Virus record (IMG/VR): IMGVR_UViG_3300013306_000007
Location: 1 to 45,485 of that record
From: a virus
Strand: one strand, 5' to 3'
Length of the DNA stretch: 45,485 bases
Shown here piece by piece: positions 1 to 45,485 of this stretch. The notes below the pieces were generated by a model, which had not been told where the DNA came from, did not search any database, and was given only the letters and a program-made list of their open reading frames with translations. Within the stretch, counting starts at the first letter, position 1. Each line of letters begins with the position of its first letter. The translations under genes and the position numbers were made by a program.

Positions 1-123
1 AGCTAACCGACAATATCAGCGGAGCGAATGCTGGAATTGCCTATTTTGTTTCGCAGGTAGATCCAGCGACATCAGAAGGCCGCATTCAGGAGGCTATCGG
101 GCGCATCTATTTCATGGATCGCA
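1..123. repeat. terminal direct repeat, left copy (assembly overlap)
   Basis: Bases 1-123 are identical to 45363-45485. The baseplate J-like reading frame passes through the repeat in the same phase at both ends. This is what a circular assembly graph leaves when it is linearised. A physical terminal repeat inside a coding gene is less likely. Confidence 0.95.
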
Positions 124-1055
124 AGGGGGCTACTGCGAGTGTCGTGCAGGCTCTTTGCACCGGACAGCCTTGTGTCACGTTAGCGGCTGGAGCGCTTGCG
201 CAAGATGACAGTCAGAACCTCTGGCAGTCTACTGGTGACGTGCAGTTCTCTGGCGGCGGACTCGCAACTGTTCAATTCGCCTGCCTGACTCTAGGACCTA
301 TCCTGCTTGGCATTGGCGAGCTGACCAAGATCGCGCAGACGGCCCCAGGCTGGGACGCGATTACAAACCTTGGCGCCGCAACAGTCGGCAGCTCTACAGA
401 GACACGAGCCAGCTTCGAGCTGCGTAGGCAGGCCAGCGTTGCGATCAACTCAAAAGGTACTCCGGCGGCGATCAGGGCCGCTGTGTTTAGCGTTGACGGC
501 GTGATCGATGTATTCGTCTACGACAACTTCACGAATGTCGTGCTGAACTATGGCGCCACGAGCTATCCAATAGCTCCGCATAGCGTATATGTCGCCGCTG
601 TTGGTGGCGAGGATCAGGATGTGGCTGAAGCCATCTGGAGCCGTAAAGACACCGGTTGTGACATGAATGGCAATACGACCGTAGTCGTCCAAGACACTGA
701 TGGTTATAGCTATCCATACCCGCAGTACAACATCAAGTTTGAGCGCCCTCCCTCGCTGCCAATCCTGTTCTCCGTCCAGCTTGCTAACAACACGTCGCTG
801 CCAGCCGACATAGTCGCGCAAACCAAGGCGGCAATCATCGCCACATTCAATGGCGTCGATGGCGCTCAACGGGCGCGCATTGGCGGACAGATATTCGCGT
901 CGAATTACTATGCTGGCGTAGCCAGTCTTGGCAGCTCGGTATCCATCATCCAAATAAAGATAGGCACCGTAACGGCCACGCTTGACTCGGTCAACGTCGG
1001 CATCGATCAGTCACCAACGATCCAGGCATCAAACATCACGGTAACACTGGTATGA
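3..1055 (+). CDS. baseplate J-like protein (3' part; 5' part at 45206-45485)
   Basis: Wedge protein of the myovirus baseplate that links the hub to the tail-fibre network. The frame is open from base 3 and joins in phase to the ATG at 45206 through the 123-bp overlap, giving one protein of about 404 residues. Features typical of the Baseplate_J family are the N-terminal PTGVVTPD segment, a central ETRASFELRRQ segment and a SKGTPAAIRAAVFSVDGV segment. It follows the gp25-like gene and overlaps the DUF2612 gene by ATGA at 1052, the usual baseplate order. The family call is good; the precise position in the baseplate is inferred. Confidence 0.9.
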   Translation, partial: LTDNISGANAGIAYFVSQVDPATSEGRIQEAIGRIYFMDRKGATASVVQALCTGQPCVTLAAGALAQDDSQNLWQSTGDVQFSGGGLATVQFACLTLGPILLGIGELTKIAQTAPGWDAITNLGAATVGSSTETRASFELRRQASVAINSKGTPAAIRAAVFSVDGVIDVFVYDNFTNVVLNYGATSYPIAPHSVYVAAVGGEDQDVAEAIWSRKDTGCDMNGNTTVVVQDTDGYSYPYPQYNIKFERPPSLPILFSVQLANNTSLPADIVAQTKAAIIATFNGVDGAQRARIGGQIFASNYYAGVASLGSSVSIIQIKIGTVTATLDSVNVGIDQSPTIQASNITVTLV

Positions 1056-1687
1056 AGCAATACGCCGCCTCTCCAGTCATTCAGCAACTGATAGCTGACA
1101 GGAAATCCTATTTCCCAAATGACTGGCAGGATCAGTTTTACGACAATATTTGGAATGTGGATACCGCTCAAGGCATCGGCCTGGATATCTGGGGGCGGAT
1201 AGTTGTTATTGGGCGCAACATCCAGATTCCGGTCGTGGATTATTTCGGATTCACCACGACGCCAACGCAGTCATGGGATCCATTTGGCCAGCAGAGTTTT
1301 TACACTGGGCCGACATCAACATCTACTTTCGTGCTGGCCGACAATGCATACCGGGTGCTTATTCTCGCTAAGGCGCTGGCCAATATCGCCAAGACGGACG
1401 CGCACAGCTTAAACAAGATTCTTAGGCAGTTGTTTCCGGGGCGCGGCAGAGCTTGGGTTAATGACCTTGGCAGCATGGCGATGCGTTACAATTTCGAATT
1501 CGTCCTAGAACCATGGGAAATGGCGGTGCTAGTGAGCGGTAGCGCCCTGCCGCGCCCAGCAGGCGTTGGTGTTACAATCGCGCAAATACCAACAGAAACA
1601 TTCGGATTCTTTGAGGCTGGCGCAGATTCTGAGCCATTCAATCAAGGCACACTCTTAAGCAATGGAGCCGTAGCAAATGCCAATTAG
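1052..1687 (+). CDS. DUF2612-family baseplate/tail protein
   Basis: A 211-residue protein translated with the J gene (ATGA overlap). The N-terminal half, with FYDNIWNVDTAQGIGLDIWGRIV, is typical of the DUF2612 family, which sits directly after baseplate J in many myoviruses and is thought to connect baseplate and tail fibre, like P2 gpI. The stop at 1687 lies 10 bases inside the following fibre gene. Family recognition is fairly secure; the role rests on gene order. Confidence 0.8.
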   Translation: MKQYAASPVIQQLIADRKSYFPNDWQDQFYDNIWNVDTAQGIGLDIWGRIVVIGRNIQIPVVDYFGFTTTPTQSWDPFGQQSFYTGPTSTSTFVLADNAYRVLILAKALANIAKTDAHSLNKILRQLFPGRGRAWVNDLGSMAMRYNFEFVLEPWEMAVLVSGSALPRPAGVGVTIAQIPTETFGFFEAGADSEPFNQGTLLSNGAVANAN

Positions 1688-2981
1688 CCCTCCAGTACAG
1701 ATAACGGTTCCGTTCGCCACGTCCGGACTGAAGAACACCATTCCGGCGAACACCAATAACATCACCGGCAACGCTGGTTATGATGCCGGGTTTGGCGCGA
1801 TCAACATGACGCCGAAGACGGCTGGGGGCATCCCTCCCTTTGGGCAGGATTTCAACGGTATTTTCTTTGACGTAACTACTGCGATTCGGTTTCTAGAGGC
1901 CGGAGGCTCGTTCCCTTACAGCTCGGCATTTTCTACGGCTGTAGGCGGATACCCGCTTGGCGCCATCGTATCTCGCACTGACGGAACCGGTCTTTGGCGC
2001 AATACGATAGCCAACAACACAACCGACCCGGAAACATTTGGTGCTGGCTGGCAACCAGAGGATGCTGGCAGCGCGGCCATTACGATGACGAATGCTAACG
2101 TCACTCTAACTGCGCTTCAGGCGGCTAGGTCGATCATAATTATTACCGGCGCACTGACAGCTAACCTTAATTTGATTTTACCGGGATATGCCAAGCAATG
2201 GCTTATTATCAATAATTGCACTGGCGCATTTGTGGTCACCGTAAAAACCGCCAGCGGCTCTGGAGTTTCAACCGCTCCCGGCTCCACCCAGCTAGTCTAC
2301 GGGGACCTGACCAATATAAACTCCTCTGGATCTGGCCGCCTGCTTAATATTCAAACATTCAATACTCCCGGATCATTCACCTATACACCGACAGCCGGCG
2401 CAACAAGTGCAGTGGTGGAAGTTCAGGCTGGCGGCGGCGGCGGTGGTGGGGCTGCGGCCACTGCGGCCGGGGCATTCTCCCTAGGGTCTGGCGGCGGCGC
2501 AGGAGGATATTCAAAAACAAGGATCGCATATGGGCTCACATCAACATCGGTTACAGTGGGCGCGGGCGGTACTGGCGGCAACTCGGCTGCTGGTCCGGGT
2601 GGTAACGGTGGATCTTCATCATTTGGCGCTTTCGCCTCGGCTACTGGTGGAGGCGCAGCTACCGCCACAGGAGCCTCAACGGGCGTTCCAGTCCAGCTGA
2701 ATGGGGCGGCCGGAGGCCTAGGATCGCTAGGGAATCTAATAAATTCGTCTGGGCAGGGCGGAGGTGGCTACCTAGCGACCGCAGTAACCAACACGTTATC
2801 GGGTTTCGGTGGAGCCAGTAACTTTTCTGGAGGGGGCGCTGCGAGAATCGCGAACAACAGCGGGATTGCAGGCTTGTATGGTAGCGGCGGATCTGGAGCG
2901 AATTCCCAAGCAAACCCTGGCGGTGGGTTTAATGGCGGGGCTGGCGGGGCTGGTATCATTATTGTATGGGAGTATTCGTAA
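1677..2981 (+). CDS. tail fibre protein with glycine-rich C-terminal domain
   Basis: A 434-residue protein. Residues 1-150 resemble the conserved N-terminus of phage tail fibres (MPISPPVQITVPFA; GGIPPFGQDFNGIF; GGYPLGAIVSR), which attaches to the baseplate. From about residue 250 it becomes extremely Gly/Ala/Ser rich, with runs of six to seven glycines and repeated GGxGG motifs. This resembles glycine-rich receptor-binding tips built from packed polyglycine helices. It is followed by a fibre-assembly gene sharing TAATG. The C-terminus is probably the host-specificity determinant; this is inferred. Confidence 0.85.
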   Translation: MPISPPVQITVPFATSGLKNTIPANTNNITGNAGYDAGFGAINMTPKTAGGIPPFGQDFNGIFFDVTTAIRFLEAGGSFPYSSAFSTAVGGYPLGAIVSRTDGTGLWRNTIANNTTDPETFGAGWQPEDAGSAAITMTNANVTLTALQAARSIIIITGALTANLNLILPGYAKQWLIINNCTGAFVVTVKTASGSGVSTAPGSTQLVYGDLTNINSSGSGRLLNIQTFNTPGSFTYTPTAGATSAVVEVQAGGGGGGGAAATAAGAFSLGSGGGAGGYSKTRIAYGLTSTSVTVGAGGTGGNSAAGPGGNGGSSSFGAFASATGGGAATATGASTGVPVQLNGAAGGLGSLGNLINSSGQGGGGYLATAVTNTLSGFGGASNFSGGGAARIANNSGIAGLYGSGGSGANSQANPGGGFNGGAGGAGIIIVWEYS

Positions 2982-3412
2982 TGAGCATTTATGCACGCAT
3001 ACAGGACGGAGTTGTGTTTGAGCTTTTTGTTACAGATCTAGATATGGCCACTCTATTTCCTCCCAATCTTATTTGGGTCAATGTAGATAATCTTGATGGT
3101 GTAGCTGAGGGCTGGGTGGCAAATGAGGTTGACGGAGAGTGGGTAATATCTCCATATGTGGCTCCGCCAGCAGACCCGGTGTATCTGTCGATTATGGCAA
3201 AACAGGAGCGAGAAAGTCTTTTGCGAAGCATCTATGATCCAGGTATTTTGATGGCACAGCGCGCATTGAGAATGGCCGCAACAACACAAGAAAAAGCTTA
3301 TGCCGAGGGCAAAATATCTGAATTAGATGCCTATGCTGAAGCTCTTTTGGCGATTCCTGACCAAGAAGACTTCCCCCAAACAATCATCTGGCCAGCCGCC
3401 CCGACAAAGTGA
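2981..3412 (+). CDS. tail fibre assembly/chaperone-like protein
   Basis: A 143-residue protein. The ATG at 2981 shares a base with the fibre stop (TAATG), so it is preferred over the upstream in-frame start at 2966. The N-terminus (MSIYARIQDGVVFELF) and the C-terminus (KISELDAYAEALLAIPDQEDFPQ with a WP motif) match the general pattern of phage tail-fibre assembly proteins, where the C-terminus binds the fibre tip. Position after the fibre supports the call. Confidence 0.7.
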   Translation: MSIYARIQDGVVFELFVTDLDMATLFPPNLIWVNVDNLDGVAEGWVANEVDGEWVISPYVAPPADPVYLSIMAKQERESLLRSIYDPGILMAQRALRMAATTQEKAYAEGKISELDAYAEALLAIPDQEDFPQTIIWPAAPTK

Positions 3413-3419
3413 GAGACTG

Positions 3420-3554
3420 ATGAAAACCATTCAGACGAAAAAGTATGAAATCATCATCAAGCCAAAGTCGGACGGTAAGCCTGCTGTTGTTGGTCGTGAT
3501 GGTCCAATGGGGCTTAAGACACCTTCTTCCCCTCCTGCCGGCTCAGGAAGCTGA
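3420..3554 (+). CDS. possible small protein (44 aa), overlaps next gene
   Basis: An open frame from ATG 3420, eight bases after the fibre-assembly stop, with a weak GAGAG upstream. The product is hydrophilic and Gly/Pro/Lys rich, ending PAGSGS. It overlaps the start of the membrane-protein frame in a different phase. Either this is the real gene and the membrane protein starts later (ATG 3502), or it is a shadow. Confidence 0.3.
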   Translation: MKTIQTKKYEIIIKPKSDGKPAVVGRDGPMGLKTPSSPPAGSGS

Positions 3555-4152
3555 TCTAGCCTGGAATGTTGCCGATGTGCTGCGAGCTGTCGGAATGTCG
3601 GCAACACTAGGATTGTGCGTCACGCTAACCCCGTGGCGCATGTTCCGCCTCAAATGTCTATTCGCAGCCTTCTGCGGCTACTACGTATCGGACGCCATCG
3701 TCTGCGTGACTTGGTATGCTTGGCAATTTCCATCGCCTATCGTCATGCTTGCCATTCAAGGTGCTAGCTTCGTTATCGCCGCGACCTATTACTGGTGGCG
3801 CTCCTACGAGACCCCTTCCGATCCATTGACGCCAGGGTATCTCTACTGCGTCCGTCACATCCCATCAAACACTCAAGACTTCCTAATCTCCCTGTCGGGC
3901 ATCTATGGCCCTGATGGAGGATATTCATTATATGCAAACGGCTATCTCTATAAATTCGCATCCGGACAGCTGGTCTGCAGAAAGGTTTCAAGCCTGCCAG
4001 CAATTAGCTATCATGTGACGCGCGGGGATAAATTGGATCCCGGCATAATCGCTCAACTGGATGGCCTGATCGGCATGCGGTGGTCGCTCAATAAAAACTG
4101 CCTGACTGTGTTGGGTCGTATCTGGAGAATCAACAGTGGGCGAGCCTATTAA
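3445..4152 (+). CDS. membrane protein with soluble C-terminal domain
   Basis: Up to 235 residues. About four hydrophobic segments lie in residues 10-120, followed by a soluble domain of about 115 residues. That domain has a His in SYHVTRGD near 190 and an Asn-Cys pair in SLNKNCLTVLG near 218. A His plus a late NC motif recalls permuted NlpC/P60-like (LRAT/YiiX-type) folds, but this is only a motif impression. The start is uncertain: 3445 has no clear ribosome site and ATG 3502 is an alternative. Its place between fibre and lysis genes suggests a role in lysis, superinfection exclusion or host-envelope interaction. Confidence 0.6.
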   Translation: MKSSSSQSRTVSLLLLVVMVQWGLRHLLPLLPAQEADLAWNVADVLRAVGMSATLGLCVTLTPWRMFRLKCLFAAFCGYYVSDAIVCVTWYAWQFPSPIVMLAIQGASFVIAATYYWWRSYETPSDPLTPGYLYCVRHIPSNTQDFLISLSGIYGPDGGYSLYANGYLYKFASGQLVCRKVSSLPAISYHVTRGDKLDPGIIAQLDGLIGMRWSLNKNCLTVLGRIWRINSGRAY

Positions 4153-4474
4153 GGAAAGCATCGACTTTATCAGGTCGGAATTTCTCGCCGTCGCATTCAT
4201 CGGGTCAATCATCGCGTTGTCGTTCTGGCCGCCATCCAGCCGGACAAAAGCCGTCATCAAAGTTGCTGTCGCCGTCTGCATCTCTTGCTTCACCAGTCCA
4301 GCCGTCATGTACGCCATCTACCTCTTTTATCCAGCCCTGCCAATCGAGGCGAGTTTTGCCATCGGTCTGGCGCTGTTCTTTTGGATAGCACTCTTGTCGA
4401 CTCATCTGGTCAAATCCTCTGTCGAGGTGCTGAAGCGAGCGCCAAAAGCCAAGCTACCGTGGAGCGAACAATGA
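4136..4474 (+). CDS. small membrane protein, holin-like
   Basis: A 112-residue protein from GTG 4136, overlapping the preceding gene by 17 bases. Three hydrophobic stretches are visible (about residues 17-32, 42-65 and 70-92), with a basic C-terminal tail (LKRAPKAKLPW). Size, topology and position upstream of the lysis cassette fit a holin or antiholin. A second holin candidate lies at 5671, so the function is unproved. Confidence 0.6.
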   Translation: MGEPIKESIDFIRSEFLAVAFIGSIIALSFWPPSSRTKAVIKVAVAVCISCFTSPAVMYAIYLFYPALPIEASFAIGLALFFWIALLSTHLVKSSVEVLKRAPKAKLPWSEQ

Positions 4475-4773
4475 GCCTTCCGATAATCCCAGTGGTACTG
4501 TGTGCCGCCTATCTTGTAATGGTCAGCCTATGCGTTTGCGAGCGGATGACGCCGCAGACAAATCATCTGGTAAGAATTCTGGTTGCTTGCATTGGAGGTG
4601 CCGGATTTTGGGCTCTGTGCAAGGCCGTAGTTTTTGGCTGGGGCAGCACGCCTGAGGAGCTGGCGCAAGGCCTTGGAATTGTTGGGCTAGCCATTGTTTT
4701 AGGCGTTGCGCCGCGCTTTAATACTGGATGCGCTGATAACCGGGCGCGATCCAAGGTTAGCCAAGGCAGGTGA
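4471..4773 (+). CDS. small membrane protein
   Basis: A 100-residue product from ATG 4471, overlapping the previous stop as ATGA, so translationally coupled. It has an N-terminal hydrophobic segment (residues 3-22) and two further ones (33-55, 67-82), then a charged tail. No family was recognised. It could be the partner of the 4136 membrane protein (holin/antiholin pair). In-frame sequence upstream back to 4285 belongs to the overlapping gene. Confidence 0.55.
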   Translation: MSLPIIPVVLCAAYLVMVSLCVCERMTPQTNHLVRILVACIGGAGFWALCKAVVFGWGSTPEELAQGLGIVGLAIVLGVAPRFNTGCADNRARSKVSQGR

Positions 4774-4776
4774 CAC

Positions 4777-5661
4777 ATGTTCGCAATATTCCCGCTGGAC
4801 CTGAATGCAACGCCACAAGTGCTGCCGCTGGTTGGCGGGATGCCTGGATCTTTAAACGTCTACCTGAAGTTCTCTACGGCGCCGTCTGCTGGCACTGTAT
4901 CGATTGAATACATCCGTCCTGGGTCTAGCGTATGGTCTTTCGTACAGGGTGGGCAGAGCGCCTCTATTATTCCAGGCTCGCTGACGGTCAAGGCTGACGG
5001 CGGCGTCTCGGCGCCGAGAGTCACATTCGAGGGGTTGGTTGGCGGGTCTCTTCCAACTATTGGTGTGTCCTCCGATGTGACTGCAACGCCTCCAAGTGAT
5101 CTGCTTTCTGATGGCGGATTCGGATCCAGTCGCAGAGTTAGGGTTGACCCAGGACAAACAGGATTTTTCGCTGGCAAGTTCTTTAGATCGTATCTTGAAT
5201 CAGTGATCCCGGTCGCCGGTCAGCCAGTCTCAATGAGGTTTACCAGTCCTATCGATTTTATTCTGTGGTCGCAGAGTTTGACGCTGACTCAGGGTGCGCT
5301 ACGAATGGAAGTCTTTACGGGTGCAGTGACACCCTCTGGAACATGGACCGCAGCGCCAGCAGGTGTCATTGGCGTCAACCGCATGGCTCAGCGACCAGCG
5401 CCGAATTATGCAGCCCAGGTAACGATTGAAACTGGCGGCTCTTTTACTGGTGGTACTCCGGTCGATATGATGTTCGTCAGGTGCGCAACCAATCAGGGTA
5501 ACTCGTCCAGCCAGAATGCTGGCGGCGAAACTAATGAGCGCGGCCTTCCTGCTGGCACGTATTACTTGCGTTTCAGCACGCTGACTGGCGGTGTAACTCC
5601 AGTTGATGCCGCTCAAATGATCTACACCCTGGAATGGGAAGAAAGACCAATCATCACTTGA
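4777..5661 (+). CDS. putative virion/tail protein (unknown)
   Basis: A 294-residue protein with no signal peptide or membrane segment. It is rich in Gly, Ser, Thr and Val and shows an alternating pattern that suggests a beta-sandwich fold. The ending, with PAGTYYLRFSTL and IYTLEWEERPIIT, resembles adhesin or fibre accessory domains. Sitting between the fibre region and the lysis cassette, it is most simply a structural or receptor-associated protein. No family was recognised. Confidence 0.6.
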   Translation: MFAIFPLDLNATPQVLPLVGGMPGSLNVYLKFSTAPSAGTVSIEYIRPGSSVWSFVQGGQSASIIPGSLTVKADGGVSAPRVTFEGLVGGSLPTIGVSSDVTATPPSDLLSDGGFGSSRRVRVDPGQTGFFAGKFFRSYLESVIPVAGQPVSMRFTSPIDFILWSQSLTLTQGALRMEVFTGAVTPSGTWTAAPAGVIGVNRMAQRPAPNYAAQVTIETGGSFTGGTPVDMMFVRCATNQGNSSSQNAGGETNERGLPAGTYYLRFSTLTGGVTPVDAAQMIYTLEWEERPIIT

Positions 5662-5670
5662 GGATTCATC

Positions 5671-5886
5671 ATGGAATTAGTTCCGCATTGGCGCGCCTGG
5701 TATAAGCGCTGGTCTACATGGTTGCTGGCATCTGCTGGCCTGCTGAGCGGCCTTGTGTCGTTCATGCCGACCGTGCAGGAGTATGTTGATCCGCAGACCT
5801 ACAAAATGATTATGCTCGGCCTGTCGGTAGCGACGTTCCTGGCTTTGCAGGTTAAACAGAAGTCGGTTTCGGGGCCTTCAGCATGA
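5671..5886 (+). CDS. holin
   Basis: A 71-residue protein with two transmembrane segments (about 17-32 and 46-61), a basic/aromatic N-terminus (HWRAWYKRWSTW) and a short polar tail. Its stop overlaps the endolysin start by ATGA at 5883. It should form the membrane lesion that releases the endolysin or triggers spanins. The family resembles small two-TM phage holins; the call rests on size, topology and adjacency to endolysin and Rz. Confidence 0.75.
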   Translation: MELVPHWRAWYKRWSTWLLASAGLLSGLVSFMPTVQEYVDPQTYKMIMLGLSVATFLALQVKQKSVSGPSA

Positions 5887-6305
5887 ATCAGACTCGCGGC
5901 GTCCGTAACAACAATCCGGGCAATATCGATTATCACGCAGGCAATGCATGGCAAGGACAGCTCGGCATTGAGGTTGGCGTGCCAAAGCCTCGTTTCGCTC
6001 GCTTCGATTCGCCAGAGAATGGAATCCGGGCGCTAGGAAAGCTGCTGCTGACCTATCAGGACAAATACAAGCTGCGTACCGTGACGGCCATTATCAATCG
6101 TTGGGCGCCATCCAATGAGAATGATACGGCGGCCTATGTTAAGGCCGTTGAGAGATCAACCAAGACGCCGCCTGGCGATACAATCGACTTACGCTCTTAT
6201 GGCGTGATGGCTGGATTCGTCAAGGCCGTGATCCATCACGAGAATGGCGGTGACCCATATGCTGACAGCATCATCGCTGAAGGCGTAAAAAGGGCCTTAT
6301 CATGA
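5883..6305 (+). CDS. endolysin (RNNNPGN-type muralytic enzyme)
   Basis: A 140-residue protein beginning NQTRGVRNNNPGNI, the hallmark N-terminus of the small lysozyme/transglycosylase-like proteins often annotated as structural protein P5-like endolysins. Other conserved pieces are FDSPENGIRALGKLL (about 41-55), WAPSNENDTAAYV (about 74-86) and the closing HHENGGDPY. No signal sequence is present, so holin-dependent release is expected. It overlaps the holin (5883) and Rz (6302) by ATGA. The same domain recurs at the tape-measure C-terminus (41912-42300). Confidence 0.85.
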   Translation: MNQTRGVRNNNPGNIDYHAGNAWQGQLGIEVGVPKPRFARFDSPENGIRALGKLLLTYQDKYKLRTVTAIINRWAPSNENDTAAYVKAVERSTKTPPGDTIDLRSYGVMAGFVKAVIHHENGGDPYADSIIAEGVKRALS

Positions 6306-6556
6306 GCATCACCGCAATCATCATGACAATCATCGGCATCGCTGGCGCCATCCTCGGCGGACTGATCGGCCATAAGGCTGGCAAGTCCTCAGGCGTCACC
6401 GAGGGCATCCAAAAGCAAGTTGACACTCAGATAGCCGAACAGGCAAAGGCTGTTGTCGATGCCGTACAGGAGCGCGCACATGTTGATCAAGTGGTTGCTA
6501 GTGACAATGACTCTGCTCTTAATGAGCGGCTGTCAAAGTACGATCGTGCCGAGTGA
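6302..6556 (+). CDS. Rz-like i-spanin
   Basis: An 84-residue protein with an N-terminal membrane anchor (residues 3-25, a small-residue-rich TM with GIAGAILGGLIG) followed by a Gln/Ala/Glu-rich helical periplasmic segment. This is the standard i-spanin layout. It starts by ATGA overlap with the endolysin. The nested lipoprotein gene in another frame identifies it as the Rz member of a two-component spanin. Confidence 0.8.
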   Translation: MSITAIIMTIIGIAGAILGGLIGHKAGKSSGVTEGIQKQVDTQIAEQAKAVVDAVQERAHVDQVVASDNDSALNERLSKYDRAE

Positions 6557-6686
6557 TACTGGCTGCTCGTGGGTTAAGCCGATCACGACGACAGCAGCGG
6601 AAAGAAAGGTTTTGACCAGAGGGACCAAGCTGGAGATTGCCGCGCATAATGAGATGTACGACAAGAAATGCGGGGTTTTGAAGTGA
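6480..6686 (+). CDS. Rz1-like o-spanin lipoprotein
   Basis: A 68-residue protein from ATG 6480, preceded by GGAG seven bases upstream, which makes it better than the earlier in-frame ATG at 6453. It has a signal peptide of about 17 residues ending in the lipobox LLMSGC, so Cys17 should be lipidated in the outer membrane. It starts inside Rz in a different frame and extends beyond it, a classic overlapped Rz/Rz1 pair. Together they fuse inner and outer membranes at lysis. Confidence 0.85.
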   Translation: MLIKWLLVTMTLLLMSGCQSTIVPSDTGCSWVKPITTTAAERKVLTRGTKLEIAAHNEMYDKKCGVLK

Positions 6687-6689
6687 GTA

Positions 6690-6717
6690 AAGGCGCCTGA
6701 GTGGCGCCTTGTTTATT
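6690..6717 (+). terminator. intrinsic terminator after the lysis cassette
   Basis: AAGGCGCC/GGCGCCTT stem of 8 perfect base pairs with a 5-nt loop, followed by GTTTATT. It ends rightward transcription of the late/lysis operon just as the convergent leftward genes arrive. Confidence 0.85.
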
Positions 6718-6922
6718 GAGGTCTTTTCAGCATTTTACCTAATCTGTACTTACTCGTCGGATTAGGCGAAGGATACCAAGTTTTTGAGTCGCACCATGCT
6801 TTGGCGAAATACCAGGCACCGCTATCTTTCTTGTACCAGCACTCGCTGTAACTTTTTGAGTCTGGCGCCCAGTGAGTGGCATCGCTGGGCGCCTTATGCC
6901 AGCCAGGGAAATTGGTGGACAT
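6713..6922 (-). CDS. hypothetical small protein (DATHWAPD motif)
   Basis: A 69-residue protein, last gene of the leftward early region. It is rich in Trp, Tyr and Lys (GWHKAPSDATHWAPD, SECWYKK, CDSKTWY), a pattern seen in small accessory proteins of Pseudomonas-type phages of unknown function. ATG 6922 lies two bases after the upstream stop with GGAATGGG before it. An in-frame ATG at 6937 is possible. Confidence 0.6.
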   Translation of the reverse strand: MSTNFPGWHKAPSDATHWAPDSKSYSECWYKKDSGAWYFAKAWCDSKTWYPSPNPTSKYRLGKMLKRPQ

Positions 6923-6923
6923 A

Positions 6924-7235
6924 TCAATAAAACCCATTCCGCGCCTTCATGCACTTTAGAAGCCAGTGCACGTCAAAGTTCTGAATCGCCTTCTCTTTGG
7001 CTGACTGGCTTGACTCCAGCGGATGCGTGTAAGCGTCCTTGATGATGATGTGCAGGATCTGCGCATCCTGACCGAAGGTTGTCTGGTCGACGATTCGATG
7101 TTGAGTCTGAGCGTCCAGACCTGTTTGGCGAACGTACATCACTGCTCGGGCGCCGCCGGATAGTTCCATGCAGTAGTCTTCGGCTTGGACGGCGAGCGGT
7201 GTCAGCAGCGCCAAAATCATCATTAACTTTTTCAT
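6924..7235 (-). CDS. exported hypothetical protein
   Basis: A 103-residue protein with a clear signal peptide (MKKLMMILALLTPLAVQA, cleavage expected before EDYC). The mature part is about 85 residues with two Cys (C22 and one near the end), which suggests a periplasmic disulfide protein. It starts by ATGA overlap with the 51-residue gene at 7232. Function unknown. A periplasmic early phage product could serve in superinfection exclusion or envelope modification, which is speculation. Confidence 0.75.
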   Translation of the reverse strand: MKKLMMILALLTPLAVQAEDYCMELSGGARAVMYVRQTGLDAQTQHRIVDQTTFGQDAQILHIIIKDAYTHPLESSQSAKEKAIQNFDVHWLLKCMKARNGFY

Positions 7236-7387
7236 TTTCTCATCGCCCTCAAAATAGCCGAAGTTGCTTTCCTGGCCGCGTACTTCTCAACGGTGTCATC
7301 GCTGAGTTCGCACAGGTTGATCGGTGTCTTGCCGCCTACCCAGTGCATTGGCTTCCAAGGTAGATCGCGGTGGGTTTTGTTTTTCAT
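7232..7387 (-). CDS. hypothetical small protein, 51 aa
   Basis: Short gene coupled on both sides: its ATG at 7387 overlaps the DUF551 stop (ATGA) and its own stop overlaps the exported-protein start (ATGA). The product is basic (KNKTHRDLPWKP at the start, ILRAMRK at the end). No family is recognised. The tight coupling is the main evidence for a gene. Confidence 0.65.
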   Translation of the reverse strand: MKNKTHRDLPWKPMHWVGGKTPINLCELSDDTVEKYAARKATSAILRAMRK

Positions 7388-7605
7388 TTTGGTGGCTCAG
7401 GAAATGGCATCCAGTGGGTTATTTGAGATTTGGCGATTGCGCCATAGCTGTCAAACTCTGACCATGCAATAGGAATACCGCCAGCCCTGAAATCAGTAGC
7501 GTGAACGTGTTTGCCGTCAGTAACCAGCACTTCCATCGTTTCGAACGACTGGCCATCTTTTGCGATTATTGGCAGTCGATCGTTGCAATTGATCCACTCA
7601 ATCAC
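7384..7605 (-). CDS. DUF551-family protein (first copy)
   Basis: A 73-residue protein from GTG 7605, overlapping the upstream stop as GTGA. It has the DUF551 signature: IEWINCNDRLP near the start and ITHWMPFPEPP at the end. The family is common in phages and prophages and of unknown function. A second copy lies at 15833-16024 in another early module. Confidence 0.8.
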   Translation of the reverse strand: MIEWINCNDRLPIIAKDGQSFETMEVLVTDGKHVHATDFRAGGIPIAWSEFDSYGAIAKSQITHWMPFPEPPK

Positions 7606-7784
7606 GATTGCACCTCCGTCACAACAACAACCCATTCGCCACCCTTCTGGCCGCCGAGCTTGATCGAATAATCGTTACCGCTGAATGCCATCTTTTCGGC
7701 CATGGCGAAGGCTGACTTCGGATCGAGCGTGGTCAGCGTGAAGCCTGAGCCGTCTTCGTGTTCGCGTAGGGTTTCGGTGATCAT
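7602..7784 (-). CDS. hypothetical protein, 60 aa
   Basis: ATG 7784 overlaps the upstream stop (ATGA) and the stop overlaps the DUF551 GTG start. The product has a helix with KSAFAMAEKMAF and a strand pair (SIKLGG, EWVVVVTEV), suggesting a small alpha/beta fold. No family recognised. Confidence 0.65.
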   Translation of the reverse strand: MITETLREHEDGSGFTLTTLDPKSAFAMAEKMAFSGNDYSIKLGGQKGGEWVVVVTEVQS

Positions 7785-8074
7785 GGGCGCGACTCCTGGA
7801 CCTTGAGCAAATGAGAGATTGCAGCTTCTGCCGCGCCCAGGCCGTTATCCCGATCATAAAGTCGAGTTTCCAGCTCGCCACCTTTCAGGCTGATCTTCAT
7901 CACTCGCCCATAAAGGTAGTCAAAATAAAGATGCCCATCGTCGATGATTGTCTGCGCATCCTCAACAGTCATGAGCTGGCTTCCGCGCTTATCCAGAAAC
8001 CCCATGCCTTGCTGGCGGCTCGCATTGAATAATGCCGAGAGGATTTCTGCTTTGTTAATGCCTTGAATATTCAT
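7781..8074 (-). CDS. hypothetical protein, 97 aa
   Basis: A 97-residue protein preceded by a CGGGAGCAATAAAGC ribosome site. Residues 38-60 (EDAQTIIDDGHLYFDYLYGRVMKISL) recall small phage proteins with a single alpha/beta unit. The C-terminal half is amphipathic (GAAEAAISHLLKV). It begins the four-gene coupled set 8074 to 7232. Function unknown. Confidence 0.65.
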   Translation of the reverse strand: MNIQGINKAEILSALFNASRQQGMGFLDKRGSQLMTVEDAQTIIDDGHLYFDYLYGRVMKISLKGGELETRLYDRDNGLGAAEAAISHLLKVQESRP

Positions 8075-8097
8075 GCTTTATTGCTCCCGTCTAATTC

Positions 8098-8190
8098 TTA
8101 GTAATCACAAATCCGATGATAAACCGGCTTAAACTTCACCGGCTTGTTTTCGCGCAGAATGAAGGTGTAGAAGATAAATAGGGCGAACAT
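8098..8190 (-). CDS. micro-protein, 30 aa, membrane anchored
   Basis: Start ATG 8190 has AGGGG five bases upstream. The product starts with one hydrophobic segment (FALFIFYTFIL) followed by a basic tail (RENKPVKFKPVYHR). It fills the otherwise empty gap between the 72- and 97-residue genes. The good ribosome site and location support translation; function unknown. Confidence 0.45.
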   Translation of the reverse strand: MFALFIFYTFILRENKPVKFKPVYHRICDY

Positions 8191-8199
8191 GCCAGCCCC

Positions 8200-8418
8200 T
8201 TAAATTGAGCGAGCTGCTTCGTGGTTCAGGCGCTCGCATTCATCATCGCTCAGGGCTGATACGCGCTTCGTCCGGCTGTCCTGCCAGCTACGGCGCGATT
8301 CTCCGTGAATGAGATTGGAGAGCTTGCGACGGACCAGGCGCTGAGTGTGATTTTGACCAGTAACGGTTTCGTAGATCGAACCAGCCAAGCCCATCAGAAA
8401 CAGTTTTGTAAAGCTCAT
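8200..8418 (-). CDS. hypothetical protein, 72 aa
   Basis: First gene of the leftmost early module. The N-terminus is weakly hydrophobic (SFTKLFLMGLAGSIY); the rest is strongly basic and helical (HTQRLVRRKLSNLIHGESRRSW). AAGGAG lies upstream of ATG 8418, and the TTGACATAG-type promoter at 8458-8486 reads into it. Confidence 0.65.
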   Translation of the reverse strand: MSFTKLFLMGLAGSIYETVTGQNHTQRLVRRKLSNLIHGESRRSWQDSRTKRVSALSDDECERLNHEAARSI

Positions 8419-8457
8419 TTCGGTGACTCCTTGGGTGAGTTGCTTCCTGTTGTGCCG

Positions 8458-8486
8458 AGTATCCGCTTAGATAATAACTATGTCAA
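8458..8486 (-). promoter_or_regulatory. promoter-operator site A
   Basis: On the minus strand TTGACATAGTTATTAT (8486-8471) gives a perfect -35, followed after a 17-nt spacer by GATACT. It lies just downstream of the terminator of the previous module and drives the 8418-6713 genes. One of about ten copies in the window. Confidence 0.75.
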
Positions 8487-8497
8487 CACCAGATAAC

Positions 8498-8521
8498 AAA
8501 AAGCCCGCACGAATGCAGGCT
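8498..8521 (-). terminator. intrinsic terminator after the recombinase gene
   Basis: Minus-strand stem AGCCTGCA/TGCGGGCT with a TTCG tetraloop and a following T run. It lies just past the stop of the Sak4-like gene and just before promoter site A. Confidence 0.85.
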
Positions 8522-8533
8522 GATTGTCGGGTT

Positions 8534-9565
8534 TTATTCGCTCATGCTGAACGGGTCGCCTTCTTCGTACGCTGGTGGCGCATCCTGGTGAGCAGCAACC
8601 AGATCCGGCTCGGCGCGCTCCAGCGGATTGAAGCCACCAGAAGACAGATCGATATCGTCTTCGTCGACTGGATTGCGCTCTGCGGCCTGGCGGTCGAATT
8701 CGGCGGCGCTGCTGCGGGCCATGTCGATGAATTGCTGGCCGAGTGCTTTCTTGGTCTTGGCGTCCAGTTCAGACCATAGCGATTCGATGATCGTCAGGCC
8801 TTCCGCTGTTCGGCTGAGGATCGTATTGCGCGCACGTTCGATATCCGGATCAAGTTTCTTGCCGCCGTCGATCCATTTGCGCAGCGCCAGGCCTTCGCGG
8901 GCGCCAAGGTAGCCGTCCGGCTTGTCGAGGATCGATTGCAGCTCGGCAGGGCATTTCAGGATGTCGCGGTATTTGCCCTGTTCATGAATCAGCAGGCTGG
9001 CGGTCATCTCGAACATAAAGTTCTTTTCGCAGATCGGCTGAATACCCAGACTGACCGGCTTCTTCGGATCGACAAAGCTGGTCTTCTCGCGAGCGCGCAG
9101 GCAGACAATGATGTGCATGTCGCACGTCAGTAGCGTGTTCATGAAGCGCTTGTGCTCACGCTTGGCTTTCTTCCAGTTGGCGACCTTGCCGCCGTCGTCC
9201 GCGATGTCTTCGCAGCCACCTTCACCTTCCCATTCATGGCTTGCCGAGTCGACCACCAATACTTCAACGCCAGCTTCCTGGAATTCCTTGATGGCTGCTG
9301 CATAGCGCTGCGGGGAGAACGGCGAATACAGGTCGCCGATCAGGAACTGCTGAACCTGCTTGTCCTTGTTGACGAGAATGTCGCTATACAGGCTGCCGCG
9401 CTTGTTCTCGGTGTCGAGCAGGCCGACCTTGCTGGCGTCACCATTGGCGAGCCCCCAGGCGATCTGGAGCGCCGTGTAGGTCTTGCCGCTACCAGACACG
9501 CCGGATACGCCGAGCACGATCCTGGCGCCCTCACGTACAGCGGGGCGGATATTCAGAATGCTCAT
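8534..9565 (-). CDS. Sak4-like/RecA-like single-strand annealing ATPase
   Basis: A 343-residue P-loop ATPase. Walker A is GVSGSGKT (residues 22-29) and the Walker B-like strand is VLVVDSAS (102-109). The core is compact and RecA-like, followed by an acidic, disordered C-terminus (NPVDEDDIDL ... EEGDPFSMSE) that could contact a single-strand binding protein. This matches phage Sak4/AAA_24 recombinases, which pair DNA strands with exonuclease help. The RecE-like nuclease is one gene upstream. ATG 9565 overlaps the upstream stop (ATGA); sequence farther upstream in the frame belongs to the previous gene. Confidence 0.8.
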   Translation of the reverse strand: MSILNIRPAVREGARIVLGVSGVSGSGKTYTALQIAWGLANGDASKVGLLDTENKRGSLYSDILVNKDKQVQQFLIGDLYSPFSPQRYAAAIKEFQEAGVEVLVVDSASHEWEGEGGCEDIADDGGKVANWKKAKREHKRFMNTLLTCDMHIIVCLRAREKTSFVDPKKPVSLGIQPICEKNFMFEMTASLLIHEQGKYRDILKCPAELQSILDKPDGYLGAREGLALRKWIDGGKKLDPDIERARNTILSRTAEGLTIIESLWSELDAKTKKALGQQFIDMARSSAAEFDRQAAERNPVDEDDIDLSSGGFNPLERAEPDLVAAHQDAPPAYEEGDPFSMSE

Positions 9566-9765
9566 TTGGCGCGCTCCTGATCGCGAGCAATCATCGCTTC
9601 GTGGCGTGCCTGCATTGCTTTCAGCGTAGCCTCGCGAGTCGCCTGATCGCCGCAAGCGCTGAAGCACTCCAGTGCGACGCCGGCAATAGTGCCTTCGACT
9701 TCAGAAGTCATGTTCGGCATCCAGATCTTTACTTTTGCGAAATTGGTGCGAGTTGAACGGGCCAT
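9562..9765 (-). CDS. hypothetical protein, 67 aa
   Basis: A small protein between exonuclease and recombinase ATPase, with a GACAGGAG ribosome site before ATG 9765. The C-terminal half is one long amphipathic helix (DQATREATLKAMQARHEA). Its position suggests a recombination accessory protein, unverified. Confidence 0.65.
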   Translation of the reverse strand: MARSTRTNFAKVKIWMPNMTSEVEGTIAGVALECFSACGDQATREATLKAMQARHEAMIARDQERAK

Positions 9766-9812
9766 CTTATTGCTCCTGTCGGGGGTTGGCGCCCATTTGA
9801 GCGCCGAAAAGA

Positions 9813-9828
9813 ATAATAACTATATCAC
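9813..9828 (-). promoter_or_regulatory. operator-like site B
   Basis: Minus-strand GTGATATAGTTATTAT overlaps the stop codon of the exonuclease gene. It matches the motif but the -35 is degenerate (GTGATA) and no good -10 follows, so it may be an operator or weak promoter for 9765-8534. Confidence 0.5.
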
Positions 9829-10758
9829 GCCTTCGCGCTTGAGTTGGTAGTCAGGCACATAAAGATCTTCGCGACCGCCGAGGCCTGGCCACACATCAGC
9901 ATCGCGGCATTTGCGATACATCTTGATGGCTTCGACCAGTTGCTTGCGCCCCATCTGCCAGGCTTGAGGCTGCTCGCTATGATCGCCGCGTGAACGCTCG
10001 TAAATGGTGAACGGCTTGCACAGATACGGCGCCTCTTTCTCCTGAGCCAGGATGATGTAGCCGGCCGGATAATGACCGTATGCCTGCTTGAACAGCTCGC
10101 ACTCCATCGTGGCGCGCATCGGATAACCCATGTCCGAAGCCTTGCGGCCGAACGTCTCGGTTTCAGCGTCCATCGTGGTCTTGTAGTTGACCAGCCATTC
10201 GCCTTTAGTCATCAGGTCAGGCCGGCATTTGAACTCGTCGCTGACAATGGACAGCTCCGAGAAGCCACCCTCGAACATGGCGCGGTTATCGGGATCAGCC
10301 ATCAACGAATGACGCATCGCCTCGATCTTGTCGAAGTCGGCGACCGGGATGAATTCACGGCCTGGCAGCTTGCCTCGGAACAGCTCGCGTTCAACGTCTT
10401 CGATATGCACTTGCTCGCCGGTTTCGATGATGCGCGAAACCAGTTCGGCGTTAGTGCCAGAGACCTTCAGGCCGCGCTCCTTGAGCCAGTCCTTGTAATC
10501 CTGGCCCTTGGTCATGATCGACTCATAAACGCTGCCGTCGAAGTCCCGAGCGTATTCCTCGGCGAATCGCTCAGGCTCCAGCATCATGGCGTGCGACCAG
10601 ATGCCAAAGTCCAGCGGCTTTCCTTTGGGCTGATCGCCGAAGCGCGCCTTGGCTGGCGAATGCTTGTACATCTTAAACAGGAAGCTACCGGAGCGCTGCG
10701 GCAGCTCTTGATAGGCTTCGTTGGTTAGTTGGTCGGGGGTGAATACGGTTGTTGGCAT
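9820..10758 (-). CDS. RecE-like PD-(D/E)xK exonuclease with SAP motif
   Basis: A 312-residue protein. The LDFGIWSHAMMLEPERF segment (about 47-63) is the conserved front of the RecE/exonuclease VIII-like family (DUF3799 type). The catalytic region is RPDLM followed by WLVNYKT (about 175-195), giving the D...xK metal site. Between them, residues 87-112 (DWLKERGLKVSGTNAELVSRI-like) form a SAP helix-extension-helix DNA-binding motif, unusual here. ATG 10758 shares TGATG with the upstream stop, with GGAGG before it. It would resect double-strand ends for the Sak4-like ATPase downstream. Confidence 0.8.
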   Translation of the reverse strand: MPTTVFTPDQLTNEAYQELPQRSGSFLFKMYKHSPAKARFGDQPKGKPLDFGIWSHAMMLEPERFAEEYARDFDGSVYESIMTKGQDYKDWLKERGLKVSGTNAELVSRIIETGEQVHIEDVERELFRGKLPGREFIPVADFDKIEAMRHSLMADPDNRAMFEGGFSELSIVSDEFKCRPDLMTKGEWLVNYKTTMDAETETFGRKASDMGYPMRATMECELFKQAYGHYPAGYIILAQEKEAPYLCKPFTIYERSRGDHSEQPQAWQMGRKQLVEAIKMYRKCRDADVWPGLGGREDLYVPDYQLKREGVI

Positions 10759-11042
10759 CACACAGCCTCCGCTTCATGAGTCAGGCATTTCAGCTTACTG
10801 ATGCGGTCAAGCAGATAATTGATTCGCGACTGGGATTCGGCCCGGACTTGCTCAAGAGCCTTTTCGACAATCTCGATCTCCTTTTCGCGACCGTCAAAAT
10901 CGCCGATATCGAACTCGACTTCTTGAGTGGCCAGAAGCGTGTATTGCTGAAGGCAGCTGAAATCCTGATCTCGGATAACATAGGCGGCCCGGTCGCCATC
11001 AACTTCGTGATGCAGATAAACCGTCTTCTTGATGATCGTCAT
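10758..11042 (-). CDS. hypothetical protein, 94 aa
   Basis: The N-terminal half is alpha/beta (KKTVYLHHEV, AAYVIRDQDF) and the C-terminal half a charged coiled-coil-like helix (EIVEKALEQVRAESQSRI). Translationally coupled to the exonuclease (TGATG). Function unknown; the context suggests DNA metabolism. Confidence 0.65.
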   Translation of the reverse strand: MTIIKKTVYLHHEVDGDRAAYVIRDQDFSCLQQYTLLATQEVEFDIGDFDGREKEIEIVEKALEQVRAESQSRINYLLDRISKLKCLTHEAEAV

Positions 11043-11057
11043 TCTGTATTACCCCTG

Positions 11058-11450
11058 TCAGTGCCGATTGCTCAGCATTTCGCGAAGAGATTTAACTTCT
11101 TGCTCAAGCTGCTTGATGCGCTCGCCGCGAATCATGTCGCCCATCGAATCACAAAGAGGGCCGACAAGATGCTCGTAGCTACCCAGTGGAATATAATGAT
11201 TGCAGCCGTAGCCGTCCGAAACCTCAACCAGATTGTTGACGGCTTGCGTGAATTTCCCCGCAATCAGATTCTTCACTATTCCGGTTGCCCGATAGCAAAT
11301 GTTTGCCTCGGTGTCTGATTCGACGTGCGGGAGATATTCGGTATAAAGATCACCCATAACCGACTTCAGGACTTCGGATGCCTGATCCTTAAGATCGGCC
11401 ATAGCTTTCGCGAGAATTTCCTGGCGATGGTCTTGCGATGTGTTTGTCAT
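11058..11450 (-). CDS. hypothetical protein, 130 aa
   Basis: A mostly helical 130-residue protein, first gene of the exonuclease module, with AGGAGCAAGACC upstream of ATG 11450. It ends in a coiled-coil segment (GERIKQLEQEVKSLREML). No family recognised. Confidence 0.65.
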   Translation of the reverse strand: MTNTSQDHRQEILAKAMADLKDQASEVLKSVMGDLYTEYLPHVESDTEANICYRATGIVKNLIAGKFTQAVNNLVEVSDGYGCNHYIPLGSYEHLVGPLCDSMGDMIRGERIKQLEQEVKSLREMLSNRH

Positions 11451-11491
11451 GGTCTTGCTCCTGTCATGGATTATTGCGTTTCGGTAGCGAG

Positions 11492-11520
11492 AGATTAAGC
11501 CCGCATAATAATTATGTCAA
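11492..11520 (-). promoter_or_regulatory. promoter-operator site C
   Basis: Minus-strand TTGACATAATTATTAT (11520-11505), spacer of 17, then TAATCT as -10. The -35 overlaps the last codons and stop of the VRR-NUC-like gene. It drives the 11450-9820 module. Confidence 0.75.
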
Positions 11521-11913
11521 TCGTTTCTCTGCGATGAATGACAGATAATCGGCGTAGGCCAGCTTGAATTGTTCGAATCCGTAGACGATGGCGGCGAAGT
11601 GGCCGCGCTCAGCTCCAGTCAGCAAGAAATCCTTCTGTTCCTTGCTGACTTTCGACTTCGTGCGATCCAGGCGCTTCAGCTCAAACAGGCCTGGCCATCG
11701 GTCGAGGTCGATGATATCTGGTGGCCCCGCCTTGACGCCTTCCTTGGCGCGCATTTGCATATGCTGCGGGCTGGCTTTCGTTTCCCCTGGGCAATGGAAT
11801 ATCAGTGGCCAGCGGTCAGGATGGTTGCGCTTCAGCCAGGAGATGCAGTCGATTTGCTCACAGCGCTCGGTTCGACATTCTCCGCGATAGCCGCCGTCGT
11901 AGATGCGGATCAA
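11512..11913 (-). CDS. VRR-NUC-like PD-(D/E)xK endonuclease
   Basis: A 133-residue protein whose central segment AGPPDIIDLDRWPGLFELK contains the PD and ExK motifs of the VRR-NUC/Holliday-resolvase-like nucleases, with a following basic Lys/Gln helix (KSKVSKEQKDFL) typical of the fold. It has few extra elements, so it is a stand-alone nuclease domain. It directly follows the SF2 helicase (4-base overlap), a common pairing of phage helicase and resolvase/flap nuclease. Confidence 0.75.
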   Translation of the reverse strand: MIRIYDGGYRGECRTERCEQIDCISWLKRNHPDRWPLIFHCPGETKASPQHMQMRAKEGVKAGPPDIIDLDRWPGLFELKRLDRTKSKVSKEQKDFLLTGAERGHFAAIVYGFEQFKLAYADYLSFIAEKRLT

Positions 11914-13892
11914 AGCGCAACCTCCTGTTCCGCATACCGCCGACGCCCAATCGTCCAGCGACTACCCTTCTTCCTCGCCGACAACTCAGCAGGAATCGGA
12001 ATCAAATCAATATTCTCCATAACCGTTTCCGCCTTCATTGCCCTGAGCCTGAGTCGAGACCGCTGATCAATCGGCAGCGCATCAACGAACTTGCCCCAGA
12101 TGATATTGTTCACCTTCTTGTTGTCGCCGGCATGCGGATAGAAGATCTCCATGGGCGTGTCGCCGGTAGAAAGCTCGTATCGAAACCAGAGTTTTCCGCC
12201 TGATCCGTGGCCAGCTTTCATTGAGCGGACTGGGATCGATTCTGCATCTGAGTAGCTCTTATTGTTTAGCGGCTTGTTCGGGTCGATCAGGGTTGTTTTG
12301 CAGCCCCTGCATTCCCTTGCGACCTGATCATTCTGGACGCCACACCGAGGGCAAAGCCTGAAATGCCAGAAGTGATCACACCGCTGCGCGGCGCCGGTTA
12401 AAGGGTCTTTTCCCGTCATGCCAATGCAACGTCTGGCGTTAGGGCTATTCATGGTTTGCACGCCATGATCCTTCATGCATTTTGGGCATTCTATGAGGTC
12501 TTTCTTTTCCTTTTTTGCCTTATCCAATTCTGCCTGGTCAAGAATTTGGCTCTCGTACAAATGACCAAGGGCATCCATCACGCCGCCGTAATCGAGAACA
12601 AGCGCATCAGGTTTACCGCTGGCCGCTATGAGTGCCTTGCGCTCTTCGGCAGTGAGCGCGTCACGCTCAAGCATCGGAACATCACCAGGCGAGAACAGGA
12701 GTCGCAAAACCCTGCCGATAGCCTGAATCAGCAATACGATAGAAGCTATCGGCCGCATGAAAACCACAACATCCCACTCAGCACAGTTAATTCCTGTGGT
12801 CAGAACCGATACGTTTATTACGTATTTTAGGTTACCAGCTTTGGCGGCATTCAAGATCCTGGTCTGATCTTTCTGAGGCGTACTTTCCGTGATTATCCCT
12901 ATTTGTTCCGGGTCCACGCCGAGCAACTTCAGGGCGGCGGCAATCTGCCGGGTATGCCTCTTGGTGGCAGCGAACACCAGCACTCCCCTGCGATCCTTGG
13001 CCTTGCGCACAAAGTCCGCGCATATTGCAAGACATAGCTCCTTATCGCTAACGGCGGCGTCCAGCTCATGTTCTGGATATGACCATTCCTCGGCGGCCAG
13101 TTCAGAAAAGTCATAGTGGACGCTTTCATCATCGGCATAACCAAAAACAGGCGCAACAATCCAGCCCTGCTCAATACTGAACTCGGTAGAGATTATGCCG
13201 TCGCCAACGCCGCCTTCTGGATAATCACTATCTTGCGGGGAAATGCTGGCAACTGACTTCCAGAGATGATCAGGTGTATTGCCCACGATCGAGCTTGTTC
13301 CGCGAAACGGAGATCCAGTCATGCCGGCCAGCCTCATATGAGGCTTCTGGTCGTAAAAATGAGAAAGCACCTTCATGTATTGCGATTCGGGATTTTCGAA
13401 AGGAACCTGGTGGACCTCATCGATCAGAATCAGATCGGGAAACCACTTGCCGAGCCTTGAGCGCTTTTCTGGATCAAGCGCAAGCTCTTCAGGAGCGAGG
13501 GCGGAAAACCAGTATTGCTCGAGCGCCCTAGCAATGGTTCCAATGGTGCCGTAGACGACAGAGTAATGAGTAGACTTTCTGCCGCCACAAGAGGCCGAAA
13601 ATACGGAGTTCTTCATGCCGATATCCCACGCGGCAGTCGCGTTCTGCTCGCAGAGCAGCCCTTGATTTTGAACTACCAGAACGAACACCGTGGATGGCTT
13701 TTCGCGGCTGGCTGCGGCATCACGAACGGCTTTCGCGCACTCCGCGATCATTACGCTCTTCCCGGATGAAACCGAGGCTGAAACGATAGCTGGCGGATGA
13801 ATGTCGCGCTCGCCAAATTTGGCTGTTTGCCTGGTCTTGAAGTGCTTGGTCAGCGCCGCGACTACTGGCTTTTGATGTGAAAGAAGCCCCAT
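11910..13892 (-). CDS. superfamily 2 DEAD/DEAH-box helicase with C-terminal zinc ribbons
   Basis: A 660-residue protein. Motif I is SASVSSGKS (38-46), the Walker B box DEVH (158-161), motif III TGSP (192-195) and motif VI QAIGRVLR (390-397), so both RecA-like lobes are present. The C-terminal third contains Cys clusters (ECPKCMKD, RLCPRCG, ECRGC) that look like zinc ribbons. It probably unwinds or remodels DNA in phage replication with the VRR-NUC-like nuclease downstream. It abuts an HNH/AP2 homing endonuclease gene upstream. Confidence 0.85.
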   Translation of the reverse strand: MGLLSHQKPVVAALTKHFKTRQTAKFGERDIHPPAIVSASVSSGKSVMIAECAKAVRDAAASREKPSTVFVLVVQNQGLLCEQNATAAWDIGMKNSVFSASCGGRKSTHYSVVYGTIGTIARALEQYWFSALAPEELALDPEKRSRLGKWFPDLILIDEVHQVPFENPESQYMKVLSHFYDQKPHMRLAGMTGSPFRGTSSIVGNTPDHLWKSVASISPQDSDYPEGGVGDGIISTEFSIEQGWIVAPVFGYADDESVHYDFSELAAEEWSYPEHELDAAVSDKELCLAICADFVRKAKDRRGVLVFAATKRHTRQIAAALKLLGVDPEQIGIITESTPQKDQTRILNAAKAGNLKYVINVSVLTTGINCAEWDVVVFMRPIASIVLLIQAIGRVLRLLFSPGDVPMLERDALTAEERKALIAASGKPDALVLDYGGVMDALGHLYESQILDQAELDKAKKEKKDLIECPKCMKDHGVQTMNSPNARRCIGMTGKDPLTGAAQRCDHFWHFRLCPRCGVQNDQVARECRGCKTTLIDPNKPLNNKSYSDAESIPVRSMKAGHGSGGKLWFRYELSTGDTPMEIFYPHAGDNKKVNNIIWGKFVDALPIDQRSRLRLRAMKAETVMENIDLIPIPAELSARKKGSRWTIGRRRYAEQEVAL

Positions 13893-14485
13893 TATAATTC
13901 TCCCTCTATCGGAAATATCAGCAGAGCCTTGTAGATTTCCTCCGTGATCATCGGTCTGTATTGTTCCGCGAGGGATAGGAGGTGTTCTTTTTTCTTCTTC
14001 AGGTATGCCGACCTCGCAAGATCCGACGAACCGAAGAGACCAAGGCTTATACTTCTGCCATTAATACTTATTGTCGATTGGTATTTTTTATTGACCGAGC
14101 AGAAGCTGACGCCGGTAGGCAGATCGTATGACCTGTTTTTTCTTCTGGAATGGCTTAGGCAGACATTTATTGCCACAGGGACAAACCCGCAAGTTTCTGC
14201 GCTGTAAATTTTATTACCAGGAACAAGGATGTCTTTGTCCAAATGGAAGCCCGGGATGTGATTGCTCAAATACCATTCCGCAAACGATTGAAAATCGAGC
14301 CATTCATCTGATACCGAACAGCCTGCGTAATACCTATTCCTCGCTACCCGCTTTGAATCTTCCATGTAGCATCGACTTAGCATCGCATACCAGATGCTAT
14401 ACGCCATGCATCCGTGCTTTCTCGTTGCCTTGTGCGGGCCGGAGCCTGTTCGACCAACTCCGCATACCAACCTGTTACTAACCAT
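13892..14485 (-). CDS. HNH/AP2-type homing endonuclease
   Basis: About 197 residues from ATG 14485 (GGAAG upstream; GTG 14494 is a worse start). The region around 30-65 (YSIWYAMLSRCYMED, YAGCSVSDEWLDFQSF) and the LDKDI, YSAETCGFVPVAIN pieces are typical of phage HNH endonucleases, and the C-terminus (TGVSFCSVNKKYQSTISINGRSI-like) resembles an AP2 DNA-binding domain. It stands between the ParB-like and helicase genes and probably arrived as a free-standing mobile gene. Codon usage looks more AT-rich than its neighbours. Confidence 0.8.
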   Translation of the reverse strand: MVSNRLVCGVGRTGSGPHKATRKHGCMAYSIWYAMLSRCYMEDSKRVARNRYYAGCSVSDEWLDFQSFAEWYLSNHIPGFHLDKDILVPGNKIYSAETCGFVPVAINVCLSHSRRKNRSYDLPTGVSFCSVNKKYQSTISINGRSISLGLFGSSDLARSAYLKKKKEHLLSLAEQYRPMITEEIYKALLIFPIEGEL

Positions 14486-14613
14486 TTCTTCCACCCAATA
14501 AAAAAGGCTTGAGGATCACAGTCATCGTTTCCGATGTTGGCGGACAGGGAATGAACCTGCACTGTGATCTTCAAGCCTCCATTCGATAATTCACCCGCCA
14601 AGGTGAAAAACAA
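14377..14613 (-). CDS. possible gene remnant overlapping the endonuclease
   Basis: An open frame of 78 residues (TTG first codon; no good ATG) lies directly after the ParB-like gene and overlaps the endonuclease start by about 110 bases. Residues 33-55 (CDPQAFFIGWKKWLVTGW) look protein-like. It may be a resident gene truncated by the endonuclease insertion, or chance. Confidence 0.3.
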   Translation of the reverse strand: MFFTLAGELSNGGLKITVQVHSLSANIGNDDCDPQAFFIGWKKWLVTGWYAELVEQAPARTRQRESTDAWRIASGMRC

Positions 14614-14621
14614 TTATGCCC

Positions 14622-15518
14622 TCACTCAATCGGCAATTCAACCTGGCGATCAGCATCGAGTGCCTTGCCAGATTCGCGCATGTCGTTGACGGCCTGGATC
14701 AGATCGGAGAGCGCGTGCGAATTTACTGTAACGAATGCGGCTTCGGCAGTTTCGCAAGCATCAAGAACCATCGGGTCCAACCCCTTAACCAGCACGACCG
14801 CGCTCGAAACAACCATGTCAATCTTCGGGCGGCTCGGAGCTTTAGGCTTGGCAACCTTAGCTGTCACCTTGTCCTTGCCGAGATCCTTGGCGGCTTCCTT
14901 GCGACGTTCCAGTTCGGCTGGCGCATCATCGCCGTGATCGCGGATCAGCTTGACCGCATCGGTAGCCGAGATGACGCCATCGCCAACAGCCTGATGGATC
15001 TCTTCGGAGCCGCCTGCCAGCTTGATCATCTGATCTACGTGAGCCAATGACATGCCAGCTTCGGCGGCGATCTCTTGGCGAGTAGCGCCCAGGTTGTCGC
15101 GAGCATCGATATACAGGCGACCCAGCTCAACCGGCTTCAGCTTCAATTGCTTGTTGCTGGAGGCGATCCGCATCTTGCGCTGAAACGGCGTGCCGTCGAA
15201 TTTCACAGCATCGATATAGCCGTCAAACTTCGGTGTGAATTCTGCGTACTGGAGATAGGCGTTATAGCGGCAGTGACCATCCACCAGCTCGATGACGCCC
15301 GTATCCGGATTGGTCCAGACCTCGATAGGCGGGACCGGGAGATTGGCTGCCAGCGCGCCAGCAATGCCGGCTACGTGTTCGCGCAGCTCGTCGTCGTTGA
15401 TGCGGACGTTGAAGCCGTCGACGACAGTGATTGCGTTAATGTTTACGCGAATCGAGTCGCCCCGCTTGGCTGCTGGGTTTTCTTTGTTGGATGCGATGCT
15501 GTTAAGCGTATAGGCCAC
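14622..15518 (-). CDS. ParB/Spo0J-like DNA-binding protein
   Basis: A 298-residue protein from GTG 15518, with GACAGGAG eight bases upstream (preferred over in-frame codons farther up). The N-terminal ParB-like domain includes VDGHCRYNAYL (the GHRR-like box, about 93-103), followed by a helix-turn-helix (TRQEIAAEAGMSLAHVDQMI, about 155-175) and a Lys-rich linker. No ParA is present, so plasmid-style partition is not supported. Such phage proteins more often act as regulators or nucleases. It is the first gene of the replication module 15518-11512. Confidence 0.75.
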   Translation of the reverse strand: MAYTLNSIASNKENPAAKRGDSIRVNINAITVVDGFNVRINDDELREHVAGIAGALAANLPVPPIEVWTNPDTGVIELVDGHCRYNAYLQYAEFTPKFDGYIDAVKFDGTPFQRKMRIASSNKQLKLKPVELGRLYIDARDNLGATRQEIAAEAGMSLAHVDQMIKLAGGSEEIHQAVGDGVISATDAVKLIRDHGDDAPAELERRKEAAKDLGKDKVTAKVAKPKAPSRPKIDMVVSSAVVLVKGLDPMVLDACETAEAAFVTVNSHALSDLIQAVNDMRESGKALDADRQVELPIE

Positions 15519-15547
15519 GGTTATTGCTCCTGTCATTTCGAATTCAG

Positions 15548-15563
15548 ATAACAACTATATCAA
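15548..15563 (-). promoter_or_regulatory. promoter-operator site D
   Basis: Minus-strand TTGATATAGTTGTTAT, two differences from the most common form. It lies about 30 bases upstream of the ParB-like start. No convincing -10 was seen at the usual spacing, so promoter strength is uncertain. Confidence 0.55.
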
Positions 15564-15572
15564 ACCATCGAA

Positions 15573-15836
15573 TCAGTTGTCGCGATAATTAAAGTCTTTG
15601 TCGAATTTGCAGCCTGTTGAGCCGGCTCGATGCGGGTGATGAAAGCAGTCGGCATGGCAAGGCGTGTATCGTCCCAATTTCAAGCGCATCTGTGGCAATT
15701 CGACTCGGTGCCGGTATTCGTCCTTTCGCCAATCTCGGGCGCCGCATAGACATTTTGGCTGTCTATGGTAGACATCCGGATGCTGTTTGAGCTTGCGTCT
15801 GGCTAGGCAATTTCGGCATCTGCTGTGCGTTTTCAT
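15573..15836 (-). CDS. Cys/His-rich zinc-binding small protein
   Basis: An 87-residue protein from ATG 15836, overlapping the DUF551 stop (ATGA). Cys/His groups RCRNCLARR, KCLCG and PCHADCFHHPH suggest one or two structural zinc sites. Basic throughout, consistent with nucleic-acid binding. Function unknown. Confidence 0.65.
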   Translation of the reverse strand: MKTHSRCRNCLARRKLKQHPDVYHRQPKCLCGARDWRKDEYRHRVELPQMRLKLGRYTPCHADCFHHPHRAGSTGCKFDKDFNYRDN

Positions 15837-16024
15837 CTGGTTGGTCCTGCCGGCAAATGCATCCAGTGGGTTGGATCGCCCCACCAAAAGCACCAGCCTT
15901 CACTGGCGTCAAGAACCCATTCGCTGACCTGCATTCCGCCACCTTCGACAATGATCAAATATTCATTGCCTTTTTCTTCCGGAGGCTGACGATCCTCCAG
16001 CTTTATCCACTCTCCCATTTCCAT
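15833..16024 (-). CDS. DUF551-family protein (second copy)
   Basis: A 63-residue protein with the DUF551 pattern: MGEWIKLEDRQPPEE at the start and WWGDPTHWMHLPAGP at the end. Preceded by a GGAGAATGG ribosome site and driven by promoter E. Paralogous in family to 7384-7605; the sequences are clearly divergent. Confidence 0.8.
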   Translation of the reverse strand: MEMGEWIKLEDRQPPEEKGNEYLIIVEGGGMQVSEWVLDASEGWCFWWGDPTHWMHLPAGPTR

Positions 16025-16030
16025 TCTCCA

Positions 16031-16060
16031 TTGCCATAATTGCTGCTCGGGTGGTACTAT
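16031..16060 (+). promoter_or_regulatory. rightward promoter of the regulator gene
   Basis: TTGCCA (16031-16036), 18-nt spacer, TACTAT (16055-16060). Its -10 lies on the same bases as the -10 of leftward promoter E, so the two promoters face each other and should be mutually exclusive. The operator copy at 16070-16085 lies just past its start site. Confidence 0.5.
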
Positions 16061-16085
16061 CCGCGAAACATAATCACTATGTCAA
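16056..16085 (-). promoter_or_regulatory. promoter-operator site E (divergent switch)
   Basis: Minus-strand TTGACATAGTGATTAT (16085-16070) with GATAGT as -10 after 18 nt (16061-16056). The motif sits between the DUF551 gene and the tandem-HTH regulator and immediately precedes the regulator's start, the expected place for an autoregulatory operator. Confidence 0.7.
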
Positions 16086-16099
16086 CACGGAATTCAAAT

Positions 16100-16537
16100 A
16101 TGCCTCCAATCGATTTGCAGCAAGACGACCGAGGCCGAGCGCTGGCAAGCCTGATTGATGAATATGGGTCCAATGCTGAGCTGGCCAGGGCAACCGGGTT
16201 CCGTCCAGCCGCTGTCGGCATGTGGGTTCAGCGCGGCTACATTTCCCGCCGCGCAGCTTATACGCTGGCCGAAGTCACTGGCCGCGAGAAAGAAGAATTC
16301 AGACCGGATCTGACCGCAGAAGAATGGGCGAGAGAATTTGCCGGCCCAGTGCCTGGCCAGCCGCCAATTGCAACCACTCAAGATTCGAAGCTGCTGATCA
16401 GCCTGGCCAAACAATTTGGTAGCGTAAAAGACCTATGCGCAGCCGCATTCATCAGCGTCAGCGATTACCACACCTACAAGTCACGCGGCCGCATCCCAGC
16501 AATCAAGCTTTCTACGCTGCTGAGTCTTCAGAAGTGA
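16100..16537 (+). CDS. tandem helix-turn-helix (YdaS/Cro-like) regulator
   Basis: A 145-residue protein from ATG 16100 (GGAA upstream; ATG 16079 would lie inside the operator). Two similar units are visible: residues 11-50 (LASLIDEYGSNAELARATGF... RGYISRRAAYTL) and 100-143 (LISLAKQFGSVKDLCAAAF... RGRIPAIKLSTLL). Both match a Cro/YdaS-like HTH pattern with GS at the first turn. It is the only rightward gene pair in the early region, with primase overlapping by GTGA. Likely a repressor or antirepressor acting on the dispersed TTGACATAG operators (inferred). Confidence 0.75.
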   Translation: MPPIDLQQDDRGRALASLIDEYGSNAELARATGFRPAAVGMWVQRGYISRRAAYTLAEVTGREKEEFRPDLTAEEWAREFAGPVPGQPPIATTQDSKLLISLAKQFGSVKDLCAAAFISVSDYHTYKSRGRIPAIKLSTLLSLQK

Positions 16538-17397
16538 GCGGCCAGCTCGTTCCGCAACACGTCGTTGACCGCGCCAACGAAGATATCGTCGGCGTGATTC
16601 GCGGGTATCTGCCGGATCTGAAAAAGACCGGGAAGAACTGGTCGGCACGCTGTCCGTTCCATCAGGAGAAGTCGGCTAGTTTCACGGTCAGCGAAGGCAA
16701 GGACATGTTCTATTGCTTTGGTTGCGGCGCTGGTGGCGATGCCGTGAAGTTCGTGATGGATCATCAAGGCATGAGCTTCCGCGATTCAGTGCAATCCATC
16801 CTTGGCGAACTGAATCTTGAGTCAGTCGAGGCTAGACCACGCAAGGCAGTTGTTCGCGCAACCCGCTGCGATCTCCCTGGCCACGCCGAAGACCGCGAGA
16901 AGGCTACGCAGATCATCCGAAACGCCGATGCCTCGCCGAATCACCCATACCTTCTACGCAACAACACTTCACCCGAACACGGATGCTTAATCTTGAAAGG
17001 CTCTATCATCGTCCCGCTCATCAACAACATTTCCGAAGAGGTCAACGTCGCCGCGATCAGCAGCAAAGGCATCATCTACGCAGCCGGCAACCCATCCTTT
17101 GGCTCAACCGCAATCCTTGAGCCGACCAACATCAGTCAGCATGACGGCAAAACAATTATCTGCATCGACTACGCGCACGCTTGGCGAATCTGGTGGTCGC
17201 AGATGGGTAAGTCCAGAGTCCTGTGCGCCATGGAATACGACAACTTCAACTGGATGCTGGCGAACTGCAAAGACCGATTCACGCACATTGGCTGTGATCC
17301 GTCCGAGGCTGATCACTACATAGAAGAAGGTCGCGCCATCATCGCCCTTCCGCTAGACCCGTACGCCAAGGTTGACAGAAAGGCCTGCTGCGCTTAG
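16534..17397 (+). CDS. DnaG-type primase (CHC2 zinc finger plus Toprim-like part)
   Basis: A 287-residue protein from GTG 16534, which overlaps the regulator stop (GTGA). The zinc site is C40, H43, C61, C64 in CPFHQEKSASF ... YCFGCG, the canonical DnaG/CHC2 arrangement. The rest contains a degenerate Toprim-like region (TIICIDYAHAWRIWW; HIGCDPSEADHY). It is shorter than bacterial DnaG (about 580 aa) and lacks a visible helicase part. The DUF3987 protein at 23174 may supply that function. Confidence 0.85.
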   Translation: MSGQLVPQHVVDRANEDIVGVIRGYLPDLKKTGKNWSARCPFHQEKSASFTVSEGKDMFYCFGCGAGGDAVKFVMDHQGMSFRDSVQSILGELNLESVEARPRKAVVRATRCDLPGHAEDREKATQIIRNADASPNHPYLLRNNTSPEHGCLILKGSIIVPLINNISEEVNVAAISSKGIIYAAGNPSFGSTAILEPTNISQHDGKTIICIDYAHAWRIWWSQMGKSRVLCAMEYDNFNWMLANCKDRFTHIGCDPSEADHYIEEGRAIIALPLDPYAKVDRKACCA

Positions 17398-17443
17398 CCT
17401 TCGATTACCCGGTTCTGCTCCTGTCAAGCGTGTCGCCTGGGTT

Positions 17444-17469
17444 GCCTCATCTTCGGATGGGGCTTTTTT
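17444..17469 (+). terminator. intrinsic terminator after primase
   Basis: GCCTCATC/GATGGGGC stem with one G-T pair, TTCG tetraloop, then six T. It ends the rightward regulator-primase transcript. Confidence 0.9.
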
Positions 17470-17492
17470 ATGGGTGGAGGAAATTCGGGCGT

Positions 17493-17513
17493 AAAAAAGC
17501 CCCTTTCGGGGCT
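17493..17513 (-). terminator. intrinsic terminator for the leftward module
   Basis: Minus-strand AGCCCC/GGGGCT stem with GAAA loop followed by a six-T run. It lies nine bases past the stop of the 17522 gene and is arranged tail to tail with the primase terminator. Confidence 0.9.
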
Positions 17514-17521
17514 GCGGTAAA

Positions 17522-17824
17522 TCATTTCAACCATCTTTCTTCTGCGGCCTTCTGCCTGCACTGCTCGCAAGTATCACGACATCCCGATCTTGTCTGAGAG
17601 TGAATCCAGAACTTTTGCAGTTCCCTTGCTGTTTCGCAGACCTTGCACTTCTTTGCCAGGATTCCAGCAATCATCACCATGCGGCCTCCTTTGTAATGAT
17701 CGACATCAGCTATAGGCAGATCCTGGTAATATCGGACATAGCTGACTCCGTAAAGTTTGGCGGCAGCCTGTCGTGAGCCTAGGCGCATGACGTGGAATCG
17801 CAGTTCTGATTCTGGCGCGATCAA
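17522..17824 (-). CDS. HTH and zinc-finger small protein
   Basis: About 100 residues from TTG 17824, which overlaps the upstream stop as TTGA. An HTH-like stretch (GSRQAAAKLYGVSYVRYYQ) is followed by four Cys in two CxxC pairs (KCKVC and CEQC). Probably a DNA-binding accessory protein. Function unknown. Confidence 0.6.
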   Translation of the reverse strand: MIAPESELRFHVMRLGSRQAAAKLYGVSYVRYYQDLPIADVDHYKGGRMVMIAGILAKKCKVCETARELQKFWIHSQTRSGCRDTCEQCRQKAAEERWLK

Positions 17825-18279
17825 CTTGACGGACCCATCGCATAGACCTGAGCCCAAGTCGGCCAGCCCGTTGTGAATGGCGCTTCTTTCGCAGACTCAG
17901 TTCGATTGATTCTCGGCCTGCCGATAGTCGAAGATAGGCCGATATCCCACCCCCTTGAGATTGCGGCGCGCTTCAGGGTGTGGCCATCAGCATATCCTGT
18001 CTGTCTGGCTGCATACCCCCAGGTTCTACCCTCTGACGCCATTCTTTCGAGCGCCTTCTTCAATGTTTCCCCTGTTTCATTGAGATAGCGAATACTAATT
18101 ATGAAGGCATCGAATGGGTCTTTTCCCGGATTGTCGGCCAGAGTTTTGCTGAAGCTGTCGACGCGATAACCGAGCGCCTTTGCGGTATCGCTACGGGTCA
18201 ATCCTTGCTCGGCGAAGTCAGCCACAAGCTGCCAGAATTCGACGCCCCAGCGCGACTCTACCTGGCGTCTTCCGCTCAT
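17821..18279 (-). CDS. HTH-containing putative DNA-binding protein
   Basis: A 152-residue protein from ATG 18279, overlapping the upstream stop (ATGA). It contains two HTH-like stretches: LTRSDTAKALGYRVDSFSK (about 27-45) and WGYAARQTGYADGHTLKRAA (about 85-105). It is suggestive of a regulator related to small-terminase or homeodomain-like proteins; no family is assigned. Coupled to the next gene by TTGA. Confidence 0.65.
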   Translation of the reverse strand: MSGRRQVESRWGVEFWQLVADFAEQGLTRSDTAKALGYRVDSFSKTLADNPGKDPFDAFIISIRYLNETGETLKKALERMASEGRTWGYAARQTGYADGHTLKRAAISRGWDIGLSSTIGRPRINRTESAKEAPFTTGWPTWAQVYAMGPSS

Positions 18280-18944
18280 TGATTCAGCTCCTTGACCTTG
18301 TCGAGGCAGGCTCTGGCGCTCCATGCTTCGTATGATATTTTCTCTTCGTGAAGGCTCATGATGTCTTTACGCTGGACCTTTGAAACACCGTCAGCGCGAT
18401 GAGTGAACTCGATCACTTCATGAAGCAAGTTTGCGAAAGCCTGCATTTCATCGACAACCACCGATACCGGCGCGGGCTGCGAGGCAGGCAGAGAACTCGG
18501 CGAGTATCGCAAGGCCGACTTGTATGCAGCGTCAAGCCCATCATCAAGGTCTCCGCCGTTCTTGCGGGCCTCGTTGACGGCAATGATCATTTTCGCCCGG
18601 ACGTCGTAGCAGCGCTCAACCGGAACCGCAGCCATTTGCACATCACCCTGCCCACCCTTCAGCCGCTCGATTTCTGGAGCTGCGACCGATGCCGATATTC
18701 CGGCATCTCTTCTATCGAACCAGTCAGCAGGTATCCTCGCGAACGTACCGTTGCGACCGGTCACGCTTTCTGTGACTTCGCGGAGTAATGCAGCCTGCCG
18801 AGCTACGGTGGCTTGCAGTTCGGCGAGTTCGGATACGTGGTCGCAGTAGCGGACATAATCGCCGTCTATCTCAAGACGCTCGCAGGAACCGATGTCATTC
18901 CCCCAGTCGTCAATCGAGGCGAATTCAAACCTCTGAATGTTCAT
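18276..18944 (-). CDS. Ead/Ea22-like hypothetical protein
   Basis: A 222-residue protein with ATGA overlap at both ends. The middle contains a coiled-coil stretch (SELAELQATVARQAALLREV) and the C-terminus a helical DUF-like part (HEEKISYEAWSARACLDKVKELN). This architecture resembles mosaic Ea22/Ead phage proteins of unknown function. Confidence 0.6.
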   Translation of the reverse strand: MNIQRFEFASIDDWGNDIGSCERLEIDGDYVRYCDHVSELAELQATVARQAALLREVTESVTGRNGTFARIPADWFDRRDAGISASVAAPEIERLKGGQGDVQMAAVPVERCYDVRAKMIIAVNEARKNGGDLDDGLDAAYKSALRYSPSSLPASQPAPVSVVVDEMQAFANLLHEVIEFTHRADGVSKVQRKDIMSLHEEKISYEAWSARACLDKVKELNQ

Positions 18945-19189
18945 TCAATTTCCCCGGCAATATTGGCTTGATGGACTTTCTCAGAAGATATGTCCGGTTT
19001 GTAACTCGGCCAGCGCGGTTCGCAGGTGCACCCCCACGTGCTTAGACTGCCACCGCATTGCGGGCACGGTCCGTTTTCTTCTGGATTGGCGGCGAGAAGG
19101 TCGCGTATTTCCTCAAGGTGCGACAGAGAAATTCGGCCCGTAGTCCAGCGCTCCAACTGCTCCCGCGACACTTCAATTTTGCTGCTCAT
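18941..19189 (-). CDS. small zinc-binding protein, 82 aa
   Basis: Starts at ATG 19189 with AAGGAG before it; the longer frame upstream belongs to another gene. An N-terminal HTH-like helix (SREQLERWTTGRISLSHLEEIRD) precedes a zinc motif (CPQCGG ... CTCEP). Similar short proteins are common in Pseudomonas phages. Function unknown. Confidence 0.65.
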   Translation of the reverse strand: MSSKIEVSREQLERWTTGRISLSHLEEIRDLLAANPEENGPCPQCGGSLSTWGCTCEPRWPSYKPDISSEKVHQANIAGEIE

Positions 19190-19200
19190 TCGCTTGCTCC

Positions 19201-19323
19201 TTAATAGGGGATGTTCCACCAGTATTGCCAGTTGCGGACCGCTTCGCCGGGAGACTGGCCATAGCCTTTGACGTTTGTGTTTGGGTGCGTAGCGACGAAC
19301 TCCGCGTTGATCGGGCACCACAC
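19201..19323 (-). CDS. small protein, 40 aa (GYGxSPxEAVRNW motif)
   Basis: Frame from GTG 19323, five bases after the upstream stop, to TAA 19201. The sequence (INAEFVATHPNTNVKGYG, SPGEAVRNWQYWW) looks like a real conserved peptide, unlike the competing frame across it. This makes the gap between 19189 and 19329 coding. Confidence 0.55.
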   Translation of the reverse strand: MWCPINAEFVATHPNTNVKGYGQSPGEAVRNWQYWWNIPY

Positions 19324-19328
19324 TACTT

Positions 19329-19748
19329 TTAACTTTCTTTGGCTGGGGTGCATTCGCTTGCTCCCGATTCGGTGGGTTTGATCATGGCCGCGTCGATAGT
19401 GTTGTCGACGTTCTCTTTGTTGAATTTAACGCCGGTAAACCAGATCGGCGTGCTCAAGTAGAACTGATGCACTGACTCGCTCTCATCGCGCAGCCAGATA
19501 TAGCGAGCAGCATTTTTCTCAAGCTCCACATTCCGCTGCTCGGCGGCTGTTAGGCGCTGTTGCAAGTCGTCACGCTCGCCGGCTCTCGCATGAACCTCTG
19601 TGGTCAAGAAGGCGATGCGCTGTCGTAGGTGGTCAGCTCGCCCGGACTCGGCCAGCTCTTCCCGCAACGCAGCCAGCTCGGATTGGGCGCCTGTCAATTG
19701 CCCGCGCAGATCCAGCGCCAACTTTTTAAAATCAACTCCATTACTCAT
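19329..19748 (-). CDS. coiled-coil hypothetical protein
   Basis: A 139-residue protein. Residues 8-80 are a long heptad-rich coiled coil (QLTGAQSELAALREELAE; RQRIAFLTTEVHARAGERDD), ending with the ARYIWLRDES segment and a DNTIDAAMIK tail that recur in small phage proteins. Function unknown. About 90 bases upstream (19749-19837) appear empty apart from an AAACCTCC ribosome site complement. Confidence 0.65.
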   Translation of the reverse strand: MSNGVDFKKLALDLRGQLTGAQSELAALREELAESGRADHLRQRIAFLTTEVHARAGERDDLQQRLTAAEQRNVELEKNAARYIWLRDESESVHQFYLSTPIWFTGVKFNKENVDNTIDAAMIKPTESGASECTPAKES

Positions 19749-19837
19749 TTTTCAAACCTCCGATAGTCCGTTATGAAACAGGCGGCACGTCAGCGCGGCC
19801 GAGATTATTGATGCGAGAAATCAGCGGGCGGCCAGGG

Positions 19838-20041
19838 TCAAGACGACGCACCCATCATGTCATCGCCGAAGCACTCGCCATTGCAGCACTCGCTACCGCA
19901 TTCTCGGCACTGATCTACTGGAGTGGCCTCGCGCTGACAGTTCTCGCCTCCGCAGTGCGGGCATCTGGTGCCAGTCAGATTGCCGTACGGGCCAACCCAG
20001 TGAATGCCGATCCTTTCGCACTTGCTGCATACCATTGCCAT
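19838..20041 (-). CDS. zinc-ribbon protein, 67 aa
   Basis: ATG 20041 lies just after the previous stop. Two or more zinc sites are visible: CSKC, CPHCGG, CRECGSECC. The hydrophilic, Cys-rich layout suggests a nucleic-acid or protein-binding zinc ribbon. Function unknown. Confidence 0.65.
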   Translation of the reverse strand: MAMVCSKCERIGIHWVGPYGNLTGTRCPHCGGENCQREATPVDQCRECGSECCNGECFGDDMMGASS

Positions 20042-20045
20042 GTAA

Positions 20046-20222
20046 TCAATCCTCACTCTGTTTCCCGGCATACGGCTTTCCGCATCTAGGGCAATCACCA
20101 TCGTTAGAAATCCACTCAGCCGAGTAGGCGCTCTTGTGGCACTCGGTACAATTGACCATCACCAAGTCTTCGGGCGGATCAAGGGGCGGGCCGCCGATGT
20201 AAATGCGATTCGATGGAGTCAC
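20046..20222 (-). CDS. zinc-ribbon protein, 58 aa
   Basis: GTG 20222 overlaps the upstream stop (GTGA) and an AGGAG precedes it. The product has CTECHKS and CPRCGKP, a CxxC...CxxC zinc ribbon. It fills the gap between the 67- and 88-residue genes. Confidence 0.65.
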   Translation of the reverse strand: MTPSNRIYIGGPPLDPPEDLVMVNCTECHKSAYSAEWISNDGDCPRCGKPYAGKQSED

Positions 20223-20485
20223 GCCGAACTCCTTTCACGCCTAGCCCTGAACTTCCATCCGTCGATAAAGCTCTGACGATCACCTTCGCCATTCCAGGCC
20301 ATCACCGCATTCAGGGTTTCGAGTTCTTCGTTGTAGGTGCCGAGATAGCCCTTGGTCTTGCGGTAGTAGCAGGCCTGCTTGATGCCGACGCCCATCACCA
20401 TATCGATGACTTCCCACTTCTCGCCATTGGCATGCAGCTTGTCAGCATGATCAAGCTGCTCATCAGTAAACTTGCGCGGCATCAT
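20219..20485 (-). CDS. HTH-like small protein
   Basis: An 88-residue protein with an early HTH-like segment (TDEQLDHADKLHANGEKWEVIDMVMGV) as in small regulators, and a basic C-terminus (KFRARRERSSA). Two consecutive ATGs (20485, 20482) follow GGCAGGAGTAGG. Overlaps the 26-residue membrane peptide upstream. Confidence 0.6.
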   Translation of the reverse strand: MMPRKFTDEQLDHADKLHANGEKWEVIDMVMGVGIKQACYYRKTKGYLGTYNEELETLNAVMAWNGEGDRQSFIDGWKFRARRERSSA

Positions 20486-20562
20486 TGGCCTACTCCTGCC
20501 AACATAACGATTGCGACGATGGCTGCCAGGCTGATGATAAGATCGTATTTAGTGGCTAGCAT
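20482..20562 (-). CDS. 26-residue membrane micro-protein
   Basis: ATG 20562 has a near-perfect ribosome site (AGGAGGTCGACC before it). The product is a short polar start followed by one hydrophobic helix (LIISLAAIVAIVMLAGVG). Its stop overlaps the next start. The strong ribosome site makes translation likely; such micro-proteins can be inhibitors or toxins of membrane targets (inferred). Confidence 0.6.
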   Translation of the reverse strand: MLATKYDLIISLAAIVAIVMLAGVGQ

Positions 20563-20572
20563 GGTCGACCTC

Positions 20573-20719
20573 CTATCGGAATTGGACAGGGAGAAATGGA
20601 CGATTGTCTTCACTGAGCATGTACCACAGCCTGTGGGCAAGCGATGGCGCGACAAATCGCAGATAACCCATAGACATGTCGGCGACTTGAAGGCCTTTGG
20701 AGCGGCGACGTTCTTTCAT
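20573..20719 (-). CDS. hypothetical small protein, 48 aa
   Basis: ATG 20719 with AAAGG upstream. The product is basic at the N-terminus (KERRRSKGL) with an amphipathic middle (GYLRFVAPSLAHRLWYML). Lies between two supported small genes on the same strand, 10 bases before the strong ribosome site of the 26-residue gene. Confidence 0.5.
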   Translation of the reverse strand: MKERRRSKGLQVADMSMGYLRFVAPSLAHRLWYMLSEDNRPFLPVQFR

Positions 20720-20746
20720 GGCGGTAATACCTTTGTTATGCAGTTA

Positions 20747-20908
20747 TCAGGCCTCGCGGATGCTTACAAACTCAATACAATCATCAAGTTCATCTGCATA
20801 ACCGTCGAATATTTCTAGCGCTTCACCCTCGCTCTCTGCAGATACCTCAAAAGCTAAGGCGCGCCGAGATTCGCCACGGGTGTAGGTGACAACATATTCA
20901 GTTTCCAT
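20747..20908 (-). CDS. hypothetical small acidic protein, 53 aa
   Basis: First gene of its module, with GACAGGAG ahead of ATG 20908 and promoter F upstream. The product begins with strands (TEYVVTYTRGES) and has an acidic C-terminal helix region (EGEALEIFDGYADELDD). No family recognised; small acidic early proteins include DNA mimics, but nothing specific supports that here. Confidence 0.65.
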   Translation of the reverse strand: METEYVVTYTRGESRRALAFEVSAESEGEALEIFDGYADELDDCIEFVSIREA

Positions 20909-20947
20909 GTGCTTGCTCCTGTCGGGGAATTTGTTTCTATAGGGGCA

Positions 20948-20976
20948 ATCGTAGGCCTCAATAATAACTATGTCAA
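20948..20976 (-). promoter_or_regulatory. promoter-operator site F
   Basis: Minus-strand TTGACATAGTTATTAT (20976-20961), 17-nt spacer, TACGAT. It directly follows the terminator at 20989 and drives the long module 20908-17522. Confidence 0.75.
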
Positions 20977-20988
20977 ACTCTAAACGAT

Positions 20989-21012
20989 AAAAAGCCCGGA
21001 TTTCTCCAGGCT
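20989..21012 (-). terminator. intrinsic terminator after the 21037 gene
   Basis: Minus-strand AGCCTGGA/TCCGGGCT stem (one G-T pair), GAAA loop, then TTTTT. It separates the 188-residue gene from the next module. Confidence 0.85.
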
Positions 21013-21036
21013 TCGGTTGTCGAGATAACAGTTAGG

Positions 21037-21603
21037 CTATGCGGCCTTGAGCAGTTCTGGCGGCGCTTCCTTCACGCACTTGTTGTAGGCGCGCTGGACC
21101 TGGGCCTTGAACCACTGCTGCTGCTCGGCTGGCAGCTTGGTAGCGAAGAACAGGACGTCATGCCAGAAATCTCCGGTCAGTTCGTCAGGGTTCTTTATGG
21201 TGACGCCAGCCAGATCAGGGGCGGCCTCTTCCGGTCTGGCTTTAGCTTTCTCGGCGGCGCGCTTAGCCTTGCGAGCTTTGGCGGTTTCGTCGCGAACGGT
21301 TTGCATCAGGTCGCATGCCATAACCTTCACCTTCAGGCGATAGGCGGCGCGAACACTTGACACGTAAAACGTAACGGCGCGCGGCGCTGACTTAGTAGTA
21401 TCGCCAGGAGCGCGCCTGCCAGCCTTTTGGCTCCAGCCGTTAGCCTTGTAGGCTGCCTCAACCATGGCGTCAAACTTGCCTAGCGTAGTGGCATTGGCCG
21501 CCTTGATGGCAGACAGTATCCCCTTGGAAATATCTTCCATAGCGGTGGCTGCCGATTGGATCTGTGTAAACACTTCTGCGAGATCTTGCGTTTTGGTTTT
21601 CAT
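21037..21603 (-). CDS. hypothetical protein, 188 aa
   Basis: A single-gene transcription unit with its own promoter (site G) and terminator. Mostly helical, with an Ala/Lys-rich central helix (TAKARKAKRAAEKAKARPEE) and a KSAPRAVTFYVSSVRAAYRL segment. No family recognised. A dedicated promoter and terminator suggest a protein needed in quantity, perhaps a DNA-binding or host-takeover factor. Confidence 0.65.
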   Translation of the reverse strand: MKTKTQDLAEVFTQIQSAATAMEDISKGILSAIKAANATTLGKFDAMVEAAYKANGWSQKAGRRAPGDTTKSAPRAVTFYVSSVRAAYRLKVKVMACDLMQTVRDETAKARKAKRAAEKAKARPEEAAPDLAGVTIKNPDELTGDFWHDVLFFATKLPAEQQQWFKAQVQRAYNKCVKEAPPELLKAA

Positions 21604-21685
21604 TTCCCACTACCTCAAGCTGTCAGATTGGGTAGCGTCCGTGCGTGTGCTGCGCCGTCGTTATCATGTCTGTGCGGCAACTTTG

Positions 21686-21713
21686 ATGCTAGACCTGATA
21701 ATAACTATGTCAA
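21686..21713 (-). promoter_or_regulatory. promoter-operator site G
   Basis: Minus-strand TTGACATAGTTATTAT (21713-21698) with TAGCAT at 16 nt as the best -10. The -35 includes the stop codon of the 21710 gene. Confidence 0.65.
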
Positions 21714-22036
21714 CAACCCTCTTGGTAATGCAGACGAACGGTAGCGGATATCTCGTCTTTGTCACCTGTTACCTCGCTTCCAGGCCAGGAGCAATGGAAA
21801 GTCTCGGCATCAAGGCGCTTTAGAACGAAAAGGCCTAAGGTCCATAACCCCTTGGCATGTTGCTTCCAAGGGAGTTTTGCTGGAGGAGGCGCTATCACCC
21901 GCTCCATGCTGACCAGATAACCGGGCTGGAACATCGCTCTATAGCTGCGCAGGGACTCAGTTTCGTCTTCGTCTGGATCTGGGTCGATTACTCGGCAGGA
22001 TTTGCCGTCTGAGAACGAGAGATCGAATATTTTCAT
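21710..22036 (-). CDS. hypothetical protein, 108 aa
   Basis: A beta-rich protein (KIFDLSFSDGKSCRVID; GYLVSMERVI; TFHCSWPGSEV) with an acidic loop DPDPDEDETES. Last gene of the DUF3987 module. Function unknown. Confidence 0.6.
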   Translation of the reverse strand: MKIFDLSFSDGKSCRVIDPDPDEDETESLRSYRAMFQPGYLVSMERVIAPPPAKLPWKQHAKGLWTLGLFVLKRLDAETFHCSWPGSEVTGDKDEISATVRLHYQEGC

Positions 22037-22037
22037 A

Positions 22038-22307
22038 TCAATCCTGATTGCTCATTGCTGAATCAATGACTGCAAGTGCCTGCTGTTGGCAGTGACTGTT
22101 GAGTCCGGTCAGCGTCCAGCCCATGCCGTTCCATATGCGGCCCTGCTCGATGCGATACTTAGCTTCTCCGAGTCCGGTTCTCAGCGCATTATTCTCAGCC
22201 CCAAGCTTGCCCAGCATCCCGTAGCACTCAGCCAGCAGGTTATTGGCGTCGTTGATATTGCTAGCGCCACGCTGACAGCGCTTCTGGAGTTCGGCGTAAT
22301 CGGTCAT
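22038..22307 (-). CDS. hypothetical protein, 89 aa
   Basis: A helical, partly coiled-coil protein (NNLLAECYGMLGKLGAENNALR). ATGA overlap with the upstream gene at 22304. No family recognised. Confidence 0.6.
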   Translation of the reverse strand: MTDYAELQKRCQRGASNINDANNLLAECYGMLGKLGAENNALRTGLGEAKYRIEQGRIWNGMGWTLTGLNSHCQQQALAVIDSAMSNQD

Positions 22308-22555
22308 ACGATCTCCCCGGTGATTTCCTCACAAATTCCAATCAGCTCAGCCGTGCAGCCATAGGCCGATTTGCTGGCAATGATCGATGAAGGCAACCGC
22401 GTAACTAGATCAGCACACGCCGCCCAGTAATCGAAGCGGGCATTGGTTAGCAGATCCTTGGCGACCAGTACGGCGGTCGGGTGTTCGATGTCGGCTGACA
22501 GGAATTGCTGCTGGGCCGATTCCAGGTTGGTGCGGAGTTGGTGGATTGTGGTCAT
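22304..22555 (-). CDS. hypothetical protein, 83 aa
   Basis: A helical protein (IHQLRTNLESAQQQFL; AVLVAKDLLTNARFDYWAAC), coupled to 22307 by ATGA. Function unknown. Confidence 0.6.
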   Translation of the reverse strand: MTTIHQLRTNLESAQQQFLSADIEHPTAVLVAKDLLTNARFDYWAACADLVTRLPSSIIASKSAYGCTAELIGICEEITGEIV

Positions 22556-22563
22556 GGATCACC

Positions 22564-22836
22564 TCAGTCTTCTGGGTAAAGGGTGTAGTCGATGCAAATC
22601 TTGTGCATCACCTTGTTGGCGCGGAACACCGAGAAGTCGCCAGCATCAATTCCAACCTGATGAATGTGCGATTCGCCCTTGTGGATGACTCCGCCAGCAT
22701 CAAGAAAATTACATATCAACTTCCAGTCTTCAGGCTCAAAGTCACGTTCACCAAAACCTGACTGGCTGATCCAGTGATATGCGCCGCACGGATAATTCTT
22801 ACGCGCTACCGGATTCGACTCTCTTAGTAATGTCAT
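22564..22836 (-). CDS. hypothetical protein, 90 aa
   Basis: Start ATG 22836 overlaps the upstream stop (ATGA). The N-terminus (LRESNPVARKNYPCGAYHWI) resembles short proteins in Pseudomonas phages carrying an RxSNPVARKxYPC motif. Function unknown. Confidence 0.65.
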   Translation of the reverse strand: MTLLRESNPVARKNYPCGAYHWISQSGFGERDFEPEDWKLICNFLDAGGVIHKGESHIHQVGIDAGDFSVFRANKVMHKICIDYTLYPED

Positions 22837-23177
22837 AGCCACGCCTCTAACCGTTGCACAGCAAGCGCCAATCGCTCGCCATCCTGTCTACCCAACCTTT
22901 CACCACGCTCAATCATCGACCTAGCAGTCTCCCAAATCAGCCATTCGGCGCGTATTTCTTTGTTCTCTTTGTGCTTTTGCTCGTACTGAGTGACACCGTT
23001 TTCGGTCCAAATGAAGGTTTCCGCATCGATAAACGACCCAAAAACACCGGTTTTCTCCATTTTCATCAGAAAACCATTGCGCAGCTCGTCGATCCGAAAC
23101 TTCCTCAGATGAAGATCGTTGGCGGTAATCGGAACCTTGATCCCGTATTGGGCGCGAATGGCTTCTTCAAAGGTCAT
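22833..23177 (-). CDS. hypothetical protein, 114 aa
   Basis: Follows the DUF3987 gene by ATGA overlap. A helical protein with Trp/Glu/Arg-rich C-terminus (RAEWLIWETARSMIERGERL). Tight coupling suggests action with the DUF3987 protein. No family recognised. Confidence 0.6.
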   Translation of the reverse strand: MTFEEAIRAQYGIKVPITANDLHLRKFRIDELRNGFLMKMEKTGVFGSFIDAETFIWTENGVTQYEQKHKENKEIRAEWLIWETARSMIERGERLGRQDGERLALAVQRLEAWL

Positions 23178-24739
23178 ACGATTTCAATTTTCCCGGTAGT
23201 GTTCACCGAAAGCGAGCCAGCGGTGATCATGGCGTCAATCCTGGCGGTCGCGATCTTGAATCCAGCTGGCATAGCCTTGAACGGTTTGCGATTCTTCGCC
23301 CTGAGTGCCAGCGCTCGGCGTTCCATCGGCTTGCCGGTCAGGATATCGATTATCGTCTCTTCCTCGGCCTGCGAGCCAGACTCGCCAGCGCTGTTCAAGA
23401 TCCCCTTGATGTGCTCGGACAGCATCAAAACCAGCTCGATTGACTCTTCGATAATCCATGTCGGGATGATCTCAGGCACCTTGCAGTTGTTCGAGATGCA
23501 TTCGATGACGTGAATGTTCCCGGCGATTTTCATGACGTGCGTTTCGATCTTGGCCAGCCAGCCCATCATGACCATTTCGCCCGCCATCTTCAGGTCATAC
23601 AGATAGCTTTCTGTCGAGTTCTTTGCCTCGCGCAGAATCCGATAGCCTTCATCGGAAGCCTTGATCCTGATCAGGTTTTCCGGGTCCATGACGACCCGCT
23701 CATCATCGTCGGCGCCATGCTGCTTTAAAGCCATGCCTGAGTAGATGTCGACGCACGCCGCACAAGCCTGCTCAAACGCTTCCTTTTCGCGCTTGGTTGG
23801 GAAGTGCCCTTCATTGCGACGGAAGCCAATCGGGTCAGGCTCAGCCAGGTAGATGAACCGCTCGGCCATCCCGGAGCCGCCAGAGGCCGACAGGACGCGC
23901 TTGCTACTGCCAGGCTGGGCGATGATGACAACGCAGCCCTGAACCATGCCAGTGAACGCCTTGCGGCCTGCTCGCATGCCCGACACGTACTCGCTTGCGT
24001 AGCCCTTAAGGATCAGTTCGTTGGTGCTGGCAAACGAACCGGTTTCCGGGAACAGCGATTGCAACCCGGACTGCTCGGCGCTGGACACGACGAACCGACC
24101 TTCTGAGCAACCAGAAAGGAATCCGTCGATAGATGCGGACGTGCCGTCCGATGTCTCGCTGAACGTGCGTTTCAGATGCTGCTCAGCAGGAATGTCGCGC
24201 TCCTTCATCTCGCGGTTTATGCCGCCAACCTTCTTGTTGTGCGCAGCCACGCCGAGACGATAGGGCTTCATGCCGACATCCAGCAGGTAGCTTTTCATCA
24301 TGGCGGGTGGCTGCTCAATGATCGTGTACATGCCAAGCGCGATGCAGGAGTCAGTCGAATACTGAGTCGCATACGCCATCGACACCGAACAACTTGCGGC
24401 CGACAGCAGCGCAAAGAAAGTGCTGACTTCCGGAAACTCAATCTTTTCGTGAACAACTTTAGTCAATTTGCCGATAGTTGTGCCGAGCAGTCTTTCGCTC
24501 ATCTGGAGTAATACCGGAACAAACTCCGAATCGTCCTGAGCCTGCTTCTTTACCTTCGGCTTGTACTGCTTTCTTTCTGGCTTCAACTCTGGAAGCGGAA
24601 CTTCTGTCGCCGCGACATGATCGATGACGCCGATATCAAAAGCCGATATGGCGAACTCATCGTCGTCAGGCATAACAGTTGTATATAGCTCGACCGGGGC
24701 AACATCAAAGGCAGGCGGATTACTGATATCGATATCCAT
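23174..24739 (-). CDS. DUF3987-family replication protein
   Basis: A 521-residue protein from ATG 24739, which shares TAATG with the upstream stop (the TTG at 24754 is unnecessary). After an acidic N-terminus of about 55 residues, the body matches the DUF3987 family, with FALLSAASCSVSMAYATQY, IEQPPAMMKSYLLDVGM and VVSSAEQSGLQSLF. These proteins are helicase/primase-associated P-loop-like ATPases in phages and integrative elements, but the usual GxGKS is replaced here by PPAMMKS. With the CHC2 primase it probably forms the phage replication initiator set. Confidence 0.75.
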   Translation of the reverse strand: MDIDISNPPAFDVAPVELYTTVMPDDDEFAISAFDIGVIDHVAATEVPLPELKPERKQYKPKVKKQAQDDSEFVPVLLQMSERLLGTTIGKLTKVVHEKIEFPEVSTFFALLSAASCSVSMAYATQYSTDSCIALGMYTIIEQPPAMMKSYLLDVGMKPYRLGVAAHNKKVGGINREMKERDIPAEQHLKRTFSETSDGTSASIDGFLSGCSEGRFVVSSAEQSGLQSLFPETGSFASTNELILKGYASEYVSGMRAGRKAFTGMVQGCVVIIAQPGSSKRVLSASGGSGMAERFIYLAEPDPIGFRRNEGHFPTKREKEAFEQACAACVDIYSGMALKQHGADDDERVVMDPENLIRIKASDEGYRILREAKNSTESYLYDLKMAGEMVMMGWLAKIETHVMKIAGNIHVIECISNNCKVPEIIPTWIIEESIELVLMLSEHIKGILNSAGESGSQAEEETIIDILTGKPMERRALALRAKNRKPFKAMPAGFKIATARIDAMITAGSLSVNTTGKIEIV

Positions 24740-24948
24740 TATTTGATCCGCCAAATACGGTAGCCGTCGCCCTCTTTACGGCGGGTCATCTTGAAGCCGT
24801 TCTTGTGCCACCTGGCGTACGAATAGGCGGCGCTTGCACAGGCTTCAACCTCGCTGAGCAGGTCATAATATTTGCTGCCGCCGACCGGCCAATCTGCAAA
24901 ATTGTAGCGGTTCACCTTCGGAATCGGGACACCTACATCCGTCTGCAT
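24739..24948 (-). CDS. hypothetical protein, 69 aa
   Basis: First gene of the early region. ATG 24948 has AAGGA before it. The product is polar and aromatic (NRYNFADWPVGGSKYY; YSYARWHKNGFKMTRRK), ending in a basic patch, with a layout like small phage DNA-binding proteins. Function unknown. Confidence 0.6.
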   Translation of the reverse strand: MQTDVGVPIPKVNRYNFADWPVGGSKYYDLLSEVEACASAAYSYARWHKNGFKMTRRKEGDGYRIWRIK

Positions 24949-24987
24949 ATTTTGATCCTTTGCGTCTTGGTTATCTTGCTTTTGGCG

Positions 24988-25016
24988 ATTCTGCGTCAAT
25001 CAAAAAATCTAGTCAA
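24988..25016 (-). promoter_or_regulatory. early leftward promoter
   Basis: Minus-strand TTGACT (25016-25011), 17-nt spacer, CAGAAT (24993-24988). It lacks the ATARTNAYTAT operator found at the other early promoters, so this first module may escape that control. Confidence 0.5.
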
Positions 25017-25070
25017 CCTTTGTTCTCATCTTGTTCCTTTCGTTCCCTTCTCCATCTTACTTCTCTAAGG

Positions 25071-25366
25071 TTTGTGCAAATTTGTGCCCGTTGTGCCCGA
25101 GTTGTGCCCGGAAAAGAGCACAGGTCTAGGCCGCGTAGAATAAGGGCTGGAGGCATTCTGTGCTCTTGTGCTCCTTTTTTTAAAAAAACACCCTTTTTAC
25201 GAGTTATTGATTATCAGTATCAATTAACATGGTCGCGTGCAAATTTCCGAATGTGCGAATGACGGGCACACGGGCACAAATTCATCAAAATGCTCTGGAG
25301 GCCACGTATTTAAAGGGCTGGAGCTGTGCTCTTTTGACGGGCACAAAAAGAGCACACGGGCACAAA
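25071..25366. repeat. iteron-like repeat cluster with AT-rich element (candidate origin)
   Basis: At least eleven copies of TGTGCCC or TGTGCTC occur in both orientations. TTGTGCCCG at 25082, 25091 and 25102; TGTGCTC at 25159, 25167 and 25325; the reverse forms CGGGCACA at 25263, 25271, 25338 and 25357; GAGCACA at 25116 and 25350. A longer unit GGGCTGGAG...CTGTGCTCTT is repeated near 25144 and 25314. An AT-rich stretch with T and A runs lies at 25173-25215. Iterons beside an AT-rich element, between divergent early and late regions, suggest a replication origin. Open frames here are repeat artefacts. Confidence 0.6.
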
Positions 25367-25437
25367 TCGATTTCCTTACCAGAAAGTCAGGATTTCAAAT
25401 CAGCACGAAAATTTCCTTCGATTGTCGCGATAATCGA

Positions 25438-25466
25438 TTGACATAGTTTTGCGGCTGGGAGATGAT
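25438..25466 (+). promoter_or_regulatory. promoter-operator site H, upstream of the structured RNA
   Basis: TTGACATAGTTTTGCG (25438-25453), 17-nt spacer, GATGAT (25461-25466). The first 12 bases of the motif are kept; the 3' part has diverged. It points rightward into the non-coding structured region; a start near 25473 is expected. Confidence 0.6.
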
Positions 25467-25636
25467 TCGTTTCGTGGTGATGGCAAGCGATGCTCTGCTG
25501 GCTCCTTTGATGAGAGCCGTCACAACCAGGAATGCAAAAGTCATCGACCGGAGCGCTTGGAATGAATACGCAGGTGGAACTCCTGGCCGGATACGTAACC
25601 GGCAGCGCTCTTTAAATCTGAAGTTGTTATTCGCAT

Positions 25637-25714
25637 GGTCATTTTAGATTAATGGTAAATCACCTGCTGCAGTAGACCAGGGGAGAAACCGGGTTCGATT
25701 CCAGGGAGTGATCA
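25637..25714 (+). other. tRNA-like domain 1 in the structured RNA
   Basis: GGTCATTT (25637) pairs with GAGTGATC (25706) with several G-U pairs. A D-arm-like GATT/AATC hairpin with GG in its loop follows. A CCTG/CAGG arm has an over-long 11-nt loop. A T-arm CCGGG-TTCGATT-CCAGG has one internal G-A mismatch. It is close to a cloverleaf but has no standard 7-nt anticodon loop and no encoded CCA, so a working tRNA is unlikely. Confidence 0.5.
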
Positions 25715-26036
25715 GCCGAATAACAATTACACTGAACATGGCGAAAGCCATAAACGAAATTGCCGCTTCACGACACTACGGCAATCTAAATAATCATGGA
25801 CGTCGTCACGATCAGGGGAGCTGGTCACTTATTTAAGAATCAACCAGCGCCACCGCAATACCGTTACGGCTCGGAATGCACTTAGGTTAGTGATGCTCCC
25901 TTCTCAGCATCAGATCATCAGAGTCTAAAGTTTGTAGCTGATGTGAAAAACGCCTAGAGTGCTTGAGTAAACCGTAAGAGGGTTTTATCGTTTCCCTCGG
26001 AAGTGGGCCCGTCAGATGCGGAAATCGTCTTTATCA

Positions 26037-26145
26037 GGTAGTCACTATTTTCGAGCGAGCAGAAAAGTCATACGGAGTCGGAGAGAAACCGTCGTAGGAT
26101 GCAAACTAGCTGAACAACTCGTCAAAACTGAAAATAGTGACTACC
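26037..26145 (+). other. 16-bp long-range stem of the structured RNA
   Basis: GGTAGTCACTATTTTC (26037-26052) is the exact reverse complement of 26130-26145. The 77-nt interior carries a smaller hairpin (TACG/CGTA and CGG/CCG, 26071-26096). The 3' arm directly abuts tRNA-like domain 2, so the helices could stack. A perfect 16-bp pairing at this distance is not expected by chance. Confidence 0.8.
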
Positions 26146-26216
26146 GATGCAGATGATTGTGGAAAGCGCAGGCTTAACAGCCGTCTAGCAGGGTTCGACG
26201 CCGTGCCGTCTGCATC
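26146..26216 (+). other. tRNA-like domain 2 in the structured RNA
   Basis: An 8-bp closing helix GATGCAGA/TCTGCATC holds a GGCT-TAAC-AGCC hairpin (26171) and a T-arm-like GCAGGG-TTCGACG-CCGTGC (26188-26206) with a 7-nt loop and one G-G mismatch. The unpaired CG spacer before the closing helix and the 4-nt middle loop rule out an ordinary tRNA. Confidence 0.55.
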
Positions 26217-26300
26217 GCCTGTATGGATTGGGAGTTTCCCGGTCGAGCGTTCGGTGCTATGAACCGACGGCGCGGGATGCGTCGATAACTCTGTCCCATG

Positions 26301-26328
26301 GCCCGCACTTAAAACCTGCGGGCTTTTT
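26301..26328 (+). terminator. intrinsic terminator of the structured RNA
   Basis: GCCCGCA/TGCGGGC perfect 7-bp stem, 9-nt loop, then TTTTT. No protein gene precedes it for more than 1 kb on this strand, so it must end a non-coding transcript. Confidence 0.92.
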
Positions 26329-26341
26329 CATTTCTGCTGGC

Positions 26342-26357
26342 GTGATATAGTCGTCAT
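26342..26357 (+). promoter_or_regulatory. weak operator-like site J
   Basis: GTGATATAGTCGTCAT resembles the dispersed operator (closest to site B) and lies just after the RNA terminator, upstream of the GIY-YIG gene. The -35 is poor and no good -10 was seen. Confidence 0.3.
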
Positions 26358-26435
26358 GCGGATAGGACGGCCATCCGAAAGCCAGAACGCTACTGGTTTC
26401 CGCAATCCTCTTAGCGACACTTGAGCGAAGTGATC

Positions 26436-26966
26436 ATGCCAGCATCAACCAAGAGTTACATCTACGCCCTGTCTTGCCCTGATAGCGGCGACGTCAGATA
26501 CATTGGTAAAGCTAATAATCCTCAAGCCAGGCTCAAGAGCCATATCAGGGATTCTTCAAGGCGCGATTACCCCGTCTACAGGTGGATTAGGAAACTCATA
26601 GCTGCCGGGAAGACCCTCGAAATATCTGTTATCTCTGAGCATGATGGTGATTCTTGGAAGGCGGCCGAAATCGAGACGATTAGTCGCTACCGGGAATCAG
26701 GGGCGAGATTGCTCAATGTAGCAATTGGCGGCGACCAGCCCGAATGCAGCAAAGAGCAGCGGGCTATCAATGGTAGAGCTACGGCAAAGGCAATCCATGG
26801 CAATACTGATCTGCATAGAATCTGGCGAGTAAAGAAAGGCGCGGCTGACGCGCTGAGATGGCTTGAGAAAAACTCAACCCCGGAGAGAGTCGAAAAATTC
26901 AAGGAGGTAATGCGTTATGCTGCAAAGAAGAGACCCGATATTTTTGGTAAATGGGCATTGATATGA
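26436..26966 (+). CDS. GIY-YIG homing endonuclease
   Basis: A 176-residue protein from ATG 26436 (TTG 26421 is also open). The GIY-YIG core is recognisable: SYIYALSCPDSGDVRYIGKA (about 5-24), then the PQARLKSHI arginine motif and ISEHDGDSWKAAEIETIS with the catalytic Glu. The C-terminus (KEQRAINGRATAKAI and a helical tail) is a NUMOD-like DNA-binding part. It lies between the structured RNA and terminase; its stop overlaps the small-terminase start (ATGA). Probably a mobile free-standing endonuclease. Confidence 0.85.
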   Translation: MPASTKSYIYALSCPDSGDVRYIGKANNPQARLKSHIRDSSRRDYPVYRWIRKLIAAGKTLEISVISEHDGDSWKAAEIETISRYRESGARLLNVAIGGDQPECSKEQRAINGRATAKAIHGNTDLHRIWRVKKGAADALRWLEKNSTPERVEKFKEVMRYAAKKRPDIFGKWALI

Positions 26967-27373
26967 GCAGAGCCGCTGAAGCACGAATCAAGCTTGATGC
27001 GCTAGGGCTTGATGAGGTATGCGATTGCATAGGCGAGGGAGAGTCATTAACCCTGATCGCCAGCAATGCCGATGTATCAATTGGTTCGCTGCTTTCATGG
27101 ATCGAGGCTGATCCTGAGCGTTCCGCGCGCGTGAGGGAATGCCGCTCGGCCATGGCCAGATACTGGGACGAAAAGTCAGAGCGATGCATTGAGCAAGCCG
27201 AGGATGAGTTTGAGTTGAAGCGCGCCAAGGAACTTTCTCATCACTATCGCTGGAGAGCATCGAAGATCGCGCCGCGCGAATATGGCGATAAGCTTGATCT
27301 GACAAGCACTGATGGATCAATGACCCCTGTGCCTACTGTCATCCAATTGGTTGCTCCTGGCGATGCAGAATGA
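26963..27373 (+). CDS. terminase small subunit
   Basis: A 136-residue protein from ATG 26963 (ATGA overlap; ATG 26951 is possible). The N-terminal half has an HTH-like DNA-binding region (CIGEGESLTLIASNADVSIGSLLSWIEAD) and the C-terminus ends with EYGDKLDLTSTDGSMTPVPTVIQLV, typical of small terminases that recognise pac DNA and feed the large subunit. Located directly before TerL (4-base overlap). Confidence 0.85.
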   Translation: MSRAAEARIKLDALGLDEVCDCIGEGESLTLIASNADVSIGSLLSWIEADPERSARVRECRSAMARYWDEKSERCIEQAEDEFELKRAKELSHHYRWRASKIAPREYGDKLDLTSTDGSMTPVPTVIQLVAPGDAE

Positions 27374-28629
27374 CCACAGTTAAGCTTGAGTTGCCTCCAA
27401 AGCTGATACCCGTCTTCACGGGCGCCGCTCGCTACCGTGGAGCCCATGGAGGCCGTGGCTCAGGCAAGACACGCACTTTCGCCATGATGACCGCTGTGCG
27501 CGCCTACATGTTCGCAGAGGCTGGCATCAGCGGATCCATCCTGTGTGCCCGCGAGTACATGAATAGCCTGGAAGACTCGTCCCTTGAGGAAGTCAAGCAG
27601 GCGATCAGATCAGTCCCGTGGCTTAATGATTATTTCGATATCGGCGAGAAGTACGTCCGCACGAAGAATCGTCGCGTTCACTACGTCTTCGCTGGCATGC
27701 GCCATAACCTCGACTCGCTCAAGGGTAAGGCTCGCATCCTGATCGCCTGGGTTGACGAGGCTGAGACGGTATCAGAGGTGGCCTGGTCCAAGCTCAACCC
27801 CACCGTGCGCGCCGATGATTCAGAAATCTGGGTGACATGGAACCCTGAGCTGGACGGCAGCCCTACTGATGGCCGCTTCCGAAAGTTTCTGTCTGATCAC
27901 GCCAAGGTTGTCGAGCTGAACTACACGGACAACCCATGGTTCCCTGAAGTGCTAGATCTTGAGCGAAAGGATGACTGGGATCGCCTGGACCCGCAGACCT
28001 ATGCCTGGATATGGGAAGGCGCCTATCGCGAAAACTCCGACGCCCAAGTGTTCGCCAACAAATACCGCATATCGGAATTCGAGCCGTCCAGCAAATGGCA
28101 TGGACCGTACAAGGGGCTCGACTTCGGGTTCGCGCAAGACCCAACAGCCGCCGTTGTGTGCTGGATCGACGAAACCAAGGAGCGGCTGTATATCGAGTAT
28201 GAGGCTGGCAAGGTTGGCCTTGAGCTGGACGATACTGCCGCCTATATCGAAGAGCGCATACCTGACTTCGGGCGCGGTGTGATTCGTGGCGATAGTGCCC
28301 GGCCCGAATCGATCAGCTATCTGAAGCGCCATGGCCAGCCAATGATTGAGGGCGTGATGAAATGGCCAGGCTCCGTCGAGGATGGCATCAGTCACATGCG
28401 CAGCTACAAGGAGATCGTGATCCATGCCCGCTGCAAGGAAGTGATAAAGGAGTTCCGCATGTACAGCTACAAGGTTGACCGACTGTCTGGCGAGATCCGC
28501 GCCGACGTGGTCGACAAGTGGAACCACTACATCGACGCCATCCGTTACGCGCTTGGCCCGATGATTCAGGGCAAGGGCAAGCTGAAGATCAGCAAGGAAG
28601 CCCTCGCCAAAGCAGCCGGTCGCCGCTAG
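27370..28629 (+). CDS. terminase large subunit
   Basis: A 419-residue packaging motor. Walker A is GGRGSGKT (27-34), the Walker B end AWVDEAE (126-132), and the coupling motif WNPE lies at 157-160. The nuclease domain begins GLDFGFAQDP with D251, and a late Asp is in HYIDAIRYAL. It is a PBSX/Terminase_3-type enzyme. It translocates DNA into the prohead and cuts concatemers; circular permutation of the assembly suggests headful packaging. Confidence 0.95.
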   Translation: MTTVKLELPPKLIPVFTGAARYRGAHGGRGSGKTRTFAMMTAVRAYMFAEAGISGSILCAREYMNSLEDSSLEEVKQAIRSVPWLNDYFDIGEKYVRTKNRRVHYVFAGMRHNLDSLKGKARILIAWVDEAETVSEVAWSKLNPTVRADDSEIWVTWNPELDGSPTDGRFRKFLSDHAKVVELNYTDNPWFPEVLDLERKDDWDRLDPQTYAWIWEGAYRENSDAQVFANKYRISEFEPSSKWHGPYKGLDFGFAQDPTAAVVCWIDETKERLYIEYEAGKVGLELDDTAAYIEERIPDFGRGVIRGDSARPESISYLKRHGQPMIEGVMKWPGSVEDGISHMRSYKEIVIHARCKEVIKEFRMYSYKVDRLSGEIRADVVDKWNHYIDAIRYALGPMIQGKGKLKISKEALAKAAGRR

Positions 28630-28668
28630 ACTGGCGCAAACCTATATCCACGAATTCCGGGGCGCACA

Positions 28669-30321
28669 ATGTCCAAGCGCGACAAAGAGAAAAAGCCGAA
28701 GAAGGCCAAAGCGAAAGCTCCAAAGGTCAAGGCTGCCATTGTCGCCAAGCCATTGCCTGTCCCGTCGGCCAGCACTCGCCGCCAAAACCTGGCAATCGCC
28801 AAGTCCAAGGCCGCAGAGAAGCCAGCGCCAAAACTCCAGCAGTTTGCTATTCGCCCGCCTGACCTGATGCCTGGCGTGGTGCCGGCTGGTAAAACCTCCG
28901 CCATCGCAATGGACTACGCGCCAGGCGTGTATGAGTTTGCCAGTCAGTGCTTCGGATCGAATGCCGACTTCAATGGCTTTCCTGGCTATCCGTATCTGGC
29001 GAACTTGGCGACCCGCGTTGAGTATCGAGCCTTCGCGTCAACCATGGCCTCCGAATTATTCCGCGAAGGCATCAAGCTGACCAGCAAGACTGACGCCGAT
29101 AAGTCGCAGGATAATCCGCGCATCGCCGAGCTTGAGGATGCCATCAAGGAATTCAACCTGCTGCACGTCTTCCAGACGATTGCCGCGCAGGATTGTTTCT
29201 TTGGTCGCGGACAGATCAGCATCAACATCAAAGGGGCTAACGATGCCCTTCCATTGGTGCTGGCGCCGCAGACAGTGAAGAAAGGCAGTCTCACCAGCTT
29301 CACGCCCGTAGAAGCCATGTGGACGTCGCCAAGCGCCTACAACGCCATCGACCCGACTGCGCCAGACTTCTACAAGCCGCGCCAATGGTTCCTACTGGGC
29401 AAAGAGGTGCACGCCTCTCGCTTGCTGACTGTTATCACTCGCCCGCTTCCGGACATGCTCAAACCTGCCTACAACTTCAGCGGGATGTCGCTCAGCCAGC
29501 TTGCTGAGCCGTACGTAAACAACTGGCTGCGCACTCGCCAGGCTGTTAGCGACCTGATCAATAACTTCTCACTGACCATCCTCAAGACGAACATGGGTCA
29601 GGTTCTCCAAGGTGATTGCGACGGAACCGATATTTTCGCCCGCGCCGACATGTTCACGCTGACCAAGAGCAATCGCGGCCTGATGATGGTCGACATGGAA
29701 GGTGAGGAGATTGACCAGATCAATACGCCGCTGTCCGGACTTCATGAACTCCAGGCTCAGGCTCAGGAGCACCAGTGCAGCGCTACACGCATTCCGGCCA
29801 TGATCCTGACTGGCATCTCTCCTAGCGGCCTGAACGCCTCCAGCGAAGGTGAGATTCGCGCCTTCTACGACTGGGTCAGCTCTCAGCAGGAAACGTTCTA
29901 CAAACCGCCGATGTGGATCTGCATTCAATTACTGATGCTGCACCTGTGGGGCGAGATCGACCCGACGATCACCTTTGAGTTCAATCCGCTCTGGCAGGTT
30001 AGCGCGCTCGATGCTGCGACGATTCGCGTCAACAATGCGAACGCTGATGCCGTGTATTTGGATCGATCCGTGGTCAGCCCTGAAGAGACTCGCGAACGCC
30101 TGGCGAAAGACCAAGATAGTGGTTATTCCGGGATTGATGTTTCGGATTTGCCGGAACCACAAGAAGACGAAGAAGAGTTTGATGCCAGTGGTGCTCCTGC
30201 CGCCAAGGGCAATCCTGATGATGACGATGATTACAAGGAGCCGGAGAGCGGCAATACCGATAACCGCAGCACGACTTCGCAAGTACGTAGCCGCATTAAT
30301 CAGCATAAGGCTGCTGAGTAG
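28669..30321 (+). CDS. portal protein (DUF1073 type)
   Basis: A 550-residue protein. A Lys-rich N-terminal tail (residues 1-40) is followed by the DUF1073 portal body (FPGYPYLANLATRVEYRAFAS; QDCFFGRGQISINI; SRLLTVITRPLPDMLKPAYNFSGMSL) and an acidic C-terminus (EDEEEFDAS...DDDDDYKEPES). It is the dodecameric DNA gate at one head vertex and sits between terminase and MuF as expected. Confidence 0.9.
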   Translation: MSKRDKEKKPKKAKAKAPKVKAAIVAKPLPVPSASTRRQNLAIAKSKAAEKPAPKLQQFAIRPPDLMPGVVPAGKTSAIAMDYAPGVYEFASQCFGSNADFNGFPGYPYLANLATRVEYRAFASTMASELFREGIKLTSKTDADKSQDNPRIAELEDAIKEFNLLHVFQTIAAQDCFFGRGQISINIKGANDALPLVLAPQTVKKGSLTSFTPVEAMWTSPSAYNAIDPTAPDFYKPRQWFLLGKEVHASRLLTVITRPLPDMLKPAYNFSGMSLSQLAEPYVNNWLRTRQAVSDLINNFSLTILKTNMGQVLQGDCDGTDIFARADMFTLTKSNRGLMMVDMEGEEIDQINTPLSGLHELQAQAQEHQCSATRIPAMILTGISPSGLNASSEGEIRAFYDWVSSQQETFYKPPMWICIQLLMLHLWGEIDPTITFEFNPLWQVSALDAATIRVNNANADAVYLDRSVVSPEETRERLAKDQDSGYSGIDVSDLPEPQEDEEEFDASGAPAAKGNPDDDDDYKEPESGNTDNRSTTSQVRSRINQHKAAE

Positions 30322-31112
30322 TGGCGACCCAGAAGCGCAAGACAGCCCGTGCAGTTACGCCAAATTTAGGTGTAGAAGCCGCGTATAAGCGCGAGCTGGA
30401 CAAACTCATCGCCGAGATGTCGAACAGCTTCGAATACTGGGTAGCGGCTGCGTACAAGGCGAATCCGCCGCGCATGGAAGTGGCAATGGATGCCCTCCCC
30501 TCTTCGGAACTGGCCAAGAAGATCGCCGCCATCGGCAAGCGCTGGATCAAGAAGTTCGACGATATGTCGACCAAGATTGCGACGAAGTTTGCCGAGTCTG
30601 GGCGCAAGGCTACTGACAGTTCATTTCAGTCGGCGCTCAAGGATTCCGGATGGGCTGTCAAGTTCCAGGTTACGCCGGTCATGCGTGACGCCATGAATGC
30701 GACGATTGAGGAAAATGTGTCGCTGATTAAATCGATTCCTCAGGAATATCTGACCGATGTCCAAGGTACGGTTATGCGTGGATTTTCCCAAGGTCGCGAT
30801 CTGAAGGCTATCAGCGATGAGCTTCAAAAGCGGTATGGCGTGACTAAGCGACGGGCCGCACTTATCGCCAGGGACCAATCGAATAAGTTGACGGCGACCG
30901 TCACCCAAGCTCGCCGCGTTGAGCTTGGCCTGTTTGATGCCATCTGGGTGCATTCGGGTGGCGGCAAAGAGCCGCGCCCGTCTCACGTCAAGGCAGGCAA
31001 GGATAAGCGCAAGTTCGATGTCCGCGAAGGGTGCCTGATCGACGGGCATTACATCCTGCCAGGTCAAGAGATCAATTGCCGTTGCTCATCGCGAACCGTC
31101 CTCCCCTTCTAG
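30321..31112 (+). CDS. MuF-like minor head protein
   Basis: A 263-residue protein starting at GTG 30321, overlapping the portal stop by one base. The C-terminal MuF domain is clear: RRAALIARDQSNKLTATV, WVHSGGGKEPRPSHV and a final GQEINCRCSSRTVLPF. MuF proteins associate with the portal and enter the head early in assembly. No toxin domain is fused at the C-terminus. Confidence 0.88.
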   Translation: MATQKRKTARAVTPNLGVEAAYKRELDKLIAEMSNSFEYWVAAAYKANPPRMEVAMDALPSSELAKKIAAIGKRWIKKFDDMSTKIATKFAESGRKATDSSFQSALKDSGWAVKFQVTPVMRDAMNATIEENVSLIKSIPQEYLTDVQGTVMRGFSQGRDLKAISDELQKRYGVTKRRAALIARDQSNKLTATVTQARRVELGLFDAIWVHSGGGKEPRPSHVKAGKDKRKFDVREGCLIDGHYILPGQEINCRCSSRTVLPF

Positions 31113-31113
31113 C

Positions 31114-31142
31114 TTGACATAGTGATTATCCTAATCCATCAT
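31114..31142 (+). promoter_or_regulatory. promoter-operator site I inside the late region
   Basis: TTGACATAGTGATTAT (31114-31129), 17-nt spacer, CATCAT (31137-31142). The motif starts one base after the MuF stop and reads into four small non-structural genes. It is an early-type promoter between head genes. Confidence 0.75.
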
Positions 31143-31183
31143 CTCCTTGCGCTGATTTGGCGTAATGACAGGAGATAATCAGC

Positions 31184-31516
31184 ATGAGCAAAGATTTCAA
31201 TATGGCCGAAGCGCGAGCGCTAATGGACAAGATGGCGATGGAAGATCCTGAGGGATTCGTCCGTGCTGTCGCTGGCGGAAAAACAGAAAAAGAAAGCGCC
31301 GAATATTACGCTCAGATCGAGCGCGCCCAAGGTGGCGGCCCGATGCTCAGCATGTCTCTGCGCGACTACTTTGCGGCAGCAGCTGCAACAGGCTTCGCTT
31401 CAAATCAGGAGTGGATGCGGCACGCTAGCGATCGCACTGGCAAGCAGGCAGATGAATGTGTGGCAATCGGCGCATATGAAATCGCCGACGCTATGCTGTT
31501 GGAGCGTGCGAAATGA
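31184..31516 (+). CDS. hypothetical accessory protein, 110 aa
   Basis: Preceded by GACAGGAG, the ribosome site used by the early genes. It contains SMSLRDYFAAAAATGF and ends EIADAMLLER, the pattern of a very common small phage protein found near other non-structural genes. It is not a virion-type protein, which marks the start of the inserted cassette. Confidence 0.75.
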   Translation: MSKDFNMAEARALMDKMAMEDPEGFVRAVAGGKTEKESAEYYAQIERAQGGGPMLSMSLRDYFAAAAATGFASNQEWMRHASDRTGKQADECVAIGAYEIADAMLLERAK

Positions 31517-31830
31517 GCAAGCATACGCCTGGGCCTTGGTTCCACGAAGTTCACGAATTGCCGCTTAATAATGGCAAAGTTATCAGCATCCAGACGCGAA
31601 AGACCTTTGATGCGGATGAAGAGGATGATGATCCGACACTTGCCGGCATCTATTCGCTAGATCCAGTCGACTTCGCCAACGCCAGCCTAATCGCCGCCGC
31701 GCCGGATCTGCTTGAGGCGCTTGAGGAAATGGTGCTTTCATTAGCGCAGTTCGAGATTTACGAATATCAGGGCTTCGCAATCGAAGCCGCTCGCAAAGCC
31801 ATCGCCCGCGCAAAAGGAGAACCCCAATGA
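31513..31830 (+). CDS. hypothetical accessory protein (HTPGPW family)
   Basis: A 105-residue protein starting KHTPGPWF, with NASLIAAAPDLLEALEE in the middle and AARKAIARAKGE at the end, the typical layout of a widespread phage protein of unknown role. ATGA overlap at both ends. Confidence 0.78.
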   Translation: MSKHTPGPWFHEVHELPLNNGKVISIQTRKTFDADEEDDDPTLAGIYSLDPVDFANASLIAAAPDLLEALEEMVLSLAQFEIYEYQGFAIEAARKAIARAKGEPQ

Positions 31831-32453
31831 AACTGGTTGATATTTTGGCTCGGGAGTTAAGTGAATGGGTGGCCTGGGGCGAAAAGATCGTTCAGGACGA
31901 TGACGGCTATATCGTTGCGTTTGAAACTGACGCCGAACTTAAATGCGTTGATGGTGACTGGAAAGGCCCGAGCTGCGATCCTATTTGCGTGCTTGATCTG
32001 GCCGACGACTACAAAACCTCCATCGTCACCCGCGCCCAATGGCAGGCCGCAGTCGATGCGTTGAAGGCTGAGAAGGAGTTCGCGCCTTTTGATTTCAGTG
32101 GTCCTGTTCTCGATTATGGCCCGAAAGAGTGGACCGGCGAAGGCCTGCCGCCGCGCGGAACAAAATGCGAAGTCCAGCCATGGAAAGAACATGAAGCTCC
32201 ATGGGTAGAAGTTGAATTTATCGCTAGCTGGCTTGCGCCGAATGGACTGACATACAGCTGGGTTCACACGGGCTATGGATGGAAAGAACCGCAGATGTTC
32301 CGGTTCCGCCCAATTCGTACTCCAGAGCAGATCGAGCAGGAAATCAGCTACAGAGCAATCTGTCAGTTGATGGATGATCTTGATATCCCTTCCGCTATAG
32401 CTGCGCGTGCATACGATCTCGGCTATCGCAAATTCGAAATCGTGGAGGAGTGA
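31827..32453 (+). CDS. hypothetical accessory protein, 208 aa
   Basis: A 208-residue protein from ATG 31827 (ATGA). The middle (GEGLPPRGTKCEV; ASWLAPNGLTYSWV; FRFRPIRTPEQIEQE) matches a family of mosaic phage proteins with a small beta-barrel and a C-terminal helix (AICQLMDDLDIPSAIAARAYD). Function unknown. Confidence 0.7.
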   Translation: MKLVDILARELSEWVAWGEKIVQDDDGYIVAFETDAELKCVDGDWKGPSCDPICVLDLADDYKTSIVTRAQWQAAVDALKAEKEFAPFDFSGPVLDYGPKEWTGEGLPPRGTKCEVQPWKEHEAPWVEVEFIASWLAPNGLTYSWVHTGYGWKEPQMFRFRPIRTPEQIEQEISYRAICQLMDDLDIPSAIAARAYDLGYRKFEIVEE

Positions 32454-32455
32454 GC

Positions 32456-32608
32456 GTGAAGTCGATTCAGCTAATAATGTGTTCACTTTTCTTCCTTGAA
32501 CCTGCATTTATCCGCTGCCTTCTTGGTCGCTCGCCTATAGCTCAAAAAACCAGAGCGCTGATCATGCACGACCGCTCACTTACTGATTATCATCGCGACC
32601 TTCGCTAA
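32456..32608 (+). CDS. hypothetical small protein, 50 aa
   Basis: GTG 32456 has GGAGGAG just upstream, overlapping the previous stop. The N-terminus is hydrophobic (IQLIMCSLFFLEPAFI) and the C-terminus polar. It is probably the last gene of the accessory cassette. Confidence 0.5.
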   Translation: MKSIQLIMCSLFFLEPAFIRCLLGRSPIAQKTRALIMHDRSLTDYHRDLR

Positions 32609-32670
32609 TCCTCTCCCCGCAGCATCGCGAGCTATTGAACTCACTCAAAAGCTCGCGCATACTGCAATCC

Positions 32671-33975
32671 ATGAAAAAACCTGGCCCTATTCTTGCATTT
32701 GATCGTGGATCTGTTCGCTCTTACGACGCGGATGGTCGGCTGCATGTTGCGCTGACGAATATCAGCAAGGCGAATGTGAGTCCTTACTACGGCAGCGAGA
32801 TCCCAGGCTTCGCGCAACTCGGCCTAGATCCAGCACGCATCTACAAGTTGTGGCGCGATCCTGCCGAGCTTGAGAAAGGCGCCAGCACGTTCCGCAATCT
32901 GCCTATCCTGCGCCGTCACATTCAGGTCAGCGCCGACGATCCGAGCAAGGAAGACGTGGTTGGCAGCATTGGCAGCGACGTGGCATTCAATGCTCCCTAC
33001 CTTTGCGCCTCTATCTGTATTTGGGATTCTGAGGCGATTGCAGGCGTTGAATCAGGCCAGATTGCCGAGCTATCCCCTGCTTACCGTTACGTGCCAGAGA
33101 TGACGCCAGGCAGCACTCCTGATGGCGAGGCCTACGATGGGCGCATGACCAATATTCTCGGCAACCACCTGGCAACCGTTGAAGTCGGTCGGTCAGGTCC
33201 GGATGTCGTCGTTGCAGACTCAGCACCTTTACCACCAAAACAGGAAACCCCTGCTATGAAACCCACCAAACTGGGCCTAGCCCTGAAATTGGCGCTTTCG
33301 GCGGCATCCCCGAAGATCGCTCAGGACTCCAGTCTTGGTGCGCTCGTAGGGAAGGCCGCCAAGAAGTCGTTCGATAAGTCTGCATTCCGCGCCAAGGTAG
33401 TGGCGATGGATTCGGATATGGACAACGAGAACCTGGATGCTTTGATCGATTCCATCCTGGATGTCGAGCAGAATCCTGAACCTGAAAAGCCAACTGCAAT
33501 CGGTGGCGATGAACCTGCTGATGGCGCTGCTGCTGAAGTGATCAATTTCCTGCAAGGTAAAGGCCTGTCGCCTGAAGACCTGGACGCAGTGAGCGGCATG
33601 CTGTCGAAGATCGGCGCGCCCGCCGCTACCGATGAGGATCCTGATGCGATGAGCAAAGAAGACGTGAACACCGCCATGGACTCGTTGAGCAAGAAATTGA
33701 CCACTGAACTGACCAAGCAATTCCGTGACCTTGAAGTCGCCAAGTCAGCCGTGCGCTCGACTGTCGGAGACGTTATCGGCATGGACTCCGCTGCTGGCGT
33801 CTACCGCTTCGCGCTGGATCACCTGAAGGTCGATCACAAGGACATGCCAGACGCCGGTCTTGGCAGCCTGTACAAAGTTGCCAGTGAGCGTAATGCTACT
33901 CCGGCTGTCGTCAACACCATCGCCGCTGATGCCGCGATTGCCTCGGCAATCCCTGGCCTCGACCGCTTTTCCTAA
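32671..33975 (+). CDS. DUF2213 head protein, probable protease plus scaffold
   Basis: A 434-residue protein from ATG 32671 (TTG 32635 is less likely). Residues 1-190 are a DUF2213 domain (AFDRGSVRSYDADGRLHVAL; FRNLPILRRHIQVSADDPSK; GQIAELSPAYRY), regarded as a prohead-protease-like family. The rest is acidic and helical, scaffold-like (DSILDVEQNPEPEK; AMDSLSKKLTTELTKQF). An in-frame ATG at 33256 with AGGAA upstream could start a separate scaffold, as in lambda C/Nu3. Confidence 0.82.
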   Translation: MKKPGPILAFDRGSVRSYDADGRLHVALTNISKANVSPYYGSEIPGFAQLGLDPARIYKLWRDPAELEKGASTFRNLPILRRHIQVSADDPSKEDVVGSIGSDVAFNAPYLCASICIWDSEAIAGVESGQIAELSPAYRYVPEMTPGSTPDGEAYDGRMTNILGNHLATVEVGRSGPDVVVADSAPLPPKQETPAMKPTKLGLALKLALSAASPKIAQDSSLGALVGKAAKKSFDKSAFRAKVVAMDSDMDNENLDALIDSILDVEQNPEPEKPTAIGGDEPADGAAAEVINFLQGKGLSPEDLDAVSGMLSKIGAPAATDEDPDAMSKEDVNTAMDSLSKKLTTELTKQFRDLEVAKSAVRSTVGDVIGMDSAAGVYRFALDHLKVDHKDMPDAGLGSLYKVASERNATPAVVNTIAADAAIASAIPGLDRFS

Positions 33976-33987
33976 GGAGTAGCCATC

Positions 33988-34704
33988 ATGACTGCTGGTT
34001 TCCAAAGAACCGTAAACTTGCAACAGGCGGCCGCCGTAGCTGGTGACTTCGCCTCTGCAAACCCTCGCGCATCCGTGGTCGGCCATGAAGGCACCCTGGT
34101 TGCTGGTGCCACTGGCGTTACCGTCGCTCGATTCGGCTGGGCGACCTCTGCTGGCCTAGTGTCTAACACCGGTCAGAATGCGCCAACCGGTTTCGTGCAT
34201 CGCCGTCAAGGCTCAGCGCTGATCACCACTTATCTGGGCGAAACGTCGAACCTGATCCCTCAGGGCTTCGAAGTTACGCTGATGCTGAGTGGCGATTACT
34301 GGGTTGCTCCGACTGCTCAAGTAACTGTCGGCCAGAAGGTTTTCGCTAACCTAGGCGACGGCACCATTCTGGGCGGCGCTGCTGGTGCGACCATCGCTGG
34401 CTTCGTTGGTACTGCGAGCTTCGCGACCAACGTGATGACCGTGACTGTCGTAACTTCCGGCACCGTCGACGTGAACGATGTTGTGACTTCGGCTGGCGTT
34501 GCTGCCGGCACCTACGTTACCGCGCAACTCACCGGTACTCCAGGCGGCGTCGGCACCTACAGCCTGTCCACCTCTCCGGGTACTATCACGGCTCAGGCGG
34601 TTACGACCACCAGCCACGTAGAAACCCAATTCACAATCACCGGCTTCCCTGTCGGCGGCACTGGTGCCGTTGGCGAGTTGGCTGTAATGTCCCGTCCGGC
34701 TTAA
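33988..34704 (+). CDS. head decoration/cement-like protein
   Basis: A 238-residue protein just before the major capsid gene. It is Gly/Ala/Thr/Val rich and beta-structured, with an internal insertion of repeat-like strands (TASFATNVMTVTVVTSG; TPGGVGTYSLSTSPGTI) resembling a small immunoglobulin or fibre-like domain. Position and the VARFGWAT pattern fit structural cement proteins. GGAG precedes the ATG. Confidence 0.75.
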   Translation: MTAGFQRTVNLQQAAAVAGDFASANPRASVVGHEGTLVAGATGVTVARFGWATSAGLVSNTGQNAPTGFVHRRQGSALITTYLGETSNLIPQGFEVTLMLSGDYWVAPTAQVTVGQKVFANLGDGTILGGAAGATIAGFVGTASFATNVMTVTVVTSGTVDVNDVVTSAGVAAGTYVTAQLTGTPGGVGTYSLSTSPGTITAQAVTTTSHVETQFTITGFPVGGTGAVGELAVMSRPA

Positions 34705-34714
34705 GGAGCTGATC

Positions 34715-35794
34715 ATGGATCCAAGAATGAAAGCCTTGCTGGAACGCGCAGGCATTGCGTTTGACTCCAGCTTCGGGCAAACCCGCATGCTGCCGGAAGG
34801 TCGTGGTTATCGCGATATCGTTGGCGTTGCCAATGACGGCGCCCTGGTCGCGATGGACGCCGCATTCCCGTTGATCACCAACAGCAACAGCGGCATCCCT
34901 GCGATGCTGTCCACCTACATCGATCCTAAGTTGATCGAAGTACTGGTAGCGCCGATGAAGGCCGCCGAAGCTGCCGGCGGTGAGCGCAAGTACGGCGATT
35001 GGACCACCCGAACCGCGATGTTCCCTGTGATCGAATCCACTGGTGAAGCTACCAGCTACGGCGATTACAACAACAGCGGCTCGAGCGGCGCCAACTTCCA
35101 GTTTCCGCAACGCCAGTCGTATCACTACCAGACCATCACCCAGTGGGGCGAGCGCGAGCTTGCAGATGCTGGCCTGGCAAAGATCGACTACGCGGCGCGC
35201 CTGAACATCGCGTCGGCCTTGACTCTGAACAAGTTTCAGAACAAGACCTACCTGTTCGGCGTCTCCGGCCTCCAGAACTACGGCATGCTGAACGACCCGG
35301 CATTGCCTGCTGATCTGACGCCGATCACCAAGGCGGCCACCGGTACTGCATGGATCCTGCCGAACGGCAACATCAACGCAACCGCCGTCGAAGTGCAGCG
35401 CGATATCTCCAAAATGTTCTTCACCCTGCAAGCCACCACGAATGGCCTGCTGGAAACCACCGACAAGATCGTGCTGATCATGTCGCCGCAGTCCTCTGTG
35501 GCGCTGACCATCACCGATGCTTTTAACGTCAACGTGGCGGACATCCTGAAGAAGACCTATCCGAACATGGAGATCCGCACTGTTCCTGAGTACGCCACTG
35601 CTGGCGGCCAGAAGGTTCAGATGGTGATCGAAGAGTTCGAAGGTCAGCGCACCTGGGACGCATCGTTCACGGAGAAATTCCGTGCGCATCCGATCATTCA
35701 GGAAATGTCGGCATTCCGTCAGAAGAAGTCGGCAGGCACCTGGGGCGCAGTAATTGCACGCCCAATGTTCGTTCAGGGCATGCTCGGCGTGTAA
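34715..35794 (+). CDS. major capsid protein (DUF2184 type)
   Basis: A 359-residue protein whose body (STYIDPKLIEVLVAPMKAAE; RQSYHYQTITQWGERELADAG; FLFGVSGLQNYG-like LFGVSGLQ) is the DUF2184 family, an HK97-fold capsid protein. It follows DUF2213 and the cement gene, has an AAGGAG ribosome site and is closed by a terminator, as for a highly expressed gene. Confidence 0.9.
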   Translation: MDPRMKALLERAGIAFDSSFGQTRMLPEGRGYRDIVGVANDGALVAMDAAFPLITNSNSGIPAMLSTYIDPKLIEVLVAPMKAAEAAGGERKYGDWTTRTAMFPVIESTGEATSYGDYNNSGSSGANFQFPQRQSYHYQTITQWGERELADAGLAKIDYAARLNIASALTLNKFQNKTYLFGVSGLQNYGMLNDPALPADLTPITKAATGTAWILPNGNINATAVEVQRDISKMFFTLQATTNGLLETTDKIVLIMSPQSSVALTITDAFNVNVADILKKTYPNMEIRTVPEYATAGGQKVQMVIEEFEGQRTWDASFTEKFRAHPIIQEMSAFRQKKSAGTWGAVIARPMFVQGMLGV

Positions 35795-35813
35795 CTGTTA
35801 TCGCGACAACCAA

Positions 35814-35842
35814 AACGCCCGACTAATCCTCGGGCGTTTTTT
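35814..35842 (+). terminator. intrinsic terminator after major capsid gene
   Basis: ACGCCCGA/TCGGGCGT perfect 8-bp stem with 7-nt loop and six T. It probably lets capsid mRNA exceed the downstream tail genes. A TATGCT-containing stretch near 35850-35885 may restart transcription. Confidence 0.92.
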
Positions 35843-35921
35843 ATGCATGATTTGCGCCAAGTGGCGGCAGATAGTATGCTCAGGCCTTAATCAAAAAATG
35901 CGCTTGACGGAGATATTTGTT

Positions 35922-36272
35922 ATGTCGAAAGAAGTTGTGATTGGTTGCCGTCATCCTTGCGGTATCGTTCTCGACCTGGTTAATGCCTCCGGTCAAGATA
36001 TCAAGGTCAAACTGAATGGCCAGAATTCCGCGCAGGAAGGCAGTCCGATTATCCTGCTTAGCGAGCGCGATTACGGAATCACCTATGTCGATGGTGATTT
36101 TTGGGCAGCCTGGAAAGAACTGTTCAAGGATTATGCGCCGCTGAAAACCGGCATGATCTTCGAAGCCAAAGACGAACGTGACGCCAAGGCTGTCCACAAG
36201 GAAGTCAAGGGCGAGAAGACCGGGCACGAGCCGATGCCGCAAGAAGGCAATGGCGTCAAGAAGGCGGATTAA
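35922..36272 (+). CDS. hypothetical head/neck protein, 116 aa
   Basis: From ATG 35922 with CGGAG before it (ATG 35898 is an alternative). It is a compact beta protein at the start (KEVVIGCRHPCGIVLDLV; DIKVKLNGQ) with a charged, Lys/Glu-rich disordered tail (KEVKGEKTGHEP). Lies between capsid and DUF4054 genes; probably a minor head protein. Confidence 0.65.
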   Translation: MSKEVVIGCRHPCGIVLDLVNASGQDIKVKLNGQNSAQEGSPIILLSERDYGITYVDGDFWAAWKELFKDYAPLKTGMIFEAKDERDAKAVHKEVKGEKTGHEPMPQEGNGVKKAD

Positions 36273-36275
36273 TTC

Positions 36276-36677
36276 ATGGCCGTCGTCGTCTTCGATCCTG
36301 CCGCATTCAAACTGGCCTACCCGGCGTTCGCCGCTGTCAGCGATGCTCTGCTGACCAACTACTTCAGCCTAGCAACGCTGTACCTGTCGAACACTGATTG
36401 CAGCATCGTCCAAGACATTCAGAAGCGGACCACTCTGCTCTGGCTGCTGACGGCCCACATCGCCTACCTGAGTGGCTCGCTTAACCCTGGCAATACTCCA
36501 GGCCTAGTTGGCCGGGTTTCCAGCGCAACCGAGGGCAGCGTGTCGGTTAGCGTTGATTTCCCGACTACTCCTGGTGCGGCCTGGTTCAGCATGTCGCAGT
36601 GGGGGAGTATGTACTGGCAAGCGGTGCTTCCGTATCGCAGCTTCCGGTATCGTCCTCGCGCTACGTGTATTCGCTGA
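36276..36677 (+). CDS. head-tail connector (DUF4054)
   Basis: A 133-residue protein with the DUF4054 signature: FDPAAFKLAYPAFAAVSDALL at the start, RTTLLWLLTAHIAYL in the middle and a Trp-rich end (AAWFSMSQWGSMYWQ). These act as adaptor proteins below the portal. Couples to the next gene by TGATG. Confidence 0.85.
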   Translation: MAVVVFDPAAFKLAYPAFAAVSDALLTNYFSLATLYLSNTDCSIVQDIQKRTTLLWLLTAHIAYLSGSLNPGNTPGLVGRVSSATEGSVSVSVDFPTTPGAAWFSMSQWGSMYWQAVLPYRSFRYRPRATCIR

Positions 36678-37216
36678 TGGCTACTCTTTCTGGTGGTGCC
36701 AACCTATCGAAAATCCTTGCCCAAATAGGCAGCGATGCAAAGGGGGGCCTGACAGTTGGTTTCCTTGAGGGCGCCACCTACCCGGACGGCACCTCCGTTG
36801 CTCAGGTAGCCTTCTGGAACGAATTTGGTCATGGTGGCAACTTTCCTGCGCCGCCTCGTCCATTCTTCCGCAAGATGATTGCCGATGAATCTGGTGGCTG
36901 GAGCGTCAAGCTTTCCAAGGCGCTCAAGCATTTCGATTACGATGCGGAGAAAGCTTTGCGAGTAATGGGCGAGGACATCAAGGGCGCGCTACAGGAAAGC
37001 ATCAGCACCATTGAAGGCCCGGAACTCTCCCCTACTACGCTCATGCTCCGAAAAACCTTCGGTAACAATCCTGGCGATATCCGCCTGACTGATGTTCTAG
37101 AGGCTCAGAGGATGGTTGCTGAGGGCAAAGAAGGTGCGACCGGAACTCAGGCTAAACCTCTTGTCTGGACCGGACACATGCTGAATAGCGTCGATTATGA
37201 GGTGAAAACTCCATGA
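36677..37216 (+). CDS. HK97 gp10-like neck/tail-completion protein
   Basis: A 179-residue protein; ATG 36677 shares TGATG with the DUF4054 stop, so sequence upstream in the frame is not coding. Contains VGFLEGATYPDGTSVAQVAFWNEFG and PPRPFFRKMIAD, and ends LVWTGHMLNSVDYEV, characteristic of phage proteins of the gp10/virion morphogenesis group. Confidence 0.8.
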   Translation: MATLSGGANLSKILAQIGSDAKGGLTVGFLEGATYPDGTSVAQVAFWNEFGHGGNFPAPPRPFFRKMIADESGGWSVKLSKALKHFDYDAEKALRVMGEDIKGALQESISTIEGPELSPTTLMLRKTFGNNPGDIRLTDVLEAQRMVAEGKEGATGTQAKPLVWTGHMLNSVDYEVKTP

Positions 37217-37599
37217 ATCTCAGGGGCATCGCCAACGCCGCAATCCAAGTTGTCAACCCGAATATTTCGATTGTGGTCAGCGTTCCGAATGGATACACAA
37301 TCGATCCGGACACACTGTTCCAGACTCCGGCATTCACCACTGTAACGGCTCCCGGTAACGTCCAGGCTCTCGATGGCGACGACCTGAAGCAGATTGCAGG
37401 CCTCAACATGCAAGGCCAGATCCGCGCCGTGTATCTGTATGGCGCAATTGCTGGGCTGGTCAAGCCAGACGCTCAGCCATCAGCCGTTCTGACATTCGCT
37501 CACGGAGGCCTATCCGGCGACTGGGGCGTATTCAAGGTGCTGGAGACCTGGCAGGACTGGTGCAAGGTGGCCGTTGTTTATCAGGTGCCTGCGCCATGA
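37213..37599 (+). CDS. neck protein, probable head-tail stopper
   Basis: A 128-residue protein coupled by ATGA on both sides. It is beta-rich (NISIVVSVPNGYTI; QIRAVYLYGAIAG) and ends in VLETWQDWCKVAVVYQV, a feature of neck proteins found between gp10-like and neck-terminator genes. Assignment is by position and pattern. Confidence 0.65.
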   Translation: MNLRGIANAAIQVVNPNISIVVSVPNGYTIDPDTLFQTPAFTTVTAPGNVQALDGDDLKQIAGLNMQGQIRAVYLYGAIAGLVKPDAQPSAVLTFAHGGLSGDWGVFKVLETWQDWCKVAVVYQVPAP

Positions 37600-38102
37600 C
37601 TATTAGCGCTGCAATCGTAGCTACTCAGCAATTCCTTCAGCCTTTGATGCCTGCTGGCACGAAGATCGTGCGCGGCCAGGCTAATGGCGTGCCTCAGCCT
37701 CTGCCGCCATCGATAGTTATTACCGAAGTCGGCAAGCCTCAATATACGACTACTCGCGCAAAACTGAATTCGATCACTGGGCAGATGACCTATCTACAAC
37801 CTGTCCAGCTACGCCTGCAACTCGACTTCTATGGACTTGCCGCTGGTGAGATGTCGGGCATTGCAACCACCATGCTGCGCAGCTTATACGCTACCGAGAG
37901 CTTCCCTGATGGCGTCGAGCCACTCTACTGCACAGATGGATTCCAGGCTCCACTGACAACCGGTGAAAAGCAATATGAAGCCCGTTGGACCATGGACCTA
38001 TTCGTGCAGTACAATGCCCCAGTAATCGTTGGTCAAGAATCGTTTATTCATGTTGGCGAGATCACTGTAGATCCTGTCGACATAACCATACCCGTGGAGT
38101 GA
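37596..38102 (+). CDS. neck/tail terminator protein (LIC_12616 type)
   Basis: A 168-residue protein from ATG 37596 (ATGA overlap). PLPPSIVITEVGKPQYTTTR, then YLQPVQLRLQLDFYG, match the phage neck terminator family. It caps the tail tube and joins it to the head. Confidence 0.75.
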   Translation: MTISAAIVATQQFLQPLMPAGTKIVRGQANGVPQPLPPSIVITEVGKPQYTTTRAKLNSITGQMTYLQPVQLRLQLDFYGLAAGEMSGIATTMLRSLYATESFPDGVEPLYCTDGFQAPLTTGEKQYEARWTMDLFVQYNAPVIVGQESFIHVGEITVDPVDITIPVE

Positions 38103-38107
38103 GACGC

Positions 38108-39595
38108 ATGACACAGGCTATTCCAATTTCACAAGTCGTCACCGTCAACCCCTTGGTTGTGGGCGCAGGTGGCAACGCACTCTCGCTGAATGCGATCTTC
38201 CTAGATCAGAGCCTTACGGTTCCGGTGTCGTCGTTGCTTAGCTTTGCCAGCGTTGATGACGTGTCGACCTACTTCGGTAGCGGCAGTTCTCAGTCATTGC
38301 TGGCGAGCAACTATTTTCTGGGGTTCGATACCAGCACTAAAAAGCCTGACACCTTGTTCTTCGGCGGTTTCGCGGTAACTGCACGAGCTGCATGGCTTCG
38401 CGGCCAATCTCTGGCTGGCGTTACGCTGGCGCAGATCCAGGCTATCTCGGGCACTCTGATTGTTACCATTGACGGCGTTGTGAAGACCGCCGCCGCCCTC
38501 AACCTGAGCGCCGCGTCTAGCTTCACTAACGCTGCCGCCCTGATTACTACTGCTCTCGCCCTGACTGCTGGCGCCGCCTGCACGTGGGATACGACCAGTT
38601 CACGCTTCGTGATTACTTCTGGCACAAGCGGCGCGACTTCGACTATTACTCAGGCGACCGGCACCACTGCTGCGGCTCTTGGCTTGTCTGCCGGCATCCT
38701 GTCGCAAGGCGTGGATATCGACACTCCGTCGTCGGTAATGGATCGCGTGAAAACCCAGGAACAGAACTGGGCCACGTTCATGACGACCTGGGAGCCGAAC
38801 CTTTCCAGCAAGAACAATTTTGCGATCTGGAACAACTCGCAGAATAACCGTTATGCCTACATTGCATGGGATAGCGATGCTGGCTACGCAACCCCGAACA
38901 ATGCTGCGGTGTTCGGCGCCGTGGTCGACACCCTGAATTACGAAGGCACTGTGGTTGTGTATAACACTGCCGCCATCGCAGCTTTCGCTTGTGGCTATGC
39001 CGCCTCGATTGACTGGGCTGCCATCAATGGCCGCGCTACAGCTGCATTCAAGACCCAAAGCGGACTGGCTACTTCGGTCAACACCTTGTCGCTCGCCACC
39101 TCGGTGCTGTCGAACAACGCCAGTTACTACGGCCTATATCAGGCTCCAGGCGCAGGCAATATCTACAGCATCATGTATGACGGCCGCATGAACGGCTCCA
39201 AGTTCAAGTGGGTAGACACCTACCTGAATCAGATCCGCCTGAACTCTCAGCTCGCGCTGGCAATGTTCACCGGCCTGATGGCAGTCAACGCTGCTCCATA
39301 CAACAGCGTAGGCGAGACATTCATCCGCTCTTGGTGCAAGGATCCCACTGATGAGGCCCTGAATAACGGCACCATCCGAATTGGCGTTCCGTTGAGCGCA
39401 ACTCAGGATTCTACGATTGCCGCCCAGGTAGGCTTCAGCATCAAAACCCAGCTTGAAACCCAAGGCAGCTACTTGCAGATTCTTCCCGCCACGGCACAAG
39501 TTCGCGCTGCTCGTCAGTCGCCACCTTGCAAGCTCTGGTATTGTGACGGCGGAGCAATTCAAGTCATCGCCCTCGCCTCTATCGCGATCCTGTAA
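38108..39595 (+). CDS. tail sheath protein (DUF3383)
   Basis: A 495-residue protein from ATG 38108, with GGAG upstream; the longer frame overlaps the neck gene and is rejected. The N-terminus (AIPISQVVTVNPLVVGAGG) and the central WATFMTTWEP and YAYIAWDSDA pieces are typical of DUF3383 contractile sheath subunits. This identifies the phage as a myovirus. Confidence 0.9.
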   Translation: MTQAIPISQVVTVNPLVVGAGGNALSLNAIFLDQSLTVPVSSLLSFASVDDVSTYFGSGSSQSLLASNYFLGFDTSTKKPDTLFFGGFAVTARAAWLRGQSLAGVTLAQIQAISGTLIVTIDGVVKTAAALNLSAASSFTNAAALITTALALTAGAACTWDTTSSRFVITSGTSGATSTITQATGTTAAALGLSAGILSQGVDIDTPSSVMDRVKTQEQNWATFMTTWEPNLSSKNNFAIWNNSQNNRYAYIAWDSDAGYATPNNAAVFGAVVDTLNYEGTVVVYNTAAIAAFACGYAASIDWAAINGRATAAFKTQSGLATSVNTLSLATSVLSNNASYYGLYQAPGAGNIYSIMYDGRMNGSKFKWVDTYLNQIRLNSQLALAMFTGLMAVNAAPYNSVGETFIRSWCKDPTDEALNNGTIRIGVPLSATQDSTIAAQVGFSIKTQLETQGSYLQILPATAQVRAARQSPPCKLWYCDGGAIQVIALASIAIL

Positions 39596-39607
39596 GGAGC
39601 TTACGAA

Positions 39608-40048
39608 ATGGCCGAACGTACAATCACCAGTGCTGACAGCACATTCGTTATCAGCTCTGCGGACTTCGCGCTGGCGGCAACGATCATTGAGGGCTACGCA
39701 GCTGACGCTGCGTTCGCCATGGATAACGCTGACTCAGCTGAAACCTCGCTGGGTGTCGATGGCAAGCTGTCTGCTGGCTGGGTTCCTCGCAGCTACAACC
39801 AGACGATCACTTTGCAGCCGGACAGCCCAAGCCGTCCGATCTTTGACGGCATCGTCGCTGCTCAGGATGCTGGCCGCACGGTGTACCGCCTGAATGGCGT
39901 TATCACGCTTCCAGGCAACCAGTACAGTCACAGCCTTAGCCGTGGCGTGCTGAAGAACTACAGCGCCATGGCGAACGCCCAGAAGATCCTCCAGCCAGTC
40001 ACCTTCGTGATTGAATGGGAAAAGGTTCTGCCGGTTCCGCTGGGCTGA
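39608..40048 (+). CDS. tail tube protein (DUF3277)
   Basis: A 146-residue protein immediately after the sheath gene with AAGGAG before the ATG. The DUF3277 family (ADAAFAMDNADSAETSLGVDG-like; YNQTITLQPDSPS; AQKILQPVTFVIEWEKVLP) forms the inner tube of DUF3383 myoviruses. Confidence 0.88.
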   Translation: MAERTITSADSTFVISSADFALAATIIEGYAADAAFAMDNADSAETSLGVDGKLSAGWVPRSYNQTITLQPDSPSRPIFDGIVAAQDAGRTVYRLNGVITLPGNQYSHSLSRGVLKNYSAMANAQKILQPVTFVIEWEKVLPVPLG

Positions 40049-40075
40049 TTCACCACTTAAACGACAGGAGTATTT

Positions 40076-40468
40076 ATGGCGCGTCGCACAAAAGTAGTAG
40101 TTATTGATGACCCGAAAAGCCGTGACCATGGAAAGCAATTCATGGTCACGGAAATGGATGCGGAGTCTGCCGAGTGGTGGGCTATCCGCGTTCTTCAAGG
40201 GTTACTGGGTAGCGATGCCGATATTGATATTTCAGCCCCGCTCTCTCAGCTGGCCAAATTCGCTTTCATCGGTCTGGCCAAGATGCCTGCCGCTCAACTC
40301 AAGCCGCTTATGGATGAGATGAAGCCGTGCATCAAGGTTTTGCTGCCTGACGGCAAGACGACTCGCGATATACTGGCCTCGGACATCGAAGAAATCTTTA
40401 CCTGGCTGGAGCTGCGCAAGGAAGTGTTTGGGGTTCTTACCGGTTTTTTCGGGAGCGGCGAAGAGTAG
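40076..40468 (+). CDS. tail assembly chaperone, unshifted (G-like)
   Basis: A 130-residue protein with GACAGGAG upstream. Helical body (SAEWWAIRVLQGLLG; LSQLAKFAFIGLAK) ending just after a slippery T TTT TTC. As in lambda G, most ribosomes should stop here and a minority shift into the T-like frame. Wraps the tape measure during tail assembly. Confidence 0.85.
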   Translation: MARRTKVVVIDDPKSRDHGKQFMVTEMDAESAEWWAIRVLQGLLGSDADIDISAPLSQLAKFAFIGLAKMPAAQLKPLMDEMKPCIKVLLPDGKTTRDILASDIEEIFTWLELRKEVFGVLTGFFGSGEE

Positions 40469-40677
40469 ATTGGCCGCTTAAAGCGCCAAGCAAGCATGCC
40501 GGGGATCTGATCGCTTACACGAACACCCCCGGCATTATTGCGACACTCGTATCAGCTGGGCTCGCCACCCTTCACGAACTTCAGACGGTCTACGGCCCGA
40601 ATGATGCTTATCAGATGCTTGAAATCCATCTAATCGACCAGCACAACAGAGGCGTCATAAATGGCAACGGTAATTGA
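40076..40677 (+). CDS. tail assembly chaperone, -1 frameshift product (GT-like)
   Basis: At 40444-40450 the heptamer T TTT TTC is in the zero frame. A 6-bp stem AGCGGC/GCCGCT begins three bases later. After a -1 shift the frame stays open for 75 codons to TGA 40677, giving about 200 residues. The extension (DWPLKAPSKHAGDLIAYTNT; TLHELQTVYGPNDAYQML) looks like a real protein and overlaps the tape-measure start, the standard G/GT arrangement. Confidence 0.82.
40444..40474 (+). promoter_or_regulatory. -1 ribosomal frameshift site
   Basis: Slippery heptamer T TTT TTC (40444-40450) followed by a short AGCGGC/GCCGCT hairpin. A second, larger ATGCCGGGG/CCCCGGCAT stem lies downstream near 40496-40537. 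Confidence 0.8.
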
Positions 40678-42424
40678 CTCTCTCGTTGTAAAGCTTGGTC
40701 TTGACTCATCCGATTTCGAACGCGGCGAAAAGCAAGTTGCTGCGGGGCTGGACGATACCCGGAAAAGCACGGAGCGAGTAGGCAAAGATATTGCCGCAAA
40801 CGGCAAGAAGGCTGCCGAGTTCTTCGGTCAGTTGCAAAGTGCCGCCCTGAAGTTCTTCGCTGTGCTGACTGTCGGCAGAGGCATGGCAGACTTCACGCGC
40901 ACCATCGTTGGTGGTGGCGCTCAGCTTGATCGGATGGCTACCCGACTCAACACTAGCGCCGACACTCTGTCGCGCTGGCAGGGTGCGGTCAGGCAGTCTG
41001 GCGGCACTGGAGAAGGCCTGCTCAATACCCTGCAAGGCCTAAGCAATGAGATGACGCAGATCGCCATAACCGGCGAGTCATCGCTTATCCCGATGCTTGG
41101 TTTTCTCGGTGTATCGCTCAAGGACAGCAACGGAAAGGCCAAAACCGCTGTCGAGCTGCTGAAGGACATTGGCGAGGCTGCTAATGCCAAAATTCCAGGC
41201 GCTGCCAATCGCTTCAACATCCTGCAATCAATGGGGATTGATGAAGGCACGATCAACCTGCTGATGAAGGGTTCGGCTGAGCGTGATCGGTTGCTTTCAT
41301 CTCAGAAAGGGTTCTCTGATGCTGATGCCAAGGCAGCCAGGGAAGCCCAAGAGAAGTGGGAAGGCGTCAAACTCCAGATTGAGCGGACCAGTCAGGCTAT
41401 CGTAATAAAAATGCTGCCCGTGCTTGAGCGACTATCTCAGGCGATGTTGAGGTTTGCAGATGTGGCTGTCCCCGCGCTTATTCAGATAGGCAATGTACTC
41501 GGCGACCTCGACGATAAGACGCATGGCTGGTCTACAGCACTACTCGGAGTACTGGCAACTCTGCGCCTGATTGGTGGCGCAGGCGTATTGTCCGGCATCA
41601 CTCGACTGGCCGGCAGCCTTGGAGGCGTCATTGCTGCTGCGTTGCTGCTCAAGGGTGACGAATCTGAAAGCACCGCAAAGGCCAAGGATCTGTCCGGGCA
41701 GGCCATGTCTGGTGACCGAGAGGCCGCCGTAAAACTTGCACGCACTCAGCTTGGGAATCAGTGGTGGCGCACGGCTTTCGGCGGCAAGGTTTCCGAGGAA
41801 GAAGTGCAGCAGCGCGCCGATTCCATTATGCGTGGCGAGCAAGGTGGGAGCGTTCCAGTACCGCAGGCCAATCCATCTGGTGCGCCGCGACCTGGCGCTA
41901 GCCGTGCAGAGCGCAACAACAACCCTGGAAACCTAGAATACCGTGGGCAAACCGGCGCCGTACCGGAGGAAGGATCGGGGCGCTTCGCTAAATTCGGCAG
42001 CGCCTCGGAAGGCGTGTCAGCTCTCGTCAAGCAATTACAGCGCTACGCCAGTCGAGGCATTGACAGCCTAGACAAGATCGTCGCCAAGTATGCGCCGCCG
42101 AACGAGAACGATACCAAGGCTTATATCGACGCGCTGTCGCAAAAACTCGGGGTAGCTCCGAGTGAAAAGCTTGATTTGACCAATCAAGATACCCTGTCGA
42201 CTCTCGTCAAAGGCATCAGTCGTCACGAAGCTGGAAGCGACTTCCTGAGCAATCAGGACGTGCTCTCCGGAATTCAGCGTGCAGGCGTTGGCGGCAGCGG
42301 TCAGTCACCTGGCAACATCTCAATTGGTGAAGTAAAAGTGTACACTCAGGCGCAAGATGCGAATGGGATTGCCCGCGACATGCGAGGCGCGATCATCCGC
42401 CAAGCCGATACAGGGATTAGATAA
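40661..42424 (+). CDS. tail tape measure protein with muralytic C-terminal domain
   Basis: A 587-residue protein. Residues 1-330 are the helical tape-measure part, with an N-terminal IDSLVVKLGLDSSDFERG start and a hydrophobic stretch (about 290-330). From residue 418 there is RNNNPGNLEYRGQ, then SEGVSALVKQLQRYA, KYAPPNENDTKAY and ISRHEAGSD, closely parallel to the endolysin at 5883. The domain probably cuts peptidoglycan at DNA entry. Short for a tape measure, consistent with a short tail. Confidence 0.88.
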   Translation: MATVIDSLVVKLGLDSSDFERGEKQVAAGLDDTRKSTERVGKDIAANGKKAAEFFGQLQSAALKFFAVLTVGRGMADFTRTIVGGGAQLDRMATRLNTSADTLSRWQGAVRQSGGTGEGLLNTLQGLSNEMTQIAITGESSLIPMLGFLGVSLKDSNGKAKTAVELLKDIGEAANAKIPGAANRFNILQSMGIDEGTINLLMKGSAERDRLLSSQKGFSDADAKAAREAQEKWEGVKLQIERTSQAIVIKMLPVLERLSQAMLRFADVAVPALIQIGNVLGDLDDKTHGWSTALLGVLATLRLIGGAGVLSGITRLAGSLGGVIAAALLLKGDESESTAKAKDLSGQAMSGDREAAVKLARTQLGNQWWRTAFGGKVSEEEVQQRADSIMRGEQGGSVPVPQANPSGAPRPGASRAERNNNPGNLEYRGQTGAVPEEGSGRFAKFGSASEGVSALVKQLQRYASRGIDSLDKIVAKYAPPNENDTKAYIDALSQKLGVAPSEKLDLTNQDTLSTLVKGISRHEAGSDFLSNQDVLSGIQRAGVGGSGQSPGNISIGEVKVYTQAQDANGIARDMRGAIIRQADTGIR

Positions 42425-43033
42425 ATGGCCATTCCTGGCGTACCAAACCTGCTGCGAAATGCACCGAAGGCCATCGGCATCACGTTGCTAGGCAATCTCG
42501 CCTCGGCAGTATGGAACTTTCTGTTTCCAGGGCCGACATGGGGCGTGTTCAAGGTCGGAACTGCTGATCCGGCAATTGTCGTCAGCAGTGTTGTCGAGCA
42601 GGATATCTCTGCTGAATCGCGGGCCTCCGACTACATCATCCAATCTGGCAGCTTCACGAACTACAACAAGGTTCAGACGCCAAACATAATCACTATTCGC
42701 ATGACCCGTGATGGCAATGAAGCGAGTCGGCAAGAATTTCTGCAATGGCTTGATACCAACATCGCCGCCACCAGCCTATTCGACGTTCTGTCACCAGAAT
42801 TCCGCTATCCAAATGTGACGCTGGTCGGTTATCGCATGAGCCGCTCAGCAAGGTCTGGTGCCGCGATGATCGTGGCTGACTGCCTGTTCCAAGCGATTCG
42901 CGAAAGGCCTGGGATTTTTAGTTCGACCATCATCGCGGATCCTGGCAATCAACCGTCGACGCCAACCGTCAGGGTCTACCCTGCTCCACCAGATAAACCG
43001 CTGGATGTCGGAGGCCCAATCATATGGCAGTAA
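42425..43033 (+). CDS. baseplate hub-associated tail protein
   Basis: A 202-residue protein starting at the base after the tape-measure stop. The DYIIQSGSFTNYNKVQTPNIITIRMTRDG segment resembles distal-tail or hub adaptor proteins downstream of tape measures in DUF3383 phages. Ends with a Pro-rich tail. Overlaps the next gene by 10 bases. Confidence 0.7.
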   Translation: MAIPGVPNLLRNAPKAIGITLLGNLASAVWNFLFPGPTWGVFKVGTADPAIVVSSVVEQDISAESRASDYIIQSGSFTNYNKVQTPNIITIRMTRDGNEASRQEFLQWLDTNIAATSLFDVLSPEFRYPNVTLVGYRMSRSARSGAAMIVADCLFQAIRERPGIFSSTIIADPGNQPSTPTVRVYPAPPDKPLDVGGPIIWQ

Positions 43034-43323
43034 CCATTGTTCCGCTGAAGGCCATCCCTTCGCAGTCGGTCAACGTGATCCTTGCTGGCCAACCATGTGG
43101 CATTGCCCTTCGTCAGATCGGTGGCAGGCAATATTTGAGCCTGAGCCTGAATGGCACAGCCATCTGCCAGAACATCCTTGTGGTCAATCGATCCGCCATC
43201 GTGCGCGCCGCGTATACTGGGTTCGTTGGCGATCTTGCCGCTGTTGATACTCAAGGGGATGAAGCCCCTGAATACACTGGATGGGGAACGAGATGGGTTC
43301 TAGCTTTCAACGACGCAATCTGA
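43024..43323 (+). CDS. baseplate plug-like protein
   Basis: A 99-residue protein with the PLKAIPSQSVNVILAGQPCGIALRQ start and YTGWGTRWVLAF end of the small baseplate plug family (DUF6983 type). Sits between hub genes as in related myoviruses. Overlaps its neighbours at both ends. Confidence 0.7.
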   Translation: MAVTIVPLKAIPSQSVNVILAGQPCGIALRQIGGRQYLSLSLNGTAICQNILVVNRSAIVRAAYTGFVGDLAAVDTQGDEAPEYTGWGTRWVLAFNDAI

Positions 43324-44180
43324 GGTTTACGTTTCAGCTAGCCACCGGCACTTTCATCAAGGAAGGCAGCCCGGATAACCTAGTCGTTGATGGGTTCCGT
43401 GCGCAGGTTGAGATCGATGCGCCTGGCGGATACGAGTTCGCTACCTGCCGAGTCAATATCTTTGGCCTTGAGCGCTTCGTCATGGAGCGCCTGACCGTCA
43501 TCAACTATCAGAACCTCGATTACATGCGCAACAGCATCCAGATCGAAGCGACTGATGATGAGGGGCAATTCTCATCGATCTTCCTGGGCGAGATCTATAT
43601 TGCTCAGGCTGATTATACTGGCGCGCCAGATGTAGCCTTTGTGATTGAGGCTCGAGCAGGTCTGATCGGATCGCTGGCCCCATCTCCATCGGCATCATAT
43701 CCGGGACCGCAAAAGGTCAGCATCATCATGGAGCGACTGGCCACAGAGCTTCAGGTTCGCCTTGAGAACAACGGAGTCGATTCCACCGTGACCGATATGT
43801 CAATGGTTGGGAGTCCGCTTCACAAAGTGCAGACTCTCGCCGAGGCGGCCAGGATTCAATATTGGTATCTGCCGGAAGAAGGCGTGCTAGCTATTGCGCC
43901 CAGAGGAACAGCTAGACAGAGCGAGCCAGTCCTTTACGACTACACCAACGGCGTAGTTGGCTGGCCATCCAAAGTGCATAACGGCATCATTTTCACCGCC
44001 CTGTTCAATCCGTCTGCATTTCATGGCTGCAAGATCATGATGGAGTCCGAAGTTTCCTCGTGTAATGGCGAGTGGTACATTATCAGCATGTCCCATCGAC
44101 TTGATTCTGAAACACCTGGCGGCGCATGGTTCACTCACTTCACCGCAACGCCTGAAGGCACATTCCTCGGAGGCCAGTAA
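43293..44180 (+). CDS. baseplate hub protein
   Basis: About 295 residues. ATG 43293 has GGGGA five bases upstream and is preferred over 43281. The strand-rich protein (RRNLRFTFQLATGTF; YEFATCRVNIFGLERFVMERL) resembles hub proteins of the gp27-like fold. The stop shares TAATG with the spike gene. Assigned by position and pattern. Confidence 0.72.
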   Translation: MGSSFQRRNLRFTFQLATGTFIKEGSPDNLVVDGFRAQVEIDAPGGYEFATCRVNIFGLERFVMERLTVINYQNLDYMRNSIQIEATDDEGQFSSIFLGEIYIAQADYTGAPDVAFVIEARAGLIGSLAPSPSASYPGPQKVSIIMERLATELQVRLENNGVDSTVTDMSMVGSPLHKVQTLAEAARIQYWYLPEEGVLAIAPRGTARQSEPVLYDYTNGVVGWPSKVHNGIIFTALFNPSAFHGCKIMMESEVSSCNGEWYIISMSHRLDSETPGGAWFTHFTATPEGTFLGGQ

Positions 44181-44872
44181 TGCCTGTTGATATCGGCCAA
44201 TATTACGGTCAGACCGAACCGACAACCGGCAGTGGTGACTGGAATTCTCGTCGCTTCGAAATCAACCAGCAGATAATGAACTTGAACACGAATATCCCCG
44301 TTCAGGTGCTGCGAGTTAATGGCGTCGGCGTGGATCCGGTTGGTTTCGTTGATGTTCTGGTGCTGGTCAGCCAAGTGACCGGCGACGACATGACAGTGGA
44401 CAACCTTGAGATTCCCAATGTCCCATACATGCGCCTGCAGGGCGGCGCCAACGCTGTGATCATCGATCCAGAAGTGGGCGACATCGGCATAGGCAGCTTT
44501 TGCAGTCGAGACATCAGCGCCGTGAAGAATGCGAGAAAGGCCGCGCCACCTGGCAGTCGCAGAGCCTACAACTTCAGTGATTGCATGTACTCGGGAGGTT
44601 TCCTGAATGCGGCGCCAACCCAATACATCCAGTTCACTGCTGGAGGAATTTTGGTACATAGTCCGACGAAGGTTAGGGCTGAGGCCCCGACCGTCCAGAT
44701 CGACGGCACAGCGGTGCAGGTCGGCGATGTAGAAAGCACGCTACGCAAGCTCATTGATGAGCGCCTGATAGCATTGTTCAATGCTCACGTACACGCATCG
44801 GCTGGCGCTGGAGTTCCGACAGTCCCTCTAACCCTGGCGACCGTAGCCACAACCATCACGCAGGCAAACTGA
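44180..44872 (+). CDS. baseplate spike, Gp138 N-terminal domain
   Basis: A 230-residue protein: N-terminal OB-fold Gp138_N-like part (RRFEINQQIMNLNTNIPVQVLRV; DIGIGSFCSRDISAVK), a beta-helical middle and a C-terminal NAHVHASAGAGVP, where the HxH motif can bind iron at the needle tip. This is the membrane-piercing spike. Couples to the next gene by TGATG. Confidence 0.85.
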   Translation: MPVDIGQYYGQTEPTTGSGDWNSRRFEINQQIMNLNTNIPVQVLRVNGVGVDPVGFVDVLVLVSQVTGDDMTVDNLEIPNVPYMRLQGGANAVIIDPEVGDIGIGSFCSRDISAVKNARKAAPPGSRRAYNFSDCMYSGGFLNAAPTQYIQFTAGGILVHSPTKVRAEAPTVQIDGTAVQVGDVESTLRKLIDERLIALFNAHVHASAGAGVPTVPLTLATVATTITQAN

Positions 44873-45213
44873 TGTCGACTCTCTACCTTGATCCTGTCGC
44901 CTGGGACTTGACGCTTGATGCATCGCATAGCATCGCGTTAGCTCTGCCGCCATATGAGCAGGCTCAGTCAGTGGCTAATGCCTGCCGTCTCTGGAAAGGT
45001 GAGGCGCCATACAACACTGATCGCGGCATCCCTTATGAAACCAGCGTGCTTGGCCAGCAACCGCCAGCTCGTGTTCTGGCCGGCTGGTATGAAGGAGAGG
45101 CTTTGTCCGTGTCAAAGATCTCGACAGCCAATGCGGTGTTACAATATTCAGATCGCGCCCTGACCGGCCAAATCCAATGCACGCTTGACGACGGAACCGT
45201 GATCAATGTCTAA
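44872..45213 (+). CDS. gp25-like baseplate wedge protein
   Basis: A 113-residue protein with the gpW/gp25 lysozyme-like wedge pattern (LALPPYEQAQSVANACRLWKGE; NTDRGIPYETSVLGQ). Located between spike and baseplate J as in P2-like and other contractile tails. Overlaps the J start by 8 bases. Confidence 0.85.
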   Translation: MSTLYLDPVAWDLTLDASHSIALALPPYEQAQSVANACRLWKGEAPYNTDRGIPYETSVLGQQPPARVLAGWYEGEALSVSKISTANAVLQYSDRALTGQIQCTLDDGTVINV

Positions 45214-45485
45214 CGTACCCGCCATTCAGATCACGCCAACTGGCGTCGTAACTCCTGACTCCGTGACGATCAGGGCTGGCGTACTTGCCGATGAGAACCT
45301 CGCATTTGGCGGCGAGCTGGACATTGTCACGCCGTCTACTCCACAGGCATATCTGGCTGATCAGCTAACCGACAATATCAGCGGAGCGAATGCTGGAATT
45401 GCCTATTTTGTTTCGCAGGTAGATCCAGCGACATCAGAAGGCCGCATTCAGGAGGCTATCGGGCGCATCTATTTCATGGATCGCA
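45206..45485 (+). CDS. baseplate J-like protein (5' part, continues at base 3)
   Basis: ATG 45206 overlaps the gp25-like stop. The frame (SNVPAIQITPTGVVTPDSV...) is open to the end of the window and continues in phase at base 3 through the shared 123 bases. About 53 codons precede the repeat. Confidence 0.92.
   Translation, partial: MSNVPAIQITPTGVVTPDSVTIRAGVLADENLAFGGELDIVTPSTPQAYLADQLTDNISGANAGIAYFVSQVDPATSEGRIQEAIGRIYFMDR
45363..45485. repeat. terminal direct repeat, right copy (assembly overlap)
   Basis: Identical to bases 1-123; see the left copy. Removing one copy closes a circle of about 45,362 bp. Confidence 0.95.

Follow-up and report, generated by a model that had tools for sequence, protein, structure and literature searches.

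A 45,485-base IMG/VR phage record, the whole of which is called the window here, very probably encodes a real, non-coding and modular structured RNA that lies outside Rfam. Comparison with relatives shows that this unit, about 850–855 nt long, consists of modules, each predicted to fold independently, that are exchanged between phages at a site with a DUF3987 module on one side and the terminase operon on the other. Several modules appear tRNA-like. Some are degenerate tRNAs with the T-arm intact; others are junctions where a hairpin resembling a T-arm lies at the closing stem and its loop could pair with a D-arm-like loop. The complete statement that this is a new class of large modular phage RNA acting by tRNA mimicry, mechanism included, we place a little short of an even chance. 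The virus is a bacteriophage, probably with a host of the genus Pseudomonas.

Boundaries and Organization of the RNA Unit

The elements of the unit, with their positions in the window, are given below.

25438–25466, plus strand: sigma70-type promoter TTGACA-17-GATGAT, with 10/12 matches; a similar motif precedes the RNA in relatives.
25473–26330, plus strand: the entire structured non-coding RNA, from sequence, folding and relatives.
25474–25527, plus strand: 5′ junction domain, read from the sequence; the slot for the kissing-loop module TLS1 in sister phages.
25551–25610, plus strand: TLS2, with a 7-bp closing stem GAGCGCT/AGCGCTC, a hairpin CAGG(TGGAACT)CCTG and a T-arm-like hairpin GCCGG(ATACGTAA)CCGGC.
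25607–25631, plus strand: nearly invariant block GCTCTTTAAATCTGAAGTTGTTATT with the boxA-like core GCTCTTTAA, from a pattern search of relatives and comparison with boxA.
25619–25731, plus strand: P2 helix (25619–25641 with 25709–25731) around a tRNA-like element; its inner part covaries across 15 loci.
25637–25714, plus strand: degenerate tRNA (Thr, AGT) inside P2, from ARAGORN (tRNA-Thr) and a sub-threshold Rfam tRNA match.
25738–25811, plus strand: module M72, with a GAAA-tetraloop hairpin (25738–25751) and a hairpin ATTGCCG/CGGCAAT (25759–25785).
25864–26024, plus strand: core A, with stem GCACTTAGG/CCTAGAGTGC around hairpins 25891–25912 and 25916–25943, then GAGGG/CCCTC; seven sequences.
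26023–26035, plus strand: conserved linker AATCGTCTTTATC preceding the long stem, from comparison with relatives.
26037–26145, plus strand: long hairpin with a perfect 16-bp stem (26037–26052 with 26130–26145), in a slot common to 19 other loci whose stem sequences differ.
26146–26217, plus strand: 3′ junction domain, with a 10-bp stem GATGCAGATG/CGTCTGCATC and a T-arm-like hairpin, in the TLS1 slot of relatives.
26218–26300, plus strand: last stem-loop domain, predicted by folding alone, without comparison to relatives.
26301–26328, plus strand: intrinsic terminator GCCCGCA(9)TGCGGGC-TTTTT, identified by direct reading of the letters (the 9-nt loop exceeds the scanner's limit); similar in relatives.

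The preliminary description of this DNA had proposed a giant, ornate non-coding RNA with its own sigma70-like promoter and a strong terminator, no protein gene, a GAAA tetraloop hairpin and a 16-bp long-range stem. All of these were borne out at the positions listed, and the unit as a whole is supported by its promoter, terminator, folding and conserved helices. The promoter was the sole good candidate in the stretch in a promoter scan, and a promoter-like motif also stands before the RNA in G005, L114, L115, L116, L117 and L118; the 5′ start of the RNA is inferred to lie near 25473. The terminator is almost unchanged in the relative L003. The longest plus-strand ORF within the RNA has 57 codons, below the shuffle mean of 67, and the predicted folding energy of −298 kcal/mol compares with −270 ± 9 in shuffles (z = −3.2), none of the 20 shuffles being as low.

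To the left of the RNA, a DUF3987 protein gene and a small gene lie on the minus strand; to the right are a GIY-YIG ORF, small terminase, large terminase and portal. The GIY-YIG nuclease-like ORF (26421–26966, between the RNA and small terminase) is possibly a homing insertion and was matched in none of the relatives examined. Upstream of the promoter, GAGCACA/TGTGCTC and GTGCCCG motifs are repeated at 25080–25360, a region that is perhaps a replication origin. GAGCACA repeats are also present in Amjad_SA, the nearest named phage by large terminase, which was searched and is without the RNA unit.

Relatives and Module Exchange

An nhmmer search of contigs located by their large terminase yielded diverged relatives that share islands of identity with the window. 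The 25-nt pattern GCTCTTTAAANCTGNANTTGTTATT found 15 IMG/VR stretches, and 15 other phage contigs carry the unit. Where the flanks of these units were readable, a DUF3987-module gene mostly came before and terminase or portal genes after. The rRNA-boxA-like block and its helix are common to the units, and the remainder is a mosaic of tRNAs, degenerate tRNA-like elements, pseudoknotted cores, long hairpins and small ORFs. Exchange is sharpest in the sister phage G005, which is 93% identical to the window over 22831–25498; the identity breaks off about 25 nt inside the RNA. Beyond 25498, G005 aligns with the window only over 29 nt (the boxA block) and 53 nt (the terminator); its RNA carries a TLS1 at the 5′ end (L120, 80.6 bits) and a type B core.

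Module M72 is 94% identical in Pseudomonas phage Aurca01 and also occurs in L097 and L099; the core of its GAAA-tetraloop hairpin, GGCGAAAGCC, is kept in all three. A 32-codon ORF over M72 was considered as a protein and rejected, the start codon and upstream frame being absent in these three relatives; M72 is therefore not a peptide.

Some relatives additionally contain tRNAs or a tmRNA that lies upstream of terminase, and others have small ORFs accompanied by ribosome-binding-site-like stretches. The tmRNA gene is found at L006 3184–3517, upstream of the large terminase. In the units of L003 (4153–4290), L083 and L117, the interval between P2 and the core contains small ORFs of ~45 codons whose protein sequences are alike, together with a ribosome-binding-site-like stretch. 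The L116 and G005 units contain tRNA-like elements with a long variable arm and the common loop TCTAGAT, the L116 one being uncalled by ARAGORN.

Compensatory Changes in the Helices

The preliminary description had called for covariation analysis on homologues, and compensatory change was found in core B, TLS1 and the stem slots; comparison with relatives also supports the major helices of the window RNA. For the tRNA-like slot, which in the window holds the degenerate tRNA-Thr, the arms lying between the block and its partner strand AATAACAATT gave a mean helix score of 10.7 with each locus's own partner, compared with 4.5 across loci and 3.7 after shuffling (15 loci). The long-stem slot scored 10.9 with own partners versus 3.3 with the partners of other loci (20 loci). 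In the 19 other loci the long hairpin slot lies between AATCGTCTTTAT and the next junction stem; L265 pairs poorly.

Two types of core, both unlike tRNA, occur in the units. Core A was found in the window and six relatives, most of which share its fold, a long stem around two hairpins, despite changed sequences; L260 has a different fold by minimum free energy. Core B is the alternative in most relatives. Among its 15 sequences 90% of cells are paired, compared with 26–43% in slid controls, 15 pairs are changed on both sides, and it contains a pseudoknot. Model R2, built on core B, gave no match to core A of the window and found nothing in 119 Pseudomonas species genomes; on these results core B is not ascribed to the window.

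In 14 units, the RNA strand contains 23 copies of the T-loop signature GGTTCRANWCC and the opposite strand none, a density of 1.65 per kb versus 0.038 in the background, whereas ARAGORN calls no more than nine tRNAs there. This enrichment speaks for the tRNA-like modules of the favored reading; together with the genuine tRNAs in several relatives, it is also what would be expected of an ordinary phage tRNA cluster, in which intact and decayed tRNA genes are separated by structured spacers without further function. We consider that explanation very unlikely, since the compensatory changes in pseudoknotted cores, TLS1 and stem slots point to selection on structures that are not tRNA.

TLS1 and TLS2 Junction Modules

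TLS1 is laid out as GCAGATGAATGCGCAGGCTGATGCGC, a variable stretch, and GCCGGAGATCAGCACCGGCCATCTGC. Hairpin b abuts the closing stem, as the T-arm abuts the acceptor stem, and about 6 nt of the hairpin a loop can pair with the hairpin b loop; the closing stem can be extended to 9–10 bp, compared with the 7-bp acceptor stem of tRNA. In an alignment of 29 sequences, some of whose rows were chosen with patterns that fix certain stem letters (GCAGATG), 96.6% of cells are paired versus 25–44% when slid; because of this choice, the phage rows found by BLAST, which have other closing stems, weigh more. Nine pairs show double-sided change; two of these belong to the loop-loop contact, where GCTGAT/ATCAGC becomes GTCGAT/ATCGAC in four aligned sequences. 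A loose TLS descriptor scan was dropped as evidence (2,014 matches versus 1,396 in shuffles), and TLS1 was scored instead by anchored sequences and the covariance model R1.

TLS1 is widely distributed. Phage P1 has two copies in its tRNA cluster, beside tRNA-Asn and tRNA-Thr, and in KP591P1, ZC03, phiEt88 and SCNJ1-C, as in P1, TLS1 is located inside or next to annotated tRNA genes. Of 119 Pseudomonas species genomes, 29 contain it, and BLAST with the P1-type sequence found it in 934 of 5,426 complete E. coli genomes, or about one in six; in 813 of these the match covers at least 80% of that sequence. The E. coli sites, among the matches listed, are without annotation, and Rfam 15 has no family at TLS1 sites. 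A preprint on Pas sRNA was considered as an earlier description of TLS1 and set aside; the portion of that preprint available to us describes no TLS1.

Model R1 scores 69–81 bits at the 5′ slot in L120/G005, L088, L115, L116 and L118, and leaves the window unmatched there; across the window RNA (25473–26330) it gave no match, compared with 80.6 bits in the sister L120. Judged by sequence and slot, the 5′ and 3′ junction domains of the window are diverged versions in the TLS1 slots, and the stem strand GATGCAGATG is common to the 3′ junction and TLS1-bearing loci. Because R1 does not match, the tRNA likeness of the window comes down to three elements: a sub-threshold tRNA, the TLS2 module and a hairpin resembling a T-arm. 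Of the two tRNA-like domains in the preliminary description, one is clear: the element at 25637–25714 is called tRNA-Thr by ARAGORN and scores 27.7 bits with Rfam tRNA (RF00005), whose curated cut-off is 29. The second is weaker, a T-arm-like hairpin within 26146–26217.

TLS2 is a second junction type; relatives occur in L003, L191 and L288, and P1 has one immediately upstream of tRNA-Asn. Around a TGGAA loop, its hairpin stem reads CAGG/CCTG in the window, GACG/CGTC in L003, GCCG/CGGC in L191 and L288, and GAGG/CCTC in P1, and these changes are compensatory. The P1 stretch downstream of tRNA-Thr has a folding z of −8.6 over 917 nt, with 0 of 20 shuffles as low. The P1 tRNA region (L253 2190–3330, about 65,330–66,470 of OP279344) contains TLS2, two TLS1, a weak STnc100-like match and long hairpins. 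P1, which carries two TLS1 and one TLS2, offers a standard laboratory phage in which to test the function of such RNAs.

The boxA-Like Block

The block core GCTCTTTAA matches, letter for letter, the first nine positions of boxA in the E. coli rrnB leader, GCTCTTTAACAAT. The next letters differ, being ATCTG here and CAATT in the rRNA leader, and the part that follows here is a helix strand. The block may act in antitermination or elongation. A boxA-helix pattern gave no match in the genome contigs searched. The sequence GCTCTTTAAAACTG is also present in Pseudomonas phage PS-1 (L256 270), upstream of the PS-1 TLS1, and a Proteo-phage-1 RNA lies nearby in that phage.

The block and the position of the unit directly before terminase would fit a late-operon leader, in which transcription starts at the 25438–25466 promoter, the structured RNA with its boxA governs read-through of the terminator (26301) into the terminase genes, and the tRNA-like parts are passengers. 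In PAJU2, YA3 and two E. coli prophages, TLS1 is flanked by an antitermination (Q-like) gene and holin, consistent with such a role. However, the modules in P1, ZC03 and Aurca01 do not precede late structural genes, the unit ends in a strong terminator, and read-through needs no huge module diversity; we regard a leader as improbable.

Relation to Known RNA Families

At the gathering score no Rfam 15 family matches the window, and a search with every Rfam 15 family at E ≤ 10 gave only the sub-threshold tRNA. Rfam scans of the window and its relatives found no known family but tRNA, with isolated matches elsewhere. An abiF RNA family match (RF03085, 40.7 bits, cut-off 37) lies at L026 4681–4717, inside a relative's RNA unit. 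The preliminary description had suggested GOLLD or ROOL, or else a new class. The first suggestion was not upheld, since neither the GOLLD (RF02032) nor the ROOL (RF03087) covariance model matched any of 10 records, the window record and nine relatives, at E ≤ 10; the ROOL model gave nothing in the control genomes either, which leaves that one search without a positive control, but the all-Rfam scan also showed no ROOL match. The alternative, a new RNA class, is supported. A literature search, which covered little of the subscription journals and bioRxiv, found no description of the RNA.

GOLLD forms an RNA cage of 14 subunits, and ROOL one of 8 subunits. GOLLD, an RNA of phages and prophages, often exceeds 800 nt; it lies near tRNA islands, sometimes has a tRNA inside and makes loop-loop contacts, and ROOL is a large phage RNA near tRNA islands with several pseudoknots (PMC12286853). 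An RNA-only particle of this kind, a self-assembling cage whose variable linkers possibly hold tRNAs, would account for the size class, the phage context, the tRNA inside or beside the unit, the loop-loop contacts and the variable segments, all as in GOLLD and ROOL (PMC12286853). Against it are the lack of a sequence-structure match to either family, the occurrence of TLS1 alone in many phages, and the wholesale gain, loss and replacement of modules between sisters, which is hard to fit with fixed subunit contacts; a cage thus seems rather unlikely.

Proposed Function and Comparison with Known Systems

We favor tRNA mimicry because of the tRNA-like layout, the tRNA-cluster neighbors and the swapping between sisters. 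In this model the unit would be transcribed from its own promoter and the RNA, from its sequence and covariation, would fold into modules, while the boxA-like block would let RNA polymerase traverse the untranslated stretch. The chain of modules may be cut into tRNA-like pieces, as phage tRNA clusters are, or may act as one particle. The pieces would mimic tRNA; their likeliest targets are host factors that bind tRNA or cut it, tRNA-cleaving defence nucleases among them, which they would occupy or saturate. Fast module exchange between near-identical phages would then reflect an arms race. A decoy role against such host factors, to which shape, neighbors and swapping point, is offered tentatively. 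We are equally cautious about the broader proposal that these are a widespread, unrecognized phage RNA of interchangeable tRNA-shaped modules with D-loop/T-loop kissing contacts, present in P1 and many Pseudomonas and enterobacterial phages and prophages as changeable anti-defence tRNA mimics.

The unit would add to GOLLD and ROOL a further large, ornate class of phage RNA, one that varies by module exchange and not by point change. A covarying module outside Rfam 15 is already evident in P1 and in the E. coli genomes counted above.

The window RNA resembles GOLLD in being phage-encoded, about 855 nt long and with a tRNA-like element inside, and differs from it in giving no model match and in module order and content that vary between sister phages. 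Whereas GOLLD has a conserved 3′ and a variable 5′ region, both halves vary here, and the boxA/P2 block and terminator region are constant. With ROOL it shares the size class of large phage RNAs, the phage context and, in core B of relatives, pseudoknots, but not a model match at E ≤ 10. The phage tRNA clusters of P1 and ZC03 carry TLS1 within or beside their tRNA genes, and the window unit likewise has a tRNA-like element; unlike those clusters, it has a single sub-threshold tRNA and consists predominantly of structured domains that are not tRNA.
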